Notes under the pieces: generated by a model | Database searches by the model: none | The model's input: the letters and a program-made list of their open reading frames with translations, nothing else | What the model was told of the DNA's origin: nothing | In this document: in pieces, positions 1 to 64,000 of the stretch | Numbering within the stretch: the stretch's first letter is position 1 | Layout: the number at the start of each line of letters is the position of its first letter | Program-made: the position numbers and the translations under genes | Source: Catellatospora paridis | GTDB lineage: Bacteria; Actinomycetota; Actinomycetes; Mycobacteriales; Micromonosporaceae | Direction: 5' to 3' | Assembly: GCF_009720365.1 (NCBI RefSeq) | Contig: NZ_WBZD01000016.1 | Location: 186,001-250,000 of the forward strand | DNA: 64,000 nucleotides

Positions 1-888
1 CACGGCACCCCGCTGAAGCTGATGGGCATGGACGGGCTCACCTTCGCCGGCCGCGACGGCACGGGCAGCGCCGAGCTGCGCCGACTGGTCGCCCGGTGGG
101 ACTACAGCATCGCGGCCAACCCGTTCTCCACCGAGGCCTGGCGCACCGCCTTCCCGGGCGGCTACGAGTCGCTGGAATACGGCTACCCGCGCAACGACGT
201 CCTGGTCTCCGCGACTCCCGAACACGGCGTCCGAGTGCGCGCCGAGCTGGGCATCGAGCCCGGAAAGCGGGTCATCCTGTACGCGCCGACGCATCGCGGC
301 AGCACCCCGGGCGCCCGCTCCTCCTACCTCGACGCCGCCGCGCTGGCCGAGTCGCTGGGCCCGGACACCGTGATCCTGGCGCGCTCGCACTACTTCTACG
401 AGGACCGGCCGTCGGCCGCGGCGGGCGCGGCACGGGTCGTCGACGTGACCACCCACCCCCGGGTGGAGGACCTCTACCTGGCCGCGGACGTGCTGATCAC
501 GGACTACTCGTCGACCATGTTCGATTTCGCCGTGCTCGACCGGCCGATCGCCGTCTACGCCGCGGACTGGTCGTACTACCGGCGGTCCCGCGGCGCGTAC
601 TTCGACATCGCCGAGGCGCACCCCGGGGTCATCGCCACCACCCAGGACGAGCTGGTCGCCCTGTTCGCCTCGGGCGCGGTCGACGGCCCGGACGCGCGGC
701 AGCGGCGGGCGGCGTTCCGGGAGCGCTTCTGCGCCCTGGAGGACGGCCGGGCCAGCGAGCGCGTGGTGCGCCGGGTGCTGCTCGGCGAGCAGGTCGACCA
801 CCGGCCCACGACCGCATCGCGCGTGCCGCAGCAGGCCACCCGCGCCGACCGCCCGGCCGCCACCGCGCAGCAGCCCGCCCTGTCCTGA
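1..888 (+). CDS. CDP-glycerol glycerophosphotransferase family protein, C-terminal part (5' end outside window)
   Basis: The reading frame is open from base 1 and begins with HGTPLKLMG, a signature of the TagB/TagF-type CDP-glycerol:poly(glycerophosphate) glycerophosphotransferases; 295 residues are visible. Family members transfer glycerol phosphate or related groups onto teichoic-acid-like polymers or glycans at the cytoplasmic membrane. Further family features seen are the Rossmann-like stretch VILYAPTHRG, HPRVEDLYLAADVLITDYSS around residues 150-165, and SRGAYFDIAEAHPG. The last 35 residues are Ala/Pro/Gln-rich and look like a disordered tail. The N-terminus and start lie upstream. Family assignment is strong; the exact polymer is unknown. 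Confidence 0.85.
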   Translation, partial: HGTPLKLMGMDGLTFAGRDGTGSAELRRLVARWDYSIAANPFSTEAWRTAFPGGYESLEYGYPRNDVLVSATPEHGVRVRAELGIEPGKRVILYAPTHRGSTPGARSSYLDAAALAESLGPDTVILARSHYFYEDRPSAAAGAARVVDVTTHPRVEDLYLAADVLITDYSSTMFDFAVLDRPIAVYAADWSYYRRSRGAYFDIAEAHPGVIATTQDELVALFASGAVDGPDARQRRAAFRERFCALEDGRASERVVRRVLLGEQVDHRPTTASRVPQQATRADRPAATAQQPALS

Positions 889-1134
889 CCCTCGCCCCGC
901 CGCACCCCGCGCCGAACCCCCGCGCGCCTGCGGCGCTCGCGCGACCCGCCGCGCCATGCGCACGATCGGGCGCATCTCTTTCATCGTGATGAATACTTCG
1001 TTACCATCCGGTACACGAAATTGCTTCACGTAAGTGCGTCGGCGGCGGTGTCACGTCGCGTCAGGCTGCGCGTGGGCCTGCTGTCCGATGCGGATCAGCG
1101 GCCCCCGTCCCGTCCTGCCGAAGGGATCCACCCC

Positions 1135-4100
1135 ATGTCCCGACGCGCCACCCGCCCCCGCCTCCGCGCCAGACGCCCCCTCGCCGCCACGTTCGCACTG
1201 CTCACTGCCGGTGCCTTCGCGGTGGTCGCGCCCTCGGCTCCCGCCGCCGCGGCCGTGCTCGCCCCGAACGACTACTGCCTCGCCGAGTGCGCCGACATCC
1301 TGCCGCCCGGGCAGAACGGCAACGCCACCCTCGTCGACATCCTCGGCCACCAGGTGTTCGGCACCCGGCCCGCGCACTCGGCCGACCAGCTCGACCGGTA
1401 CGCCAACCTCGTCTACAACTACGCCGGGCTCACCGACGAGCAGATCCCGGCGTACTTCAACGACGCCTCGTTCGGGGTGCCCGCCGGGCAGGTCGAACGC
1501 AGCTACGCGCCCCGCTCCGACGTGACCGTGGTGCGCGACAAGGCCACCGGCACGCCGCACGTCACCGGCACCACCCGGGCCGGGACCATGTTCGGGGCCG
1601 GCTACGCCGGCGCCGAGGACCGCCTGTTCACCATGGACCTGCTGCGCCACGTCGGGCGCGGCACGCTCACCCCGTTCGCGGGCGGCGCGGCAGGCAACCG
1701 CTCGCTGGAGCAGAGCGTCTGGCGCAACTCGCCGTACACCGAAGCCGACCTGCAAGCCCAGGTCAACGCGCTGCAGGCGCTCGGCACGCGGGGCGCGCAG
1801 CTCTACACCGACGTGCAGAACTACATCGCGGGCATCAACGCCTACATCGCCAGGTGCATGGCCGATCGCAACTGCCCCGGCGAGTACGTGCTCACCGGCC
1901 ACCTCGACGCGATCACCAACGCGGGCGGCCCGGTCCAGTTCACGATGACCGACCTGATCGCCATCGCGGGCGTGGTCGGCGGGCTGTTCGGCGGGGGCGG
2001 CGGCAGCGAGATGCAGTCCGCCCTGGTCCGGGTGGCCGCGCGGGCCCGCTACGGCGCGGTCGAGGGCGACGCGGTGTGGAACGGGTTCCGCAGCCGCACC
2101 GACCCGGAGGCGGTGCTGACCGTCCACGACGGCACGAGCTTCCCGTACGGCGCGGCCGACGACAACGCCGCGGGCGTGGTGCTGCCCGACTCCGGCAGCG
2201 CCGTGGCCGAACCCGTCACCGCCGACCCCACCGGCTCGGCGACCAGCTCCGTCACCGCGCAGTCCGACATCGCCGCGGCGCTGGGCAGCCTGACCATCGG
2301 CCCGGCCCACCGCGGCATGTCCAACGCCGCGGTGATCTCCGCGGCGCACTCGGCCACCGGCCACCCCGTCGCCGTGTTCGGGCCGCAGACCGGCTACTTC
2401 TCCCCGCAGCTGCTGATGGTGCAGGAACTGCAGGGCCCCGGCATCAGCGCCCGCGGCGCGGCGTTCGCCGGGCTCAACCTGTACGTGCTGCTCGGGCGCG
2501 GGCAGGACTACGCGTGGAGCGCCACCTCGGCAGCGCACGACATCACCGACACGTACTCGCTGCCGCTGTGCACCACCGACGGCAGCGCCCCCACCCTGAG
2601 CAGCAACAAGTACCTCTACCGGGGCGTCTGCACCGCGATGGAGGAGCTGTCGCACACCAACGCGTGGACGCCGAGCACGGCCGACGGCACCGCCGCGGGG
2701 TCGTACAAGCTGCGCGCGTACCGGACCAAGCTCGGTCTGGTGGCCTGGCGCGGCACCGTCGGCGGCGTACCGCACGCCTTCACCCACCTGCGCTCGACCT
2801 ATCGCCATGAGGCCGACTCGGCGATCGGCTTCCAGATGTTCAACGACCCCGCCGCGATGGGCACCCCCGCCGACTTCAAGACCGCCGCGGGCAACGTCGG
2901 CTACTCGTTCAACTGGTTCTACGTCAACTCGACCGACACTGCCTACTTCATGTCCGGCAGCAACCCGCAGCGCGCCGCAGGCCACAACCCCAACCTGCCG
3001 GTACGCGGCGACGCGGCATACGAGTGGGCGGGTTACCAGGCCGACACCAACAATGCGACCTGGGCGTCGAACGCCACCCACCCGCAGTCGGTGAACCAGG
3101 ACTACTACGTCAGCTGGAACAACCGGCAGGCCAAGGACTTCGGCGCGGCCGACGGCGACTTCAGCTTCGGCTCGGTGCACCGCGGCGACCTGCTCGACGC
3201 CCCGGTCAAGGCGGCGATCGCGAGCGGGCACAAGTTCACCCGCGCCTCGCTGACCACCCTGGTCGAGAACGCCGGGGTCACCGACCTGCGCGGCTGGAAG
3301 GTGCTCGACGACCTGCTCCGCGTGATCGAGAGCCAGGCCGTCACCGACCCCGCGCTGGCCACCGCGGTCGGCAAGCTCAAGGCCTGGCAGCAGGCCGGGG
3401 CCCGGCGCGTGGAGACCACCCCCGGCTCGAAGGCGTACGCCCACGCCGACGCGATCCGCATCTTCGACGCATGGTGGCCGTTGCTGGTCAGCGGTCAGTT
3501 CCAGGGCGCGCTCGGCGACGGCCTCTACGGCGCCCTGGCCGACGCCATGCAGATCAACGAATCCCCGTCCGGCGGCCAGAACGGGCCCGGCTCTGCCCTG
3601 CCCGGCTCGCTCAACGCCAGCCAGGCCCACAAGGGCTCGTCCTTCCAGCACGGCTGGTGGGGATACGTCGAGAAGGACGTCCGCACCGTGCTCGGCGACC
3701 CGGTCGCGGGCGGGCTCGGGCGCACGTACTGCGGCAACGGGGTGCTCGGCGCCTGCCGCTCGGTCCTGCTGTCCGCCCTGGGCACCGCCAACGGGCAGGC
3801 GGCGAGCGCCGTCTACCCCGGCGACGAGCACTGCGCCGCCGGTGACCAGTGGTGCGCCGACGCCATCCTGCAGTCGGCCCTCGGCGGCATCACCGCGCCG
3901 CTGACCGCCTGGCAGAACCGGCCGACCTACCAGCAGGTGGTGTCGTTCCCGGCCAAGCGCGGCCAGGACATCGCCAACCTGGCCCAGGGCCGCCCGGTCT
4001 CGGCCAACGGCAGCCAGCTGTTCTACCCGGTCGGCAACGCCGTCGACGGCAACCCGACCACCCGCTGGAGCAGCAGCTCCGCCGACAGCAGGCAGATCAC

Positions 4101-4356
4101 GGTCGACCTGGGCAGCGTACGCAGCGTGGGCCGGACCATCCTGCGCTGGGAGGCGGCGTACGGCCGCTCGTACCGGATCGACGTCTCCACCGACGGCAGC
4201 ACCTGGACCACCGCCTTCGCCACCACCACCGGCAACGGCGCCGTCGACAACGACGTCTTCACCCCCGTCAACGCCCGCTACGTCCGCATGCAGGGCGTCC
4301 AGCGCGCCACCACCTACGGCTACTCCCTCTGGGAGTTCGAGATCTACAGCCGCTGA
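1135..4356 (+). CDS. Secreted penicillin acylase family protein (Ntn hydrolase) with C-terminal discoidin domain
   Basis: The 1073-residue product starts at the ATG at 1135, which directly precedes a twin-Arg-rich, hydrophobic signal sequence ending near APAAAA; the frame is open 38 codons further upstream but that stretch lacks signal-peptide character. The middle matches the penicillin acylase/acyl-homoserine lactone acylase family. GMSNAAVIS carries the expected N-terminal nucleophile serine of the beta chain (Ser396, codon 2320-2322), followed by HPVAVFGPQTGYFSP and LLGRGQDYAWSAT. Such enzymes self-cleave and hydrolyse amide bonds of acylated substrates. From about residue 947 an F5/8 type C (discoidin) module follows (AVDGNPTTRWSS, ITVDLGS, YVRMQG), suggesting carbohydrate or surface binding. 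Substrate unknown. Upstream 889-1134 is non-coding, with a CACGAT/ATCGTG inverted repeat at 961-988. Confidence 0.88.
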   Translation: MSRRATRPRLRARRPLAATFALLTAGAFAVVAPSAPAAAAVLAPNDYCLAECADILPPGQNGNATLVDILGHQVFGTRPAHSADQLDRYANLVYNYAGLTDEQIPAYFNDASFGVPAGQVERSYAPRSDVTVVRDKATGTPHVTGTTRAGTMFGAGYAGAEDRLFTMDLLRHVGRGTLTPFAGGAAGNRSLEQSVWRNSPYTEADLQAQVNALQALGTRGAQLYTDVQNYIAGINAYIARCMADRNCPGEYVLTGHLDAITNAGGPVQFTMTDLIAIAGVVGGLFGGGGGSEMQSALVRVAARARYGAVEGDAVWNGFRSRTDPEAVLTVHDGTSFPYGAADDNAAGVVLPDSGSAVAEPVTADPTGSATSSVTAQSDIAAALGSLTIGPAHRGMSNAAVISAAHSATGHPVAVFGPQTGYFSPQLLMVQELQGPGISARGAAFAGLNLYVLLGRGQDYAWSATSAAHDITDTYSLPLCTTDGSAPTLSSNKYLYRGVCTAMEELSHTNAWTPSTADGTAAGSYKLRAYRTKLGLVAWRGTVGGVPHAFTHLRSTYRHEADSAIGFQMFNDPAAMGTPADFKTAAGNVGYSFNWFYVNSTDTAYFMSGSNPQRAAGHNPNLPVRGDAAYEWAGYQADTNNATWASNATHPQSVNQDYYVSWNNRQAKDFGAADGDFSFGSVHRGDLLDAPVKAAIASGHKFTRASLTTLVENAGVTDLRGWKVLDDLLRVIESQAVTDPALATAVGKLKAWQQAGARRVETTPGSKAYAHADAIRIFDAWWPLLVSGQFQGALGDGLYGALADAMQINESPSGGQNGPGSALPGSLNASQAHKGSSFQHGWWGYVEKDVRTVLGDPVAGGLGRTYCGNGVLGACRSVLLSALGTANGQAASAVYPGDEHCAAGDQWCADAILQSALGGITAPLTAWQNRPTYQQVVSFPAKRGQDIANLAQGRPVSANGSQLFYPVGNAVDGNPTTRWSSSSADSRQITVDLGSVRSVGRTILRWEAAYGRSYRIDVSTDGSTWTTAFATTTGNGAVDNDVFTPVNARYVRMQGVQRATTYGYSLWEFEIYSR

Positions 4357-4377
4357 CCTGTCCCCTCCCTGCGACGG

Positions 4378-4430
4378 CTCTTAAAGACCTGCGGCCTCCG
4401 AAGGGCTCGGAGGCCGCAGGTCTTCAAGAG
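4378..4430. terminator. Bidirectional hairpin terminator T1
   Basis: An 18-bp perfect stem (AAGACCTGCGGCCTCCGA and its complement) is extended outward by CTCTTA/CAAGAG with one mismatch. It lies between the convergent ends of the acylase (+) and the ABC ATPase (-), so it can stop transcription both ways. Its outer arms resemble those of the hairpin at 10399-10457. Confidence 0.75.
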
Positions 4431-4449
4431 TTGCGCGAGAGGGTGGGGG

Positions 4450-5106
4450 TCAGTGGACGGGGGCGGCGGCGTAGCCGTCGACGAGGTGGAGTTCGTCGTC
4501 GCAGGCGGCGGCGGCCTGGGGGTCGTGGGTGGCGAAGACGACGGCCGCGCCGCGCTCGGCCTCGGCGCGCAGCAGGGTCAGCACCGTCTGGCGGTTGGCG
4601 GCGTCGAGTTCGCTGGTGATCTCGTCGGCCAGCAGCACCGGGCCGCGCAGGGCCAGACCGCGGGCGATCGCCGTACGCTGCTGCTGCCCACCGGACAGCT
4701 CCTCGACCAGCTGCTCGGCCTGGTTGGCCAGGCCGACCCGCTCCAGCGCCTCGGCCGTGAGCCGGCGCGCGTCCGCGGCCCGCACGCCCGCGGACACCAG
4801 CGCGACCAGGATGTTCTCGGCCGCGGTCAGGGTCGGGGCGAGGCCGTTGTGCTGCGGGATCAGGATGATGCCCTGAGTGACGGCCTGGTCGCGGTCACGC
4901 AGCGGGGTGCCGTCCAGGGTGACCTGGCCCTCGACCGGGTGCAACAGCCCGGCCAGCGCCCACAGCAGCGTGGTCTTGCCGGCGCCGGACGCGCCGGTGA
5001 CGGCCAGGATGCGGCCCGGCTGGGCGGCCGCGGTGACCTCGCGCAGCACCGCCCGGTCCTTGCCGTATGCCATGGTGATCCGATCGGCCAGCAGCTTCCG
5101 GGTCAT
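4450..5106 (-). CDS. ABC transporter ATP-binding protein (LolD/MacB-like)
   Basis: A 218-residue ABC ATPase with Walker A (GASGAGKTT, near residue 40), signature LSGGQQQR and Walker B LLADEITSELD, where the usual DEPT is DEIT. The D-loop and switch histidine (THD) are present. Its start overlaps the stop of the upstream ATPase gene by one base (TGATG), so it is the last gene of a three-gene operon with a second ATPase and a 1031-residue FtsX-type permease. Such systems move lipids, lipoproteins, peptides or drugs across or within the membrane. Substrate cannot be read from sequence. Confidence 0.85.
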   Translation of the reverse strand: MTRKLLADRITMAYGKDRAVLREVTAAAQPGRILAVTGASGAGKTTLLWALAGLLHPVEGQVTLDGTPLRDRDQAVTQGIILIPQHNGLAPTLTAAENILVALVSAGVRAADARRLTAEALERVGLANQAEQLVEELSGGQQQRTAIARGLALRGPVLLADEITSELDAANRQTVLTLLRAEAERGAAVVFATHDPQAAAACDDELHLVDGYAAAPVH

Positions 5107-6050
5107 CAGGCCACCTCACGGCTGTAGTCGGGAACGATCTGCCCGCGCCGGTAGGCGGTCGCGTCGTCCTCGGGCTCGTACTCGTCGGCGGGCACCATCT
5201 CGCTGCCCGGCTGTGCGGCGTGGGCAGGGGCCAGCAGCACCGTGCCGTCGGGACGCGGGTGGACCCGCAGCCGGGTGCCGGGCGGCAGCATCGCCAGCAC
5301 GTCGGGCGGCAGGTGCACCGAGCCGTCCCGGCCGACCACGGCGAACTCCTCGCCGAGCCGGCCCTCGCCGCCGACCCGCCCGTCGCGGATGGTGACCTGG
5401 CGGCCCATGCCCGCGCCGACCTCGGGGTCATGGGTGACCACGACCACCGTCGTGCCGGCCCGGCGCACCGACTCCAGCGCCGCGATGACCTCGTCGCGGG
5501 CGACCGAGTCGAGCTGGCTGGTCGGCTCGTCGGCCAGCAGCAGCCCCGGCTTGTGCGCCAGCGCCACCGCCAGGGCCAGCCGCTGCCGCTCGCCGGGGGT
5601 CAGCTCGTGCGGGCGCTGGCGCAGCCGTCCGCGCACGCCGAGCAGGCCGACCAGGGCCAGCACGTCGCGCGGGGCGGGCAGGTCGCCGACGCCGTGGGAG
5701 CGGGCGGCGCGCTGGGCGAAGCGCACGTTCTGCTCGGCGGTCAGGTACGGCAGCAGGTTGCGCTCGGCGCCCTGCAGCACGACGCCGACCTCGGTGGCCC
5801 GCATCCGGGCCAGGTCGGCCTCGGACGCCTTGGCCAGGTCGGTCTCGCCGACCGTGGCCCGCCCGGCGGCCGGCCGGATCAGCCCGGCCAGCAGCGACAG
5901 CAGGGTGGACTTGCCGGAGCCGGACGGGCCCAGCAGGGCCACCGACTCGCCGGGCGCGATGTCCAGGTCCACTCCGCCGAGGGCGACCACGTCGTATCCC
6001 TCGAGCCGGTAGATGTAGACCAGGCCGCGACAGGTAACCGTGCCGTTCAC
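5106..6050 (-). CDS. ABC transporter ATP-binding protein with extra C-terminal domain
   Basis: The start is the GTG at 6050, overlapping the permease stop by 4 nt (GTGA); the frame runs on far upstream but only shadows the permease. The protein has 314 residues. The first 220 or so are an ABC ATPase (Walker A GPSGSGKST, Walker B LLLADEPTSQLD), but the signature motif is LTPGERQ instead of LSGGQ. The last 85 or so residues are not part of a standard ATPase: VGRDGSVHLPPDVLAMLPPG followed by TRLRVHPRPDGTVLL resembles a SpoVT-AbrB-like beta-hairpin fold, then comes an acidic tail. Together with the adjacent canonical ATPase this could form a heterodimer with one degenerate site. The AbrB-like reading is inference. 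Confidence 0.82.
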   Translation of the reverse strand: MNGTVTCRGLVYIYRLEGYDVVALGGVDLDIAPGESVALLGPSGSGKSTLLSLLAGLIRPAAGRATVGETDLAKASEADLARMRATEVGVVLQGAERNLLPYLTAEQNVRFAQRAARSHGVGDLPAPRDVLALVGLLGVRGRLRQRPHELTPGERQRLALAVALAHKPGLLLADEPTSQLDSVARDEVIAALESVRRAGTTVVVVTHDPEVGAGMGRQVTIRDGRVGGEGRLGEEFAVVGRDGSVHLPPDVLAMLPPGTRLRVHPRPDGTVLLAPAHAAQPGSEMVPADEYEPEDDATAYRRGQIVPDYSREVA

Positions 6051-9000
6051 CGGCCGCCTCCTCGGATCAGTTCGGGGGTGGCCCGCTTGACCAGCCGGCC
6101 GCCGCGCAACACCGCCACCACGAGCACCAGCAGCGCGCCGGCGACGGCCAGCGGCAGCGCGTCCAGGGTCAGCCCGGGCACCAGCGTGCCGAGCACGTCC
6201 CCGGTCAGGTTCGGCGCCCCGGGCGTGCCGACGGTGACCAGCGGGATGCCGGGCAGCATCAGGGCCGCGGCCCCGACCCCGACCAGCAATCCGACGATCA
6301 TCGGCAGGCCGATCAGCGCGAACCGTTCCCGCCGCAGGCTGCGGCGCAGTACCTGCTGGCGTACGCCGGTGACGCGCAGCGCGGCCAGCTCGGCGCGGCG
6401 GTCGCCGGCGCCCAGCCGGGTGCTGAGCATGAGCACGCCCAGCGCGAGCAGCGCGGCCGCGATGCCCGCCAGCAGGTAGAGCCGCAGCCCGAGCGCGGGG
6501 GCGCGGCGGCCCAGCCGGGCCAGCTCGTCGGGCACGGTCTCCGTGCGCAGCACCCGTACGCCCTGGCCGGCGAGCTTGGCGGCGAGGTCGGACGGGGCGT
6601 CCTGCGCGGCCCACACCTCGTAGCGCAGGTCGCTCGCGTCGGACAGGCCCTGCGTCACCGCAGCCGCCCGGGTCGCCAGGTCCAGGTCGAACAGCAGGCC
6701 GCGCTCGCCCGCGCGGGGCAGCACCGCCGCCTTCTCCAGCACCCCGAACGACTGCGGCGCCTCGGCGAACGCGGGCAGGTCGAAGTGGTCCGGGTCGTCG
6801 CTGCTCGGGGCCGGGCCGGCCAGCACCGCGGGCAGTTCCGCGGGCGTGTCCAGGTACGAGACGTGCACGTCGCCCTGGTCGGCCGAGCTCACGCTGAGGC
6901 CGAGCTGCGGGCCGGGGGTGACCCGTACGGTCGCGTTGGGTGTGCGGTCCACCAGGAACCGCCAGGCCGCCGACTCGGCGAAGCGCACCGGCAGCACCTG
7001 CCCACCGGAGCGCAGCTCGTCGATGGACAGCTGGACCTGCACCGGTCCGGCTTCCCCGGTCTGCCGGGAGACGGCCAGGCCCACCAGGCGGCACGGCGTG
7101 CTCGCGCAGGCCGGCACGGCGGCGGTGTAGGCGCGCACGCCCTCCTTCAACCGGCCCAGCCAGACGATGCTCGGCGGCTCACCGGGCGCGGACACCACCG
7201 CGCCCAGGCGCGCCGGCGTCTCGCCGAGCGTGGTCACCGACACGTGCGCGCTCAGCTGGCCGCCGACCTCGGCGACCTGCGGCACGTTCGCGCGCAGGCG
7301 GCCGGCCAGGTCGGACATCGCGGTGGCGTCGTGGTCGCGCCAGATGGCGACGGCGGGCAGCCGCTCGGACTGCACCCCGATCAGCTCCACCCGCTGGTTG
7401 TTGTAGAGCTCGTCGACCCGCACCACGGCCATCGAGCGGTTCGTCGGGTCGGCCTCGGCCAGCGCCTTGACCAGCGCCTGCGGGTGCGCCGCGGAGACGG
7501 CGTAGACGGTCGACGCGCCGACCGCGTCGTCGGCCCGCTGGTCGCGGGCATCCGCCGCGACGTCCCACGCGGTGGCGGAGAAGGTCAGCAGCGCGACGGC
7601 GGCGGTGAGCACCGCGACGGTGCGGGCCGCGCCGGGCCGGCGCGACAGCTGCGCCGCCGACAGCATGGCGGGCAGCCGGCCGCGGCGGCGGGCCAGGCCC
7701 AGCCGCACCCGCGACCAGATGCTCAGCATCCGCCCGGCGAGCACGCCCGCAACGATGGCGAGCGCGGCGGGAGCCAGCAGCGCCAGCGGGGCCGACCGGT
7801 CACGCAGCGCCGCGGCCAGCGAGGCGACCGCCAGTGCCGCGGCCACGCCCTCCAGCACGCCCGCCCGCCAGGTGCCGCGCTGCGGCACCCGCCGCAGCAG
7901 GCCCAGCACGCTGCGGCCGAGCGTGGCGCGCGCGGCCAGCCAGGCCGCGACGCAGGCGAGCAGCAACCCGCCCGCGGCGGCCGCGAAGACCGGCCACCGG
8001 ATCTCGGCGTGTACGCCGTCGGCGAGCACCGAGCGGGCGGCCAGCTCGACCGCGCCCATGCCGACCGCCAGGCCCAGCGGAGCGCCGAGGACGATCAGGA
8101 GCAGGGTCTCGCCCAGTCCGAAGCGGATCGTGCCGCCGCTGCCGTAGCCGCGCAGCCGGGCCAGCGCCAGCTCCGGGCCGCGCTCCTCGGTCAGCGCCGC
8201 GACCAGCAGCAGCAGCACCACGAAGGCCAGCAGCACCAGCGGCACCGCGATGATGGGCACGGTCCGGGCGAGCGCGTCCTGGTCCTTGGCCGCGTCCTCC
8301 ACGATGGCCGGCAGCGCCGTCTCGACCTGCAGCTCGGACCCGTTCAGCGCCAGGCCGAGCGTGCCCAGCTCGCCGCGCAGCGCGACGACGTCGTCCAGCC
8401 GCACCTGCTCGGGCCGCAGCGGGTATGCCACGGACAGGGTCACCGGCACCGCGTCGCCGAGCCGCACGTCGTCCTCGGCGCCGGCGAACACGGCGTCCAG
8501 CCGGGCCGCGCCCTCCCCACCGGACTGGGCCTGGGCGAAGTAGCCGTTGTTGCCCCAGTAGGCCTCGTCGGGGGCGAGCGGGGTGTAGAGACCGACGACC
8601 TCGTACGACCGGAGCGGTGCTTCGCCCTGGGCCGGGCGCACCGACACCTTGTCGCCGACCTCGACCCCGGCCTCGGCCGCGGCGCGCTCGCTGAGCAGCA
8701 CCTGCTCGGCGTCGATGGCGCAGTCGCCGGTGATCCGCAGGTGCGCGCAGGCGCCCTGGTGCCAGGCCAGCCGGGCGGCGAACCGGGAAGCGCCGACGGT
8801 CAGCGACGTGTCCGTGCTGACGGAGCCGACCGGCCGGTCCAGCACCGCGGCCAGGTGCGGGGCCTTGGCCAGCGCACCGTTGACGATCGACTGGGTGTCA
8901 CCGACCGGCTGGTGTGCCGCCTCGGCCGTGTCCGCGCTGCCCTCGGCGGTCACGGTGACCGCGGCGGCGCTGGCCGGGGCCGCGCTCAGCGCGTCGGTCA

Positions 9001-9142
9001 GCACCGACTGCTGCGCGGCGCGGCCGTATGCCGGGGCGAGCACCGCCGCGGCGGTGGCGAACGCCGCGAGCGACAACACCACCAGCGATCGGCCGGAGCG
9101 GTGCCGGATGCCCCGCATCATGACGGACCAACCGGTCACCAT
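6047..9142 (-). CDS. FtsX-like ABC transporter permease, large
   Basis: The ATG at 9142 is chosen because GGAGG lies 3 nt upstream (somewhat close) and the protein then begins MVTGWSVMMRGIRHRSG, a typical basic N-terminus before the first membrane helix. It has 1031 residues: an N-terminal membrane anchor, a large extracytoplasmic domain of about 250 residues, a block of several membrane helices (about residues 300-480) with the FtsX-type cytoplasmic motif ELALARLRGYGSGG, a second large extracytoplasmic domain, and a C-terminal helix block with a second copy of the motif (AELAALRVTGVRQQ). This duplicated FtsX layout is that of MacB/LolCE-like mechanotransmission or export permeases. First gene of the operon with the two ATPases downstream. 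Confidence 0.85.
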   Translation of the reverse strand: MVTGWSVMMRGIRHRSGRSLVVLSLAAFATAAAVLAPAYGRAAQQSVLTDALSAAPASAAAVTVTAEGSADTAEAAHQPVGDTQSIVNGALAKAPHLAAVLDRPVGSVSTDTSLTVGASRFAARLAWHQGACAHLRITGDCAIDAEQVLLSERAAAEAGVEVGDKVSVRPAQGEAPLRSYEVVGLYTPLAPDEAYWGNNGYFAQAQSGGEGAARLDAVFAGAEDDVRLGDAVPVTLSVAYPLRPEQVRLDDVVALRGELGTLGLALNGSELQVETALPAIVEDAAKDQDALARTVPIIAVPLVLLAFVVLLLLVAALTEERGPELALARLRGYGSGGTIRFGLGETLLLIVLGAPLGLAVGMGAVELAARSVLADGVHAEIRWPVFAAAAGGLLLACVAAWLAARATLGRSVLGLLRRVPQRGTWRAGVLEGVAAALAVASLAAALRDRSAPLALLAPAALAIVAGVLAGRMLSIWSRVRLGLARRRGRLPAMLSAAQLSRRPGAARTVAVLTAAVALLTFSATAWDVAADARDQRADDAVGASTVYAVSAAHPQALVKALAEADPTNRSMAVVRVDELYNNQRVELIGVQSERLPAVAIWRDHDATAMSDLAGRLRANVPQVAEVGGQLSAHVSVTTLGETPARLGAVVSAPGEPPSIVWLGRLKEGVRAYTAAVPACASTPCRLVGLAVSRQTGEAGPVQVQLSIDELRSGGQVLPVRFAESAAWRFLVDRTPNATVRVTPGPQLGLSVSSADQGDVHVSYLDTPAELPAVLAGPAPSSDDPDHFDLPAFAEAPQSFGVLEKAAVLPRAGERGLLFDLDLATRAAAVTQGLSDASDLRYEVWAAQDAPSDLAAKLAGQGVRVLRTETVPDELARLGRRAPALGLRLYLLAGIAAALLALGVLMLSTRLGAGDRRAELAALRVTGVRQQVLRRSLRRERFALIGLPMIVGLLVGVGAAALMLPGIPLVTVGTPGAPNLTGDVLGTLVPGLTLDALPLAVAGALLVLVVAVLRGGRLVKRATPELIRGGGR

Positions 9143-9177
9143 CGCCTCCACGCGTAAGAGCCCTATGTGCCCCGACA

Positions 9178-9194
9178 CCTTAGCGATTGGTCAG
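9178..9194. promoter_or_regulatory. Candidate operator (site e), CTTAACGATCGTTCAG-like
   Basis: CCTTAGCGATTGGTCAG lies 36 nt upstream of the permease start and matches, with deviations in one arm, the palindrome found before the acyl-CoA genes in this window. It is the weakest of the six and may be fortuitous. The rest of 9195-9360 shows nothing recognisable. Confidence 0.35.
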
Positions 9195-9360
9195 TCCGCC
9201 CGTGAAGCCGCTTCGCCTATCGTTGCCAACCCGCGTCCGAGCAGCTCTCCAGGCGAATTCACCTGCTCACGGAGCGTTAGATCGCTCCCCCTCGTGTCGT
9301 ACCGGACGACCGGGCGCGGCCCCAGCGGTGAGGCCTGCAGATCCAGGCCCCCGGAAGCGT

Positions 9361-10350
9361 TCAGACCAGTTCGTCCAGGAGCTGGGTGGCCGCCGCGTAC
9401 GGGTCGAGGGAGCCGGCGACGACCTTGTCGGCGAGGGCGGACAGGCCTGCACCGGGCAGTTCGGCGAAGCGGGCGCGCAGCTGGCCCAGGGCCAGCGCCT
9501 CGATCTCGGCGGCGGCGCGGCGGCGGCGGCGGACCGTCAGCTGATCGGTGTCGACCAGCCAGGTGCGGTGCTCCTCGATCGCGGCGATGATGCCGTCGAT
9601 GCCCTCGGCCCGGGCCGCGACGGCCCTGACCACACGCGGCCGCCAGTCTCCCGGGCCGCGGTCCGAGCCGCCGAGGGCGATCATGCCCTGGATGTCGCGG
9701 TGGGTGGCCTCCACGCCGTCGCGGTCGGCCTTGTTGATGACGAAGATGTCGGCGATCTCGAGGATGCCGGCCTTGACCGCCTGGATCGCGTCGCCCATGC
9801 CGGGCGCGAGCAGCACCAGCGTGGTGTCGGCCAGTGAGGCGATCTCGACCTCGGCCTGGCCCACCCCCACGGTCTCCACCAGCACCACGTCGAAGCCGAC
9901 GCCGGCCAGCACGCGCACCGCCGCGGGGGTGGCCGCGGACAGCCCGCCGAGGTGGCCGCGGCTGGACATGGACCGGATGTAGACGCCGGGGTCGGTGGCG
10001 TGGTCCTGCATGCGGATCCGGTCGCCGAGGATCGCGCCGCCGGTGTACGGGCTGGACGGGTCGATCGCCAGCACCGCGACGCGCTTGCCGGCGGCCCGGT
10101 ACGCGCGCACGAGTTCGTTGGTGGTGGTCGACTTGCCCACGCCCGGCGAGCCGGTCAGCCCGACGACGATCGCGTCGCCCGCCGTCGGCGCCAGCATCGC
10201 CGCGATCTCCGCCAGCGCCGCCGCCCCCGACTCCACCAGCGTGATCAACCGAGCGACCGCCCTGGCCTCACCCTCCCGAGCCCGCGCAACGAGCTCACCC
10301 ACCGACCGCTGCGGCACGGACGACACGGACAGCGCACTCGGCTCAGACAT
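9361..10350 (-). CDS. meaB: Methylmalonyl-CoA mutase-associated GTPase MeaB
   Basis: A 329-residue G3E P-loop GTPase of the ArgK/MeaB family. Motifs seen: Walker A GLTGSPGVGKSTT (about residues 65-77), the family-specific IDPSSPYTGGAILGDRIRM, the switch region VETVGVGQAEVEI, and the base-specificity motif NKADRDG. MeaB-type proteins gate cofactor loading of adenosylcobalamin into methylmalonyl-CoA-type mutases and protect them from inactivation. Start at 10350 (MSEPSALS) is chosen because upstream in-frame codons are Arg/Cys-rich and unlike the family. It lies downstream of the thiolase gene on the same strand, separated by the hairpin at 10399-10457, and the epimerase and Ccr genes are close. 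Confidence 0.93.
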   Translation of the reverse strand: MSEPSALSVSSVPQRSVGELVARAREGEARAVARLITLVESGAAALAEIAAMLAPTAGDAIVVGLTGSPGVGKSTTTNELVRAYRAAGKRVAVLAIDPSSPYTGGAILGDRIRMQDHATDPGVYIRSMSSRGHLGGLSAATPAAVRVLAGVGFDVVLVETVGVGQAEVEIASLADTTLVLLAPGMGDAIQAVKAGILEIADIFVINKADRDGVEATHRDIQGMIALGGSDRGPGDWRPRVVRAVAARAEGIDGIIAAIEEHRTWLVDTDQLTVRRRRRAAAEIEALALGQLRARFAELPGAGLSALADKVVAGSLDPYAAATQLLDELV

Positions 10351-10398
10351 CAGGCCAACCATTCGACAACGAGACGGACAGCGGACACCTACCCTCGA

Positions 10399-10457
10399 CA
10401 ACTCTTAAAGAGTCGCGGCCGTCCGGGAAGTCGGAAGCCGCGACTCTTCGAGAGTTG
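10399..10457. terminator. Hairpin T2 between thiolase and meaB
   Basis: CAACTCTTAAAGAGTCGCGGC pairs with the arm ending at 10457 apart from two internal positions. It follows the stop of the minus-strand thiolase and precedes meaB, so it probably terminates or attenuates thiolase transcription. Outer arms are shared with T1; the inner stem differs but still pairs. Confidence 0.65.
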
Positions 10458-10517
10458 CGCCACGGACGTCGCGTGGCGCGGGCAGCGCGGCGGCGTCGTG
10501 GGCGGGAGGGCGGTGGG

Positions 10518-11699
10518 TCAGGGGGCGACCTTGAGGATCAGGGCGTCGCCCTGGCCGCCGCCGCCGCAGAGGGCGGCCGCGCCGATGCCGCCGCCGCGGC
10601 GCTTGAGCTCCAGGGCCAGGGTGAGGGCGAGGCGGGCGCCGGACATGCCGATGGGGTGGCCCAGCGCGATCGCGCCGCCGTTGACGTTCACGATCTCGGG
10701 GTCGATGCCCAGCTCGCGGGTGGACTGGATACCGACCGCGGCGAACGCCTCGTTGATCTCGACCAGGTCCAGGTCGGCCGTGGTCAGGCCGTCCTTGGCC
10801 AGGGCCTGCTTGATGGCGTTGGCGGGCTGGGCGTGCAGCGAGTTGTCGGGGCCCGCGACGTTGCCGTGCGCGCCGATCTCGGCGAGCCAGGTCAGGCCCA
10901 GCTCCTGCGCCTTCTCCTTGCGCATGACCACGACCGCGGCCGCGCCGTCGGAGATCGGCGAGGAGGAGCCGGCGGTGATGGTGCCGTCCTTGGCGAACGC
11001 CGGGCGCAGCCTGCCCAGGGTGTCGGCGGTGGTGTCGGGGCGTACGCCCTCGTCCTCGCTGACCACGATGGGGTCGCCCTTGCGGGCGGGGATGGTGACC
11101 GGGGCGATCTCCTCGGCGAAGCGGCCGTCCTTGATCGCGGCGGCGGCGCGCTGGTGCGACGCGGCGGCGAAGGCGTCCTGCTCGGCGCGGCTGATCTCGT
11201 AGCGGCCGTTGTGGCGCTCGGTCGACTCGCCCATGGAGCACTGGTCCCACGCGTCGGACAGGCCGTCGTGGGCCATGTGGTCCTTGACCACGACGTCGCC
11301 GTACTTGTAGCCGGTGCGCTGGCCGATGAGCAGGTGCGGGGCGTTGGTCATGGACTCCATGCCGCCGGCCACCACGATGTCGAACTCGCCGGCCCGGATC
11401 AGCTGGTCGGCCAGCGCGATCGCGTCGAGGCCGGACAGGCAGACCTTGTTCACGGTGAGCGCGGGCACGCTCATCGGCACGCCGGCGCCGACGGCGGCCT
11501 GGCGGGCGGTGATCTGGCCGCCGCCGGCCTGCAGCACCTGGCCCATGATCACGTACTGCACCTGGTCGGGGGAGACCCCGGCGCGCTCCAGGGCGGCCTT
11601 GATGGCGACCGAGCCGAGCTGCGTGGCCGACAGGTCCTTCAGGTTGCCGAGCAGGCGGCCCATCGGGGTGCGCGCTCCGCTCACGATCACAGAAGTCAT
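10518..11699 (-). CDS. Acetyl-CoA acetyltransferase (thiolase)
   Basis: A 393-residue thiolase, the normal family length. Seen are the acyl-accepting cysteine in [12 protein letters not shown] (near residue 88), the histidine motif [17 protein letters not shown] and the C-terminal active cysteine in [21 protein letters not shown] ribosome binding site stands 7 nt before the ATG. Enzymes of this type condense two acetyl-CoA to acetoacetyl-CoA or cleave it, giving the first step of the ethylmalonyl-CoA route or of PHB synthesis. The gene is divergent from the methylmalonyl-CoA epimerase gene, with a palindromic site between them, and lies near ccr and meaB. Confidence 0.93.
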
Positions 11700-11734
11700 G
11701 GTGTACCCCTCCGAGTGGCCTGGTTCACGTATCG

Positions 11735-11758
11735 CCTTAACGATGGTTCGGTCAGACT
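11735..11758. promoter_or_regulatory. Divergent promoter region with operator (site d) and -10 box of mce
   Basis: CCTTAACGATGGTTCGG (11735-11751) is a near-palindrome of the acyl-CoA site family. CAGACT at 11753-11758 stands exactly 6 nt before the mce ATG, the geometry of a leaderless -10 box, so a bound regulator would cover this promoter and could also affect the divergent thiolase promoter. Confidence 0.55.
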
Positions 11759-11764
11759 AACCGC

Positions 11765-12244
11765 ATGACCGAACCCGGATCCCTGTCGACCTCATCACAG
11801 AGCACTCCGTCACAGCTCGTGGGTCTGCTGCGCATCGATCACGTGGGCATCGCCGTGCCGGATCTCGACGCCGCCATCGCCTTCTACGAAGGTACGTTCG
11901 GGATGACCTGCGTGCACACGGAGACCAACGAGGAGCAGGGCGTACGCGAGGCGATGCTCCAGGTCGGGCCGAGCCCCGACGGCGGCGCCGTGCAGCTGCT
12001 CGCGCCCCTGCGCCCGGACTCGCCGATCGGCAAGTTCCTGGACCGCAGCGGCCCCGGCATCCAGCAGATGGCCTACACGGTCGCCGACGTCGACGCGACC
12101 TGCGCGGCCCTGCGCGAGCGCGGTGTACGCCTGCTCTACGAGGCCCCCAAGCGCGGCACCGCGGGCTCGCGGATCAACTTCGTGCACCCGAAGGACGCCG
12201 GCGGCGTGCTCGTGGAGCTGGTCGAGCCCGGCCACGGCCACTGA
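11765..12244 (+). CDS. mce: Methylmalonyl-CoA epimerase
   Basis: A 159-residue VOC-fold protein. It opens with RIDHVGIAVPDLDAAIAFYE, carrying the first metal-binding histidine, continues with MLQVGPSPDGGAVQLLAPL and GIQQMAYTVADVDA, and ends GVLVELVEP with the last metal-ligand glutamate. These are typical of methylmalonyl/ethylmalonyl-CoA epimerases, which interconvert the 2R and 2S CoA esters for B12-dependent mutases. No Shine-Dalgarno sequence precedes the ATG; a -10-like CAGACT lies 6 nt upstream, so the mRNA is probably leaderless. Neighbouring thiolase, meaB and ccr support the pathway role. Confidence 0.9.
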   Translation: MTEPGSLSTSSQSTPSQLVGLLRIDHVGIAVPDLDAAIAFYEGTFGMTCVHTETNEEQGVREAMLQVGPSPDGGAVQLLAPLRPDSPIGKFLDRSGPGIQQMAYTVADVDATCAALRERGVRLLYEAPKRGTAGSRINFVHPKDAGGVLVELVEPGHGH

Positions 12245-12268
12245 CCGGCCCCTGCGGGCCACCCCGAC

Positions 12269-12284
12269 TGAATGATCGTTAAGT
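12269..12284. promoter_or_regulatory. Candidate operator (site c) upstream of ccr
   Basis: CTGAATGATCGTTAAG is a palindrome with two mismatched pairs, matching the CTTAACGATCGTTCAG family. It is the first recognisable element after mce and lies about 200 nt before the ccr start, allowing a promoter and leader in between. Confidence 0.5.
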
Positions 12285-12481
12285 AGAGCGTGGACTTTTT
12301 CACACAAGCGTTCCCGCGAAAGCTACCGACCAGTAACGTCCGGCTCACCTGAAGCGCACATGTGTGCCCGACCACATGGCGACCCGCAGGAGGGCCCGCC
12401 AAGGATGGCCCGCAGACCCGGAACTACCGCCCGCAGCGCGAGCGCGGGACGCCGCAGTTCCCTCACCACGGAGGTGGCGCC

Positions 12482-13837
12482 GTGCAAGACATCCTCGACG
12501 TGATCATGGAAGCCGAGAACGCGGCCGACCCCGCCGCGCTCCTGCGGAGCCTGGCCGGCGTGCCGGTGCCGGCCTCATACCAGGGCATGGTGGTACGCGA
12601 GGACGAGACCGCCATGTTCGACGGACTGGCCACCCGCGACAAGGACCCGCGCAAGGCACTCCACCTGCAGGAAGTGCCCACTCCCGAGCTGGGGCCGGGC
12701 GAGGCGCTGATCGCGGTCATGGCCAGCGCGGTCAACTACAACACCGTGTGGACGTCCATTTTCGAGCCGATGTCGACGTTCGGGTTCCTGAAGCGATACG
12801 GACGGTTGTCGGCTTTGACCAAGCGCCACGACCTGCCGTACCACGTGGTGGGTTCGGACGCGGCGGGCGTGGTGCTGCGCACCGGCCCGGGGGTGACCAA
12901 GTGGCAGGCCGGCGACCAGGTCGTGGCGCACTGCCTCAACGTCGAGCTGGAGGACGCGGCCGGCCACGACGACACCATGCTCGACCCGCAGCAGCGCATC
13001 TGGGGCTTCGAGACCAACTTCGGCGGGCTGGCCCAGCTGGCGATCGTCAAGTCCAACCAGCTCATGCCCAAGCCCGCCCACCTGACCTGGGAGGAGGCGG
13101 CCAGCCCGGGGCTGGTCAACTCCACCGCGTACCGGCAGCTGGTGTCGCACCACGGCGCGAACATGAAGCAGGGCGACGTCGTGCTGATCTGGGGCGCGAG
13201 CGGCGGCCTCGGCTCGTACGCCACGCAGATGGCGCTCAACGGCGGCGCGATCCCGGTGTGCGTGGTGTCCTCTCCGGAGAAGGCCGAGATCTGCCGCCGC
13301 ATGGGCGCCGACCTGGTCATCGACCGGGCTGCGGAGGGCTACAAGTTCTGGTCCGATGAGCACACCCAGGATCCGGCCGAGTGGAAGCGGTTCGGGGCGC
13401 GCATCCGTGAGCTGACCGGCGGCGAGGACCCCGACATCGTGTTCGAGCACCCGGGCCGGGAGACGTTCGGCGCCAGCGTGTACGTCGCCAAGAAGGGCGG
13501 CACCATCGTCACCTGCGCTTCGACCAGCGGCTACGAGCACCAGTACGACAACCGCTACCTGTGGATGTCGCTCAAGCGGATCGTGGGCAGCCACTTCGCC
13601 AACTACCGCGAGGCGTGGGAGGCCAACCGCCTGGTCGACCTGGGCCGCGTGCACCCGACGCTGTCCAAGGTGTTCCCTCTGGAGCAGACCGGTCAGGCCG
13701 CCTACGAGGTGCACCGCAACGCGCACCAGGGCAAGGTCGGCGTGCTGTGCCTGGCCCCCGCGGAGGGTCTGGGCGTACGCGATCAGGCCAAGCGGGCCCG
13801 CCACCTGCCCGCGATCAACCGGTTCCGCGGGGTGTGA
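12482..13837 (+). CDS. ccr: Crotonyl-CoA carboxylase/reductase
   Basis: A 451-residue medium-chain dehydrogenase/reductase. The GTG at 12482 is chosen because GGAGG lies 8 nt upstream and the protein then starts VQDILDVIMEA as in Ccr proteins; the open frame upstream is Pro/Arg-rich. Features include the Ccr-type N-terminal region (GEALIAVMASAVNYNTVW), the catalytic GroES-like domain, the NADPH-binding GASGGLGSYATQMAL and the CO2/CoA region IVFEHPGRETFGASV. Ccr reductively carboxylates crotonyl-CoA to ethylmalonyl-CoA with NADPH and CO2, supplying the ethylmalonyl-CoA pathway and polyketide extender units. Closely linked mce, meaB and thiolase, plus the mutase at 33012-35003, fit. Confidence 0.95.
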   Translation: MQDILDVIMEAENAADPAALLRSLAGVPVPASYQGMVVREDETAMFDGLATRDKDPRKALHLQEVPTPELGPGEALIAVMASAVNYNTVWTSIFEPMSTFGFLKRYGRLSALTKRHDLPYHVVGSDAAGVVLRTGPGVTKWQAGDQVVAHCLNVELEDAAGHDDTMLDPQQRIWGFETNFGGLAQLAIVKSNQLMPKPAHLTWEEAASPGLVNSTAYRQLVSHHGANMKQGDVVLIWGASGGLGSYATQMALNGGAIPVCVVSSPEKAEICRRMGADLVIDRAAEGYKFWSDEHTQDPAEWKRFGARIRELTGGEDPDIVFEHPGRETFGASVYVAKKGGTIVTCASTSGYEHQYDNRYLWMSLKRIVGSHFANYREAWEANRLVDLGRVHPTLSKVFPLEQTGQAAYEVHRNAHQGKVGVLCLAPAEGLGVRDQAKRARHLPAINRFRGV

Positions 13838-13876
13838 TCTCCGGCTCACCGCAGGTGAGGCTGGCTGCCGAAGGAC

Positions 13877-13916
13877 CCGGATGGCGGAAGCGCAACGGCG
13901 CGCTTTCGCCATCCGG
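13877..13916 (+). terminator. Hairpin terminator after ccr
   Basis: CCGGATGGCGGAAGCGC pairs with the arm ending at 13916 (one mismatch) around a short loop, 40 nt after the ccr stop. Confidence 0.65.
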
Positions 13917-14066
13917 CATTTCGGGCAATACTGACAATTAGCTTCCGGTATGGATCTTCCATCCGTTATGGTCACCGGCACCTTCGTGCCATCGGCCCAT
14001 ATCCGGTGGGCGAAAGTACCCCCACGCCCTTGCGCGACACCCGGGGTCATCTGCGAGTATGTGCCA

Positions 14067-15317
14067 ATGTCCCAGCAGCCCTCCTCCGTCGCGTTCTTCG
14101 ATGGCGCGAATACCCAACAAGACTTCACAGTCGTCCTGCGCGGTTTCGACCGCGAGCAGGTAAACGCGTTTGTCGGTCGTCTGAACGCTCAGCTTGCCCA
14201 GTCGGAGCAGGCACGTGCGGAGGCCGAGCAGCGCATGAACGACGCCCAGCGTCGTCTGCGCCAGGCTGAGCAGCGTCTCAACTCGGTCGAGCAGAAGCTG
14301 ACCGACACGAGCAAGCAGCTGGAAGAGAACAGCCGCCCCACCCTGTCCGGCCTCGGCACCCGCGTGGAGCAGATCCTGCGCCTCGCCGAGGAGCAGGCCA
14401 ACGACCACCGCGGCGAGTCCAAGCGCGAGTCCGAGGGCATCCTGTCCGCGGCCCGCCTCGAGGCCCGCGAGATCACCGACAAGGCGCGCGCCGAGGCCGC
14501 CGCCATGAAGGCGACCGCCGAGCGCGAGGCCGGCAACCTGCGCACCGCCGCCGAGCGCGAGGCCGCCGAGGTCCGGGTGCAGGCCCGCCGCGAGGCCGAC
14601 ACGCTGCGCGCCGACGCCGACCGCGAGACCAAGCAGCTGCGCACCGCCACCTCGCACGAGGTGGCCGAGCTCAAGGCCACCGTCGAGCGCGAGGTCGCGA
14701 CGCTGCGCGCCACCGCCGAGCGGGAGATCACCCAGCTGCGCGCCAAGGCCGCCCGCGAGGCGGAGGAGAAGCGCGCCGAGGCCTCCAAGATGCTGGCCGA
14801 CGCCCGGGACAAGCGCGACAAGGACCTGCAGGCCCTGCAGCTCGAGCTGGCCGAGCGCCGCGAGAAGTCCGAGCGCGAGGAGTCGCAGCGCCACTCCTCC
14901 GCCGTCGCCGCCACGCAGAAGCTGGTCGGCGAGGCCGAGGAGCGCGCCCGGGCCGCCGAGGACCGGGCCAAGGAGATCGAGCAGCGCGCCGAGGCGCGCC
15001 GGGTCGAGTCCGAGCGCACCGCCGTCGAGACGACCGAGAAGGCTCGTATCGCCGCCGAGAAGAACGTCAACGAGTCCAAGGCAGAGGCGCACCGCCTGGT
15101 GTCCGAGGCCCGCAACGAGGCCGAGCTGACCACCACGGCCGCCCGCCGCGAGGTCGACGATCTCACCCGCCAGAAGAACGCGGTCACCGCGCAGCTCGGC
15201 CAGATGCTGTCCGGCCTGGCCGGCATCGTCCCGGGCATCGGCAACTCCGGCGCGGCCGCACCGGCCGCGCAGGCCGCACCGGCCGAGGAGAAGCCGAAGG
15301 CCGAGAAGGCCGAATAA
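14067..15317 (+). CDS. FilP/Scy-like polar coiled-coil cytoskeletal protein (DivIVA-type N-terminus)
   Basis: The 416-residue product starts MSQQPSSVAFF at ATG 14067, with GAGTAT 6 nt upstream and no Shine-Dalgarno, so probably leaderless. Residues 14-40 (FTVVLRGFDREQVNAFVGRL) are a DivIVA-type membrane/polarity segment; a second conserved block LSGLGTRVEQILRLAEEQAN (about 93-112) is as in Streptomyces FilP. The rest to about residue 395 is an almost uninterrupted coiled coil of Ala/Glu/Arg heptads, ending in an Ala/Pro tail. Such proteins form intermediate-filament-like structures at hyphal tips with DivIVA. Placement near the thiolase, epimerase and meaB genes mirrors what I recall of the Streptomyces scy/filP locus. 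A paralogue follows directly. Confidence 0.82.
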   Translation: MSQQPSSVAFFDGANTQQDFTVVLRGFDREQVNAFVGRLNAQLAQSEQARAEAEQRMNDAQRRLRQAEQRLNSVEQKLTDTSKQLEENSRPTLSGLGTRVEQILRLAEEQANDHRGESKRESEGILSAARLEAREITDKARAEAAAMKATAEREAGNLRTAAEREAAEVRVQARREADTLRADADRETKQLRTATSHEVAELKATVEREVATLRATAEREITQLRAKAAREAEEKRAEASKMLADARDKRDKDLQALQLELAERREKSEREESQRHSSAVAATQKLVGEAEERARAAEDRAKEIEQRAEARRVESERTAVETTEKARIAAEKNVNESKAEAHRLVSEARNEAELTTTAARREVDDLTRQKNAVTAQLGQMLSGLAGIVPGIGNSGAAAPAAQAAPAEEKPKAEKAE

Positions 15318-15337
15318 CGACCGGATCCACATCTGAT

Positions 15338-15371
15338 CACGCCGCGCCCGGCACCTGCCGGGCGCGGCGTG
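15338..15371 (+). terminator. Strong hairpin between the two FilP-like genes
   Basis: A 16-bp perfect stem (CACGCCGCGCCCGGCA and complement) with a 2-nt CC loop, 20 nt after the first stop. It could separate expression of the two paralogues. Confidence 0.75.
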
Positions 15372-15395
15372 ACTCTTTATGTGAAGATGGACCGC

Positions 15396-16658
15396 ATGTC
15401 GCACGGCGGAGACCTGTTCGCGCTCGGTGAGGGCGTCTCATCGGAACCAAGCTTCGATACATCCCTCAAGGGCTTCGACAAGAAGCAGGTGAACCGATAC
15501 GTCGTCCAGGTCGAGTCCGAACTGGCGACGCTGGCCGCCGAACGTGACCAGGCCATCTCGCAGCTTCAGGCGCTGGCCGGCCAGGTGCAGCAGCTCCAGC
15601 TGGAGCTCGCCGACGCCGCCCGCCGCGCCGTGCCGTCCCGGGTCTCCTTCCGGCACCTGGGCGCGCGGGTGGAGCAGATCCTCTCGCTCGCCGAGGACCA
15701 GGCCGACGACCTGCGCAACGGCGCCGCACAGGAGATCGCCGACCAGCGGTCCGAAGCCGAGCGCCTGCTCACCGACGCCCGCGAGCGGGCCGCCACCGCG
15801 TCCCGCGACTTCGATCTGGCGCTGGCCTCCCGCCGCGCCGAGGAGCGCAAGTCCGAGGAGCGCCACCGCACCGAGCTGATGGACGAGACGCAGCGCCTGC
15901 GCACCGAAGCGCGCGAGCTGCTCGCGCACGCCCAGGTCGAGGCGCAGGGCCTGCGCACCGCCGCGGCGCAGGAGGCCGCCTCCCGGCGCATCCAGGCCGA
16001 CAAGGAGATCGCCGCCGCGCGCGCCGAGTCCGAGCGCCACACGGCACAGAGCCGCGCCCAGGCGGAGCAGCAGCTGGCGGCCGCCGCCACGGAGGCCGAG
16101 CAGCGCCTGGCCGCCGCCGCCGCCCAGGCCGAGCAGCAGCTCGCCGAGGCGACGACCGCGGCCGGCCGCAAACTGTCCGAGGTGGAAGCCCAAGCGACCC
16201 AGCGCACGGACCAGGCGGAGCAGGAGGTGGCGCTCGCCCGCGGCCGTGCCGCCGCCGAGCAGGCCGCCGCCGACACCGCCAAGCAGCAGTACGAGGACGG
16301 CCAGGCCCGCCTGGTGGCGGTGCGGGCCGACATCACGCAGGTGGAGCACCGGCTGACCGAGCTGAAGCAGCAGCTGCACGTCGAGCTGGAGCGGCTGGCC
16401 AAGGCGCAGCGCGACGCCGAGCAGGCCGAGCGCCGGCGCGCCGAGGCGTCGCGTCCCGACGAGGAGCCGCCGACGCAGATCCTGTCCGTGCCCGCTCCGG
16501 CCGCTGCTCAGGCAGCGCCCGTCCCGGCCGACAAGCCGCAGACCGACAAGCCGGTCGAGCCGCAGGCCGGGGACGAGCCCACGATCATGCTGGCCGGCAA
16601 CGAGCCCACCATCAGCCTGGACGGGCGCAGCACCGACGCCGAGGCCTCCAGCCGGTAA
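15396..16658 (+). CDS. Second FilP/Scy-like coiled-coil protein
   Basis: A 420-residue paralogue of the upstream protein. The N-terminus contains FDTSLKGFDKKQVNRYVVQV (DivIVA-type), then VSFRHLGARVEQILSLAEDQ, and a long Ala/Glu/Gln-rich coiled coil to about residue 350. The C-terminal 70 residues are Pro/Ala-rich and hold three similar short motifs, PTQIL, PTIML and PTISL, spaced in an acidic disordered region; these could be phosphorylation or partner-docking sites (inference). The start ATG at 15396 (MSHGGDL) is preferred, but the in-frame ATG at 15387 is equally possible. A strong terminator follows. Confidence 0.8.
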   Translation: MSHGGDLFALGEGVSSEPSFDTSLKGFDKKQVNRYVVQVESELATLAAERDQAISQLQALAGQVQQLQLELADAARRAVPSRVSFRHLGARVEQILSLAEDQADDLRNGAAQEIADQRSEAERLLTDARERAATASRDFDLALASRRAEERKSEERHRTELMDETQRLRTEARELLAHAQVEAQGLRTAAAQEAASRRIQADKEIAAARAESERHTAQSRAQAEQQLAAAATEAEQRLAAAAAQAEQQLAEATTAAGRKLSEVEAQATQRTDQAEQEVALARGRAAAEQAAADTAKQQYEDGQARLVAVRADITQVEHRLTELKQQLHVELERLAKAQRDAEQAERRRAEASRPDEEPPTQILSVPAPAAAQAAPVPADKPQTDKPVEPQAGDEPTIMLAGNEPTISLDGRSTDAEASSR

Positions 16659-16666
16659 CAGTCGCG

Positions 16667-16709
16667 AAAAAGCCGCTGTGCGTCCTGGGACGCACAGCGG
16701 CTTTTTTTT
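16667..16709. terminator. Intrinsic terminator with poly-T
   Basis: AAAAAGCCGCTGTGCGTCC, a 3-nt loop and the full complement followed by T8. Because A5 stands at the other end, it serves both the plus-strand coiled-coil gene and the converging hydrolase gene. Confidence 0.92.
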
Positions 16710-16742
16710 CGTGCCCGTCCGCGGTCGGCGACGGTGCCGCGG

Positions 16743-17522
16743 TCAGACCGGCTTGTCGGCGAAGGCGGCGACGGTGCGGTCGGCGTACGCGCTGGCGTCG
16801 CCGTACTCCATGGGGCCGGGCCAGTCCTTGGGGAGCGGGACCTCGACCGCGGGGGCGACGCGGCGGACGATCTCGTCCAGCACCGTCTCGGCGTCGCCGA
16901 CCCACAGGTGCTTCGCGCCGGGCACGCCGACGATCTCGGCGTGCGGGATCGCGGCGAAGCGCTCCTTCGCCTCGGCCGGGCGCAGGTAGTCGTCGTGCTC
17001 GGGCACGAGCGCGGTCACCGGGCGGCCGGAGTCGGCCCATACCGCCAGGTCTTCGGGCTTGCTGAAGCGCAGCGGCGGGGACAGCAGGATCGCACCGGCG
17101 ATCGCCGGGTCGCAGCCGTATTTGAGAGCCAGGTCGGTGCCGAAGGACCAGCCGACCAGCCACAGGTTCGGCAGCTCGTGGAACTCGGCGTACTCGATCG
17201 CGGCGGCGACGTCGAAGCGCTCCCCCACCGCGTGGTCGAAGGCGCCCTCGCTGGTGCCGCGCACGCTGGACGTGCCGCGGCTGTTGAAGCGCAGCACCGC
17301 GATCCCGGCCAGCGCGGGCAGCCGCCAGGCGGCCTTGCGGTAGACGTGGCTGTCCATCATGCCGCCGTGCGTCGGCAGCGGGTGCAGGCAGATCAGGGTG
17401 GCGACCGGGTCGCGGTCGGCGGGGAGCGCCAGCTCCCCGACCAGCTTCAACCCGTCGGCGGTATGCAGTTCGATGTCCTGCCGACGCGCGGGCAGGATCG
17501 AGTTGGCACGGATCGCGGTCAC
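16743..17522 (-). CDS. Alpha/beta hydrolase
   Basis: A 259-residue single-domain alpha/beta hydrolase. The nucleophile elbow is GWSFG, the acid is probably in EHDDYLRP and the histidine in GAKHLWVGD; the oxyanion region LICLHPLPTHGG is near residue 43. The fold resembles the dienelactone hydrolase/YcjY-type subgroup often annotated as membrane-associated peptidase-like hydrolases. The GTG start has CAGACT exactly 6 nt upstream and no Shine-Dalgarno, so it looks leaderless. Substrate unknown. Confidence 0.8.
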   Translation of the reverse strand: MTAIRANSILPARRQDIELHTADGLKLVGELALPADRDPVATLICLHPLPTHGGMMDSHVYRKAAWRLPALAGIAVLRFNSRGTSSVRGTSEGAFDHAVGERFDVAAAIEYAEFHELPNLWLVGWSFGTDLALKYGCDPAIAGAILLSPPLRFSKPEDLAVWADSGRPVTALVPEHDDYLRPAEAKERFAAIPHAEIVGVPGAKHLWVGDAETVLDEIVRRVAPAVEVPLPKDWPGPMEYGDASAYADRTVAAFADKPV

Positions 17523-17588
17523 TCCTACAGTCTGCCCGCGCGACGGTCCGCCCTACCCCCTGACGTCACGGTGATCACACCGCGGCCC

Positions 17589-17915
17589 TCAGCCGTAACG
17601 GGGCGCGTTGCGGGACCGTTCGACGTTGGGTTTGCGCTGGTGGCGGCTCCCCCAGCAGCTGCTGTGCCAGTGCCTGCGGTCGCCCGCGTCACCCCACCCC
17701 TGCGACGGCCACGCCACCACGTGTGGCACTCCGGGCCGGATCTCCTGGTGGCACCCCGGGCACTTGTAGGTCTTGTCCGACCTCTCGCCGCTCAGATGCC
17801 GGACGGTGAACTCACCGTCCGGATCGTCATGGACGTACTCCACCCCGCGTCGCGACATGGCCTCATCGAGATCGCGCTCCGGGCGATCCTTCTTGTTGTT
17901 ACGACGCGGACTCAT
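17589..17915 (-). CDS. Small putative zinc-binding protein
   Basis: A 108-residue, very basic protein. The centre holds KCPGCHQEIRPG, followed after about 20 residues by HWHSSCW, so Cys-x2-Cys with His-x4-Cys or His-x2-Cys could bind one zinc, as in HNH-like or zinc-ribbon modules. N- and C-termini are Arg/Lys-rich and probably disordered. Homologues in actinomycetes are, as I recall, usually given the uninformative name ATP/GTP-binding protein; no P-loop is present here. Function unknown; nucleic-acid binding is plausible from charge alone. Confidence 0.65.
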   Translation of the reverse strand: MSPRRNNKKDRPERDLDEAMSRRGVEYVHDDPDGEFTVRHLSGERSDKTYKCPGCHQEIRPGVPHVVAWPSQGWGDAGDRRHWHSSCWGSRHQRKPNVERSRNAPRYG

Positions 17916-18033
17916 GTGCCCAAGATACGACGCACCCCACCCGACCCTACGATCTTGCGCGAACTGTTAGGGATATGCCCGATTAGGGCGTGTCATCCCC
18001 CCAGTCCGCGCAAGATCTGCGCGGTGGGGCGGG

Positions 18034-19827
18034 TCAGCGGTGGGTGTGGTCGCGGAAGCCGCGGCCGGTTTTGCGGCCGAGGTAGCCGGCGGTGACGAGG
18101 TGCTCCAGGAGGGGGGCGGGGGAGAAGCCGGGCTCGCGGAGTTCGAGGTAGAGCTCGCGCTGGATGGCCAGGGAGACGTCCAGGCCGACCACGTCGAGGA
18201 GTTCGAAGGGGCCCATGGGGTAGCCGCAGCCGAGCTTCATGGCGGCGTCGATGTCGTCGGCGGTGGCGTAGCTGGCCTCCAGCATCTTCACCGCGTCGTT
18301 GAGGTACGGGAACAGCAGCGCGTTGACGATGAAGCCGGCCCGGTCGGCGCAGTCGACGGCGGTCTTGCCGAGGCTGGACACGACGGCGTCGGCGGTGGCC
18401 AGAGTTGCGGCGCTGGTGCGGATGGTGGCGACCACCTCGATCAGCGGCATGACCTGGGCGGGGTTGAAGAAGTGCAGGCCGACCACGTCCGCGGGGCGGT
18501 GGGTGGCCATGGCGCACTCGACGACCGGCAGGCTCGACGTGGTGGTGGCCAGTACGGTGCCGGGCTTGCAGATCTCGTCGAGGCTGGCGAACAGCGCCTT
18601 CTTGACGCTCAGCTCCTCCACCACGGCCTCGACGACCATGTCCACGTCGGCCAGGTGGTCCAGGTTGGTGGACCAGGTGATCCGGCCGATGGCGGCGTCG
18701 CGCTCGGCCTCGGTGAGCTTGCCGCGCACCACGCCCTTGTTCAGCGACGTCTTGACCGCCTCGCAGACCTTGGCGGACTTCTCCGCGCCGCGGGTCACGC
18801 TCAGCACCTCGTAGCCGGCCTTGGCGAAGACCTCGATGATGCCGGTGGCCATGGTGCCCGAGCCGACCACGCCGACGCTGCCGATCGGGCGCGGGCTGGC
18901 CTCGTGCGCTCCGGGAGCGGGGGTCAGCTCGTCGGCGACGACGACCGGCGAGCCCTGCTTGGTGTACGTGTAGAAGCCGCGGCCGGTCTTACGGCCCAGC
19001 AGGCCCGCGGTGACCATCTGCTTGAGCAGCGGCGCCGGGGCGTGACGGCGGTCGCGGCCGCCGCGGCGGTACATGGTGTCGAGGATCTCGTACGCCGTGT
19101 CCAGGCCGATCAGGTCCATCAGCGCGAGCGGGCCCATGGGCAGGCCGCAGCCCAGCTTCATGGCCGCGTCGATGTCCTCGCGGGTGGCGTAGTGGTTCTC
19201 GAACATCGTCACGGCGTGGTTCAGGTAGCCGAACAGCAGCGCGTTGGCGATGAAGCCGGCCCGGTCGCTGATGGTCACGTCGGTCTTGCCGAGCCGGGCG
19301 CACAGCGCCTCCACGTCGGCGACGACCTCCGGCGCGGTCACCACGGTGCGGATGATCTCGACCAGCTTCATCACCGGCGCGGGGTTGAAGAAGTGCACGC
19401 CGATGACCTGGTTGGGCCGGTGCGTGGCCACGGAGATCTCGGTGACCGACAGCGAGCTGGTGTTGGTGGCGAGGATGGCGTGCGGCGGGCAGACCTTGTC
19501 CAGCTCGGCGAAGATCGCCTGCTTGAGGTCCAGGTGCTCGGGCACCGCCTCGATCACGAAGTCGACGCTGTGCAGCGCGGCGAGCCCGACCTGGAAGTCG
19601 ACCCGGGCGTGCAGCGCGTCGCGGTCCTGCTCGGACAGCTTGCCCTTGGCCACTGCGCGGTCGGTCGAGCCGGCCAGGTTGGCCCGGCCCCGCTCCAGCG
19701 CGCCCTCGCTGATCTCGACGGCCACGACGTTCAGGCCGTTGCGCGCGAATACCTCGACGATGCCGGCGCCCATGGTGCCGAGGCCGACCACGCCCACCGT
19801 GTTGATTTCGCGAGCCACAGTGCCCAT
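18034..19827 (-). CDS. Tandem 3-hydroxyacyl-CoA dehydrogenase (two full modules in one chain)
   Basis: The 597-residue protein starts at ATG 19827 with GGGAGA upstream. It consists of two complete 3-hydroxybutyryl-CoA dehydrogenase modules. Module 1 has the NAD-binding GVVGLGTMGAGI and catalytic GVHFFNPAPVMKLVEI; module 2 has GVVGSGTMATGI (the last Gly of GxGxxG is Ala) and GLHFFNPAQVMPLIEV. Both contain the C-terminal block GCGxPMGPxxLxDxxGLD and end in GRKTGRGF. Such enzymes oxidise or reduce the 3-OH/3-oxo group of short-chain acyl-CoA in beta-oxidation or the acetoacetyl-CoA branch. A single-module paralogue lies at 36966-37814. A palindromic site sits just upstream. Confidence 0.92.
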   Translation of the reverse strand: MGTVAREINTVGVVGLGTMGAGIVEVFARNGLNVVAVEISEGALERGRANLAGSTDRAVAKGKLSEQDRDALHARVDFQVGLAALHSVDFVIEAVPEHLDLKQAIFAELDKVCPPHAILATNTSSLSVTEISVATHRPNQVIGVHFFNPAPVMKLVEIIRTVVTAPEVVADVEALCARLGKTDVTISDRAGFIANALLFGYLNHAVTMFENHYATREDIDAAMKLGCGLPMGPLALMDLIGLDTAYEILDTMYRRGGRDRRHAPAPLLKQMVTAGLLGRKTGRGFYTYTKQGSPVVVADELTPAPGAHEASPRPIGSVGVVGSGTMATGIIEVFAKAGYEVLSVTRGAEKSAKVCEAVKTSLNKGVVRGKLTEAERDAAIGRITWSTNLDHLADVDMVVEAVVEELSVKKALFASLDEICKPGTVLATTTSSLPVVECAMATHRPADVVGLHFFNPAQVMPLIEVVATIRTSAATLATADAVVSSLGKTAVDCADRAGFIVNALLFPYLNDAVKMLEASYATADDIDAAMKLGCGYPMGPFELLDVVGLDVSLAIQRELYLELREPGFSPAPLLEHLVTAGYLGRKTGRGFRDHTHR

Positions 19828-19836
19828 CCCATCTCC

Positions 19837-19852
19837 CAAACGATCGCTAAGG
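19837..19852. promoter_or_regulatory. Candidate operator (site a) before the tandem dehydrogenase
   Basis: CAAACGATCGCTAAGG, whose reverse complement CCTTAGCGATCGTTTG matches the shared acyl-CoA site, ends only 10 nt from the start codon, so binding would block the promoter or elongation. Confidence 0.6.
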
Positions 19853-19930
19853 CTACTCGGGAGTCTCCCACGGCCCCTGCCTCCCCACACCCTGCCCCGA
19901 AAGTGAACCTAGCCACTCGCCGACAGACAA

Positions 19931-19983
19931 GAAGGAAGGGCACCTTCACATCGCCATGCGTTGTGGAAGGCGCCCTTCTTAAC
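19931..19983 (+). repeat. R1 repeat, copy A (about 53-nt imperfect palindrome)
   Basis: The arms are GAAGGAAGGGCACCTTC and GGAAGGCGCCCTTCTTAAC around a centre CACATCGCCATGCGTTGT. The copy lies between the hydrolase stop and the tandem dehydrogenase promoter. An inverted, nearly identical copy B lies on the other side of the hydrolase gene. Confidence 0.85.
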
Positions 19984-20027
19984 GGCCGGTGCGGCGCGCA
20001 GGCGGGTGGGTGCCGCCGATGCGCAGG

Positions 20028-20927
20028 TCAGCGTGGGTGGCGGGCGCCCGACCGGACGGCGGCGGCCACGGCCGCGGCGCCCTCGCGGCCCAGCGTGATC
20101 GTGTAGTGGTTCACATCCGGCACGTCGGTCTCCGCCACGCCCGGCAGCCACTCGCTCGCCCGGCCCGGGGTGTAGAGCGGGGCGTCCGGATCGTCGAACA
20201 TGCCGCGCGGGGCACGCAGGAACACCGCGGGACGCGGCAGCGGCGCGGGCATCGTGCCCGGCAGCGCGTAGAGGTCCTGCCCGTCGCGGACCGCGGCCTC
20301 CATGCGGCAGGCGGCGTGCAGGTGCGAATCCGCACCGACCAGGTCGTAGTCGAGATAGGCGTCGGCTCCGGCGGGCCAGGGGTCGAAGGACGGGTGCTGC
20401 CGCCACAGCGCCAGGTAGGCGTCCCGGTCCGGGAAGGTCATGTTCAGCCGGGCGAAGACGGCGCCCACCGTCGTGGCGATCGCCTCCTCCAGCGCGGCCG
20501 GGCCGGCCACCGCGTCGATGCCCGGCGGCAGCGGCAGCGGAGCCCCGCCGTCGACCAGGATCAGGCGCTCGACCAGCTCCGGGAAGCGGCGCGCGGTCTC
20601 CGCGACCACGAAGCCGCCCATCGAGTGGCCGAGCAGGGGGACGGGGCCGTCGGCGTACGCCCGGACGACTGCGGCGATGTCGGCCGCGTGCTCGGACATG
20701 CCGTAAGGGCCCGGCAGGTCGCGGCTGCCGCCGCGGCCGCGCAGGTCGACCGCCACCACCTGGTGGTCGCGGCCCAGCTCGGGCCCGATCAGTGTCCAGG
20801 CCAGGTGCGACGAGGTGATGCCGTGCACCGCGACGAGCACCGGACCGTGCTCGCCCCACACGCCCACCCGCAGCTCGCCGCCGCGTACGGGCACGCTCTC
20901 CATCCGGTACGCCACCTGCTGACCCAT
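20028..20927 (-). CDS. Alpha/beta-fold hydrolase
   Basis: A 299-residue canonical alpha/beta hydrolase. Motifs are the oxyanion loop LVAVHGITSSHLAW, the nucleophile elbow GHSMGG and the catalytic histidine in DVNHYTITLG; the acid is likely around RAPRGMFDDPDAP. The ATG at 20927 is preceded by a clear GGAGGAG site. The gene stands alone between inverted copies of repeat R1 (19931-19983 and 21067-21118), with no operon partner. Substrate unknown; esterase, lipase or peptidase activities all occur in the family. Confidence 0.82.
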   Translation of the reverse strand: MGQQVAYRMESVPVRGGELRVGVWGEHGPVLVAVHGITSSHLAWTLIGPELGRDHQVVAVDLRGRGGSRDLPGPYGMSEHAADIAAVVRAYADGPVPLLGHSMGGFVVAETARRFPELVERLILVDGGAPLPLPPGIDAVAGPAALEEAIATTVGAVFARLNMTFPDRDAYLALWRQHPSFDPWPAGADAYLDYDLVGADSHLHAACRMEAAVRDGQDLYALPGTMPAPLPRPAVFLRAPRGMFDDPDAPLYTPGRASEWLPGVAETDVPDVNHYTITLGREGAAAVAAAVRSGARHPR

Positions 20928-21066
20928 CTCCGCTCCTCCCACGCCGTGCGCGGGATGCTGCCACACCGGACGCCTCGCGCCAGTGGTGTCCGCCCACACA
21001 ATCCGCGCCGACCGACAGGGCTGCCGCCACCGGCACCGCCGCCCGTCCCCCGGTCCTCAGCAGGTG

Positions 21067-21118
21067 GGGAAGGGCGCCTTCCACAACGTATAGCGATGTG
21101 AAGGTGCCCTTCCTTTAA
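21067..21118 (-). repeat. R1 repeat, copy B (inverted relative to copy A)
   Basis: Reads on the minus strand as CTTAAAGGAAGGGCACCTTC, centre CACATCGCTATACGTTGT, GGAAGGCGCCCTTCC. Only a few positions differ from copy A. It sits between divergent genes (hydrolase and RNA ligase), where no terminator is expected. Confidence 0.85.
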
Positions 21119-21159
21119 GTCGGTTGCCGGGGGGATGCCGCGCCGGGACGATTCTCCGC

Positions 21160-22236
21160 ATGTCGACACTCAAGGTCACCGCGGAACGGCTGGTGATCCA
21201 CCCGCACCCCAACGCCGACGCGCTCGAACTCGCCGAGGTGGGACGGCTGCGCGCGGTGGTCGCCAAGGGTGCTTTCCGCACCGGGGACCACGCCGTCTAC
21301 CTGCCCGAAGGCTCCGTGCTGCCGGAGCCGCTGATCGCCGAACTCGGCCTCACCGGCCGTCTGGCGGGAGCGAACAAGGACCGCATCACCGCGGTACGCC
21401 TGCGCGGCGAGCTGTCCCAGGGCATCGTCTGCCTGCCGAAGGCGCTGTCCGACGTGGACCTGGTCCAGGCGGCCGCGGCGGGCACGGACTTCGCGGAGCT
21501 GCTCGGCGTGGTCAAGTGGAACCCGCCGGTGCCGGTGCACCTGGCCGGTGACATGGAGCCCGCCGCCGACCTGCTGCCCTGGTTGGAGGTGGAGAACATC
21601 CGCCGTTACCCCGACCTGTTCACGGCCGGCGAGCCGGTGATCGCCACCGAGAAGATCCACGGTTCGGCGACGCTGATGACGTTCGTCGCGGCGACCGGCG
21701 AGGTGTACGCGTCCTCGAAGGGCTTCGGCAAGCAGCGCCTGGCCATCAAGGAGACGGGCCACAATCTCTACTGGCGCGCGATCCGCACGTTCGACGTGCC
21801 CGCGTTCGCGGCCGCGGTCGCCGCCGCGTTCGGCGCGGCCCGGGTGGGCGTGTTCGGCGAGGTGTTCGGCCGCGGCGTGCAGGACCTGCCGTACGGCGCG
21901 AACGCCGGGGTGCGCCCCGGGTACGCGGTCTTCGACGTGTGCGTGGACGCCGGGGACGGCGTGCGCTGGCTGACGCTGGACGAATACGCGCCGCTCGCAG
22001 CGGAGCACGGGGTGCCCCTGGTCCCGGTGCTCTACCGGGGCGCCTACGACGAGCAGGAGCTGATCGGGCTGGCCGACGGCACCGAGACGGTGTCCGGCAC
22101 GGGCGCGAACCTGCGCGAGGGCCTGGTCGTACGCTCGCTGCCCGAGCGCTACAGCCCGGTGACCGGCGGCCGCGCCATCGGCAAGCTCGTCTCCCCCGCC
22201 TACCTCACCCGCAAGGGCGGCACCGAATACGAGTGA
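21160..22236 (+). CDS. ATP-dependent RNA ligase, Deinococcus DraRnl (Rnl5) type
   Basis: The 358-residue protein has an N-terminal OB-like domain (about residues 1-125) followed by a nucleotidyltransferase domain. Motif I is TEKIHGS with the lysine at residue 165, motif IV is REGLVVRS, and the C-terminal lysine motif is GKLVSPAY. OB domain first, ligase second is the layout of Deinococcus radiodurans RNA ligase, in which I recall the nucleophile also being Lys165. Such ligases seal 3'-OH/5'-phosphate nicks in RNA or RNA/DNA hybrids. The start at 21160 gives MSTLKVTAERLV. It is the first gene after R1 copy B and apparently monocistronic. A second, unrelated RNA ligase lies at 59636. Confidence 0.88.
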   Translation: MSTLKVTAERLVIHPHPNADALELAEVGRLRAVVAKGAFRTGDHAVYLPEGSVLPEPLIAELGLTGRLAGANKDRITAVRLRGELSQGIVCLPKALSDVDLVQAAAAGTDFAELLGVVKWNPPVPVHLAGDMEPAADLLPWLEVENIRRYPDLFTAGEPVIATEKIHGSATLMTFVAATGEVYASSKGFGKQRLAIKETGHNLYWRAIRTFDVPAFAAAVAAAFGAARVGVFGEVFGRGVQDLPYGANAGVRPGYAVFDVCVDAGDGVRWLTLDEYAPLAAEHGVPLVPVLYRGAYDEQELIGLADGTETVSGTGANLREGLVVRSLPERYSPVTGGRAIGKLVSPAYLTRKGGTEYE

Positions 22237-22284
22237 CGGGCCTCGGGCGGCCGCGCCGGTCGACCGGCGCGGCCACCGACGGAC

Positions 22285-22290
22285 TAGCCT
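22285..22290 (+). promoter_or_regulatory. -10 box of leaderless SDR gene
   Basis: TAGCCT is followed by 6 nt and then GTG (22297); no Shine-Dalgarno is present. Confidence 0.55.
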
Positions 22291-22296
22291 GTGAGC

Positions 22297-22980
22297 GTGC
22301 GTTATGTCGTGATCACAGGCGTGTCCCGCGGGCTGGGTGAGGCGCTGCTGAACCAGTTCGAGACCGACGAGGGCACCACGGTGCTGGCGCTGGGTCGCGG
22401 CTTCACCGACGCGCAGCGCATCGCCGCCGGCCCGCGGCTGATCCTGCGCCACTGCGAGCTGGCCGAGCCGTCCACCCTGCCGCACGCGTCCGAGCTGAAC
22501 GAGCTGATCGCGGACGCCGACGAGGTGGTGTTGATCCACAACGCCGCGGTGGTCGCCCCGATCGGGCCGATCGGCGACCTTGAGCCCGACGAGCTGGCCA
22601 ACGCGGTCGCGGTGAACCTGACCGCGCCGATGCTGCTGACCAACTCCCTGCTGGCGGCACTGCCCGCGACGGCCCGCGCCTTGATCATGTTCGTCTCCTC
22701 GGGCGCGGCGCACCGGGTCATCGACGGCTGGTCGGCGTACTCGGCGACCAAGCGCGGGGCGGAGGAGTTCTTCGCGCACCTGGCCGAGCAGTACGCGGAC
22801 GAGCCCCGGATCCGGGTGGAGATCGTCAATCCCGGGGTGATGGACACCGGCATGCAGGAGACGATCCGGGCCGCCCGGTTCGCCGGGCAGCAGCGTTTCC
22901 TCGACCTGTTCGAGAACAACGAGCTCCCGGACCCGGCGGCGATCGCGGCCCGGCTGATCGAGGACCACCTCCATGCGTGA
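22297..22980 (+). CDS. Short-chain dehydrogenase/reductase
   Basis: A 227-residue SDR of the sepiapterin-reductase/benzil-reductase-like subgroup. Seen are the cofactor loop TGVSRGLGEALL, the adjacent HNAAVV, the catalytic serine in FVSSGAAHR, and YSATKRG with the catalytic Tyr-x3-Lys, followed by NPGVMDTGMQ. NADPH preference is suggested by ALGRGF after beta-2. The GTG at 22297 is favoured because a TANNNT box lies 6 nt upstream; GTG 22291 is also in frame. Substrate cannot be inferred; the gene stands between the RNA ligase and an aldehyde dehydrogenase without overlap. Confidence 0.82.
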   Translation: MRYVVITGVSRGLGEALLNQFETDEGTTVLALGRGFTDAQRIAAGPRLILRHCELAEPSTLPHASELNELIADADEVVLIHNAAVVAPIGPIGDLEPDELANAVAVNLTAPMLLTNSLLAALPATARALIMFVSSGAAHRVIDGWSAYSATKRGAEEFFAHLAEQYADEPRIRVEIVNPGVMDTGMQETIRAARFAGQQRFLDLFENNELPDPAAIAARLIEDHLHA

Positions 22981-22986
22981 GGATGT

Positions 22987-23015
22987 TTCGGATTACTGAT
23001 CAGTAGGCCTAGACT
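22987..23015 (+). promoter_or_regulatory. Promoter of the aldehyde dehydrogenase gene with palindromic operator in the spacer
   Basis: A -10 box TAGACT (23010-23015) stands 6 nt before the GTG start. TTCGGA at 22987-22992 is a possible -35 with a 17-nt spacer. Within that spacer lies the perfect 12-bp palindrome TACTGATCAGTA (22994-23005), well placed for a repressor to block RNA polymerase. Confidence 0.6.
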
Positions 23016-23021
23016 GCGCGC

Positions 23022-24521
23022 GTGACCACCACCTCATCCCTGCCGCCCGGCGCGAGTGTCGTCGAGGCCGGCGAGCTGATCTCGACGAACCCCGCCACCG
23101 GTGACGAGGTGGCCCGCCTGCCCGTCGCCACCGCCGCGGACGTGGCCGCCGCCGTCGAGCGGGCCCGCGTCGCGAGCGTCTGGTGGGCCGGGCTGGGCTG
23201 GCGCGAGCGCCGCCGGCGGCTGCTGCGCTGGCGTAGCCTGCTGGTCACCCGCATCCACGAGCTGGCCGAGCTGATGCACCGCGAGGGCGGCAAGCCGGTC
23301 GACGAGGCACTGCTGGAGATCGTCGTCTCGGTCGACCACGCCGCCTGGGCCGCCAAGCACGCCCGCAAGGTCCTCGGCCCGCGCCGGGTCGGTGGCTCGC
23401 TGATGCAGTCCGAGTACGCCGCGCACCTGGAGTACCAGCCGTTCGGCGTCATCGGCGTGCTCGGCCCGTGGAACTTCCCGATCTTCACCCCGTTCGGCTC
23501 CATCGCGTACGGGCTGGCCGCGGGCAACGCCGTGGTGTTCAAGCCCAGCGAGTACACCCCCGCCGTCGGCCAGTTCTACGTGGACGCCTTCAACGAGGTC
23601 GTGCCGGAGCACCCGGTGCTGCAGATCGTGCACGGCACCGGCGAGACGGGCGCGGCGCTGTGCCGGTCGGGCGTGGACAAGCTGGCCTTCACCGGCTCCG
23701 CGGCGACCGGCCGCAAGGTGATGGCGGCCTGCGCCGAGTCGCTGACCCCGGTGCTCATCGAGTGCGGCGGCAAGGACGCGCTGATCGTGGCCGACGACGC
23801 CGACCTCGACGCGGCGGCGGAGGCGGCGGCCTGGGGCGCCAACTTCAACGCCGGCCAGGCCTGCGTCGGCATCGAGCGGGCGTACGTGCACGAGCGGGTG
23901 TACGACGCGTTCGTGAGCAAGCTGGTGGCGCGCACCGAGAAGCTGACGCTCGGCGAGCAGGTCGGCCCGATCACGATGCCCGGCCAGCGCGACATCATCG
24001 CCCGGCACATCGACGACGCGCTGAACAGCGGCGGCCGCGCCCTGCTCGGCGGCCCCGACTCGGTGCAGGGCGCGTACGTCAAGCCGACCATCCTGGTCGA
24101 CGTGCCGGAGACGTCGGCGGCCGTGCGCGAGGAGACGTTCGGGCCGACCATCACGGTCACCAAGGTCGCCTCGGTCGAGGAGGCGATCACGCTGGCCAAC
24201 GACTCCGCGTACGGGCTGGGCTCGGCGGTGTTCTCCAAGCGCCACGGCATGGCGATCGCGCGCCGGCTGCGCACCGGCATGACCGCGGTGAACTCGGCGT
24301 TCTCGTTCGCGGTGCTGCCCTCACTGCCCTTCGGCGGCGTCGGCGCGTCCGGCTTCGGCCGCATCCACGGCGCGGACGGCCTGCGCGAGTTCACCCGGGC
24401 CAAGGCCATCGCCCGGCGGCGGCTGCCGAGCCTGCCCGCGCTGCTCACCTTCGAGCGCAAGCCGTCGGCGGTCCGGCTGGCGCTGACCGTGACGAAGCTG
24501 CTGCACGGTCGCGACCGCTGA
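23022..24521 (+). CDS. NAD(P)-dependent aldehyde dehydrogenase family protein
   Basis: A 499-residue class I/II-like aldehyde dehydrogenase. Seen are GPWNFPIFTPFG (substrate/oxyanion region), FTGSAATGRKV (cofactor loop), LIECGGKDALIV with the general-base glutamate, and the catalytic cysteine in NAGQACVGIERAYV. The C-terminus LPFGGVGASGFGRIHG is also typical. It resembles succinate-semialdehyde and long-chain aldehyde dehydrogenases; the substrate is uncertain. The gene appears leaderless with a palindrome in its promoter, so it is probably controlled by a TetR-like repressor not encoded next to it. A terminator follows. Confidence 0.9.
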   Translation: MTTTSSLPPGASVVEAGELISTNPATGDEVARLPVATAADVAAAVERARVASVWWAGLGWRERRRRLLRWRSLLVTRIHELAELMHREGGKPVDEALLEIVVSVDHAAWAAKHARKVLGPRRVGGSLMQSEYAAHLEYQPFGVIGVLGPWNFPIFTPFGSIAYGLAAGNAVVFKPSEYTPAVGQFYVDAFNEVVPEHPVLQIVHGTGETGAALCRSGVDKLAFTGSAATGRKVMAACAESLTPVLIECGGKDALIVADDADLDAAAEAAAWGANFNAGQACVGIERAYVHERVYDAFVSKLVARTEKLTLGEQVGPITMPGQRDIIARHIDDALNSGGRALLGGPDSVQGAYVKPTILVDVPETSAAVREETFGPTITVTKVASVEEAITLANDSAYGLGSAVFSKRHGMAIARRLRTGMTAVNSAFSFAVLPSLPFGGVGASGFGRIHGADGLREFTRAKAIARRRLPSLPALLTFERKPSAVRLALTVTKLLHGRDR

Positions 24522-24534
24522 TCCGAGACACCAC

Positions 24535-24564
24535 GAGGCCCCCGGCGCACCCGCCGGGGGCCTC
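24535..24564 (+). terminator. Hairpin terminator after the aldehyde dehydrogenase
   Basis: GAGGCCCCCGGCG pairs perfectly with CGCCGGGGGCCTC around CACC, starting 13 nt after the stop. Confidence 0.85.
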
Positions 24565-24585
24565 GCTGTTTGCGCTCCAGAATTC

Positions 24586-24617
24586 TGATAGCTACTGTCA
24601 TTTTCTAGTGGCTATCA
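24586..24617. promoter_or_regulatory. Operator of the MFS/TetR unit
   Basis: TGATAGCTACT and AGTGGCTATCA form an 11-bp inverted repeat (one mismatch) with a 10-nt spacer. It overlaps a -10-like TATCAT at 24613-24618, 16 nt upstream of the MFS start, and the downstream TetR gene is the obvious candidate ligand-responsive repressor. Confidence 0.7.
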
Positions 24618-24633
24618 TTTTGGAGGCGATGTC

Positions 24634-26157
24634 ATGTCGGATCGGCGGCGCTGGTGGGCGCTGGGCGCACTGGTGCTCAGCGTGCTCACGGTGGGACTGG
24701 ACGGGACGGTGCTCAACGTCGCGCTGCCCACGATCGCGGCGGACCTGGACGCGGGCACCGACGGCCTGCAGTGGGTCGTCAACGCGTACGTGCTGGTGTT
24801 CGCGGGGCTGATGCTGCCGTTCGGGGCGCTGGGCGACCGTTACGGCCGCCGGCGGCTGCTTCTGATCGGGCTGGCGGTGCTCGGCACGGCCTCGCTGGTC
24901 TCGGTGTTCGCCGACGGGCTGGGCGCGCTGCTGGTCGCGCGCACCCTGATGGGCTTCGGCGCGGCGATCCTCACCCCGACCGCGGTCGCGGTGCTGCCCG
25001 CGCTGTTCGCGCCCGCCGAGCGGCCGAAGGCGGTCGCGGTGCTGATGCTGGGCCTCGGCCTGGGCATCCCGCTCGGCCCGATCGTGGGCGGCTACCTGCT
25101 CGACCACTTCTGGTGGGGCTCGATCTTCCTGATCAACGTGCCGGTCGCGGCACTGGGCATGATCGCGGTGGCGCTGCTCATGCCGGAGAACCGCGATCCG
25201 CACCCGCGCCCGGCCGACCTGCCCGGCGGCCTGCTCTCCACGACCGGCCTGGTGACCCTGGTGTACGGCATCGTCGCCGCGCCGGAGCGCGGCTGGGGCG
25301 ACCCGCTGGTGCTGGCCGCGCTGACCGGAGGCGTGCTGCTGCTGGCCGCGTTCGGGTGGTGGGAGCGGCGCACCGGCCACCCGATGATCGACCTGCGGCT
25401 GTTCGGCGACCCCGGCTTCCTGTGGGGCGCGGTCGCCGCCACGGTCCTCTCCTTCGGCCTGTTCGGCCTGCTCTTCGTGGTGCCGCAGTACCTGTCGTTC
25501 GGGTTCGGCTACGACGCCCTGGGCACCGGCGTCCGGCTGCTGCCCCTGATCGGCGGGCTGTTCGTGGCGTCGCCGCTCGCGGCCCGGCTGTCCGTCCGGA
25601 TCGGCCACCGGCTGCCGGTGACCGCGGGCCTGCTCATCACCGCGGCCGGGCTGGCGCTCGGCGCGACGACCGGGCCCACCACCGGGTACGGCTTCGCGGC
25701 CGCCTGGTGCGCAATCGTCGGCTTCGGCACCGGGCTGGCACTGGCACCCGCGATGGACGCCGTGCTGGGCGCGCTGCCCCCGGAGCGGGCCGGCTCCGGC
25801 ACCGCGCTGACCATGACCATGCGGCAGGCCGCCGGGGCGCTGGGCGTGGCCCTGCTCGGCAGCCTGCTGAACGCCGTCTACACCGGACGGGTCGACGTCG
25901 CCGGGCTCGGGGCCGACGCGGCCCGGACCGCGCAGGACTCGGCCGCCGGCGCGTACGCCGTGGCCGCCGCGCTGGGTCGGCCGGAGCTGGCGGCGAGCGC
26001 GCACGACGCCTTCGTCGCGGGCATGGCCGCGGTGCTGTGGAGCTGCGCCGCGATCGCGGTCGTGGGGGCGGCGCTGACCGCCCTGCTGCTGCCCGCCCGC
26101 CGCCCCGACCTCGGCGATGGTGGAGAATCCGCACATGAGCTCGTCGGGGTTGCGTGA
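24634..26157 (+). CDS. MFS drug/proton antiporter, 14-helix DHA2 (EmrB/QacA) family
   Basis: A 507-residue membrane protein with about 14 predicted helices. It starts with the DHA2 motif LDGTVLNVALPTIAADL in helix 1 and contains the MFS motif A-like GALGDRYGRRRLLL between helices 2 and 3, plus the antiporter motif C-like LGLGIPLGPIVGGYLL. Members export drugs, dyes and antibiotics in exchange for protons. GGAGG lies 8 nt before the ATG. The last 23 nt overlap the TetR gene, giving a translationally coupled efflux-repressor pair behind a shared palindromic operator. Substrate unknown. Confidence 0.9.
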   Translation: MSDRRRWWALGALVLSVLTVGLDGTVLNVALPTIAADLDAGTDGLQWVVNAYVLVFAGLMLPFGALGDRYGRRRLLLIGLAVLGTASLVSVFADGLGALLVARTLMGFGAAILTPTAVAVLPALFAPAERPKAVAVLMLGLGLGIPLGPIVGGYLLDHFWWGSIFLINVPVAALGMIAVALLMPENRDPHPRPADLPGGLLSTTGLVTLVYGIVAAPERGWGDPLVLAALTGGVLLLAAFGWWERRTGHPMIDLRLFGDPGFLWGAVAATVLSFGLFGLLFVVPQYLSFGFGYDALGTGVRLLPLIGGLFVASPLAARLSVRIGHRLPVTAGLLITAAGLALGATTGPTTGYGFAAAWCAIVGFGTGLALAPAMDAVLGALPPERAGSGTALTMTMRQAAGALGVALLGSLLNAVYTGRVDVAGLGADAARTAQDSAAGAYAVAAALGRPELAASAHDAFVAGMAAVLWSCAAIAVVGAALTALLLPARRPDLGDGGESAHELVGVA

Positions 26158-26722
26158 GCGCAAGAAGCAGAAGACCCGCTGGCTGATCCAGGAGCACGCG
26201 CTGCGGCTGTTCACCGAGCAGGGCTACGACGCCACCACGGTCGAGCAGATCGCGGCGGCCGCCGAGATCTCGCCCAGCACGTTCTTCCGGTACTTCGCCA
26301 CCAAGGAGGACGTCGTCCTCGACGACGAGTACGACCCGATGCTGGCCGGCGCCGTCGCGGCGGCGCCGGCCGAGCTGGGGCCGATCGACGCGCTGCGGCA
26401 CGCCGTGCGCACCACGATGAGCAACCTGCCGGAAGCGGACCGCGACAAGATCCTCTTTCGCAGCCGCCTGCAGAACTCGGTCCCCGCGCTGCGCGCCCGC
26501 CTGCTCGACGGCTTGATCGGCAACATCAAGCTGATCAGCACCGCGATCGCCCCCCGCATCGGCCGCCCCGAGGACGACCTGGAGGTCCAGATCATGGCCG
26601 GCGCCTGCGTCGGCGCCATGCTCCCCGCCCTCTTCGCCTGGGTCGACTCCAACGGCACCCTCGACCTCACCAAGGTCGTCGACGACGCCCTCGAAAAGGT
26701 CGGCAAAGGCTTCACCCCGTAA
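26135..26722 (+). CDS. TetR family transcriptional regulator
   Basis: A 195-residue regulator. The N-terminal helix-turn-helix domain (about residues 8-54) reads LRERKKQKTRWLIQEHALRL and TTVEQIAAAAEISPSTFFRY, the classic TetR pattern; the C-terminal half is a variable ligand domain. The ATG at 26135 is used because GGAGA lies just upstream and it places the HTH at the normal distance from the N-terminus. It overlaps the MFS stop region by 23 nt and probably represses the MFS operon, including itself, through the palindrome at 24586-24617. Confidence 0.9.
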   Translation: MSSSGLRERKKQKTRWLIQEHALRLFTEQGYDATTVEQIAAAAEISPSTFFRYFATKEDVVLDDEYDPMLAGAVAAAPAELGPIDALRHAVRTTMSNLPEADRDKILFRSRLQNSVPALRARLLDGLIGNIKLISTAIAPRIGRPEDDLEVQIMAGACVGAMLPALFAWVDSNGTLDLTKVVDDALEKVGKGFTP

Positions 26723-26740
26723 GCCCGCCCGCCAAGAGGC

Positions 26741-27400
26741 TCAGAAGAGGGTCAGTTCGTCTTTCTTGGTGCCGCGGAGGCGGTCGTAGTCGACGACGAC
26801 GCAGCGGATGCCGCGGTCTTCGGCGAGGACTCGGGCCTGGGGTTTGATCTCCTGGGCGGCGAAGATGCCGGCTACCGGGGCCAGCAGGGGGTCGCGGTTG
26901 AGGAGTTCGAGGTAGCGGGTGAGCTGCTCTACGCCGTCGATCTCGCCGCGGCGTTTGATCTCGACGGCCACGTGGGCCTTGGCGGCGTCACGGCAGAGGA
27001 GGTCGACGGGGCCGATGGCGGTCATGTACTCGCGGCGGACCAAGGTGAAGCCCTCGCCAAAGGTGTGCGGCGCGGCGGCCAGCAACTCCTGGAGATGGGC
27101 TTCGACGCCGTCCTTCTGCAGGCCGGGGTCGGGGCCGAAGACGTGGGAGGTGTCCTCGAAGACTTCTTCGAGGGCGATCCTGAGCTCCTCGCCGGCCTTG
27201 TTGACCACGCGCCACACGCCGGGCTCCTCGACCAGCTTGCAGGGTGGGCTCATCCAGTTCAGCGGCTTGTATGCCCGGTCGTCGGCGTGGATCGAGACCG
27301 AACCATCCGCCTTCACGATGAGCAGGCGTTTGGCGGAGGGGAGGTGGGATGACAGCCGTCCGACATAGTCGACGGTGCACCGGGCGATGACGAGACGCAC
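26741..27400 (-). CDS. nucS: Mismatch-specific endonuclease NucS/EndoMS
   Basis: A 219-residue NucS. Seen are the N-terminal DNA-binding beta domain beginning [16 protein letters not shown], the nuclease core [20 protein letters not shown] with the acidic/lysine catalytic pattern (Asp, Glu-x-Lys), [16 protein letters not shown], and the C-terminal tail DELTLF, which in this family acts as a beta-clamp-binding peptide. NucS carries out non-canonical mismatch repair in actinobacteria lacking MutS/MutL. The GTG start at 27400 has TAGGCT exactly 6 nt upstream, so the gene is probably leaderless. It is divergent from the DUF4126 gene. Confidence 0.95.
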
Positions 27401-27406
27401 CGAACC

Positions 27407-27465
27407 AGCCTAAGGGACGCGTATCCGCCGTAGCGTTCGCGTCCGTCGCACGGTCGGGGCATGCT
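27407..27465. promoter_or_regulatory. Divergent leaderless promoters for nucS and the DUF4126 gene
   Basis: On the minus strand TAGGCT (27407-27412) stands 6 nt before the nucS GTG. On the plus strand CATGCT (27460-27465) stands 6 nt before the GTG at 27472. Neither gene has a usable Shine-Dalgarno sequence. Confidence 0.55.
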
Positions 27466-27471
27466 GGGAGC

Positions 27472-28074
27472 GTGCTCGAACTTCTGACCGGCACGGGGCT
27501 GGCCACGGCCGCGGGGCTCAATGCATACATACCGCTGCTGGTGATCGGCATGCTGGACCGGTACACGAATCTGATCAATCTGCCTTCGGCCTGGTCGTGG
27601 CTGAGCAACGGCTGGGTGCTGCTGATCCTCGCGGTGCTGCTGGCGGTCGAGTTCGTCGCGGACAAGGTGCCGGTGGTGGACAGCGTCAACGACGTGGTGC
27701 AGACGGTGGTCCGGCCGACCGCGGGCGGCATGGCCTTCGCCGCGGGTTCGGGCTCCGAGACGGTCACGGTCACCGACCCGTCGGCACTGTGGACGCAGAA
27801 GCTGTGGATACCGATCGTGATCGGGCTGCTCATCGCGCTCACCGTGCACAGCACCAAGGCGGTCGCGCGTCCGGTGATGAACGCGGCCACGCTCGGCGTG
27901 GCGGCTCCCGTGGTGTCGACGGTCGAGGACGGCGCGAGCGCGAGCCTGTCGGTCGTCGCCATCATCATCCCCGCACTGGTGGTCATCTTCCTGATCGGCC
28001 TGGTCTGGTGGATGGTGACCGTTTCCCGCAGGCGGCGGCAGCGTCGCACGGTCAGGGCACTGTCGGAAAAGTAG
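27472..28074 (+). CDS. DUF4126-like integral membrane protein
   Basis: A 200-residue protein with an N-terminal Gly/Ala-rich helix (GTGLATAAGLNAYIPLLVIG), further membrane segments around residues 40-60, 100-125 and 160-185, and a basic C-terminal tail RRRRQRR. The pattern, including the centre VEFVADKVPVVDSVNDVVQT, matches the DUF4126 family, whose function is unknown. No operon partner: nucS is divergent and the next gene has its own leader with GGAGG sites. Confidence 0.8.
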   Translation: MLELLTGTGLATAAGLNAYIPLLVIGMLDRYTNLINLPSAWSWLSNGWVLLILAVLLAVEFVADKVPVVDSVNDVVQTVVRPTAGGMAFAAGSGSETVTVTDPSALWTQKLWIPIVIGLLIALTVHSTKAVARPVMNAATLGVAAPVVSTVEDGASASLSVVAIIIPALVVIFLIGLVWWMVTVSRRRRQRRTVRALSEK

Positions 28075-28167
28075 CTACCGCCGTCAGGCGTGGCGAAAGG
28101 GTTATAAACGGGCGAAAACGTCATACTCTCGCGGAGGAAATCCATCCGAATCCCCCGTGGAGGTGCC

Positions 28168-28428
28168 GTGGCCAGCGTCGCCGAGGTCAAAGCGGCCATC
28201 GATGCCGCGATGCTGCATGTGCAGGAAGGCCAGGACGCGGTCCGTTCCGCCAACGACCGGCTCGGTGAGGCTCAGCTCAGCCTCGCCACCGCGGTCGAGG
28301 GCTCCGGGCACGAGGCCGTCACCGCCGCGCAGGCCGCACTCGCCCAGGCCGCCTCGGAACTCGAGGAGTGCCTCACCGCGACGCTGCACGCGGTGGAGCA
28401 GGCCGAGTCGTACGTCGCGACGCTGTGA
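28168..28428 (+). CDS. Small all-helical protein (DUF6244-like), first gene of the FtsK-type cassette
   Basis: An 86-residue acidic protein with no membrane segment, predicted to form two long amphipathic helices separated by a turn at GSGHEAV near the middle. Size and hairpin layout are like WXG100 proteins, but no WxG or YxxxD/E motif is present. The GTG start has GGAGG 4 nt upstream. It lies just upstream of the ATPase operon, joined to the next gene by the SERSER-type linker at 28437-28523. Function unknown; a partner or substrate of the ATPase machine is possible (inference). Confidence 0.7.
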   Translation: MASVAEVKAAIDAAMLHVQEGQDAVRSANDRLGEAQLSLATAVEGSGHEAVTAAQAALAQAASELEECLTATLHAVEQAESYVATL

Positions 28429-28436
28429 GCGCCCAC

Positions 28437-28523
28437 ATGAGCGAGCGTAGCGAGCGAATCAGTCGGCACAGGTCGGCTCATGTCGTCGTCGGTGACGAGC
28501 GCAGCGAGGAGGCGACGGCATGA
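28437..28523 (+). repeat. R3 linker repeat, long variant (28-codon mini-ORF)
   Basis: Encodes MSERSERI at its start and GDERSEEATA at its end, with a 39-nt variable centre. Its TGA overlaps the downstream ATG (ATGA) and its GAGGAG can act as the ribosome binding site. It starts 8 nt after the upstream stop, unlike the three 72-nt copies that overlap it. Confidence 0.85.
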
Positions 28524-29530
28524 GCCTCGTTCAAGATCTTGCCGATCAGTTGCGGGTCGCCCGCGAGGAACTGCCCCTGCCGCAGGTCTCCGCCGCCGCC
28601 GAGCGCCTGCGCAGCGCCACCGGGCTGCTGGCCTGGGTGCTGCACCACAGCGCGACCCCGGTCAGCGTGCCCGACCTGAGCCGCGCCGTCGAGCGCCTGG
28701 ACCACGCCGCCGCCGCGCTGCGCGTCGCCCAGGACCGCCTCGACGAGTACGCGCTGGCGCTGGGCATGCCCGCCGACACCCACGCCCGCCACGACGAGGG
28801 CTGGCCGGCCGCCGTGCCTACCCAGGCCCCGCGCGGCGAGGTCAGCGGCTCCGGCGACTGCCGGCTGGCCGACTGGTGGGGCGAGCGGATCGCCGCGCTG
28901 ACCGGCGAGTCCTTCTCCGCGTCCACGCTCACCGGCGACCGTGCCGACGCCGCGCAGTCCAGCGCCGAGCTGCTGCGCCGCTGCGTACAGGCGGCACACG
29001 ACGGCGACCGCAGGCGGCTGCACCGGCACCTGGCCGCGGCGGGTCCTGCCGTCGGCCTGGGCCTGGCCGCGATCGCGCCGCCGCTGCTGCGCCACCTCGC
29101 CGCCGACCTGGTCGGCTACCCGCCGCGACTGGAGGATCTGGCCCGGGTGCGCCGGGCGGCCCTGCCGCTGCCCGCGGAGCTGCTGCCGCAGCTGCCCGCC
29201 GAGGCGGCCGAGGAGATCGTGGCGCGGGTCTGCCACACCTCGCCCCAGCGCACCGCCGACCGCCCGCCCACCCACCCGGTGGACGCCGCCACCGCCGCCG
29301 CGCTGCTGGTCGCCGCGCTGCTGCGGGCCAACGGCCGGGCAGCCGACGAGCTGAACCAGATCATCGAGGCCGAACGGGCCGCCGCCGGGGCCGCCCAGCA
29401 GCGGGCCACGGAACGGGCCGAGGCCCACCGGGCCGCGCTGCGTATCACCGACAGCGGCCGCCGCCGCTCCGCCGTCGACGAACTGGGCCGCGTCACGCAG
29501 TCCACGGCTCGCCGCCGCAGCGGTGGCTGA
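28520..29530 (+). CDS. Hypothetical protein of the FtsK-type cassette
   Basis: A 336-residue soluble protein without recognisable domains. The N-terminal 100 residues are helical and coiled-coil-like (LADQLRVAREEL, AVERLDHAAAALRVAQDRL). A Trp-containing segment DWWGERIAALTGESFSAS follows at about residue 118, the rest is helical and Leu/Ala-rich, and a last coiled coil is near residues 270-310. The start overlaps the mini-ORF stop, and its 3' end overlaps the ATPase gene by 8 nt, so it is translated together with that gene. Probably an accessory subunit of the same machine. Confidence 0.75.
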   Translation: MSLVQDLADQLRVAREELPLPQVSAAAERLRSATGLLAWVLHHSATPVSVPDLSRAVERLDHAAAALRVAQDRLDEYALALGMPADTHARHDEGWPAAVPTQAPRGEVSGSGDCRLADWWGERIAALTGESFSASTLTGDRADAAQSSAELLRRCVQAAHDGDRRRLHRHLAAAGPAVGLGLAAIAPPLLRHLAADLVGYPPRLEDLARVRRAALPLPAELLPQLPAEAAEEIVARVCHTSPQRTADRPPTHPVDAATAAALLVAALLRANGRAADELNQIIEAERAAAGAAQQRATERAEAHRAALRITDSGRRRSAVDELGRVTQSTARRRSGG

Positions 29531-32258
29531 GCAGGACGCCGCGACTGCGCCGACCAGCCGAGGGATCGTCGCGGCGGTACGCAGGGAACTGGCCGCGGCC
29601 CGGCACGCCGCCCGCGCCTCGCTGGCGGCCACCGCGGCTGCTCGGGCCGCCGCACTCGCGCAGCTCGACGCCGTCCGGCTGTCCGCCCCCAAACGGCGCG
29701 ACGAGCTGCTGTCCACGCGCGACAAGACCCTGGCCGAGGCACGGGCCCGCCGCGAGCGGGAGACCGCGAAACTCGGCCGGGGCCTGCTCGGGCTCGCCGA
29801 GGCGGCCGCGCCGGGCACCGCGGGCAGCCCGTGGGCGTCGTGGCGGCCCGGCATGCGGCCCGAGCCGCAGGCCGGACTCACCCCCGGACTGCTGCGGATC
29901 GGCTCGCTGGTGCAGGAACCCGCCCCGAACGTGCCCGTCCCGGCCCTGGTGCCGCTGCTGGACACCGCGCACCTGAGCGTGTCCGGCGACGGTGCGGCCG
30001 CGGTGGACGCCCTGATCGGGGCGATGCTGCTGCGCGCGCTGGCGTCGGTGCCGCCCGGTTCGCTGCGGATCAGCGTGTACGACCCGGGCCGTCTCGGCGG
30101 CGCGCTGGCCGGGCTCGCCCCGCTGGCCCCGGCGGGCCTGATCTCGTACCTCGGGCCGGGCGGGCTCGCCCCGCTGCTCGACGACCTCGCCGAGCAGATC
30201 CGCCGCATCAACGAGAACGTGCTCGGCGGGGTCTACCTGAGCGTGGCCGAACTCGCCGCGGAGACCGGCCGCCGCCCGGAGCCGTGGCGGGTGGCGGTGC
30301 TGCTGGCCGACCCGAACGGCGCGGAGCTGTCCAAGGCCGAGCGCGCCCAGCTCGACCGGGTCGCCCGCACCGGCGTCGCGGCCGGCGTACACCTGATCAG
30401 CCGGGGTTTCGAGCTCGCCGCCGACACCGACGTGGAGACGATCGCGATCCGGGCCAACGGCACCGCGCGGACCAGCCTCACCGGCGAGATCCCGGTGCGG
30501 CTGGACGCCCCACCCGGCGCGGCCCTGGTCACCGGGGTCTGCCGGGCGCTCGCCGAGCAGGCCACCGCCGGTCCGCCGCCGGTGCCGTTCGCCGCGCTGC
30601 TGCCCGACGAGATCTGGCAGCAGTCCTCGGCCGAGTCGCTGCGCGCGCCGATCGGCGAGGGCACCGACGGCCGGCTGGTGGAACTGGTGCTCGGTGACGA
30701 TCCGCCGCACGCCCTGATCGGCGGCCCGTCCGGCTCGGGCAAGACGAACCTGATCTACTGCTGGCTGGCCGCGCTGGCCACCCGCTACTCCCCCGGCGAG
30801 CTGTCGCTGTACCTGCTGGACTTCAAGGAGGGCGTGTCCTTCGCCCGCTTCGCCCCCGGCACCCGCGACCCCAGCTGGCTGCCGCAGGTGCGGCTGGTCG
30901 GCGTCAACGTCAACGGCGATCGGGAGTTCGGCCTGGCCCTGCTGCGGCACCTGGCCGAGGAGCTCAAGCGCCGGGCGGCCGCCGCCAAGCAGCATGAGGC
31001 GACCAAGCTCGCCGAGCTGCGCGCCGAGGATCCGGCCGGCAACTGGCCGCGCATCGTCGCCGTCATCGACGAGTTCCAGGTGCTGCTGGGCGCGCGCGAC
31101 GCGGTGACCAGCGAGGCCGTGGACCTGCTGGAGGACCTGGCCCGCCGGGGCCGCTCGCAGGGCATCCACCTGGTGCTGGCCAGCCAGGACGTGTCCGGCA
31201 TCGAGGCGCTGTGGGGCCGCTCCGGCCTGGTCTCGCAGTTCACGCTGCGCATCGCGCTGCCCAAGGCGCGCCGCATCCTGTCCGATGTGAACCTGGCCGC
31301 CGAGCTGATCCCGCGCTGCCACGCCGTGGTCAACGCCGACTCGGGCGTGCCCTCGGCGAACACCATCGTGCGCCTGCCCGACGCGGGCGACCGCGCGACC
31401 TGGCTCGGGCTGCAGGAGCAGTTGTGGTCGGCCCGGCCCGACGGTGCCGAACCGCCGCGCCTGTTCGACGGCGACTCCCGCCCGCTGTTCCCGCTGCTGC
31501 CGCCGCCGCCCGCGCCGGAGCTGCCCGCCGCGGTGGGCGCGGTGGCCCTGCTCGGCGAGACCATCGACGTCGCGGGCCGCCCCGCGACGCTGCGGCTGAA
31601 CCGCGCGCCCGGCCGCAACCTCGCCGTGCTCGGCACCCGCGCCGACGAGGCCTGCGCGGTGCTGCTCGCCGCCGGGCACGCCCTGGGCAGCCAGCACACC
31701 TCCGGCTCGGCCCGGTTCAGCGTGCTGTGCCTGGACTCCGACGCGACCACGCCCGCGAAGTCGCTGCACGCGGTGCTCGACGCCCGCCACCGCTGCGACT
31801 GGTACGACGCCGACGGCGTCACCGCCCTGCTGGCCGAACTCGCCGAGAACACCGGGGAGGGCCGCGGTGACGGCGAGGTCCCCGCTCCCCCGCACTACGT
31901 GTTCGCCTTCGCGCTGGACGCGGTCGCCGCCCGGCTGGCCGCCAAGCCCGGACCGGGCCTGCCCAGCGGCCACGAGTTGCTGCGCACCGTGTTGGCGCGG
32001 GGCCCCGAGCGGCGCACCCATGTGCTCGGCTGGTGGCGTACGGTCGCCCGGCTGCGCGACGACCTCGGCGGTCCCGGCGCCCGATTCGACGCGATCGGCG
32101 CCTGGGTGGCGCTCGACGTGCACGGGCCCGAGCTGTCCGCGCTCTACCCGCAGCCCGGCGGCCCGGCCTGGTTCCCACGGCTCAACCGAGCCCTGCACTT
32201 CGACCGCGCGGTGCACCACCGCGCGCAGATCATCATCCCGTACGAGGTGGCCCCGTGA
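29523..32258 (+). CDS. FtsK/SpoIIIE-domain ATPase with three RecA-like modules
   Basis: A 911-residue protein. Residues 1-90 are a coiled coil. About 110-330 look like a degenerate ATPase module (HLSVSGDGAAAVDALIGAML, without Walker A lysine). About 370-640 form the active module: Walker A GGPSGSGKTN with Lys407, Walker B IVAVIDEF near Asp516, then RRGRSQGIHLVLASQD. About 670-911 form a second degenerate module (RNLAVLGTRADEACAVLL). Several RecA-like domains, only one with intact motifs, recall EccC of type VII secretion, though no membrane helices are present here; those are in the next gene (GTGA overlap). It is not the classical FtsK translocase: the gamma domain is absent. Role unknown. 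Confidence 0.8.
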   Translation: MAEQDAATAPTSRGIVAAVRRELAAARHAARASLAATAAARAAALAQLDAVRLSAPKRRDELLSTRDKTLAEARARRERETAKLGRGLLGLAEAAAPGTAGSPWASWRPGMRPEPQAGLTPGLLRIGSLVQEPAPNVPVPALVPLLDTAHLSVSGDGAAAVDALIGAMLLRALASVPPGSLRISVYDPGRLGGALAGLAPLAPAGLISYLGPGGLAPLLDDLAEQIRRINENVLGGVYLSVAELAAETGRRPEPWRVAVLLADPNGAELSKAERAQLDRVARTGVAAGVHLISRGFELAADTDVETIAIRANGTARTSLTGEIPVRLDAPPGAALVTGVCRALAEQATAGPPPVPFAALLPDEIWQQSSAESLRAPIGEGTDGRLVELVLGDDPPHALIGGPSGSGKTNLIYCWLAALATRYSPGELSLYLLDFKEGVSFARFAPGTRDPSWLPQVRLVGVNVNGDREFGLALLRHLAEELKRRAAAAKQHEATKLAELRAEDPAGNWPRIVAVIDEFQVLLGARDAVTSEAVDLLEDLARRGRSQGIHLVLASQDVSGIEALWGRSGLVSQFTLRIALPKARRILSDVNLAAELIPRCHAVVNADSGVPSANTIVRLPDAGDRATWLGLQEQLWSARPDGAEPPRLFDGDSRPLFPLLPPPPAPELPAAVGAVALLGETIDVAGRPATLRLNRAPGRNLAVLGTRADEACAVLLAAGHALGSQHTSGSARFSVLCLDSDATTPAKSLHAVLDARHRCDWYDADGVTALLAELAENTGEGRGDGEVPAPPHYVFAFALDAVAARLAAKPGPGLPSGHELLRTVLARGPERRTHVLGWWRTVARLRDDLGGPGARFDAIGAWVALDVHGPELSALYPQPGGPAWFPRLNRALHFDRAVHHRAQIIIPYEVAP

Positions 32259-32911
32259 CCTCCCCGCCGACGGTCCGCTACCGCGCGCTGATCGCCGACC
32301 TGGTCGCCGCGTCCCGGCGGCACGAGACGGCGCTGACCGCGGCCGTGCAGTCCCACGCGGACGGCATCGCCACCATCGAACACGACCTCGCCGCGGCCGA
32401 CGACGCGGTGGTCGCGGCGAGTGCCCGGATGGCGCACGCGCAGCGGCTCGTCGCGCAGACCGACCTCGCGGCAGGGGCGCTGTGGGACGAGCTCAAACAG
32501 GTACGCGGCCGCCGCGGCCGCCGGCTGGGCCCGGTGCCGCCCCCGCTGCCCCTGCCCGAACAGCCCGCGTCCGCGTCCACCGACCCGATCGCCCTGCTGG
32601 AGAGCGCCGCCGCCCGCATCGACCGGGCCCGGCGCGGCGGCGAGAAACTGCCCCCGCTGATCCTCCCGCTGCTGTTCGCCCTCGGCGCGGCCTGCGCGGC
32701 CGTGGTCACCCTGCTCACGGCCTTCCTGCAGTCCCACGGCCCGGTCGGCCTGCTCGCCGGCTGGCTGATCCTGCTCGGCGCGCCGCTGTCCGGCCTGCTC
32801 CCGGCCCGCGACCTGGCCGACCGCTGGTTCGGCGCCCGCCTCGACCCCGGCGCCATCGCCCTCACCATCCTGGCCGGCATGCTCGCCACCACCGCCCTCA
32901 CCCTCGCCTGA
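32255..32911 (+). CDS. Coiled-coil membrane protein, last gene of the cassette
   Basis: A 218-residue protein. The N-terminal 90 residues form a helical coiled coil (LVAASRRHETALTAAVQ), a Pro-rich linker follows (VPPPLPLPEQP), then two or three membrane helices from about residue 133 to the end (LILPLLFALGAACAAVVTLL, VGLLAGWLILLGAPLSGLL and a third). The GTG start overlaps the ATPase stop (GTGA). Likely the membrane anchor of the ATPase (inference from order and overlap). No family recognised. Confidence 0.75.
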   Translation: MTSPPTVRYRALIADLVAASRRHETALTAAVQSHADGIATIEHDLAAADDAVVAASARMAHAQRLVAQTDLAAGALWDELKQVRGRRGRRLGPVPPPLPLPEQPASASTDPIALLESAAARIDRARRGGEKLPPLILPLLFALGAACAAVVTLLTAFLQSHGPVGLLAGWLILLGAPLSGLLPARDLADRWFGARLDPGAIALTILAGMLATTALTLA

Positions 32912-32937
32912 CCGCCCCCGCCCCGCGCTGCGCCGCG

Positions 32938-32998
32938 TTGATCATGAACTTATGGCACGGCTCGACGGCGTGTCGCGTCCACAACTTCATGATCGATC
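32938..32998 (+). repeat. R2 repeat, copy 1 (about 61-nt imperfect palindrome)
   Basis: Arms are TTGATCATGAACTTATGG and CCACAACTTCATGATC with centre CACGGCTCGACGGCGTGTC. It lies between converging genes (cassette end and ecm end), where it may also terminate transcription. Confidence 0.8.
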
Positions 32999-33011
32999 GA
33001 CCTGAGAAGGG

Positions 33012-35003
33012 TCAGGCCAGGCCGTGGCGTTCGCGTACCACGGTGACCAGCTCGGCCATGATGTCGGTGAGGGCGAAGTCCTTCGGGGTGAAGACGCGGG
33101 CCACGCCCGCCTCGCGGAGCACCTCGGCGTCGTCCTCGGGGATGATGCCGCCGACGACGACCGGCAGGTCGGGCAGCCCGGCCGCGCGCAGACCGGCCAG
33201 CACCGCGGGGACCGCGTTGAGGTGTGAGCCGGACAGCACGGACAGGCCGACCAGGTCCACGTCCTCCTGCACGGCCGCTGCCACGATCTGCGCCGGGGTC
33301 AGCCGGATGCCCTGGTAGACGACCTCGAACCCGGCGTCGCGGGCGCGTACGGCGATCTGCTCCGCGCCGTTGGAGTGCCCGTCCAGGCCGGGCTTGCCGA
33401 CCAGCAGCCGCAGTGCCGGGCGCGCCAGCTCGCGGGCCGTGGCGTGCACCCGCTCGCGGACCCGGGCCAGTGAACCGTCCGCGCTGCCGGAAACGCCGCT
33501 GCTCAACCCGGTGGGGGCCCGGTATTCGCCGAACACCTCCCGCAGCACCCCGGCCCACTCCCCCGTGGTGACCCCGGCCTGCACACATTCCAGCGTGGCC
33601 GCCATCAGGTTGCGCGACCCGGCGGCGTCGGCGCGCAGCCGGTCCAGCGCGTCGGCAGCCGCCGACCCGTCGCGCTCCGCGCGCCAGCGCTGCACCGCGT
33701 CGATCGCGGCCTTCTCCGCGGCCGGGTCGACCTGCTCGATGGCCTGCGCGCCCGCGGCGGTCAGCGGCGACGGCTCGGTCTCGACGAACCGGTTGACGCC
33801 GACCACCACGTCCTCGCCCGACTCGACGCGGCCGCGGCGGCGGGCCAGCGAGGCGACCAGGGCGCTCTTGAGGTGCCCGCCCTCCACGGCGACGACCGCG
33901 CCGCCGAGCTCCAGCACCTCGGCGAGCTGGCGGCGGGCCCCGTCGGCGATCTCGTCGACCAGCGCCTCGACCACGTGCGACCCGGCGAACAGGTCGGGGT
34001 ATTCCAGCAGGTCGGACTCGTACGCCAGGACCTGCTGCAGGCGCAGGGACCACTGCTGGTCCCACGGGCGGGGCAGGCCGAGGGCCTCGTTCCAGGCGGG
34101 CAGTTGCACGGCACGGGCGCGGGCGTCGCGGGACATGGTGACGCCGAGCATCTCCAGCACGATCCGGGCCACGTTGTTCTCCGGCTGCGACTCGGTCAGC
34201 CCCAGCGAGTTGACCTGTACGCCGTAGCGCAGTCGCCGCTGCTTGGCGTCGGCGACGCCGTACCGGTCGCGGGTGATCTCGTCCCAGAGCCGGTTGAACG
34301 CGCGCATCTTCGCCATCTCCTCGACGAAGCGCACGCCGGAGTTGACGAAGAACGACACGCGCTGCACCACGTCGCCCATGCGCTCGGGCGCGACCTGGCC
34401 GCCGTCGCGCACCCGGTCCAGCACCGCGACGGCGGTGGCCAGCGCGAAGCCGACCTCCTGCACGGGCGTCGCGCCGGCCTCCTGGAGGTGGTACGAGCAG
34501 ATGTTGACCGGGTTCCAGGCGGGCGCGTTGGCCACCGTCCACGCGACGACGTCGGTGGTCAGCCGCAGCGACGGGCCGGGCGGGAAGATGTACGTCCCGC
34601 GCGACAGGTACTCCTTGATGATGTCGTTCTGCGTCGTCCCGGCCAGTGCGGCGGGGTCCGCGCCCTGCTCCTGCGCGACGGTGACGTACAGCGCGAGCAG
34701 CCACATCGCGGTGGCGTTGATGGTCATGCTGGTGTTCGCGGCGGCGAGGTCGATGCCGTCGAACAGCGCCCGCGCGTCGCCGAGGTGCGCCACCGGCACG
34801 CCGACCCGGCCCACCTCGCCCGCGGCCAGCTCGTGGTCGGGGTCGTAGCCGGTCTGCGTGGGCAGGTCGAAGGCGACCGACAGCCCGGTCTGGCCCTTGG
34901 CCAGGTTCCGCCGGAAGAGCGCGTTGGTGGCCGCCGCGTTCGAGTGACCGGCGTAGGTGCGCATGACCCAGGGACGGTCACGATCGGGCAGACGTGGCTC
35001 CAT
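33012..35003 (-). CDS. ecm: Ethylmalonyl-CoA mutase (MeaA-type), B12-dependent
   Basis: A single-chain 663-residue mutase. The N-terminal TIM-barrel region includes MRTYAGHSNAAATNALFRRN, FDLPTQTGYDPDH, TTQNDIIKEYLSRGTYIFPP and NICSYHLQEAGATPVQEVGF. The C-terminal B12 domain has GKPGLDGHSNG, giving the DxHxxG cobalamin motif at Asp541/His543. Length and the MRTYAGHS start are those of MeaA/Ecm rather than the larger methylmalonyl-CoA mutase chain. Ecm converts (2R)-ethylmalonyl-CoA to methylsuccinyl-CoA, the step after Ccr and epimerase in the ethylmalonyl-CoA pathway. Start ATG 35003; no good ribosome binding site. A palindromic site lies 10 nt upstream. Distinguishing Ecm from other MCM-like mutases by sequence alone carries some risk. 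Confidence 0.88.
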   Translation of the reverse strand: MEPRLPDRDRPWVMRTYAGHSNAAATNALFRRNLAKGQTGLSVAFDLPTQTGYDPDHELAAGEVGRVGVPVAHLGDARALFDGIDLAAANTSMTINATAMWLLALYVTVAQEQGADPAALAGTTQNDIIKEYLSRGTYIFPPGPSLRLTTDVVAWTVANAPAWNPVNICSYHLQEAGATPVQEVGFALATAVAVLDRVRDGGQVAPERMGDVVQRVSFFVNSGVRFVEEMAKMRAFNRLWDEITRDRYGVADAKQRRLRYGVQVNSLGLTESQPENNVARIVLEMLGVTMSRDARARAVQLPAWNEALGLPRPWDQQWSLRLQQVLAYESDLLEYPDLFAGSHVVEALVDEIADGARRQLAEVLELGGAVVAVEGGHLKSALVASLARRRGRVESGEDVVVGVNRFVETEPSPLTAAGAQAIEQVDPAAEKAAIDAVQRWRAERDGSAAADALDRLRADAAGSRNLMAATLECVQAGVTTGEWAGVLREVFGEYRAPTGLSSGVSGSADGSLARVRERVHATARELARPALRLLVGKPGLDGHSNGAEQIAVRARDAGFEVVYQGIRLTPAQIVAAAVQEDVDLVGLSVLSGSHLNAVPAVLAGLRAAGLPDLPVVVGGIIPEDDAEVLREAGVARVFTPKDFALTDIMAELVTVVRERHGLA

Positions 35004-35012
35004 ACGCCGATG

Positions 35013-35028
35013 CTAAGTGAACGTTCAG
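35013..35028. promoter_or_regulatory. Candidate operator (site f) upstream of ecm
   Basis: CTAAGTGAACGTTCAG contains the perfect 10-bp palindrome TGAACGTTCA. In reverse orientation, CTGAACGTTCACTTAG aligns with the acyl-CoA site consensus. Confidence 0.5.
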
Positions 35029-35116
35029 TAACTTGTGCCGGTGAAGAATCTCACTGGGGTACGTGGCGTCGCTCGCGCCCGGCCGAGCACCGGCCGGGCT
35101 CTATGCGGCGCTGACG

Positions 35117-35122
35117 TATGGT
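35117..35122 (+). promoter_or_regulatory. -10 box of the ABC transporter operon at 35130
   Basis: TATGGT is followed by 7 nt and GTG at 35130, a leaderless arrangement. This decides for the GTG over the in-frame ATG overlapping the box. Confidence 0.5.
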
Positions 35123-35129
35123 GCCGGGT

Positions 35130-35993
35130 GTGACTCACGAAGAGCTGGCGATCAGCGTTTCCGGGCTGCGGAAGTCCTATGCGGACAACGTCGCCGTCGC
35201 GGGGGTCGACCTGGCCGTGCCGCCGGGCGAGGTTTTCGCCCTGCTGGGCCCCAACGGGGCCGGCAAGACCACTACCGTGGAGATCCTGGAGGGGTTCCGC
35301 ACCCGCGACTCCGGCCAGGTGTCCGTGCTCGGCATCGACCCGGCCAAGGCCGACCGCGACTGGCGTCGCCGGGTCGGCATCGTGCTGCAGGGCACCGGCG
35401 AGTTCGACGAGCTCAAGGTGCACGAGGTGGTACGCCACTTCGCCCGCTTCTATCCCCACCCGGCCGACCCCGACGAGGTCATCGAGCGGGTCGGGCTGAG
35501 CGAGAAGGCGAACTCGCGCACGCACACCCTCTCCGGCGGCCAGAAGCGCCGCCTGGACGTGGCGCTGGGCATCATCAGCCAGCCCGAGGTGCTGTTCCTC
35601 GACGAGCCGACGACGGGCTTCGACCCGGCCGCCCGGCGCGAGTTCTGGGACCTGATCCGCCAGCTCTCGCACACCGGCACCACCATCCTGCTGACCACGC
35701 ACTACCTGGACGAGGCCGAGGCGCTCGCGGACCGGGTCGGCGTGATCGCCCGCGGCACCATGATCGCCGTGTCGACCCCCGCGGAGCTGGGCGGTCGGCA
35801 CCTGGCCACGGCCACGGTGAGCTGGCGCGACGAGGGCGGGCCGCGCAGCGAGGAGACCGACCGGCCCACCGAGGTGGTGCAGCGGCTGGCCGCCTCGTTC
35901 GGCGGCGAGGTGCCGGAACTGACCGTCACCCGGCCCACGCTGGAGGACGTCTACCTGAAGATGATCGGCGAGAACGGGCAGGAGCCGGCGTGA
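35130..35993 (+). CDS. ABC-2-type exporter ATP-binding protein
   Basis: A 287-residue ATPase of the DrrA/CcmA-like exporter class. Walker A is GPNGAGKTTT, the signature LSGGQKRRLD, Walker B VLFLDEPTTGFD, switch LTTHYLDEAEAL. The C-terminal 70 residues are the DrrA-type regulatory extension ending in TRPTLEDVYLKMIGENG. It is coupled through the 72-nt R3 linker to a permease. Likely drug, lipid or polysaccharide efflux; substrate unknown. Confidence 0.9.
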   Translation: MTHEELAISVSGLRKSYADNVAVAGVDLAVPPGEVFALLGPNGAGKTTTVEILEGFRTRDSGQVSVLGIDPAKADRDWRRRVGIVLQGTGEFDELKVHEVVRHFARFYPHPADPDEVIERVGLSEKANSRTHTLSGGQKRRLDVALGIISQPEVLFLDEPTTGFDPAARREFWDLIRQLSHTGTTILLTTHYLDEAEALADRVGVIARGTMIAVSTPAELGGRHLATATVSWRDEGGPRSEETDRPTEVVQRLAASFGGEVPELTVTRPTLEDVYLKMIGENGQEPA

Positions 35994-36061
35994 GCGAGCG
36001 CAGCGAGCGAGCAATGTCATCGGTCGATGCCGTCGACGAGCGCAGCGAGGAGATGGCATGA
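35990..36061 (+). repeat. R3 linker repeat (72 nt, 23-codon mini-ORF, GTG start)
   Basis: GTGA overlaps the upstream stop and ATGA the downstream start. The encoded peptide begins MSERSERAM and ends VDERSEEMA. The core GAGCGCAGCGAG occurs twice, the second followed by GAG to form a ribosome binding site. Confidence 0.9.
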
Positions 36062-36918
36062 GCGCGTTGGCCACCGAGCAGGAAGCGGCGCGGCCCGCCG
36101 TGCGGCAGGCGGGCGGGCTCAGCCTGGCCCTGGCGCAGGGCGGGATCGAGTTCAAGCAGTTCGTGCGTACGCGCGAGTCTTTGGTCTTCACGCTGCTCTT
36201 CCCCGTGATGCTGATGCTGATCTTCGGGTCGATCTTCGGCAGCGTGATCATCACGCCGGAGGGCGAAGTCCCCGCGGTGACCCTGTCGCAGTACTTCGTC
36301 ACCGGCATGATCGCCTCGGGCATCATGGCCACCGGTTTCCAGAACCTGGCCATCACCATCCCCATCGAGCGGGACCGGGGAGTGCTCAAGCGCTACCGCG
36401 GCACGCCCATGCCGAAGTGGGTCTTCTTCGCCGGCAAGATCCTGTGCGTGGCGGCGCTCGCGTTCATCGCCGTCGTCCTGCTGCTGGGCGTCGCGGTGGC
36501 CCTCTACGACCTGCGGCTGCCCGACACCGGGCAGAAGTGGTTCACCTTCGGCTGGGTCAGCGTGCTCGGCCTGATCGCCTGCACGCTGTGCGGCATCGCC
36601 TTCTCCGGCGTCGCGAAGACCGGCCGCTCCGGGCCCGCCGTGGTCACCCCGATCGCGCTGATCCTGCAGTTCACCTCGGGCGTGTTCTTCGAGTACAAGG
36701 ACCTGCCGCACTGGATGCAGCAGTTCGCCGCGCTGTTCCCGCTCAAGTGGATGTGCCAGGGCCTGCGCAGCGTGTTCCTGCCCGAGTCGTTCGCCAGCCA
36801 GGAGGTCGCCGGCTCGTTCGAGCTGGGCCGGGTCGCCCTGGTGCTCGCCGCCTGGTGTGTCGGTGGCCTGATCCTGTGCCTGGTCGGCTTCCGCTGGACC
36901 ACCAAGCGGGAAGGCTGA
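36058..36918 (+). CDS. ABC-2-type exporter permease
   Basis: A 286-residue permease with six predicted helices and cytoplasmic termini. The N-terminal amphipathic part FKQFVRTRESLVFTLLFPVML, the conserved MATGFQNLAITIPIERDRGV before helix 3 and GVFFEYKDLPHWMQQFAALF near helix 5-6 are typical of ABC2_membrane/DrrB-type proteins. Its start overlaps the R3 mini-ORF stop. It pairs with the preceding ATPase. Confidence 0.88.
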   Translation: MSALATEQEAARPAVRQAGGLSLALAQGGIEFKQFVRTRESLVFTLLFPVMLMLIFGSIFGSVIITPEGEVPAVTLSQYFVTGMIASGIMATGFQNLAITIPIERDRGVLKRYRGTPMPKWVFFAGKILCVAALAFIAVVLLLGVAVALYDLRLPDTGQKWFTFGWVSVLGLIACTLCGIAFSGVAKTGRSGPAVVTPIALILQFTSGVFFEYKDLPHWMQQFAALFPLKWMCQGLRSVFLPESFASQEVAGSFELGRVALVLAAWCVGGLILCLVGFRWTTKREG

Positions 36919-36924
36919 CGCGTG

Positions 36925-36956
36925 CGCCGCGCGGTGCGAGCGAGCACCGCGCGGCG
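36925..36956. terminator. Bidirectional hairpin terminator
   Basis: CGCCGCGCGGTGC pairs with GCACCGCGCGGCG (13 bp) around GAGCGA, between the converging permease and 3-hydroxybutyryl-CoA dehydrogenase genes. Confidence 0.8.
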
Positions 36957-36965
36957 TGCCGCTGA

Positions 36966-37814
36966 TCAGTACGTGTAGAAGCCCTTGCCGCTCTTGCGGC
37001 CCAGCTCACCGGCCGTGACCATGCGCTGGAGCAGCTCCGGCGGGAAGAACTTCGGGTCGGCGGTGTCGGTGTAGATGTTGCGGGCCGCGTGCGCCAGGAT
37101 GTCCACGCCGGTCAGGTCGGTGGTGGCCAGCGGGCCCATGGCGTGGCCGAAGCCCAGCTTGCAGGCCGTGTCGAGGTCCTCGGGCGTGCACACCCCGGAC
37201 TCGACCAGCTTGACCGCCTCCACGACCAGCGCCGCGATCAGGCGGGTGGTGACGAAGCCGGCGATGTCGCGGTTGACCACGATGCAGGTCTTGCCGATGC
37301 CCTCGGCGAACGCCCGCGCGGTGGCCAGCGTCTCGTCGCTGGTGCGGTGGCCGCGGACCAGCTCGCACAGCTTCATCATCGGCACCGGGGAGAAGAAGTG
37401 GGTGCCCACGACCATCTCGGGCCGGGAGGTGGCCGCGGCGATCTGGGTGATCGGGATGGCGGAGGTGTTGGTGCCGAGCACCGCGTCCGGCTTGCAGATG
37501 CGGTCCAGTGCCCGGAAGACCTCCTGCTTGATCTCCAGCTTCTCGAAGACCGCCTCGATCACGATGTCGGCCTCGGCCGCGGCCTCGAGGTCCGTGGTGG
37601 TGGTGATACGTGCCAGTGCGTCCTGGGCGTCCTGCTCGGCGATGGTGCCCTTGGTGGCGAACCGGCCCAGCGAGGTGCGGATGCCGTCCAGGCCGCGCCC
37701 GGTGGCGGCGTCGTCGAGGTCACGCAGCGTGACCTGCCAACCGGCCTGCGCCGCCACCTGGGCGATGCCGGCGCCCATGAGTCCCGCCCCGATGACCGCG
37801 AGCTTCCCTGCCAT
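36966..37814 (-). CDS. 3-hydroxybutyryl-CoA dehydrogenase
   Basis: A 282-residue single-module enzyme of normal length. The NAD fold starts KLAVIGAGLMGAGIAQVAAQ, the catalytic His is in VGTHFFSPVPMMKLCELV, and the C-terminal domain has CKLGFGHAMGPLATTDLTG and GRKSGKGFYTY. It interconverts acetoacetyl-CoA and 3-hydroxybutyryl-CoA, the step between thiolase and crotonase on the way to the Ccr substrate. GGGAGG lies 7 nt before the ATG. The palindrome at 37889-37906 is its likely operator. Confidence 0.92.
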   Translation of the reverse strand: MAGKLAVIGAGLMGAGIAQVAAQAGWQVTLRDLDDAATGRGLDGIRTSLGRFATKGTIAEQDAQDALARITTTTDLEAAAEADIVIEAVFEKLEIKQEVFRALDRICKPDAVLGTNTSAIPITQIAAATSRPEMVVGTHFFSPVPMMKLCELVRGHRTSDETLATARAFAEGIGKTCIVVNRDIAGFVTTRLIAALVVEAVKLVESGVCTPEDLDTACKLGFGHAMGPLATTDLTGVDILAHAARNIYTDTADPKFFPPELLQRMVTAGELGRKSGKGFYTY

Positions 37815-37888
37815 TGCACTGCCTCCCACTGGGGAACATGATCCGGTGTCGTCCGGCGGCCGGTGGACGCGCTGCCGAACGCGTCGAG

Positions 37889-37906
37889 CCTAAACGATCG
37901 CTCAGG
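37889..37906. promoter_or_regulatory. Candidate operator (site b), best palindrome of the acyl-CoA set
   Basis: CCTAAACGATCGCTCAGG is palindromic except for two pairs. It lies between the 3-hydroxybutyryl-CoA dehydrogenase start and the divergent small gene at 37956. Confidence 0.6.
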
Positions 37907-37943
37907 AGGGTGCGAACGGCCTCGCGACCCCGCCACGGAGGTG

Positions 37944-37949
37944 CAGACT
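37944..37949 (+). promoter_or_regulatory. -10 box of the small gene at 37956
   Basis: CAGACT is followed by 6 nt and ATG. GGAGG further upstream is too distant to be a ribosome binding site. Confidence 0.45.
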
Positions 37950-37955
37950 GGGATC

Positions 37956-38276
37956 ATGCCTGCTAGTGCCTATCTCGCCGGCCCGATGGTCGCGATCCTG
38001 ACGATCGCGGTCCTCGCCGTGGTCCTGCACCGCGGACTGCAGCGCGACGCCGAGACACCCGCCCCGGTCGCGCCGAGCCCCGCTCTCGACGACTACGGCC
38101 TGCTGGCCAGCGCCGCCGTCGTTCGTACCCTCGCCGACGCGGCGCTCATCCGCGAGCACCTGCACAGCGTCGGCATCCGCGCCACACTCGCCACCGCACC
38201 CGACGGGCGCATCCGGGTGCTCGTCTTCGCCGACGAGGTCAACCGCGCCCGGCGCGTCGTCGGCGAGACCCGCTGA
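37956..38276 (+). CDS. Small membrane-anchored protein (DUF2007-like C-terminus)
   Basis: A 106-residue protein with one N-terminal membrane helix (MVAILTIAVLAVVLHRGL), a Pro/Ala linker and a C-terminal domain LADAALIREHLHSVGIRATL followed by RIRVLVFADEVNRARRVVGE. That end resembles the small ferredoxin-like DUF2007 domain (putative signal-transducing). Apparently leaderless. Function unknown. Confidence 0.65.
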   Translation: MPASAYLAGPMVAILTIAVLAVVLHRGLQRDAETPAPVAPSPALDDYGLLASAAVVRTLADAALIREHLHSVGIRATLATAPDGRIRVLVFADEVNRARRVVGETR

Positions 38277-38325
38277 TCCCGGTTGCCGTCAACGCCGCCG
38301 GCACCCGGTCCAGCCCCTCGCGAGC

Positions 38326-38353
38326 AAGGCGTCCCCTGGTCAGGGGACGCCTT
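38326..38353. terminator. Bidirectional hairpin terminator
   Basis: AAGGCGTCCCCT, loop GGTC, AGGGGACGCCTT: a perfect 12-bp stem ending in TT, between converging genes. Confidence 0.85.
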
Positions 38354-38361
38354 CACGCACC

Positions 38362-39651
38362 TCAGAAGCCGTACTCGGGATCGGCGGGGGTTTCGGCGCG
38401 TTCGACCTCGACGCCCAGCGCCCGTAGGTCGCCGGCGAAGTCGGGGTAGCCGCGGTCGATGTGGTGCACGGCGCGGACCGTGGTCACGCCGTCGCCGCAC
38501 AGGCCCGCGATGACCAGCCCGGCCCCGGCCCGGATGTCGCTCGCGGTGACCTCGGCGCTGGACAGGTTGCTCCGGCCGCGGACCATGGCGTGGTGGCCCT
38601 CGATGCGGATGTCCGCGCCGAGCCGCTTGAGCTCCTCGGCGAACATGAAGCGCCCGTCGAAGATGTTCTCCGTGATCAGCGAGACGCCGTCGGCCACCGC
38701 GGCCATGCCGATCGCCATCGGCAGCAGGTCGGTGGCGAAACCCGGGAAGGGCAGCGTGCGTACGTCGACCGCGGTGGGCCGGTCGGCGATGCGCACCCGG
38801 AACCAGTCAGGGCCGTAGTCGACCGCGCCGCCGGCCTGCTGGATCTTGTCTAGCGCGATCTCCAGGCAGCGCGGGTCGATGCCGCGCACGGTGACGTCGC
38901 CGCGCGTCATCGCGGCCCCGAAGGCCCAGGTGCCCGCGACGATGCGGTCGCCGATGGTGGCGTGCTCGACGGGCTGGAGCTGGCGGACGCCGTGCACCGT
39001 CAGCTCGGAGGTGCCCGCGCCCTCGATGCGCGCGCCCATCCCGGTCAGCATCCGGCAGATGTCGACGATCTCCGGCTCGCGCGCCACGTTGTCGATCACC
39101 GTGGTGCCGCGGGCCAGCACGGCCGCCATCAGCAGGTTCTCGGTCGCGCCGACGCTGGGGAAGTCCAGGCTGATCTTCGCGCCGTGCAGGCCCGACGGGG
39201 CCTCGGCGACCACGAAGCCGTGCTCGCCGCTGATGTCCGCACCCATCTTCGCCAGGCCGGACACGTGCATGTCCAGCCCGCGGGAGCCGATCGCGTCGCC
39301 GCCCGGGTGCGCGACCCGCACCCTGCCGCACCGCGCCAGCAGCGGCCCGAGCACGCAGATCGACGCCCGCAGCCGGCGGACCAGCTCGTAGTCGGCCTCC
39401 GGATGCAGCCTCTCGGGCACGTTGATGCGCACCCGGTCGTCGGAGAAGACGACGTCCGCGCCCAGCCGCCGCAGCACCTCCCCCATCAGCGCCATGTCGG
39501 TGATGCGCGGCACGTTGGTGATCACGCTCTCGCCTTCGGCCAGCAACGCCGCTGCCATCAGTTTGAGCGCGCTGTTCTTCGCGCCGACCACGCCGACCTC
39601 GCCGGCCAGCCGTACGCCGCCCTTGACCCGGATCACATCCACGTCGGCCAT
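38362..39651 (-). CDS. murA: UDP-N-acetylglucosamine 1-carboxyvinyltransferase
   Basis: A 429-residue MurA, first committed step of peptidoglycan synthesis (enolpyruvyl transfer from PEP to UDP-GlcNAc). It has the N-terminal [15 protein letters not shown] with the PEP-binding lysine, [16 protein letters not shown], and [16 protein letters not shown]. In the last motif the cysteine that fosfomycin alkylates in E. coli (Cys115) is replaced by Asp119, as in mycobacteria, predicting intrinsic fosfomycin insensitivity. ATG 39651 ([12 protein letters not shown]) is chosen by family comparison; the longer open frame overlaps the divergent adenosyltransferase promoter. Confidence 0.95.
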
Positions 39652-39723
39652 CGTAGAAGCCGGACCCCCCGTCCGGACGCCCGTCAGCAACGCGCCGACG
39701 GAGTCACCACCGTCGGCCACCAT

Positions 39724-39729
39724 TAGGCT
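39724..39729 (+). promoter_or_regulatory. -10 box of the adenosyltransferase gene
   Basis: TAGGCT is followed by 7 nt and ATG at 39737; no Shine-Dalgarno present. Confidence 0.5.
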
Positions 39730-39736
39730 CGCTGTC

Positions 39737-40315
39737 ATGGCTGTTCACCTCACCCGCATCTACACCAGGACCGGCGACGCCGGCACCACCGCGCTCGGCA
39801 ACGGCGAGCGCGTGGACAAGACCGATCCGCGCATCACCGCGTACGCCGATGTGGACGAGTGCAACGCCGCGCTGGGGGTGGCGCTCGCTCTGGGCAACCT
39901 AGCCGACGATGTGCGCAACGTGCTGACCCTCATCCAGAACGATCTGTTCGACGTGGGCGCCGACCTGTGCAACCCGATCACCCCCGATCCGAAGTACCCG
40001 CCACTGCGCGTCACGCAGGACTACGTCACCCGCCTGGAAGGCTGGTGCGACGAGTTCAACGCACGACTGACCAAGCTGGATTCTTTTATCCTGCCGGGGG
40101 GTTCGCCTGGTGCGGCCCTGCTGCACGTAGCGCGAACCACCGCCCGGCGCGCGGAACGTTCCTCGTTCGCGCTGCTGAGCGTGGACGCGGAGCGCACCGG
40201 CCCGCTGCCCGCACAGTATCTCAACCGGCTCTCCGATCTGCTGTTCATCCTCGGAAGAGTCGCCAATTCCGATGGCGCCGCCGACGTGAAGTGGGTGCCC
40301 GGGGCCAACCGGTGA
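39737..40315 (+). CDS. pduO: Cob(I)alamin adenosyltransferase, PduO type
   Basis: A 192-residue PduO-family ATP:cob(I)alamin adenosyltransferase. Motifs are [17 protein letters not shown] (ATP binding), [15 protein letters not shown], the Arg-rich helix [10 protein letters not shown] and [14 protein letters not shown]. It makes adenosylcobalamin, the cofactor needed by the mutase at 33012-35003 and guarded by MeaB. The mRNA looks leaderless. The downstream VOC gene overlaps by 4 nt (GTGA). Confidence 0.93.
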
Positions 40316-40698
40316 GCCTGCACCACGTCGAGGTGTGGGTGCCCGACCTGGACGCGACCGAACGTTCCTGGGGCTGGCTGCTGACCGAGCTGGGCTGGGT
40401 CGAGCACCAGCGCTGGGACGCCGGGGTCTCCTGGCGGCACGGCACGGCGTACGTCGTCTTCGAGAGTTCGCCGGACCTCGTCGGCGACCGGCACGAGCGC
40501 CGCGCACCCGGGCTGAACCACCTGGCGCTGCACGCGGGCTCCCCCGCCGACGTCGATCGGCTGGTCGCGGCGGCGGGCGAGCACGGCTGGCGGCTGCTGT
40601 TCGCCGACCGGCACCCGCACGCCGGCGGCCCGGACACCTACGCGGCGTACCTGGAGGACGAGCAGGGCTACGAGGTCGAACTGGTCGCGACCCGGTAA
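40312..40698 (+). CDS. VOC/glyoxalase-fold protein
   Basis: A 128-residue protein with [20 protein letters not shown] at the start, LNHLALHAGSPADVDRLV in the middle and EDEQGYEVELVATR at the end, so two beta-alpha-beta-beta-beta units with His/Glu metal ligands as in glyoxalase and bleomycin-resistance proteins. The GTG overlaps the adenosyltransferase stop. Activity unknown; coupling to the cobalamin gene may be only positional. Confidence 0.8.
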   Translation: MSLHHVEVWVPDLDATERSWGWLLTELGWVEHQRWDAGVSWRHGTAYVVFESSPDLVGDRHERRAPGLNHLALHAGSPADVDRLVAAAGEHGWRLLFADRHPHAGGPDTYAAYLEDEQGYEVELVATR

Positions 40699-40734
40699 AT
40701 GGGCGGATCCGGCTCGCCGGGTCCGCACCGTGAC

Positions 40735-40740
40735 TACCGT
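40735..40740 (+). promoter_or_regulatory. -10 box of the ABC exporter gene at 40747
   Basis: TACCGT is followed by 6 nt and ATG. This supports ATG 40747 over the in-frame upstream ATG at 40699. Confidence 0.5.
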
Positions 40741-40746
40741 GTGTCC

Positions 40747-41718
40747 ATGGCCGCTGCGATCGTCGCGGAAGGGCTGGTCAAGCGGTACGGCTCGGTGACC
40801 GCCCTGGCCGGCCTGTCGCTGAGCGTGCCGGAGGGCACCGTGCTGGGCCTGCTCGGACCGGATCGGGCCGGCAAGACCACCGCAGTGCGGATCATGGCCA
40901 CCCTGCTGCGCCCCGACGGGGGCAGCTGCCTGGTCAACGGCGTCGACGTGCTGGCACACCCGCGCTGGGCACGGCAGGACATCGGCATGTGCGGGCAGCG
41001 CCCGGCCGTCGACGACTTCCTCACCGGCTTCGAGAACCTGGAGCAGCTCGGCCGGCTGCACCGGCTCGGCCGGCGGCGGGCCCGGGTGCGGGCCGAGGAG
41101 CTGCTGGAGCGGTTCCACCTGAGCGAGGCGGCGCACCGGCCCGTGCACTGCTACCCGCCCGGCATGCGCCGTCGGCTCGACCTGGCCGGCGCGCTGGTGA
41201 CCGCACCGCCCGTGGTCCTGCTCGACGAGCCCACCGCGGGGCTGGACCAGCGCAGCCGGCTGGGCATCTGGGACGTGATCAGCGAGCGGGTGCGCGCCGG
41301 CACGACCCTGCTGCTGGCCACCCGGCACCTGGACGAGGCCGACGAACTCGCCGACCAGATCGTGGTGCTCGACCGGGGCCACGTGCTCACCCGCGGCACG
41401 CCGGAGGAGATCACCCGGCACATCGGCGGCGACCGGCTGCAGGTCGTGCTGGGCAACCGGGCCGAGACCCAGGTCGCCGAGGACATCCTGAACCGGGTCT
41501 GCGGCGGCCGGGCCGTGGTCTTCCTGGACCAGCACCTGGTCCAGGCGCCGGTCGTGGCGGGCACCCCGGCCCTGGTCGAGCTGGTGCGCCGGCTCGACGC
41601 GGCGGGCATCGAGCCGGTCGACATCGGCATCCACCGGGCCAGCCTCGACGACGTGTTCCGCAAGCTCACCGGCCAGGCCGCCACCCCCACCCTGGCCGAC
41701 GAGGAGGCCCGCGCATGA
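40747..41718 (+). CDS. DrrA-like ABC ATPase with deviating nucleotide motifs
   Basis: A 323-residue ATPase of the daunorubicin-resistance DrrA class. Walker A is GPDRAGKTTA (usually GPNGAGKTT) and still fits GxxxxGKT; the signature, usually LSGGMRRRLD, reads YPPGMRRRLD; Walker B LLDEPTAGLD and the DrrA-type C-terminal tail DDVFRKLTG are present. A changed ABC signature may reduce ATP hydrolysis. It is coupled to its permease through the 72-nt R3 linker. Confidence 0.87.
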   Translation: MAAAIVAEGLVKRYGSVTALAGLSLSVPEGTVLGLLGPDRAGKTTAVRIMATLLRPDGGSCLVNGVDVLAHPRWARQDIGMCGQRPAVDDFLTGFENLEQLGRLHRLGRRRARVRAEELLERFHLSEAAHRPVHCYPPGMRRRLDLAGALVTAPPVVLLDEPTAGLDQRSRLGIWDVISERVRAGTTLLLATRHLDEADELADQIVVLDRGHVLTRGTPEEITRHIGGDRLQVVLGNRAETQVAEDILNRVCGGRAVVFLDQHLVQAPVVAGTPALVELVRRLDAAGIEPVDIGIHRASLDDVFRKLTGQAATPTLADEEARA

Positions 41719-41786
41719 GCGAGCGCAGCGAGCGAATCATGGTTCTCCTCGATGCCGCCGACGAGCGCAGCGAGGAGAAGGCATGA
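41715..41786 (+). repeat. R3 linker repeat (72 nt, 23-codon mini-ORF)
   Basis: ATGA overlaps on both sides. The peptide starts MSERSERIM, has VLLDA in the variable centre and ends ADERSEEKA. It differs from the copy at 56367-56438 mainly in the 15-nt centre. Confidence 0.9.
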
Positions 41787-42577
41787 GCGAGCTGGCGGCG
41801 GCGGTGCAGGACGTGTGGGTCACGGCCCGGCGAGGGCTGCTGCGCGGCCGGCGGGAGCCGCGCCTGCTGGCGCTGCCCCTGCTGCAACCCGTGCTGTTCA
41901 TGCTGCTGTTCGGCGTGGTGCTGAGCGGCGTGGTCGCCGTGCCGGGAGTGGCCTCCTATCCGGGGTACCTGACGCCTGGCCTGCTGGTGCAGGCGGTCGC
42001 GATCACCGCCGGGCTGGCCGCGGTGGGCGTCGCGCAGGACGTGCGCCGGGGCATGGTCGACCGGTTCCGGACGCTGCCCGTGCGCGCGTCCGCGGTGCTG
42101 TTCGGGCGTACCGCGGCGGACCTGGTCCGGATCGCGATGACGGCGGCGGTCGCGGCGGCGGCGGGGGTGATCGCGGGCTGGCGCGTCCACAGCGGCCCCG
42201 CTGCGGCCGCGGCGGGGTTCCTGCTGGTCCTGACCTTCGGGTACGCCGTCACGTGGCTGTCCGTGGTCGTGGGGCTGTCCGTACGCGGTCCTGGCGCGGC
42301 CCGGGTGCTGGTGCCGGTGTGCCTGATCCCGTTGACGTTCGTGTCGAACGTGCTGGCGCCGCCGGACACCATGCCGTCGTGGCTGCGCCCGCTCGCCGAG
42401 GCGAACCCCGTCTCCGCCGTCGTCACGGCGCTGCGCCTGCTGTGGGGCAACGAACCCGCGGGTTCCGGCGCGACCCCGCCCTCGGCGTACCCCCTGGCTT
42501 TGACCTGGATCGCCGCGGCCCTGCTGCTCGCGATCCCGCTCGCCCTGCACCGCTACCGCCGCGCACCCGCGCCCTGA
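41783..42577 (+). CDS. ABC-2-type exporter permease (DrrB-like)
   Basis: A 264-residue permease with six predicted helices. RGLLRGRREPRLLALPLLQP before helix 1 and the cytoplasmic loop VAQDVRRGMVDRFRTLPVRA are the ABC2_membrane hallmark, and FVSNVLAPPDTMPSWLRPLA the region before the last helix. Translation start overlaps the R3 mini-ORF stop. It works with the preceding DrrA-like ATPase, probably in drug or lipid export. Confidence 0.88.
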   Translation: MSELAAAVQDVWVTARRGLLRGRREPRLLALPLLQPVLFMLLFGVVLSGVVAVPGVASYPGYLTPGLLVQAVAITAGLAAVGVAQDVRRGMVDRFRTLPVRASAVLFGRTAADLVRIAMTAAVAAAAGVIAGWRVHSGPAAAAAGFLLVLTFGYAVTWLSVVVGLSVRGPGAARVLVPVCLIPLTFVSNVLAPPDTMPSWLRPLAEANPVSAVVTALRLLWGNEPAGSGATPPSAYPLALTWIAAALLLAIPLALHRYRRAPAP

Positions 42578-42612
42578 TCAGCGATCATCGGCCGCGGGGG
42601 ATCCGGCGCGGG

Positions 42613-43035
42613 CTACGTGGAGTAGGGCGCGGCGGCTTCGAGCCAGGAGAGGAAGCCGGTGACGGTGTGCAGCGGCATGGCGATCTCCACCTGGGCCCGG
42701 GAGTCGGCGCACTGCAGCACGACCCAGTCGGCGGGCACCAGCACCGCCTCCTCCTCGCTGGGCGCGCGCCGGGCGATCACCTTCAGGTCGCGGCGCGAGA
42801 GCGTGCGGCGGGGGCGCGGGGAGAGGCTGAACATCCGGTACCAGCGCAGCTCGTCGCCGCGGAACTGGGCGAAGCCGGGCGCCCAGCCCCGGCCTCCGGC
42901 CGTCTGACGCAGCCGGAGGTAGAGCTCGACGGTGCCGTGGCCGCGCGCGAACACCTCGCGGCGCACGAAGAGGCCCGCCAGCAGGGCGAGCAGGACGACG
43001 AGGCCGATGGCGACTACTTCGAGCAGCGACCTCAT
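42613..43035 (-). CDS. DUF2550 family membrane protein
   Basis: A 140-residue protein with one N-terminal helix (VVAIGLVVLLALLAGLFVRR) and a soluble beta-rich domain containing RGWAPGFAQFRGDELRWYRM and ADWVVLQCADSRAQVEIAMP. The family typically lies next to atpC in actinobacteria, as here (22-nt gap). Function unknown. Confidence 0.85.
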   Translation of the reverse strand: MRSLLEVVAIGLVVLLALLAGLFVRREVFARGHGTVELYLRLRQTAGGRGWAPGFAQFRGDELRWYRMFSLSPRPRRTLSRRDLKVIARRAPSEEEAVLVPADWVVLQCADSRAQVEIAMPLHTVTGFLSWLEAAAPYST

Positions 43036-43057
43036 CGTCGTCGGGGGCGCTGGTCGC

Positions 43058-43342
43058 TCAGTGGCGCGCGGCCGGGGCGACCGGGGTCGCGGTCTCCGCC
43101 AGCACCGTCACGCCCTCGGTCGTGACCGACAGGAAGCCGCCGTGGACGTCGTAGGCCTTCTCCTCGCCGCCCGGGAGGATGATGCGCACCCCGCCGGGGT
43201 TCGCCAGCTGGCCGAGCAGCGGCGCGTGACTGGGCAGCACGCCCAGCTCGCCCTCGGTGGTGCGGGCGATGACCATCTCGGCCTGCCCGGACCAGACCTT
43301 CTCCTCGACGGCGACGAGCTCGACCTGGAGCAGCTTGGCCAC
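43058..43342 (-). CDS. atpC: F1 ATP synthase epsilon subunit
   Basis: A 94-residue short-form epsilon: the beta-sandwich domain is complete (LLQVELVAVEEKVWSGQAEM, GELGVLPSHAPLLGQLANPG, VHGGFLSVTTEGVTVLAETA), and the C-terminal helical hairpin that inhibits the enzyme in other bacteria is essentially absent. It is separated from atpD by a terminator and an LCP gene, so it needs its own promoter or read-through. Confidence 0.93.
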   Translation of the reverse strand: MAKLLQVELVAVEEKVWSGQAEMVIARTTEGELGVLPSHAPLLGQLANPGGVRIILPGGEEKAYDVHGGFLSVTTEGVTVLAETATPVAPAARH

Positions 43343-43398
43343 GATGACTCCTCAGGTGTGCAAGATTGGTGCAGCGAGTCTAACCGCCGGTGATCAGC

Positions 43399-43435
43399 GG
43401 CCCTCACCAGGACCGGTCAGTGTGAGCTGAGGGCC
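43399..43435 (-). terminator. Weak hairpin between the LCP gene and atpC
   Basis: GGCCCTCA pairs with TGAGGGCC across a 21-nt loop. It sits just after the LCP stop and may weaken read-through into atpC. Confidence 0.4.
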
Positions 43436-43439
43436 ACTC

Positions 43440-44705
43440 TCACTTACTCAGCATTTCAGGATGGAACGCCACGAAGTTCTCGACCGAGCCCGCCGCGACC
43501 GAGGCCAGGAACTGCTTGGCGAGGTAGTCCAGCTGCTCGCCCTGGTACTGATACTTCATCTTGGGCTTGGACTTCTTCTTCTTGTCGTCCTTCTTGTCGT
43601 CGTCGTCCCCGCCGTCGTCACCGTCGTCGCCGTCGTCCCCACCGCCGTCGTCGCCGTCATCGCCGCCGTCGTCGTCGCCCTCGTCGTCGTCCTTGCCCTT
43701 GTCGACGACGTAGCGGCCCACCCCGCCCCCGGACAGCTTCATCATGTGCACGGTGCTGGGGCGCAGGTCCTGCAACGCGAAGGCCCAGTCGATCACCGTG
43801 TGCCCGCGACCGCTGAAGGTGAGCGACTGCCCGGCGGCCCGCAGCACGGTGTCCATCTGCACCGGGTCGGTGAGCACGTCGTCGCTGAACGCCTTGGAGA
43901 TCATCGCGCGGACCAGCTGCTGCTGGTGCCGCTGGCGGGCGTAGTCGCCGCCGGTCACGTAGCGCTGCCGGGCGTAGTCCAGCGCCTGCCAGCCCTTGAA
44001 GTGGCGCAGGCCGGGCTCGTAGACCATCTGCTCGCCGACGTAGCCGGTGCTCCCGGGGCCCCGATCCCGGGGATCGCCGTCGGGTTCCAGGTGGATCGAG
44101 GCGACCCGCTCGTCGACCGTCATGTCGATCCCGCCCAGCGCGTCGATGACGTCCTTGAAGCCGCTGAAGTCGATGATCGCCCCGGCGTCGAACCGGGCGA
44201 TCCCGGTGTACTGGCTGACCGTCGCGGCCAGCAGCTCGAAGCCCTGCGCGTGGTTGGCGCGCCGGTCGCCGGGCACCATCGAGCCGAAGTACATCGCGTG
44301 CGCGAGCTTGTCCGCGGGATTGCCGGGGTAGCCGGACTTGGCGAACGGCGGGATGGCCACCAGCAGGTCCCGGGGCAGCGAGAAGAGGTAGCCGCGGTCC
44401 AGGCCGGCGGGGATGTGCATGACCAGGATCGAGTCGGCCCGCGGGATCCAGAACGGGTCGCCGTGCCGCGGGTCGATGCCCGCCAGCAGGATGTTGAGCG
44501 GGCCCTTGATGCCCTCGGGCCGCGGTGGCGCCTGGCGACCCGACTCGTCGCCGAAGAGGTCGTCCTTGTGGATCGCGCCCTCGTAGCGCGCGATCACCCG
44601 ATCCACGGTGACCAGGGAGGCGCCGCTGAGCAGCATCAGCGCCGTACCGCCCAGCACGCTCCAGCGTGCCCACCGCGCCGCCGTACGCCACCGTTTCGCC
44701 ACCAT
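43440..44705 (-). CDS. LCP (LytR-CpsA-Psr) family cell-wall glycopolymer ligase with acidic tail insertion
   Basis: A 421-residue protein with one N-terminal membrane helix (ARWSVLGGTALMLLSGASLV) and an extracytoplasmic LCP domain: LNILLAGIDPRHGD, IPRADSILVMHI, LFSLPRDLLVAIP, GFKDVIDALGGIDMTV, GWQALDYARQRYVTGGDYAR. LCP enzymes attach teichoic acids, arabinogalactan or capsule to peptidoglycan. At residues about 336-375 an Asp/Gly tract interrupts the chain and turns into a Lys-rich stretch (KKDDKKKKSKPK) before a final 45-residue segment. ATG 44705 follows family practice. The gene lies between atpD and atpC, an unusual place. Confidence 0.88.
   Translation of the reverse strand: MVAKRWRTAARWARWSVLGGTALMLLSGASLVTVDRVIARYEGAIHKDDLFGDESGRQAPPRPEGIKGPLNILLAGIDPRHGDPFWIPRADSILVMHIPAGLDRGYLFSLPRDLLVAIPPFAKSGYPGNPADKLAHAMYFGSMVPGDRRANHAQGFELLAATVSQYTGIARFDAGAIIDFSGFKDVIDALGGIDMTVDERVASIHLEPDGDPRDRGPGSTGYVGEQMVYEPGLRHFKGWQALDYARQRYVTGGDYARQRHQQQLVRAMISKAFSDDVLTDPVQMDTVLRAAGQSLTFSGRGHTVIDWAFALQDLRPSTVHMMKLSGGGVGRYVVDKGKDDDEGDDDGGDDGDDGGGDDGDDGDDGGDDDDKKDDKKKKSKPKMKYQYQGEQLDYLAKQFLASVAAGSVENFVAFHPEMLSK
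43583..43700 (-). repeat. Triplet-rich low-complexity tract inside the LCP gene
   Basis: Near-repeats of CCGTCGTC on the plus strand (GAC/GGC codons on the coding strand) encode the Asp/Gly run. Such a tract can change length by slippage. Confidence 0.8.
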
Positions 44706-44780
44706 GATGTGGCTAACGAGGCAGATGCGACGTTGGCTCCTGCTCTGTCCTGTCGAAGGACCCCGGCCGGGCACAACGGA

Positions 44781-44816
44781 AAGGGGCGCCCCTCCCAGCC
44801 GGGAGAGGCGCCCCTT
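44781..44816 (-). terminator. Hairpin terminator directly after atpD
   Basis: AAGGGGCGCCCCTCCC, loop AGCC, and its complement with one mismatch, 12 nt after the atpD stop. It separates the atp operon from the LCP gene and atpC. Confidence 0.85.
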
Positions 44817-44828
44817 CGGCGAACAGAC

Positions 44829-47191
<2,363 letters not shown>

Positions 47192-47193
47192 GG

Positions 47194-48825
47194 CTACTTC
47201 TTCTCAGCCACGATGCGGGTGACGGTCTCGGTCTTCTCGTCGCCCTCGAGCGCGTCGGCCTCGACGTCCACGATCGGCTGGTCCTCGACGGGCAGGAAGC
47301 CCTTCTTGAACTCGGTGATCAGGGTGTCGAGCTTGGCCGCCACGTCGTCGTCCCAGGTGCCCGACGCGATCGTCTTCAGCACATCGCTGTGCGAGCTGCG
47401 CAGGTGCTGCAGGAACTCCGACTCGAAGCGGCGCACGTCGGCGACCGGGATGTCGTCGATCTTGCCCTCGGTGCCGGACCAGATCGAGACGGCCTGCTCC
47501 TCCATCGGGTACGGCGAGAAGTTCTGCTGCTTGAGCAGCTCGACCAGCCGGCCGCCCTTCTCCAGCTGGGCCAGCGAGGTCTTGTCCAGGTCCGAGGCGA
47601 AAGCCGCGAACGACTCCAGCTCGCGGTACTGGGCCAGGTCCAGACGCAGGCGGCCGGAGACCTTGCGCATCGGCTTGGTCTGCGCCGCGCCACCGACCCG
47701 GGAGACGGACGTACCGACGTTGATCGCCGGACGTACACCCGAGTTGAACAGGGACTCCTCGAGGAAGATCTGCCCGTCGGTGATGGAGATGACGTTGGTC
47801 GGGATGAACGCCGAGATGTCGCCGGCCTTCGTCTCGATGATCGGCAGACCGGTCATCGAGCCCGCGCCCAGCTCGTCCGACAGCTTCGCGCAGCGCTCCA
47901 GCAGGCGCGAGTGCAGGTAGAAGACGTCACCCGGGTAGGCCTCACGGCCCGGCGGGCGGCGCAGCAGCAGCGACACGGCACGGTAGGCCTCGGCCTGCTT
48001 GCTCAGGTCGTCGAAGACGATCAGAACGTGCTTGCCGGCGTACATCCAGTGCTGGCCGATGGCCGAACCGGCGTACGGCGACAGGTACTTGAAGCCGGCC
48101 GGGTCCGAGGCGGGCGACGCGACGATGGTGGTGTACTCCATCGCGCCGGCCTGCTCCAGCGTGCCCTTGACGGACGCGATGGTGGACGCCTTCTGGCCGA
48201 TCGCGACGTAGATGCAGCGCACCTGCTTGACCGGGTCGCCGGACTTCCAGTTGTCACGCTGGTTGATGATCGCGTCCAGCGCCACCGAGGTCTTGCCGGT
48301 CTTGCGGTCGCCGATGATCAGCTGACGCTGGCCACGGCCGATCGGGGTCATCGCGTCGATGGCCTTGATGCCGGTCGCCAGGGGCTCGTGCACCGACTTG
48401 CGGACCATCACGTTCGGAGCCTGCAGCTCCAGCTCGCGGAAGCCCTCGTTGGCGATCTCGCCCAGGCCGTCGATCGGCTCACCCAGCGGGTTCACCACGC
48501 GGCCCAGGAACTTGTCGCCCACCGGCACGGAGAGAACGCGGCCGGTGCGCTTGACCGGCTGGCCCTCCTCGATGCCCTCGAAGGCACCCAGAACGACGAC
48601 ACCGATCTCGCGGACGTCGAGGTTCAGCGCGACACCCAGGGTGCCGTCCGCGAACTCCAGCAGCTCGTTGGCCATGGTCGAGGGGAGACCCTCCACCTTG
48701 GCGATGCCGTCACCGGCCTCGGTGACGACGCCGACCTCCTCGCGGGAGATCTCGGGCGCGTACGAGGAGACGAAACGCTCAAGCGCTCCACGGATCTCCT
48801 CGGACGAGATGGTCAGCTCGGCCAT
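47194..48825 (-). CDS. atpA: F1 ATP synthase alpha subunit
   Basis: A 543-residue subunit with the P-loop [15 protein letters not shown], the catalytic-arginine region [20 protein letters not shown] and the ELAQ-like ending of the nucleotide domain. The C-terminus is extended by about 35 residues ([20 protein letters not shown]) compared with E. coli, as in mycobacteria, where such an extension suppresses ATP hydrolysis (recalled). Start ATG 48825 ([12 protein letters not shown]) by family comparison. Confidence 0.98.
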
Positions 48826-48953
48826 CCTCAGCTTCCTAACGGGTGTCGTGACTGTCAAAAGTCAGGTTCGGTTGCGGTTCTCACGGAGTGCGGTTCGTCC
48901 CGGCGCGCCACCGCTCAAGCGGCGCATCCAGGCGTCAGCCGGCCCCCCGGCGC

Positions 48954-49775
48954 TCACTTTCCGGCGAGCGCGTTGCGGACTGCGGCCAGCCGCCGTGCGA
49001 TGGTGCCGTCGTAGAGGTCGCTGCCGACCTGCACGCGCAGCCCACCCAGCACCGCGGGGTCGACGGTTACCTTCACCGAGACCTGACGGCCGTAGATGGC
49101 GGACAGGGACGAGGCCAGCCGGGCCTCCTCCGCCTCGGTCAGCCCTTCGGCGACCGTGACGTAGGCGACCTGCGCCTCGCGGCGCTCCGCGGCCAGCTCC
49201 ACCAGGCGGGTGATGCCGTTGCCGAACGTGCGGCCGCCGAAGCCCCGCACCGCCAGCTCCGCCAGGCTCACCGTGACCGGCTTCGCCTTGCCCTGCAGCA
49301 GACCCCGGACCAGCTCGGCCCGGCGCGCCACCGGCACGATGAACTCGCCGATCGTGGCGGCCAGCTGCGGGTCGCCGTCGACGATCTGCCCGAAGCGGAA
49401 CAGCTCGTCCTCGACCTCGTTGAGGTCGCCGGCCTGCTCGGCCGAGGCCAGCAGCGCGTCGACGCCGAGCCGCTCAGCGGCCTCCAGCAGCTCCGACGCG
49501 GCCGACCAGCGGCCGGACGCGAGCACCTTCACCAGGTCGACCGTGCTCTGGCCGACCTTGCCCTGCAGCAGGCTCGCGGCGAGTTCGCCGCGCTGCTCGC
49601 CCGGACGGGAGGGGTCGGACAGCGCGCGGCGCAGCCGTGGCTCGCGGCCCAGCAGGTCCGCGAAGGACATCAGCTCGTCCGCGATCACCGCGGTGGCCTC
49701 GGCGCCGGCGCCCCCAGCGGAGGCCTCCAGCGCCGCCCGGGCCGCGGCGTACGACTCTCGGCTTGCCGCCTGCAT
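48954..49775 (-). CDS. atpH: F1 ATP synthase delta subunit
   Basis: A 273-residue OSCP/delta subunit: longer than E. coli delta (177) and of the long actinobacterial type, with an N-terminal helical region before the core (FADLLGREPRLRRALSDPSR). The C-terminal domain has LTEAEEARLASSLSAIYGRQ and DPAVLGGLRVQVGSDLYDGT. The ATG overlaps the atpF stop (TGATG); a TTG one codon earlier is the alternative. A 128-nt gap without recognisable signals separates it from atpA. Confidence 0.93.
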   Translation of the reverse strand: MQAASRESYAAARAALEASAGGAGAEATAVIADELMSFADLLGREPRLRRALSDPSRPGEQRGELAASLLQGKVGQSTVDLVKVLASGRWSAASELLEAAERLGVDALLASAEQAGDLNEVEDELFRFGQIVDGDPQLAATIGEFIVPVARRAELVRGLLQGKAKPVTVSLAELAVRGFGGRTFGNGITRLVELAAERREAQVAYVTVAEGLTEAEEARLASSLSAIYGRQVSVKVTVDPAVLGGLRVQVGSDLYDGTIARRLAAVRNALAGK

Positions 49776-50320
49776 CAACGGGCTCCGGCGGTCTCGAGGT
49801 CGGCGAGCGCGCGCTCGACGGTGCCACGACGACGGGCCTCGTCCTCCAGCGACTCACCAACGATCTTGCCGGCCAGGCTGACCGCCAGCGAGCCCATCTC
49901 GGTACGCAGCTCACGGACGATGCTCGCCCGCTCGCCGGCCAGCTGCTCGCGACCGGCCGCGATGATGCGGTCGGACTCCTCGCGGGCCTTGGCCAGCACG
50001 TCGGTGCGGATGCCCTCGGCGTCGGCACGGGCCTCGTCACGGATGCGCGCGGCCTCCGTGCGAGCCTCGGCCAGCTGCGCCTTGTACTGCGACAGCAGTG
50101 CCGCGGCCTCGGCCTGAGCCTTCTCCGCCTTGACGAGCCCACCTTCGATGGCCTCGACGCGCTGCTGGAACATGCTCTCCATACGCGGGAACACGAACTT
50201 GGTCAGCACGAACAGCAGGACGCCGAAAGCGATGAGGCCGACGATCACCTCAGCCAGCGGCACGCCGAGCACGTTGTAGCCGTGCTCCGCAGGCGCGGGC
50301 GCCTCTTGTGCGATGTTCAT
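49775..50320 (-). CDS. atpF: F0 ATP synthase subunit b
   Basis: A 181-residue protein with one N-terminal membrane helix (VLGVPLAEVIVGLIAFGVLL), then a long charged coiled coil (RVEAIEGGLVKAEKAQAEAA and onward) that forms the peripheral stalk and binds delta at its C-terminus. The stop is shared with the atpH start. GGGGAGTGACCA before the ATG is the ribosome binding site. A stable hairpin lies between it and atpE. Confidence 0.96.
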   Translation of the reverse strand: MNIAQEAPAPAEHGYNVLGVPLAEVIVGLIAFGVLLFVLTKFVFPRMESMFQQRVEAIEGGLVKAEKAQAEAAALLSQYKAQLAEARTEAARIRDEARADAEGIRTDVLAKAREESDRIIAAGREQLAGERASIVRELRTEMGSLAVSLAGKIVGESLEDEARRRGTVERALADLETAGAR

Positions 50321-50337
50321 TGGTCACTCCCCTTCGG

Positions 50338-50367
50338 CGGTGACCGGCCGTCGCAGGCCGGTCACCG
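50338..50367. promoter_or_regulatory. Intercistronic hairpin between atpE and atpF
   Basis: CGGTGACCGGCC, loop GTCGCA, GGCCGGTCACCG: a perfect 12-bp stem with no T-run, 25 nt after the atpE stop. It is probably an RNA-stability or partial-termination element that raises the amount of subunit c relative to downstream subunits. Confidence 0.65.
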
Positions 50368-50392
50368 AATCACCCAGCGGATGGCGTCGGCC

Positions 50393-50608
50393 TCAGGCCG
50401 CGGTGTTCAGCGCGAAGGCGAGCACCAGGCCGAGCAGGGCCAGCGCCTCGATGACGGCGAAGCCCATGAACATGTAGGTACGGGTGAGGCCGGCGCTCTC
50501 GGGCTGACGCGCGGTCGCCTGGATGTAGGCGGCGAAGACCAGACCCACGCCGATACCCGGGCCGAGCGCGGCGATGCCGTAGCCGATGACGTTAAGGTTG
50601 CCGGTCAT
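50393..50608 (-). CDS. atpE: F0 ATP synthase subunit c
   Basis: A 71-residue two-helix hairpin. Helix 1 has the glycine pattern ALGPGIGVGLVFAAY, the polar loop ARQPE, and helix 2 the proton-carrying Glu54 in GFAVIEALALLGLVLAF. The ATG at 50608 has an ideal AGGAGG 7 nt upstream, which excludes the longer frame. High expression is expected for the ring subunit. Confidence 0.98.
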   Translation of the reverse strand: MTGNLNVIGYGIAALGPGIGVGLVFAAYIQATARQPESAGLTRTYMFMGFAVIEALALLGLVLAFALNTAA

Positions 50609-50743
50609 GTCGGATTCCTCCTGAGTTCGACGCGTGCCAGTCACGCGCACGTTTTTGGTTACAGGTATGAGCGATCTTCAGTTGTGGATCGAAAGCCAGA
50701 GTGTGTCGCGCCGTCCGGCGCGGGTGTCTCGGTGCGCCGGAGC

Positions 50744-51544
50744 TCAGTGCTCTTCGGAGATCGAGCTCTGGAAGTAGGTCGCCGAGAGCAGGGTGAACAC
50801 ATACGCCTGCAGGCTCAGGATGAACAGCTCGAACAGCGTCATCACGATGGCGAACGCCCAGCTGCCCAACGCGGCGGGCTTGAGCAGCAGCGGGCCCGCG
50901 TTCCACAGCGCCACACCACCGAGGGTGAACACCAGCAGGATCATGTGGCCGGCGAACATGTTCGCGAAGAGACGGACGGCCAGCGTGATCGGGCGCAGGA
51001 TCAGGTTCGAGAGGAACTCGATCGGGATCAGGATCGGGTGCACCCACCACGGCACACCCGGCTGCACCGTGGAGTGCTTGAGGTAACCCAGCAGGCCATG
51101 CTTCTTGATACCGATGCCGATGTAGATCACCCAGGTCAGCACGGCCAGCACCACCGGGAAGGCCAGGTGCGAGTTCGGGGAGATCTGCGCGAACGGCACG
51201 ATGCTCCACAGGTTCGTCACGAAGACGAAGCAGAAGACGGTCGCCAGGTACGGCGCGAAGCGCACGCCCTGCGGGCCGATGATGTCGGTGGCGATGTTGT
51301 TGCGCACCACGCCGTAGGCCGACTCGGCGAGCCACTGCTTCTTGCTCGGCACCAGCGTGGGGTTGCGGTACGTCACGAGGAAGAAGACGATGATGATGGC
51401 CACCGCCATCCAGACCAGGAGGCTCAGCTTGGTGAAAGCCCCGGCCCACATGCTGCCTTCGAGCGACGGAATCAGGGTCTTGTAGTCGAAGACATCCACG
51501 CCAGGGGGAAACTCCGAGGCAAGGAAACCCGGCTGCGTAATCAA
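50744..51544 (-). CDS. atpB: F0 ATP synthase subunit a
   Basis: A 266-residue membrane protein with five to six helices. It contains the conserved LILRPITLAVRLFANMFAGH with the essential arginine facing the c-ring, and the C-terminal LFELFILSLQAYVFTLLSAT. The start is a TTG at 51544: GGAGG lies 9 nt upstream and no in-frame ATG occurs before residue 31, while the nearby ATG leads to an immediate stop. Confidence 0.97.
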   Translation of the reverse strand: MITQPGFLASEFPPGVDVFDYKTLIPSLEGSMWAGAFTKLSLLVWMAVAIIIVFFLVTYRNPTLVPSKKQWLAESAYGVVRNNIATDIIGPQGVRFAPYLATVFCFVFVTNLWSIVPFAQISPNSHLAFPVVLAVLTWVIYIGIGIKKHGLLGYLKHSTVQPGVPWWVHPILIPIEFLSNLILRPITLAVRLFANMFAGHMILLVFTLGGVALWNAGPLLLKPAALGSWAFAIVMTLFELFILSLQAYVFTLLSATYFQSSISEEH

Positions 51545-51572
51545 CCTGTCATCCTCCGTCGATCGGGCACGG

Positions 51573-51788
51573 TCACCCGTCCAGTCTTTTCACGGTCAGA
51601 TAGACCCCGGCGGCCGCGCCGCCGATCAAACCGATCAACAGCCCGACGTTGGGGAGTCCCAGCCACTTATCGATGAGCCACCCGACCCCTCCCCAGACGA
51701 ACATTCCGCCGAGGAGATACCCGATGGCCGCCCAACCCGCATCGGCGCCCTCTGCGTGAGGGCGCTTCGGAGGCTGGTCATCGGCCAT
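51573..51788 (-). CDS. AtpZ/AtpI-like small membrane protein
   Basis: A 71-residue protein with two membrane helices: GWAAIGYLLGGMFVWGGVGW, LIDKWLGLPNVGLLIGLIGG. This is the AtpZ-type layout (GxxxGxxLD linker) found just upstream of atpB; such proteins assist c-ring assembly or Mg/Ca handling. The ATG at 51788 gives MADDQPPKR; no clear ribosome binding site. The gap to atpB is 28 nt. Confidence 0.82.
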   Translation of the reverse strand: MADDQPPKRPHAEGADAGWAAIGYLLGGMFVWGGVGWLIDKWLGLPNVGLLIGLIGGAAAGVYLTVKRLDG

Positions 51789-51969
51789 GACGGGGCGAAC
51801 AATATCAGCCACCCCCTGCATCGGCCGACGCACCCCCCGTACGCGAGCGATGTTCATCACCAGGTCGACAGCACGTCAACTTCCGCAAGGATGAGATCGA
51901 TGTTGATTTAACCGCGTCGAACCGCTGAGATGGAGACAACCCTTCGTTCTCCCCCACGGCGGTGCGGCG

Positions 51970-52428
51970 ATGCGCAAGCTCACGATACCCGTAGTTTTCG
52001 TGCTGCTCACAGCATTGAGCAGCGGTTGTGAGCCGCGCGGCAACGACGACAGGGAATCGACCAAGCCGGTGCACTGCACGGTCATCGTCGATGGCCCGAA
52101 GGCCGACGACGGCCGGGACAACTTCGCCGGCCGCGTGCGCTACCGATGTGCCACGCCGGGTGCAGACCGCCTCGTTTTGAAGATCAAAATCGAGCGCCGG
52201 GACGGTGACGCATGGCGCAGTGTGGCCTCCCGCACATACACCCTCAAGGGCAAGGCCACCTACGCCGCCGAACTCAAGTACCAGACCAAGGACCTCAGCA
52301 TCAGCTGCCGCAGCGGCACCTTCCGCACCGTGGTCGACTGGTCCCGTACCTCCCGCAAGGACACCGAGGGCGACAACCTCATCTCCGGCGCGGTCAAGGA
52401 CCCCTGCCGCCCGCCGATCTTCGGCTGA
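51970..52428 (+). CDS. Small lipoprotein inserted in the atp cluster on the opposite strand
   Basis: A 152-residue protein with a lipoprotein signal sequence: MRKLTIPVVFVLLTALSSGC, with the lipobox cysteine at residue 20. The mature part has about 130 residues, four further cysteines that could form disulphides, and a beta-rich look (RLVLKIKIERRDGDAWRSVA, TYTLKGKATYAAELKYQTKD). No family recognised. It lies between the atpI-like and atpZ-like genes but points the other way, and codon use is slightly less GC-extreme than its neighbours (by eye). Confidence 0.7.
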   Translation: MRKLTIPVVFVLLTALSSGCEPRGNDDRESTKPVHCTVIVDGPKADDGRDNFAGRVRYRCATPGADRLVLKIKIERRDGDAWRSVASRTYTLKGKATYAAELKYQTKDLSISCRSGTFRTVVDWSRTSRKDTEGDNLISGAVKDPCRPPIFG

Positions 52429-52446
52429 CCCACCCGCCGGGCCCGG

Positions 52447-52508
52447 CTGATCATGAGCCGGTGGCACGGCTCGACGCGTGTCGGCGGCACAGGTTCCTGA
52501 TCGACTAC
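52447..52508 (+). repeat. R2 repeat, copy 2
   Basis: Starts CTGATCATGAGCCGGTGG and ends ACAGGTTCCTGATCGACTA; the last bases include the stop codon of the atpI-like gene. It forms an inverted pair with copy 3 around that gene. Confidence 0.75.
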
Positions 52509-52909
52509 TTCTTCTCGGGCTCGTCGATGTAGGGGATCTTGGCCTGCCAGAGCCACCAGGCATGGCCGAAGGTCCATGCGATCGCGGCGATGCCGATGCC
52601 GATCGCCATGGGCTTGAGGCCGGCCCAGCCCGACTTGGCGATCACGGCGAGCACCAGGAACAGCAGGGTGAATTTGACGCCGTACATCAGCAGGCCGACC
52701 GACAGCACCATCTTCGGGTTGATCGAATCCGCCCAGGCGATCACGAAACTGGACAGCAGGTAGCTGGCCGCCACCAGGGCCACGCCCGCCAGCACGCCGA
52801 CCGCGGCCGTCGAGCCGACGGTCAGGTACGCCACCAGCGGCGCCACCACGGCCACCGCCGCGGTGACGCCGAGCATGAACGGCAGGAACTTCAGCCGCTT
52901 ACCAAGCAT
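52505..52909 (-). CDS. AtpI-like integral membrane protein
   Basis: A 134-residue protein with four predicted helices: LPFMLGVTAAVAVVAPLVAY, VGVLAGVALVAASYLLSSFV, MVLSVGLLMYGVKFTLLFLV and a fourth around GLKPMAIGIGIAAIAWTFGH, followed by KIPYIDEPEKK. Position and topology are those of actinobacterial AtpI-like proteins that head the ATP synthase operon. Unusually it is cut off from the rest of the operon by the opposite-strand lipoprotein gene and is bracketed by inverted R2 repeats; copy 3 ends 11 nt from its ATG. Confidence 0.75.
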   Translation of the reverse strand: MLGKRLKFLPFMLGVTAAVAVVAPLVAYLTVGSTAAVGVLAGVALVAASYLLSSFVIAWADSINPKMVLSVGLLMYGVKFTLLFLVLAVIAKSGWAGLKPMAIGIGIAAIAWTFGHAWWLWQAKIPYIDEPEKK

Positions 52910-52920
52910 TCACGCCTCAA

Positions 52921-52982
52921 GATCATCAGAATGTTGTGTCAAACGACATGCCGCCCAACCGTGCCACAGGTTAATGATCAAC
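52921..52982 (-). repeat. R2 repeat, copy 3 (inverted relative to copy 2)
   Basis: On the minus strand it starts TTGATCATTAACCTGTGG, continues CACGGTTGGGCGGCATGTCG and ends CATTCTGATGATC. It replaces any normal leader of the atpI-like gene. Confidence 0.8.
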
Positions 52983-53002
52983 CAAGCGGGGCGTGGGATC
53001 GG

Positions 53003-53605
53003 TCACGGCAGGGGCGGGAGCAGGACCGCGGTGAGGGGGGCGACGGTGGACTGGATCTCGTCGCCGACGCGGGCGAAGACCTGGTCGCCACGGCCCCACG
53101 GGTCGTCGAGATCGTCCTTGGCCTGGGCGGGCTCGCCGTTGCGGGCAGCGGCGACGGCCGCGACCAGGGCAACGCCGCGCTCGTACACGGCATCGGGGGT
53201 GCGGTCGGCGGCGGGCAGCGTCGACGGGTCGACGGCGGACAGCAGGCGGCCGAACTCGCCGAGCACGAAGGTGCGGTCCGCGGCGTCGGGTCGCAGCGCG
53301 ACCACGTAGTCGTACTGGTCGGCGGTCGCGGTCAGGATCAGGTCGGCCGCCTCGATGTGCTCCGCGCGCAGCTTGCGGGCGCTGAAGTCGTCGGGCGAGC
53401 CGCCGCGCGAGCGCACCTGGCGGGCCGCGGGCGGGTTCATCTCCTCGCCCTCGTGCCAGCCGCCGGTGCCGGCCGAGTGCGAGAGCACCAGATCGGCGCC
53501 CACCGGGCCGGCCTGCTCGGTGACCGCCAGCGCCAGCAGGCGCTCGGCCATCGGGGAGCGGCAGATGTTGCCCATGCACACGTGCAGGACGGTGAACGGG
53601 GCCAT
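53003..53605 (-). CDS. Low-molecular-weight protein tyrosine phosphatase-like protein
   Basis: A 200-residue protein beginning MAPFTVLHVCMGNICRSPMA, with the CX5R phosphatase loop (CMGNICR). The usual C-terminal DPW region is present as DDLDDPWGRGD with the general-acid aspartate. GGAGGAG lies 5 nt before the ATG, which overlaps the Sua5 stop by one base. In some bacteria such enzymes (Wzb/PtpA type) control exopolysaccharide export; here the partner is unknown. A frame open upstream is a shadow of the Sua5 gene. Confidence 0.88.
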   Translation of the reverse strand: MAPFTVLHVCMGNICRSPMAERLLALAVTEQAGPVGADLVLSHSAGTGGWHEGEEMNPPAARQVRSRGGSPDDFSARKLRAEHIEAADLILTATADQYDYVVALRPDAADRTFVLGEFGRLLSAVDPSTLPAADRTPDAVYERGVALVAAVAAARNGEPAQAKDDLDDPWGRGDQVFARVGDEIQSTVAPLTAVLLPPLP

Positions 53606-54255
53606 CACGACTCCTCCGGACCCTGGATGTCGTCGGCGACCTCGCGCAGCTGGTCGAGGCTGATCGCCCCGGCACGCAGCACGCGCGGCCGGTCGCCGGT
53701 GACGTCCACGATCGTCGACGGCACCGGGCTGGGGCACTCCCCCGCTTCCAGGTACACGCTGACCTTGTAGCTGAGCTGGTCGCGGGCCTGCTCGGCGGTG
53801 AGCGCGGCGGCCTGGCCGGTGAGGTTCGCCGAGGAGACGGCCATCGGGCCGGTCTTGCGCAGCACCTCCAGCGCGACGGGGTGCAGCGGCATGCGTACGG
53901 CCACCGTGCCGCCGGTCTCGCCGAGGTCCCACTGCAGGCTCGGCGCCTGCTCGACGACGATGGTCAGCGCGCCCGGCCAGAAGGCCTCGACCAGGTCACG
54001 GGCCACCGATGGCAGCCGCATCACCAGGCCGTCCAGGGTGTGCCGGGAGCCGACCAGCACCGGTGGCGGCATGTGCCGGCCCCGCCCCTTGGCGCTGAGC
54101 AGGTTGGTCACCGCCCAGGGCTTGAAGGCGTCGGCGCCGATGCCGTACACCGTGTCGGTCGGCAGGACCACAAGGTCGCCACTGGATACGGCGTCGATCG
54201 CGGCCTGGATCCCCCGGTCACGTTCGACGACGTTGCGGCAGTCGTAGAGCCTCAC
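53605..54255 (-). CDS. L-threonylcarbamoyladenylate synthase (Sua5/YrdC)
   Basis: A 216-residue YrdC-domain protein for t6A modification of tRNA. Seen are LVVLPTDTVYGIGADAF, AKGRGRHMPPPVLVGS, VEAFWPGALTIVVEQAPSLQ, TVAVRMPLHPVALEVLRKTG, PMAVSSANLTG and STIVDVTGDRPRVLRAG. The GTG at 54255 (VRLYDCRN) is preferred because the family begins this way and CAGACT lies 8 nt upstream; ATG 54273 would add six residues. Downstream of prmC on the same strand and joined to the phosphatase gene by TGATG. Confidence 0.93.
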   Translation of the reverse strand: MRLYDCRNVVERDRGIQAAIDAVSSGDLVVLPTDTVYGIGADAFKPWAVTNLLSAKGRGRHMPPPVLVGSRHTLDGLVMRLPSVARDLVEAFWPGALTIVVEQAPSLQWDLGETGGTVAVRMPLHPVALEVLRKTGPMAVSSANLTGQAAALTAEQARDQLSYKVSVYLEAGECPSPVPSTIVDVTGDRPRVLRAGAISLDQLREVADDIQGPEES

Positions 54256-54370
54256 GGTGAGCCAGTCTGTCATGCGCTGTTCGCATTCGGCACACACGGC
54301 TCCCACCCACCGGACAGCAGCGGTCGCCGAGGTCACGACGCAGGTCAACGGAGGCCCTCCGGGCCGACCC

Positions 54371-54456
54371 GTTAAGAAGGTGCCCTTCCTCTACGCGTAG
54401 CGATGTGCAGAGCTGCTGCTCGGCTCGCTGACGCGAGCCGACGATGCCCTTCCTTG
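54371..54456 (-). repeat. R1 repeat, copy D, interrupted by a 30-nt insert and overlapping the prmC 3' end
   Basis: On the plus strand the left part is GTTAAGAAGGTGCCCTTCC and TCTACGCGTAGCGATGTG, the right part CGACGATGCCCTTCCTTG as in copy C. Between them is an extra segment with its own hairpin CGGCTCG-CTGACG-CGAGCCG (54421-54440). Confidence 0.75.
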
Positions 54457-55266
54457 CTTCAGGGCGGTGGTGAAGCGGGGGCGGCCGGCCAGGTCGGGGT
54501 GGGTGGTGACGGCGTGCCAGCCGGTGAGGAGGGCGGCCATGGCTTCGGTATGGGTGTCGTCGTGCTCGATGCCGAGGCGGCCGCCGTCGCGGAGCACCTC
54601 GGCGGCGCGGGCGATGATCACGGGGATGAGGTCGAGGCCGTGCTCGCCGGAGAAGACCGCCTCGGCGGGGTCGTGCACGACCTCGGGGGGCACCGCCACG
54701 GACAGCGGCACGTAGGGCGGGTTGCACAGGACCAGGTCGGCCGGGGTGGGCAGCGCGACGTCGCGGACGTCGCCGGGGATCACCTCGACCTGTGTCCCGG
54801 CGACGTTGCGGCGCAGCCAGGGCAGGGCGTCGTCGCTGCGTTCGACGGCGTACACGGTCGCGTCGGGGCGGGCGTCGGCCAGCGCGACGGCCAGCGCGCC
54901 GGATCCGCTGCACAGGTCCAGGGCGACCGGTTCGGCCACCCCGCGCAGGGACTCGATCCCCCAGCGGGCCAGCAGCTCGGTCTCCGGACGCGGGATGAAC
55001 ACGCCGGGCCCGACCAGCAGCTCGCGGTCGAGGAACGGGGCGGTGCCGGTCAGGTGCTGCAACGGCACCCGCTCGGCGCGACGGCGTACCAGCTCGACCA
55101 GGGCCTCGGCCTGCGGCTCGGTGACGTCGTCGATCAGCAGGAGGCGGCCGCGGACGACCCCGAGCACGTGCGCGGCGAGCAGCTCCGCCTCGACCCGGGG
55201 CGAGTCGATCCCGGCCGCGGCGAGCCGGGCGGCGGCGGCGCGGAGCTGGGCGGAGAGCACGGGCAC
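54391..55266 (-). CDS. prmC: Peptide chain release factor N5-glutamine methyltransferase
   Basis: A 291-residue SAM-dependent methyltransferase that methylates the GGQ glutamine of release factors. Seen are the N-terminal helical domain (SPRVEAELLAAHVLGVVRGR), FIPRPETELLARWG, the SAM loop LDLCSGSGALAVALA, and the catalytic LVLCNPPYVPLS. The GTG start has TAGGTT 6 nt upstream (leaderless). The natural end would be near RPRFTTALKQ; the last 20 residues (GRASSARVSEPSSSSAHRYA) are translated from repeat R1 copy D. Its substrate gene prfA lies 3 kb away, beyond an ABC operon. Confidence 0.93.
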   Translation of the reverse strand: MPVLSAQLRAAAARLAAAGIDSPRVEAELLAAHVLGVVRGRLLLIDDVTEPQAEALVELVRRRAERVPLQHLTGTAPFLDRELLVGPGVFIPRPETELLARWGIESLRGVAEPVALDLCSGSGALAVALADARPDATVYAVERSDDALPWLRRNVAGTQVEVIPGDVRDVALPTPADLVLCNPPYVPLSVAVPPEVVHDPAEAVFSGEHGLDLIPVIIARAAEVLRDGGRLGIEHDDTHTEAMAALLTGWHAVTTHPDLAGRPRFTTALKQGRASSARVSEPSSSSAHRYA

Positions 55267-55336
55267 CCGCTCAACCTAGCGGCTTCGGCGAAGGAGCCGG
55301 CCGGGCCCCGCGCCGGGACGGTCGGCGAGAATCCGG

Positions 55337-55365
55337 TTGACCCCTCGGGAGCACGCTGAGATGGT
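55337..55365 (+). promoter_or_regulatory. Promoter of the ABC operon at 55372
   Basis: TTGACC (-35), a 17-nt spacer, GATGGT (-10), then 6 nt to the ATG: a near-consensus sigma-70-type promoter producing a leaderless mRNA. Confidence 0.7.
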
Positions 55366-55371
55366 CGGCCC

Positions 55372-56370
55372 ATGTCATTGGTGGAGGCCCGTGGGCTGAC
55401 GAAGATCTTCCGTCGGCCGGAGAAGGATCCGGGTCTTCGCGGCTCGCTGAAACATCTGGTGCAGCGGAGGTTCAAGGACTTCCGGGCGGTGGACGGCATC
55501 GACCTGTCCATCGAGGCGGGCGAATCGGTGGCGTACGTGGGGCCCAACGGCGCGGGCAAGTCGACGACGATCAAGCTGCTCACCGGCATCCTGGTGCCGA
55601 CCGCGGGCACGGTGCGGGTGGCCGGGGCCGAGCCGCACACCGACCGAATGGTCAACGCCCGCAACATCGGCGTGCTGTTCGGCCAGCGCACCCAGCTGTG
55701 GTGGGACCTGCCGGTCCGCGAGTCGCTGGCCCTGCTGCGCGACATGTACGACCTGAGCCCCGCCTTCTACAAGCAGCGCCTGGAACGCCTCGACGAGGTG
55801 CTCGGCCTCGCCGACCTGCTGCCCGTGGTGGCCCGCAAACTGTCGCTCGGCCAGCGCATGCGCGCCGACCTGGCCGCGGCACTGCTGCACCAGCCGAAGA
55901 TCGTCTACCTGGACGAGCCGACCATCGGGCTCGACATCTCGGTCAAGGACCGGGTCCGGCAGTTCCTGCGCGAGCTGCGCCAGGACGGCACCACGCTGAT
56001 GCTGACCACCCATGACCTGGGCGACATCGAGGACGTGTGCGAGCGGATCGTCATCATCGACGAGGGCCGCAAGATCTTCGACGGTCCGCTGGCGCAGATG
56101 AAGGACCGCTTCGCCCGGGTACGCCGGATGCACCTGCAGCTGGCCGAGCCGACCCCGGTCGAGAAGCTCGCCGAGCGGCTGCCCGACGTCGAGGTGATCG
56201 CGGGCGACAGCCCGACCGAGGTCACCGTCACCTTCGACCGGTTCACCCACACCGCCGGGCAGATCATCGCCGGGGTGCTGGACGTCGTCGAGGTCGGCGA
56301 ACTGCACCTGGACGAACCGGCCATCGAGGACGTGGTCCGCAAGGTCTACGCCGGGGAGCTGCTGCGATGA
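55372..56370 (+). CDS. ABC transporter ATP-binding protein
   Basis: A 332-residue ATPase: Walker A GPNGAGKSTTIKLLTG, signature LSLGQRMRADLA (the LSGGQ position reads LSLGQ, common in this subfamily), Walker B VYLDEPTIGLDISVKD, switch LTTHDLGDIED, then a C-terminal regulatory domain. The N-terminal insert FRRPEKDPGLRGSLKHLVQR is typical of ATPases that pair with DUF990-type (ABC2_membrane_6) permeases. The following two permease genes confirm it. Coupled by an R3 linker. Confidence 0.9.
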   Translation: MSLVEARGLTKIFRRPEKDPGLRGSLKHLVQRRFKDFRAVDGIDLSIEAGESVAYVGPNGAGKSTTIKLLTGILVPTAGTVRVAGAEPHTDRMVNARNIGVLFGQRTQLWWDLPVRESLALLRDMYDLSPAFYKQRLERLDEVLGLADLLPVVARKLSLGQRMRADLAAALLHQPKIVYLDEPTIGLDISVKDRVRQFLRELRQDGTTLMLTTHDLGDIEDVCERIVIIDEGRKIFDGPLAQMKDRFARVRRMHLQLAEPTPVEKLAERLPDVEVIAGDSPTEVTVTFDRFTHTAGQIIAGVLDVVEVGELHLDEPAIEDVVRKVYAGELLR

Positions 56371-56438
56371 GCGAGCGCAGCGAGCGAATCATGACCCCGG
56401 TCCATGCCGCCGACGAGCGCAGCGAGGAGAAGGCATGA
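56367..56438 (+). repeat. R3 linker repeat (72 nt, 23-codon mini-ORF)
   Basis: ATGA overlaps on both sides; the peptide begins MSERSERIM, has TPVHA in the centre and ends ADERSEEKA. Confidence 0.9.
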
Positions 56439-57220
56439 GGCCTTATCTGGGGCTGCTGCGGATGTCGACGCGACGCATCCTCACCTACCGGCTGAACTCG
56501 CTGATCCTGTGGATCGGTGGCGCGACCTTCCTCGCAGGCTCGCTCGCGGTGTGGCATGCACTGCTGTCTCAGGGCGCGATCGGCGGCTACGACTGGGACC
56601 AGATGAAGGCCTACCTGCTGGTGGGCTGGGCGACCGCGTCCATCGGCTCGGCGTACGGCGACTGGTGGATGGCCTCGCGCATCTTCGACGGCCACGTGGC
56701 CACCGACTTGACCAAGCCGCTGGACTACCAGTGGGCCCGGTTCAGCGAGCACATGGGCGGGCTGGCCACGGAGTTCATCGCGATCGCCATCGCGGCGACC
56801 GCGATCGTCACCTTCACCGGTGGGCTGGTGGTGCCCGGCCCGGGGCAGGCGCTGCTGTTCGCGGTGAGCTTCCTGCTGGTCGCGCCGCTGAAGTTCACCA
56901 TCGCGTACATCACCACGATGGCGTGCTTCTGGACGCAGAACTTCATGGGCGTCTCCTGGGCCAAGGACGCGGTCGTCACGCTGTTCTCCGGCGCGCTGAT
57001 CCCGCTGGCGCTGCTGCCGGCGTGGCTGGCGGGCCCGGCCGCGGTGCTGCCGTTCGCCAGCATCACCGCCACCCCCGCCGCGCTCTACCTGGGCCAGGCC
57101 ACCGGCTGGGAGGCGCTGCGGCTGCTGGCCGTGCAGGCCGCCTGGGTGCTGGTGCTGTGGTGGGGCGCCCGGCTCATCTGGCGGCGCGCACTGCGCGCCC
57201 TGACCGTCCACGGAGGCTGA
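56435..57220 (+). CDS. ABC-2 family permease (ABC2_membrane_6/DUF990-like), first subunit
   Basis: A 261-residue membrane protein with about six helices. It starts MRPYLGLLRMSTRRILTYRL, with the family motif GWATASIGSAYGDWWMASRI, then GHVATDLTKPLDYQWARF. The start overlaps the mini-ORF stop; the stop is 1 nt before the next permease GTG. It probably forms a heterodimeric channel with that permease. Confidence 0.85.
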   Translation: MRPYLGLLRMSTRRILTYRLNSLILWIGGATFLAGSLAVWHALLSQGAIGGYDWDQMKAYLLVGWATASIGSAYGDWWMASRIFDGHVATDLTKPLDYQWARFSEHMGGLATEFIAIAIAATAIVTFTGGLVVPGPGQALLFAVSFLLVAPLKFTIAYITTMACFWTQNFMGVSWAKDAVVTLFSGALIPLALLPAWLAGPAAVLPFASITATPAALYLGQATGWEALRLLAVQAAWVLVLWWGARLIWRRALRALTVHGG

Positions 57221-57221
57221 T

Positions 57222-58010
57222 GTGCGCCGCACGCTGCGGATCTACCGGCGCAGCCTGGGCGCTCACCTGCGCGCGGTGCTGGAGTACGAGGCCGACTTCT
57301 GGGTGCTCATCGTCGCCGGGCTGCTGTTCCAGGTGCTCAACCTGATTTTCCTCAGCGCCGTCTTCGCCCACGTGCCCGCTCTCAACGGCTGGTCGTACCC
57401 GGAGGCGGTGCTGCTCGCCGGAACCTACGGTTTCGTCAACGGCCTGGGCCCGCTCTTCTTCGAGGGCACCTGGCGGCTCGCCGGGAAGATCAACCACGGT
57501 GAGCTGGACTACCCGCTCACCCGGCCCGCTCCGGTGCTGGTCCAGGTGGTCAGCGGCGGGATCGGCCTGCACGGCGTCGGCGACCTCATCGGCGGCGGCG
57601 CGATGATCGGCTGGGGCCTGGCCCACTCCGACATCGACTGGAGCCCCGCCCGGATCGGCGGCGGACTGCTGCTCCTGGCCTCCAGCGCCACCATCCTGCT
57701 GTCGCTGATCGTGGTGGGCAACGCGGCGTCGTTCTGGGTCGGCGGCAACCACCCCGTCTTCGCGATGACCCTGATCCGCACCGGCGACATGGCCAAGTAC
57801 CCGCTCAGCATCTACGGCGTGGCGGTCCGCGCGACCTTCACCGTGCTGGTCCCGTACGCCTTCATCAGCTTCTTCCCCGCCTCCTGGCTGCTGGGCAAGG
57901 AATCCGCCTGGATCGGCCTGCTGACCCCGCTGGTCGCCCTCTACTGCGTCTACCTGGCCCGCCTCGTCTTCCGCCTGGGCCTGCGCCGCTACGACTCCGC
58001 CGGCCACTGA
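57222..58010 (+). CDS. ABC-2 family permease (ABC2_membrane_6/DUF990-like), second subunit
   Basis: A 262-residue permease homologous in layout to the preceding one: TLRIYRRSLGAHLRAVLEYE before helix 1, NGLGPLFFEGTWRLAGKINH, GELDYPLTRPAPVLVQVVSG, and GGNHPVFAMTLIRTGDMAKY before the last helices. GGAGG lies 5 nt before the GTG. Export substrate unknown. Confidence 0.85.
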   Translation: MRRTLRIYRRSLGAHLRAVLEYEADFWVLIVAGLLFQVLNLIFLSAVFAHVPALNGWSYPEAVLLAGTYGFVNGLGPLFFEGTWRLAGKINHGELDYPLTRPAPVLVQVVSGGIGLHGVGDLIGGGAMIGWGLAHSDIDWSPARIGGGLLLLASSATILLSLIVVGNAASFWVGGNHPVFAMTLIRTGDMAKYPLSIYGVAVRATFTVLVPYAFISFFPASWLLGKESAWIGLLTPLVALYCVYLARLVFRLGLRRYDSAGH

Positions 58011-58028
58011 CCCACGGCTCCCCCGTGT

Positions 58029-58053
58029 CCCGCGAGATCTTCGGGATCGCGGG
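58029..58053. terminator. Short hairpin between converging genes
   Basis: CCCGCGA pairs with TCGCGGG across an 11-nt loop, between the ABC operon end and the prfA stop. Confidence 0.4.
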
Positions 58054-59142
58054 TCAGGAGCGGGAGAGTTCGGTCTCGCCGGCGAGGCGGGCGGTGCGGT
58101 CGGCGGTGGTGAGGGCTTCGAGGACGCCGTCCATGTCGCCGCCGATGGCGAGGTCGAGGTTGTAGGCGGTGTAGCCGATGCGGTGATCGGTGATGCGGTT
58201 CTGGGGGTAGTTGTAGGTGCGGATGCGCTCGCTGCGGTCGACGGTGCGGATCTGCGCCTTGCGGGCGTCGGCGGCGGCCGCCTGGGCCTGCTCCTCGGCC
58301 AGCTGGGCGAGTTTGGCGCGCAGCATGCGCATCGCCTTGTCCTTGTTCTGCAGCTGGGAGCGCTCGTTCTGGCAGGTCACCACCGTGCCGGTGGGGATGT
58401 GCGTGATGCGCACGGCCGAGTCGGTGGTGTTGACGGACTGGCCGCCCGCGCCCTGGGAGCGGTAGACGTCGATCCGCAGGTCGCCGGTGTCGATCTCGAC
58501 CTCGGTGTCCTCGGCCTCGGGCATGACCAGCACGCCCGCGGCGGAGGTGTGGATGCGGCCCTGGGACTCGGTGGCGGGGACGCGCTGCACGCGGTGCACG
58601 CCGCCCTCCCACTTCAGCCGGGACCAGACGCCGTTGCCGCCGTCGGGCACGCCGCGGGTCTTGATCGCGACCGAGACGTCCTTGACGCCGCCGAGGTCGG
58701 AGTCCTGCGAGTCGAGGACCTCGGTGATCCAGCCGCGGCGCTCGGCGTAGCGCAGGTACATGCGCAGTAGGTCGCCCGCGAACAGCGCCGACTCCTCGCC
58801 GCCCTCGCCGGACTTGATCTCCAGGATCACGTCCTTGGCGTCGTTGGGGTCCCGCGGCGCGAGCAGCTCGGCGAGCTTCTCCTCCAGCTCCGGCAGGCGC
58901 TGCTCCATGGCTGCCGCCTCGGCCGCGAAGTCCGGGTCGACCGCGGCCAGCTCGTGCGCGGCCGCCAGATCGGCCCGCGCCGCGTCCAGCTCGTGCGCCG
59001 TCTTGTGGATCGGGGTGAGCTCGGCGAAGCGCCGGCCGACCTTGCGTGCGGCGGCCTGGTCGGCGTGGATCGACGGATCCGCCAGCCGCGCCTCCAGCTC
59101 CGCGTACTCGGCCAGCAGCGCGGTGAGCCGTTCGTTACTCAT
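58054..59142 (-). CDS. prfA: Peptide chain release factor 1
   Basis: A 362-residue RF1. The stop-codon recognition tripeptide is PAT in [18 protein letters not shown], marking RF1 (UAA/UAG), and the peptidyl-hydrolysis motif is [14 protein letters not shown], whose glutamine is methylated by PrmC. The ATG at 59142 (MSNERL) has GAGGAT upstream. Preceded by rpmE on the same strand with a terminator in between. Confidence 0.97.
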
Positions 59143-59185
59143 GTCCGAATCCTCACTCGACAGCGGTAGGACCTGCAACAGCACA

Positions 59186-59215
59186 ACGCCCGCCCCGTGT
59201 GCACGGAGCGGGCGT
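59186..59215 (-). terminator. Hairpin terminator after rpmE
   Basis: ACGCCCGCCCCGTG pairs with CACGGAGCGGGCGT (one wobble) around TG, 11 nt past the rpmE stop and 44 nt before prfA, so prfA needs its own promoter or read-through. Confidence 0.8.
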
Positions 59216-59226
59216 CGTCACGACAG

Positions 59227-59451
59227 CTACTTGGCGTCCTTCTTGGCGACCTTGGCGTACTTGGCCTGGAACTTGGCCACCCGGCCGGCCGTGTCCATGA
59301 CGCGCTGCTTGCCCGTGTAGAACGGGTGGCAGGCGCTGCAGGTCTCAGCGTGGATCGAACCGCCCTTGGCGGTGCTGCGGGTGGTGAAGGTGCTGCCACA
59401 GGAGCAGGTGACGGTGGTCTCGTTGTACTGCGGGTGAATACCGGACTTCAT
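59227..59451 (-). CDS. rpmE: 50S ribosomal protein L31
   Basis: A 74-residue zinc-containing (C+) L31: [20 protein letters not shown], then [20 protein letters not shown]. Two cysteine pairs (CSC and CSAC) can bind zinc, so this is the zinc-replete form rather than the cysteine-free paralogue. AAAGGA lies about 10 nt before the ATG at 59451. Confidence 0.96.
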
Positions 59452-59621
59452 AGTCACGGTCCTTTCGTTTTCATGGGCGCTGGGTCGCTGTCAACACCGC
59501 CGGACGCTCGTCCGGACGGCTCGGGCGTGAACCAGTCCCGGTGGCCGACTGACCAGTATGCCATCCACCTCGTTCGCGATCTTCAGCGGCTAACTCGGCT
59601 GCGTTTCGCGAGGAAGTCTCG

Positions 59622-59627
59622 TAGCGT
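59622..59627 (+). promoter_or_regulatory. -10 box of the RNA-repair operon
   Basis: TAGCGT is followed by 8 nt and ATG at 59636; no Shine-Dalgarno sequence. Region 59452-59621 otherwise holds only the rpmE leader. Confidence 0.45.
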
Positions 59628-59635
59628 CACCGGCC

Positions 59636-60727
59636 ATGTCCCCCACCACAACAACGACCCTCGCCGCTGTCTTCCCGCCCGGTGCGCTGGACCGCGCCAT
59701 GGCCGAGGGCCTCGTCCGCGCGCAGGTACACCCGGAGCTGCCGCTCACGATCTACAACTACACGGAGAAGTGCACCTACGCGAACCTGTGGGACGAGGTG
59801 ACGCTCGCGTGCCGTGGGTTGATCAGTGATGCCGGTGGGACGGTGCTGGCGCGGCCGCTGGTGAAGTTCTTCAACCACGGGCAGCCGGGCGCGGCCGTGA
59901 TCGGGCTGGACGAGCCGGTGGTGGTGACCGACAAGGCCGACGGCTCGCTGGGCATCGTCTACCCGACGCCGGACGGCCCGGCCGTGGCCACCCGCGGCTC
60001 GTTCGCCTCGGACCAGGCCCGCCACGCGACGGCGCTGCTGCGCGAGCGCTACCCGCACTGGACGCCGCCCGCGGGGCTGACCGTGCTCGTGGAGATCATC
60101 TACCCGGGCAACCGGATCGTGGTCGACTACGGAGGCATGAACGACCTGATGCTGCTCGGCGCGGTGGAGATCGCGACGGGGCGCTCGTTCCCGCCGGGCG
60201 CGGTGGCCGACTGGCCGGGTCCGATGGTGGAGACGTTCACGTACCCGACGTTCGAGCAGGCGCTGACCGCGCCCGCCCGGCCCGGCCGCGAGGGCCTGGT
60301 CGTGCACGCGCCGGCCGCCGACGTCCGTGTGAAGATCAAGTACGAGGAGTACGTGCACCTGCACCGCATCGTCACCGGTCTGAGCGCCCGTGGCGTCTGG
60401 GCGGCACTCGGCGAGGGCGCGACGGTCGCCGAGATCGCCGAGCCGCTGCCCGACGAGTTCCACGGCTGGGTCACCGAGCTGGCCGCCCGCCTCACCACCG
60501 GCCTGGCCGAGCTGGAGAAGCAGGTCGCCCAGGCACACGACGAGATCATGGAAGGGCTGCCCGACGGCTGGACGCGCAAGGACTACGCCATGGTCGCGGG
60601 CCGGCACCCGCTGCGCGGCTACCTGTTCGCGCACCTGGACGGCAAGCCGTACCGCCGCCAGCTCTGGGAGGAACTGAAGCCCGACGGCGACGAGCGACCG
60701 CACGGCCGTACCTTCGACGACGAATGA
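59636..60727 (+). CDS. T4 RNA ligase 1-like (Rnl1) ATP-dependent RNA ligase
   Basis: A 363-residue protein close in length to T4 Rnl1 (374). The adenylylated lysine is Lys100 in VVTDKADGSLG (motif I KxDG; T4 uses Lys99 in KEDG). Other matches are NYTEKCTYANLWDEVTLACR and GLISDAG upstream, the motif III region VLVEIIYPGNRIVVDYGGM, REGLVVHAP (motif IV) and VKIKYEEYVHLHRI (motif V). Rnl1 seals broken tRNA anticodon loops after kinase/phosphatase end healing; the next gene encodes exactly that enzyme. Probably leaderless. Confidence 0.9.
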   Translation: MSPTTTTTLAAVFPPGALDRAMAEGLVRAQVHPELPLTIYNYTEKCTYANLWDEVTLACRGLISDAGGTVLARPLVKFFNHGQPGAAVIGLDEPVVVTDKADGSLGIVYPTPDGPAVATRGSFASDQARHATALLRERYPHWTPPAGLTVLVEIIYPGNRIVVDYGGMNDLMLLGAVEIATGRSFPPGAVADWPGPMVETFTYPTFEQALTAPARPGREGLVVHAPAADVRVKIKYEEYVHLHRIVTGLSARGVWAALGEGATVAEIAEPLPDEFHGWVTELAARLTTGLAELEKQVAQAHDEIMEGLPDGWTRKDYAMVAGRHPLRGYLFAHLDGKPYRRQLWEELKPDGDERPHGRTFDDE

Positions 60728-60747
60728 CCACGACGGGAGTGAACGCG

Positions 60748-61629
60748 ATGCCCACCCTCACCATCACCCGCGGGCTGCCCGGCTCGGGCAAGACCACCTG
60801 GGCCAAGGAGCAGCCCGGCGTCCGGGTGAACCGCGACGACCTGCGGCGCATGCTGCACGGCGGCAACCTCGGTCAGGGCTGGGCGGAGCGGCAGGTCACC
60901 GTTGCGCAGCGGGCCCAGGTCGAGGCGCTGCTGAAGGCGGGCGCGGACGTGATCTGCGACGACACCAATCTGCGCGCCCGGGTCGTGCGCGAGCTGGCCG
61001 ACCTCGCGATCGACTGCGGCGCGTCGGTGGCCCTGCGCGACTTCACCGACGTGCCGCTGGCCGTCTGCCTGGAGCGCGACGCGGCCCGCCCCGAGGGCGA
61101 GCGGGTCGGCGCCGAGGTGATCGAGAGCATGCACGAGCGCTTTCTCACCGGCCGCCGGGAGCCGCTGGTGCTGCCCTCGCCCGGCCCGCGTCTGCTCTAC
61201 CAGCCGCGCCCGGACCTGCCCCGGGCGGTGCTGGTCGACCTCGACGGCACGGTCGCGCTGATGGGCGACCGCAGCCCGTACGACCACACCCGCGTCCACC
61301 TCGACCTGCCGCACCAGCCGGTGATCGACGCGGTCCGCGCCCTGCACGCCGCGGGCCACGCGATCGTCTACTGCTCCGGCCGCGTCGACGCCTGCCGCGA
61401 GTCCACCGCCGCCTGGCTGGACAAGCACGTCGGCGTGCCGTACGCGGCGCTGCTCATGCGGGCCACCGGCGACCAGCGCAAGGACTCCGTGGTCAAGCGC
61501 GAGATCTTCGAGAACCGGATCCGCGACGCCTGGTACGTCGTCGCCGTCCTGGACGACCGCAACCAGGTCGTCCGCATGTGGCGCGACCTCGGCCTCACCG
61601 TCTTCCAGGTCGCCGAGGGCAACTTCTGA
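60748..61629 (+). CDS. T4 PseT-like polynucleotide 5'-kinase/3'-phosphatase
   Basis: A 293-residue protein colinear with phage T4 PseT (301 residues). The kinase domain has GLPGSGKTTWAKEQ (Lys15/Thr16) and VNRDDLRRML; also DDTNLRARVV. The phosphatase domain is HAD-type: VLVDLDGTVAL with Asp164 and Asp166, then SPYDHTRV, IVYCSGR and GDQRKDSVVKREIF, ending NQVVRMWRDLGLTVFQVAEG as T4 ends. ATG 60748 has GGGAG upstream and mirrors T4; an in-frame ATG at 60724 overlaps the ligase stop (ATGA). It heals 2',3'-cyclic-phosphate and 5'-OH ends for the preceding ligase. Confidence 0.93.
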   Translation: MPTLTITRGLPGSGKTTWAKEQPGVRVNRDDLRRMLHGGNLGQGWAERQVTVAQRAQVEALLKAGADVICDDTNLRARVVRELADLAIDCGASVALRDFTDVPLAVCLERDAARPEGERVGAEVIESMHERFLTGRREPLVLPSPGPRLLYQPRPDLPRAVLVDLDGTVALMGDRSPYDHTRVHLDLPHQPVIDAVRALHAAGHAIVYCSGRVDACRESTAAWLDKHVGVPYAALLMRATGDQRKDSVVKREIFENRIRDAWYVVAVLDDRNQVVRMWRDLGLTVFQVAEGNF

Positions 61630-61632
61630 CCC

Positions 61633-61685
61633 GAAGGAAGGGCATCGTCACATTGCTATAGGTAATGGAAGGTGCCCTTCCTAAC
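61633..61685 (+). repeat. R1 repeat, copy C
   Basis: GAAGGAAGGGCATCGTCACA, centre TTGCTATAGGTAAT, GGAAGGTGCCCTTCCTAAC. It starts 4 nt after the kinase stop, so it can also act as a terminator hairpin. Confidence 0.85.
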
Positions 61686-61717
61686 ATGGATGGACAGACA
61701 TCGGTCGAGAGGACGAG

Positions 61718-62305
61718 ATGACGAGGCCGTCGCCGAAGGTCGCCCAGGACGGGGCGCACATCACGCTGCCGAGCGCGGTGACGGTAACCCCTGACGAGTA
61801 CGACGCCCTGCCCCCGGATCCCCGGATCGAGCTCGTGGACGGAGTGCTGCACGTCATGACTCCCCCGACAGCCCGGCATCAGATCGTCATGATGAGGCTC
61901 GTGAACAGCCTGCTCCGCCGGTGCCCGGAGCACCTGACCGCGCTGCACGAGCAGGAGATCCGCATCGCCGACGACCACCGGCGCAACCCCGACGTGCTGG
62001 TGGTGCGCCGGGACGCGGTGAACCTCGACTGGTTCAGCTTCCCGCCCAAGGCCGTGCTGCTCGCCGTCGAGATCGTCAGCCCCGGCACGCAGACCGCCGA
62101 CCGCAAGCACAAGCACGCCGAGTACGCCGACGCCGGCATCCCCTGCTACTGGCGCATCGAGCCGCTGCCCGAACTCGTGGTGCACACCTACCAGCTCGAC
62201 GAGACCGACGTGTACGAGTCCACCGGCGTCTTCCACCCCGGCGACCGCATCTCGGTCCCCCGCCTCGACTGGGCCACCATCCCCGTCACCGAACTCATCC
62301 CCTGA
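61718..62305 (+). CDS. Uma2-family (DUF820) PD-(D/E)XK-type nuclease
   Basis: A 195-residue Uma2 protein: the N-terminal ELVDGVLHVMTPPTARHQIV, the core NPDVLVVRRDAV (catalytic Asp), LLAVEIVSPGTQTADRKHK (Glu and downstream Lys), and YADAGIPCYWRIEP. The family is expanded in actinobacteria and cyanobacteria; most members have no known role. GAGAGGACGAG precedes the ATG. A 32-nt gap after repeat R1 copy C argues against co-transcription with the RNA-repair operon. Confidence 0.9.
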   Translation: MTRPSPKVAQDGAHITLPSAVTVTPDEYDALPPDPRIELVDGVLHVMTPPTARHQIVMMRLVNSLLRRCPEHLTALHEQEIRIADDHRRNPDVLVVRRDAVNLDWFSFPPKAVLLAVEIVSPGTQTADRKHKHAEYADAGIPCYWRIEPLPELVVHTYQLDETDVYESTGVFHPGDRISVPRLDWATIPVTELIP

Positions 62306-62359
62306 CCCCGGCCTGACACGCCGCGCCGGCCGACCCGCCGGCTCCTGTCCGCGCACTGC

Positions 62360-62398
62360 TTCCCCAGCCCGGCCGGGGTTCCGGTCCGGGCTGGGGAA
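62360..62398. terminator. Bidirectional hairpin terminator
   Basis: TTCCCCAGCCCGG pairs with CCGGGCTGGGGAA (13 bp) across a 13-nt loop, between converging genes. Confidence 0.75.
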
Positions 62399-62440
62399 GC
62401 GCCGCGGTGGGCGGGACCCCCGTGCGGCTGGGTGAGGTGA

Positions 62441-64000
62441 TCAGGCCACGGTGACCGTCGCGGTGGCGGTCACGCCGTTCACGGTCACGGTCAGCGTGGC
62501 TGTGCCCCGGCGCAGGGCCGTGAGCTGTCCGGTCGCCGGGTCGTACGCGGCGACCGCGGCACGGGGAGCCGTCCGGGCCGGGCCGATGTGGACCGTGCCC
62601 GCCCAGTCCGCGGAGACCGGGTAGGCCACCGGCACGGCGCGTCCGGCCTGGGTGACCGCCGCCGACACCGGACCGGCCGTGCCGACCGCCAGCGTCGCGG
62701 GCGCGCTGAGGTCCAGCGTGTCCACGTGCGGGCGGATCTCGGCGTGGAACCAGTCCGCGACCCCCGCCTGCGGGAACAGCCGCGGCACCAGCCACTCCAG
62801 CGGACTGACCGGGTCGACGCCGATCATGGTCCAGCCGGTGAAGCCGCCCTCGGCGGGCGAGGTGGACGGGGCCTTGCCCGAGTTCCCGTTGATCAGGTAC
62901 GGCACCCCGTCGACCTTGCTGGCCGCGAACGTGCCGACGTGGCTGTTCACCATGGCCGCGCCCTTGCCCGAGGCCCGCTGGAAGTCGGCCAGCCAGCGCT
63001 CCACGGTGGCCACCTCCTTCGCCTCGGCCAGCTCGCTGGCCTGCACCGGGGTGGGGTCGCGGGGCGGGTGGTGGAAGAAGACCGCGACCGAACCGATCGC
63101 CGGGTCGGCGGCCGCCTCGTCGAGCGCCTGCCGCAGCATCAGCACCTGGTCGAAGCCGCCGCCGCGCAGCGTGCCCTTGGAGGAGTCGAGCATGACGAAG
63201 CGGGTGCCCCGGTGGTCGACGACGCGGTGGGTGTCGCCGAACACGGCCCGCCAGTTGTCCAGGTTGCCGGGTCCCATGATCTCGTGGTTGCCGGGCACGT
63301 AGTAGTACGGCAGCGTGCCGCCCAGTTCCTCGTCGAGGATCTGCTTGGCCAGCGCGATGTCGGCCGGGGCGGCCTCGTCGACGAAGTCGCCGTTGATCAC
63401 GAGGAAGTCCGGCCCGGCCGCCTTGATCTCGCGCAGCGTGCGCCGGGCGTTGCGGACCAGCTCGCTGTCGGGGTTGCGGGCCACGAACTGGGCGTCGGAC
63501 ATGACCGCGAAGCGCCACTTCTCGTCCGCGGCGGCACCGTCGCGGATCACGAAGTCACGCTCGTACGCCGGGTCGGCCGGCACGTCGATGGTGGCGGGCA
63601 GCTTGACGGCGAGATCGTCGATGACGATCGCGTCGGTGTAGGAGGCCTCCGGTTTGACCTCGGCGGGGTAGAACCAGCGGAACTTCAGCGGGTGCTGCAG
63701 TCCGGCCGGCACCGGGAACTCGATCTTCTGCCAGCCGGTGCCGGTGAGGTACGGCCCGCTGAACGCGGGGACGAGCGCGCCGGTGGCGTCGTACACCTGC
63801 AACCGTGCCCACTCACCGCGCCCGGCCTCCGGGTTGACCCACATGCTCACCGCGAGCGGCTGCCCGGGCAGTTCGATCAGCGCCGGCGGGGTCGCGTACG
63901 ACGTGCGCGTGCCGGTGGACTGCGTGAAGTCGTACGACATGCGCAGGCCCAGCCCCTCGTGGCCCGGCACGGCGGAGACCGCGCAGGTCGCGCGGGCGGT
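62441..64000 (-). CDS. Secreted or surface metallophosphoesterase with C-terminal Ig-like (Big2-like) domain, 5' end outside window
   Basis: 519 codons are visible and the frame is still open at base 64000, so the start lies beyond. Residues about 1-150 (from the window edge) form a beta-sandwich carbohydrate-binding-like region (SMWVNPEAGRGEWARLQVYD, IVIDDLAVKLP). The calcineurin-type core has MSDAQF, LVINGDFVDE, YYVPGNHEIMG, VFFHHPPRD and a late histidine in VNSHVG, together binding two metals. The last 80 residues look like a group-2 bacterial Ig domain (GTATLTVTVNGVTATATVTV). Probably an exported phosphodiesterase or phosphatase acting at the cell surface; substrate unknown. Confidence 0.87.
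   Translation of the reverse strand, partial: TARATCAVSAVPGHEGLGLRMSYDFTQSTGTRTSYATPPALIELPGQPLAVSMWVNPEAGRGEWARLQVYDATGALVPAFSGPYLTGTGWQKIEFPVPAGLQHPLKFRWFYPAEVKPEASYTDAIVIDDLAVKLPATIDVPADPAYERDFVIRDGAAADEKWRFAVMSDAQFVARNPDSELVRNARRTLREIKAAGPDFLVINGDFVDEAAPADIALAKQILDEELGGTLPYYYVPGNHEIMGPGNLDNWRAVFGDTHRVVDHRGTRFVMLDSSKGTLRGGGFDQVLMLRQALDEAAADPAIGSVAVFFHHPPRDPTPVQASELAEAKEVATVERWLADFQRASGKGAAMVNSHVGTFAASKVDGVPYLINGNSGKAPSTSPAEGGFTGWTMIGVDPVSPLEWLVPRLFPQAGVADWFHAEIRPHVDTLDLSAPATLAVGTAGPVSAAVTQAGRAVPVAYPVSADWAGTVHIGPARTAPRAAVAAYDPATGQLTALRRGTATLTVTVNGVTATATVTVA

Follow-up and report, generated by a model that had tools for sequence, protein, structure and literature searches.

A short repeat with an open mini-ORF inserts exactly at gene start codons in Catellatospora and many other actinomycetes

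Results

A mini-ORF unit at four gene junctions

The window, that is, the whole 64,000-nt stretch of Catellatospora paridis DNA analysed here, contains four copies of a short unit located at gene junctions (Table 1). These copies had been listed in a preliminary description, and their positions were confirmed, as was the length of 72 nt for three of them, the copy at 28437-28523 measuring 87 nt. Pfam searches also agreed with the gene types given there: at three junctions an ABC transporter ATPase precedes an ABC-2 permease, and at the fourth a gene lacking any Pfam match is joined by an FtsK/SpoIIIE gene. Each copy was said to overlap the upstream stop with its own start, which is the case for copies 2, 3 and 4 but not for copy 1, where the TGA (28426-28428) lies 8 nt ahead of the ATG. 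The conserved ends of the mini-ORF read MSERSER and DERSEE.

The core GAGCGYAGCGAG was found eight times in the 64-kb window against 0.05 expected, a count reached in 0 of 100 shuffles, and this genome contains the 18-nt core GAGCGAGCGCAGCGAGCG 32 times but its backward reading not once. No Rfam match above the gathering score was obtained for window positions 28000-57500.

Table 1. Repeat units, neighbouring genes and predicted hairpins in the window
Feature	Position	Strand	Remarks
Copy 1	28437..28523	+	mini-ORF unit, 87 nt, 28 codons and a stop, ATGA at both ends, spacing 83
Hairpin 2 of copy 1	28474..28527	+	predicted 16-bp stem over downstream ATG; -32.1 kcal/mol, z -4.53, 0/200 shuffles as good
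Gene lacking a Pfam match, downstream of copy 1	28520..29530	+	FtsK/SpoIIIE gene at 29523-32258 comes next
ABC transporter ATPase, upstream of copy 2	35118..35993	+	PF00005; stop TGA within GTGA
Copy 2	35990..36061	+	mini-ORF unit, 72 nt, left GTGA, right ATGA, spacing 68
Hairpin 2 of copy 2 (ATGCC.../GGCAT)	36027..36059	+	downstream start codon in predicted stem; z -2.67, 4/200 shuffles as good
ABC-2 permease, downstream of copy 2	36058..36918	+	PF01061
ABC transporter ATPase, upstream of copy 3	40699..41718	+	PF00005
Copy 3 (copy under study)	41715..41786	+	mini-ORF MSERSERIMVLLDAADERSEEKA followed by a stop; 72 nt, spacing 68
Hairpin 1 of copy 3	41715..41737	+	AT GA GC GA GC / GCA / GC GA GC GA AT; standard pairs plus putative tandem G.A steps
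Hairpin 2 of copy 3 (ATGCC.../GGCAT)	41752..41784	+	cut-out folds so; z -0.51, 63/200 shuffles as good
Shine-Dalgarno-like GAGGAGAA of copy 3	41772..41779	+	ahead of downstream ATG at 41783
ABC-2 permease, downstream of copy 3	41783..42577	+	PF01061
ABC transporter ATPase, upstream of copy 4	55372..56370	+	PF00005
Copy 4	56367..56438	+	mini-ORF unit, 72 nt, spacing 68
Hairpin 2 of copy 4 (CATGCC.../GGCATG)	56403..56437	+	z -3.23, 0/200 shuffles as good
ABC-2 permease, downstream of copy 4	56435..57220	+	PF06182

Copy number and flanking genes in the genome and genus

A blastn search with one copy produced 53 matches in this genome (9.0 Mb, 35 contigs). From these core matches 46 units were extracted, seven without a clear start being dropped and four unit ends being corrected by hand, and their alignment (A1) was used to build a sequence profile (R1). 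The profile gave 153 matches in this genome at E <= 0.1, with partial and tandem units counted (150 candidates scored), and matches in all 11 genomes of the genus, with 8 to 87 in each at E <= 0.001 (79 candidates scored per genome). Exact matches to the 3' motif were present in at least 81 stretches, mainly in four Catellatospora species among the matches listed. Tandem 3' motifs were found four times at a 68-nt period in Catellatospora sichuanensis (L122), three times at 71 nt in L124 and L182 and three times at 74 nt in L184, and genome G004 also carries an array.

The genes downstream of the 46 junctions of this genome matched 64 Pfam families. The commonest were ABC_tran (4 of 46), BPD_transp_2 (3), ABC2_membrane_2 (3), BPD_transp_1 (2) and ABC2_membrane (2), partly through identical genes. 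Transporters thus lead, yet most of the downstream genes are of other kinds, and the special tie to exporters proposed in the preliminary description was rejected as unsupported. Coupling within ABC transporter gene clusters is reported in an excerpt of one earlier paper (PMC3711429).

Distribution across the class

Across the class, 394 genomes from 138 genera were sampled. At E <= 1e-4, R1 had matches in 40 of these genomes and 19 of the genera, and a second profile built from diverse units (R2) had matches in 44 genomes and 22 genera. A second alignment (A2) comprised 69 diverse units, namely 61 of 72 distant ones and eight from this genome; the distant set was picked from the best R1 matches and is biased to Catellatospora-like units. 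The spacing between the two start codons is mostly 68-83 nt in the genus and 65 to 80 nt elsewhere.

In a large genus of the same order (g34, > 297 species, probably Mycobacterium), 90 of 297 genomes matched at E <= 0.01, many of them weakly. The best matches there form a subfamily of their own with 65-nt spacing, mostly at gene junctions; 16 of 24 of its units have at least six of seven stem pairs at the best position, a raw count without a shuffled baseline. A search of ten genomes of family f8 at E <= 0.5 yielded scores that look like chance, except for one match. In Streptomyces sp. CBMA123 one copy reads full length.

Partial forms were also seen. In the 11 Micromonospora and Plantactinospora loci inspected no 5' half was found by pattern, although one of them (L175) is maybe a diverged full unit. 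Seven Micromonospora loci (L134, L136, L146, L177, L190, L191 and L194) have the same 3' half-unit in the same context, directly preceding a 159-codon open frame (99 codons in L191); this half-unit may be an old unit retained as a ribosome-binding site. In family f41 the listed R1 matches of two genomes (G327 and G390) cover the 5' part of the model alone, at positions about 1-51, and perhaps represent a related element consisting of hairpin 1 alone. A search of phages with window copy 3 and a search of plasmids with one distant unit, each a single short query with the low-complexity filter on, returned no match.

Empty and filled sites

Nineteen junctions were queried in five relatives with lower copy number, giving 75 rows, of which 30 were obtained as loci, 40 were fetched and five weak ones were dropped. 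Clean empty sites with exactly one (A/G)TGA were found at four junctions: j4, j6, j12 and j18. Four relatives (L265, L267, L268 and L269) are empty at j4, which corresponds to window position 56367, and have one ATGA there; five are empty at j6 and two at j18. At j12 three relatives are empty with GTGA, and the filled allele has GTGA at both ends. Three more filled/empty pairs were L084/L151, L030/L174 and L154/L085, and between rimI and tsaD some relatives have a bare GTGA overlap where others have a unit. The exception was j9 (L007), with GTGA in the empty relatives and GGCATGA on the left in the filled genome. Junctions j14 (extrapolated flank) and j17 (a relative with a possible remnant) were excluded from the empty-site count; no ortholog was found in the five relatives for the junctions at window position 41715 and at L045, and the remaining ones had diverged flanks or remnants, or were filled in the relatives compared.

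Two further window copies were compared with related genomes. The junction of copy 2 is empty (GTGA) in G002 and occupied by another unit in G008, the difference being one unit. Units differing from one another are present at this ABC exporter junction (window position 35990) in three genomes, including L251 of G008 and L218 of G005, and it is empty in others, which is repeated insertion at one site. Among relatives with an ortholog of the copy 1 site, L257, L258 and L266 have no unit, while L217 and L222 hold a unit-like sequence that is shorter and of another kind, indicating that a single junction can be hit repeatedly.

The alleles compared show that units go in precisely at one (A/G)TGA and are then flanked by (A/G)TGA at both ends. 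The preliminary description had suspected a mobile or amplified module, and the empty orthologous sites and the copies throughout the genome support one that is amplified and evidently mobile.

Left and right ends agree beyond chance in a set of 159 units (see below): the combinations were ATGA/ATGA in 124, GTGA/ATGA in 18, GTGA/GTGA in 11, ATGA/GTGA in three, and three others once each, and none has a TTGA end. The first base of the right end and its internal partner were A-T in 109 cases, A-C in eight, G-C in eight, G-T in three and other in 20, and in G008 a unit sitting in a GTGA site ends in ATGA. The evidence falls on both sides between a pure 4-bp target duplication, favoured by the agreement of the ends, and a right end borne by the element, favoured by the covariation of the right base.

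The frame is kept and the centre is free of stops

A total of 264 model matches gave the 159 unique units, for which both ends, 100-nt flanks and uniqueness were required. The start-to-start distances in frame were 68 nt (60 units), 71 (55), 74 (18), 77 (7), 80 (7) and 83 (1), showing that the centre, given as a constant 15 nt in the preliminary description, varies in length, mostly in 3-nt steps. The mini-ORF stop overlaps the next start in 148 of the 159 units and 11 are out of frame (binomial p = 8e-57, supposing independent units, although related copies make unit counts something other than counts of independent events). The same frame, with the mini-ORF stop over the next start, was found in 44 of the 46 units first extracted from this genome.

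Neighbours were assigned for the 152 units with enough flank, genes being recognised from the length of the open frame and the G+C content of third codon positions, and not from annotation. The right end was a gene start in 124, another unit in 22 and something else in six, and a GGAG, GAGG or AGGA lies ahead of the right start in 148. Taken with the kept frame, these figures differ from what the preliminary description expected of a simple dispersed repeat, namely copies mostly outside junctions, in random frame or with indels not multiples of three. The left end was a gene stop in 70 units, a preceding unit in 39, within 100 nt of the end of a co-oriented gene in 24 and other in 19. Coupling to an upstream gene would therefore not be universal, since these last 19 have no co-oriented gene or unit within 100 nt upstream.

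The hypervariable centre contains no in-frame stop in 1033 codons, whereas the two other frames, with 885 codons each, have 24 and 26 (Fisher 1.3e-10), and 146 of the 148 in-frame units are free of in-frame stops. Substitutions in the centre, counted in 88 nearest pairs, were spread over codon positions 1, 2 and 3 as 127, 121 and 127, and the codon changes comprised 358 non-synonymous and 108 synonymous ones. The absence of in-frame stops together with equal change at the three codon positions shows that reading through is kept while the residues are free. In other subfamilies both residues and lengths differ. As judged from these alignments, a kept frame and a stop-free centre go with a freely changing peptide over a wide taxonomic spread. 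The earlier suggestion that the peptide itself may be irrelevant, for which synonymous and non-synonymous changes were compared, is supported by the even substitutions, and a functional peptide was rejected on the same grounds.

Hairpins at both ends and compensatory changes

Two stems were proposed from the diverse units, a 5' stem (DT-GA-GC-GA-GC-loop-GC-GA-GC-GA-AY) and a 3' stem (TCAYGCC...GGCRTGA). Hairpin 1 of copy 3 would bury the start of the mini-ORF. When the 3' half of each window copy is cut out and folded, the downstream ATG falls within a stem in all four cases; three of these folds beat nearly all shuffles, but that of the copy at 41715 does not, and when this copy is folded as a whole unit the ATG is paired with another CATG of the unit. 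Among the four 3' stems that of the 87-nt copy 1 is the strongest, with arms that deviate from the consensus.

Pair covariation was 0.145 on A1, compared with 0.092 +/- 0.005 in shuffles, and 0.243 on A2, compared with 0.110 +/- 0.006, neither value being reached in 500 shuffles, which given the relatedness of the copies is no proof of independence. Sliding the partner by 1-3 columns lowered the covariation to 0.004-0.069, a control in which the proposed pairing is somewhat favoured because the structure was drawn from the same sequences. Two further measures stayed close to the shuffles: pairs changed on both sides numbered 11 on A2 against 9.9 expected (reached by 139 of 500 shuffles), and further pair types numbered 12 on A1 against 10.8 (reached by 45 of 500), and RNAalifold alone yielded weak structure.

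The first bases of the two (A/G)TGA ends vary with their internal partners. For the left base, counted with no row selection, the pairs were A-U 35, G-C 9, G-U 1 and other 1 on A1 (n = 46), and A-U 44, G-C 19, G-U 2, other 3 and gap 1 on A2 (n = 69). For the right base they were A-U 38, G-C 6, G-U 1 and other 1 on A1 (n = 46), where copy 28437, which supplies one of these six G-C pairs, is aligned out of register, and A-U 49, G-C 10, G-U 2 and other 8 on A2 (n = 69). A hairpin-1 pattern allowing C or T alone as the partner left 54 of 159 and 10 of 72 units unmatched, a selection from which the A1 and A2 counts are free. The left-base swap was seen in class families f16, f22, f27, f31, f33 and f41, and in f8 with two mismatches among four.

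In six A2 units G-C and A-U pairs take the place of the outer tandem G.A step of hairpin 1; the G.A pairing itself is putative, because both positions are non-standard pairs in 62 and 63 of the 69 A2 rows. The inner part of hairpin 2 is ragged in A2. Overall, the aligned units have ends predicted to pair, with compensatory changes.

Discussion

The four stretches in the window represent one short repeat, carried by many actinomycetes, whose insertion point is exactly the start codon of a gene. We consider it probable that this is a MIRU-like mobile repeat whose mini-ORF and hairpins hand ribosomes from gene to gene, which agrees for the most part with the translational-coupling module suggested in the preliminary description. 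A unit enters precisely at a gene start reading (A/G)TGA, often where an upstream stop and a downstream start overlap. Insertion at such a start would normally uncouple an operon; the unit would escape this through a mini-ORF open to coupling at either end, its Shine-Dalgarno-like site and its stems. The mini-ORF start can overlap the upstream stop, its own stop overlaps the next start, and a Shine-Dalgarno-like GAGGAG is carried along; with this open, overlapping mini-ORF and GAGGAG, an operon that has received a unit can remain coupled. A ribosome ending the first gene would re-start at the mini-ORF, translate 23 codons (28 in copy 1) and re-start at the second gene, the peptide itself being presumably without importance. 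The end hairpins would bury the RTG starts, so that free ribosomes initiate poorly and arriving ribosomes open the stem. We infer from these features that the mini-ORF is translated and coupled, that the hairpins act on RNA and not on DNA, and that the units transpose actively.

It is possible, although we hold the idea tentatively, that the element picks its target by pairing, with an internal T directing it to ATGA and an internal C to GTGA, so that a guide base reads the first base of the start codon. The match of the first bases fits guide-base targeting and compensatory change after insertion alike. If guide-base reading were true, this would be a mobile element that reads start codons and has spread through a whole bacterial class.

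The pairing of the target's first base with a base of the element would also be expected if the hairpins acted in single-stranded DNA. IS200/IS605 and REP elements are moved by Y1/HUH-type enzymes, and the units could be non-autonomous transposons moved in the same way, with (A/G)TGA as the cleavage site, the internal base as a guide, and the frame kept solely because out-of-frame insertions get lost. We regard this, the main rival reading, as unlikely: the stop-free variable centre points to translation. A Y1_Tnp match is present in six of the 11 genus genomes, which have more R1 matches than the others (Mann-Whitney p 0.022, n 6 vs 5), but G007, despite its 79 R1 matches, lacks a Y1 match, this genome has partial Y1 matches only, and no unit-like sequence was found at the nine Y1 loci (best E 0.63). 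Seven of these nine loci belong to repeated stretches, about 1.7-1.8 kb long, that form two groups and, with an OrfB/TnpB-type gene beside Y1 in L413 and L415 (one tested per group), look like ordinary IS605-type elements. The groups comprise L413, L416 and L420, and L414, L415, L419 and L421; L416 has an internal stop. For a Y1 transposase as the mobiliser these genomes give a weak correlation.

Tandem arrays and partial copies are common, 3' halves occur alone and the peptide changes freely, all of which would suit a plain dispersed repeat that spreads by recombination among copies and has no role, its position and frame marking where it is harmless. This seems quite improbable, because a harmless repeat needs neither paired stems nor an open frame after insertion, whereas stem pairs change on both sides across families and the frame is open even in units with wholly different centres. 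A functional small protein family (SERSER...DERSEE) might be read from the open frame and the conserved ends of the in-frame units, but it is highly improbable given the equal change at codon positions, the excess of non-synonymous changes, conserved residues that are those dictated by the hairpin sequences, and residues and lengths that differ in other subfamilies.

The reading of a mobile repeat that hands ribosomes from gene to gene draws on features absent from the preliminary description, namely hairpins with compensatory changes, a duplicated (A/G)TGA, the parallel with MIRUs and the class-wide spread. It also has practical consequences. In annotation a unit looks like a small MSERSER protein or falsely lengthens the gene that follows, and a repeat entering at starts with the coupling frame intact could serve as an expression part.

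Comparison with known systems

REP sequences and BIMEs are extragenic palindromes without a mini-ORF, known together with RAYT transposases. The present repeat is like REP/BIME, RAYT and IS200/IS605 systems in being a short dispersed hairpin sequence with a tetranucleotide adjoining the hairpin, but it differs from REP/BIME in its mini-ORF, and no cognate transposase was tied to its units.

Mycobacterial interspersed repetitive units (MIRUs) are about 46-101 bp long, lie dispersed between operon genes and insert at DTGA sites. They were reportedly first described by Supply et al. (1997, Mol Microbiol 26:991). We know of no account of how they move. The units described here are likewise dispersed between operon genes, being followed by a gene in 124 of 152 cases and by a unit in 22. 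Their mini-ORF ends overlap the neighbours (a gene on the right in 124 of 152, a gene stop on the left in 70 of 152), the empty sites read ATGA or GTGA with j9 as the sole exception, and tandem copies occur.

MIRUs, which were compared by description only, share with these units the character of short, apparently mobile repeats at start codons, with a unit ORF that overlaps the next gene by 4 nt. This overlap, and the presence of MIRUs in 'many mycobacteria', are given in an extract of PMC12548453. Tandem MIRU copies with 77-bp units are described in a section of PMC2453075, and a spacing of 77 is the commonest in our distant set. According to a 2014 paper, the MIRUs of the senX3-regX3 region are confined to M. 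leprae and the M. tuberculosis complex, and this region has promoter activity (PMC4213456). MIRUs have been described from mycobacteria, whereas the present repeat occurs in many actinomycete families, in Catellatospora and 22 of the 138 genera sampled in the class, a contrast that concerns name and range and not the way of working. Among literature titles and abstracts, with subscription papers mostly outside the search, no report of such repeats outside mycobacteria was found.

The mycobacterial coupled small ORFs of Shell et al. (2015) likewise end in the RTGA of the next gene (PMC4633059). Passages of that paper report that the RTGA overlap is over-represented and give ribosome occupancy data for the small ORFs; there these ORFs are on leaderless transcripts and, in those passages, are not presented as a repeat family, and the word MIRU does not occur in the text (PMC4633059).

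MIRUs form the basis of a standard typing method for tuberculosis. On the comparison made here the architecture of the present repeat is MIRU-like, and set against the MIRU descriptions it has, in addition, predicted hairpins with compensatory changes at both ends, an internally matched target base and an open frame. With MIRU architecture now in many other actinomycetes, together with filled and empty sites and covarying stems, mobility and coupling become directly testable.
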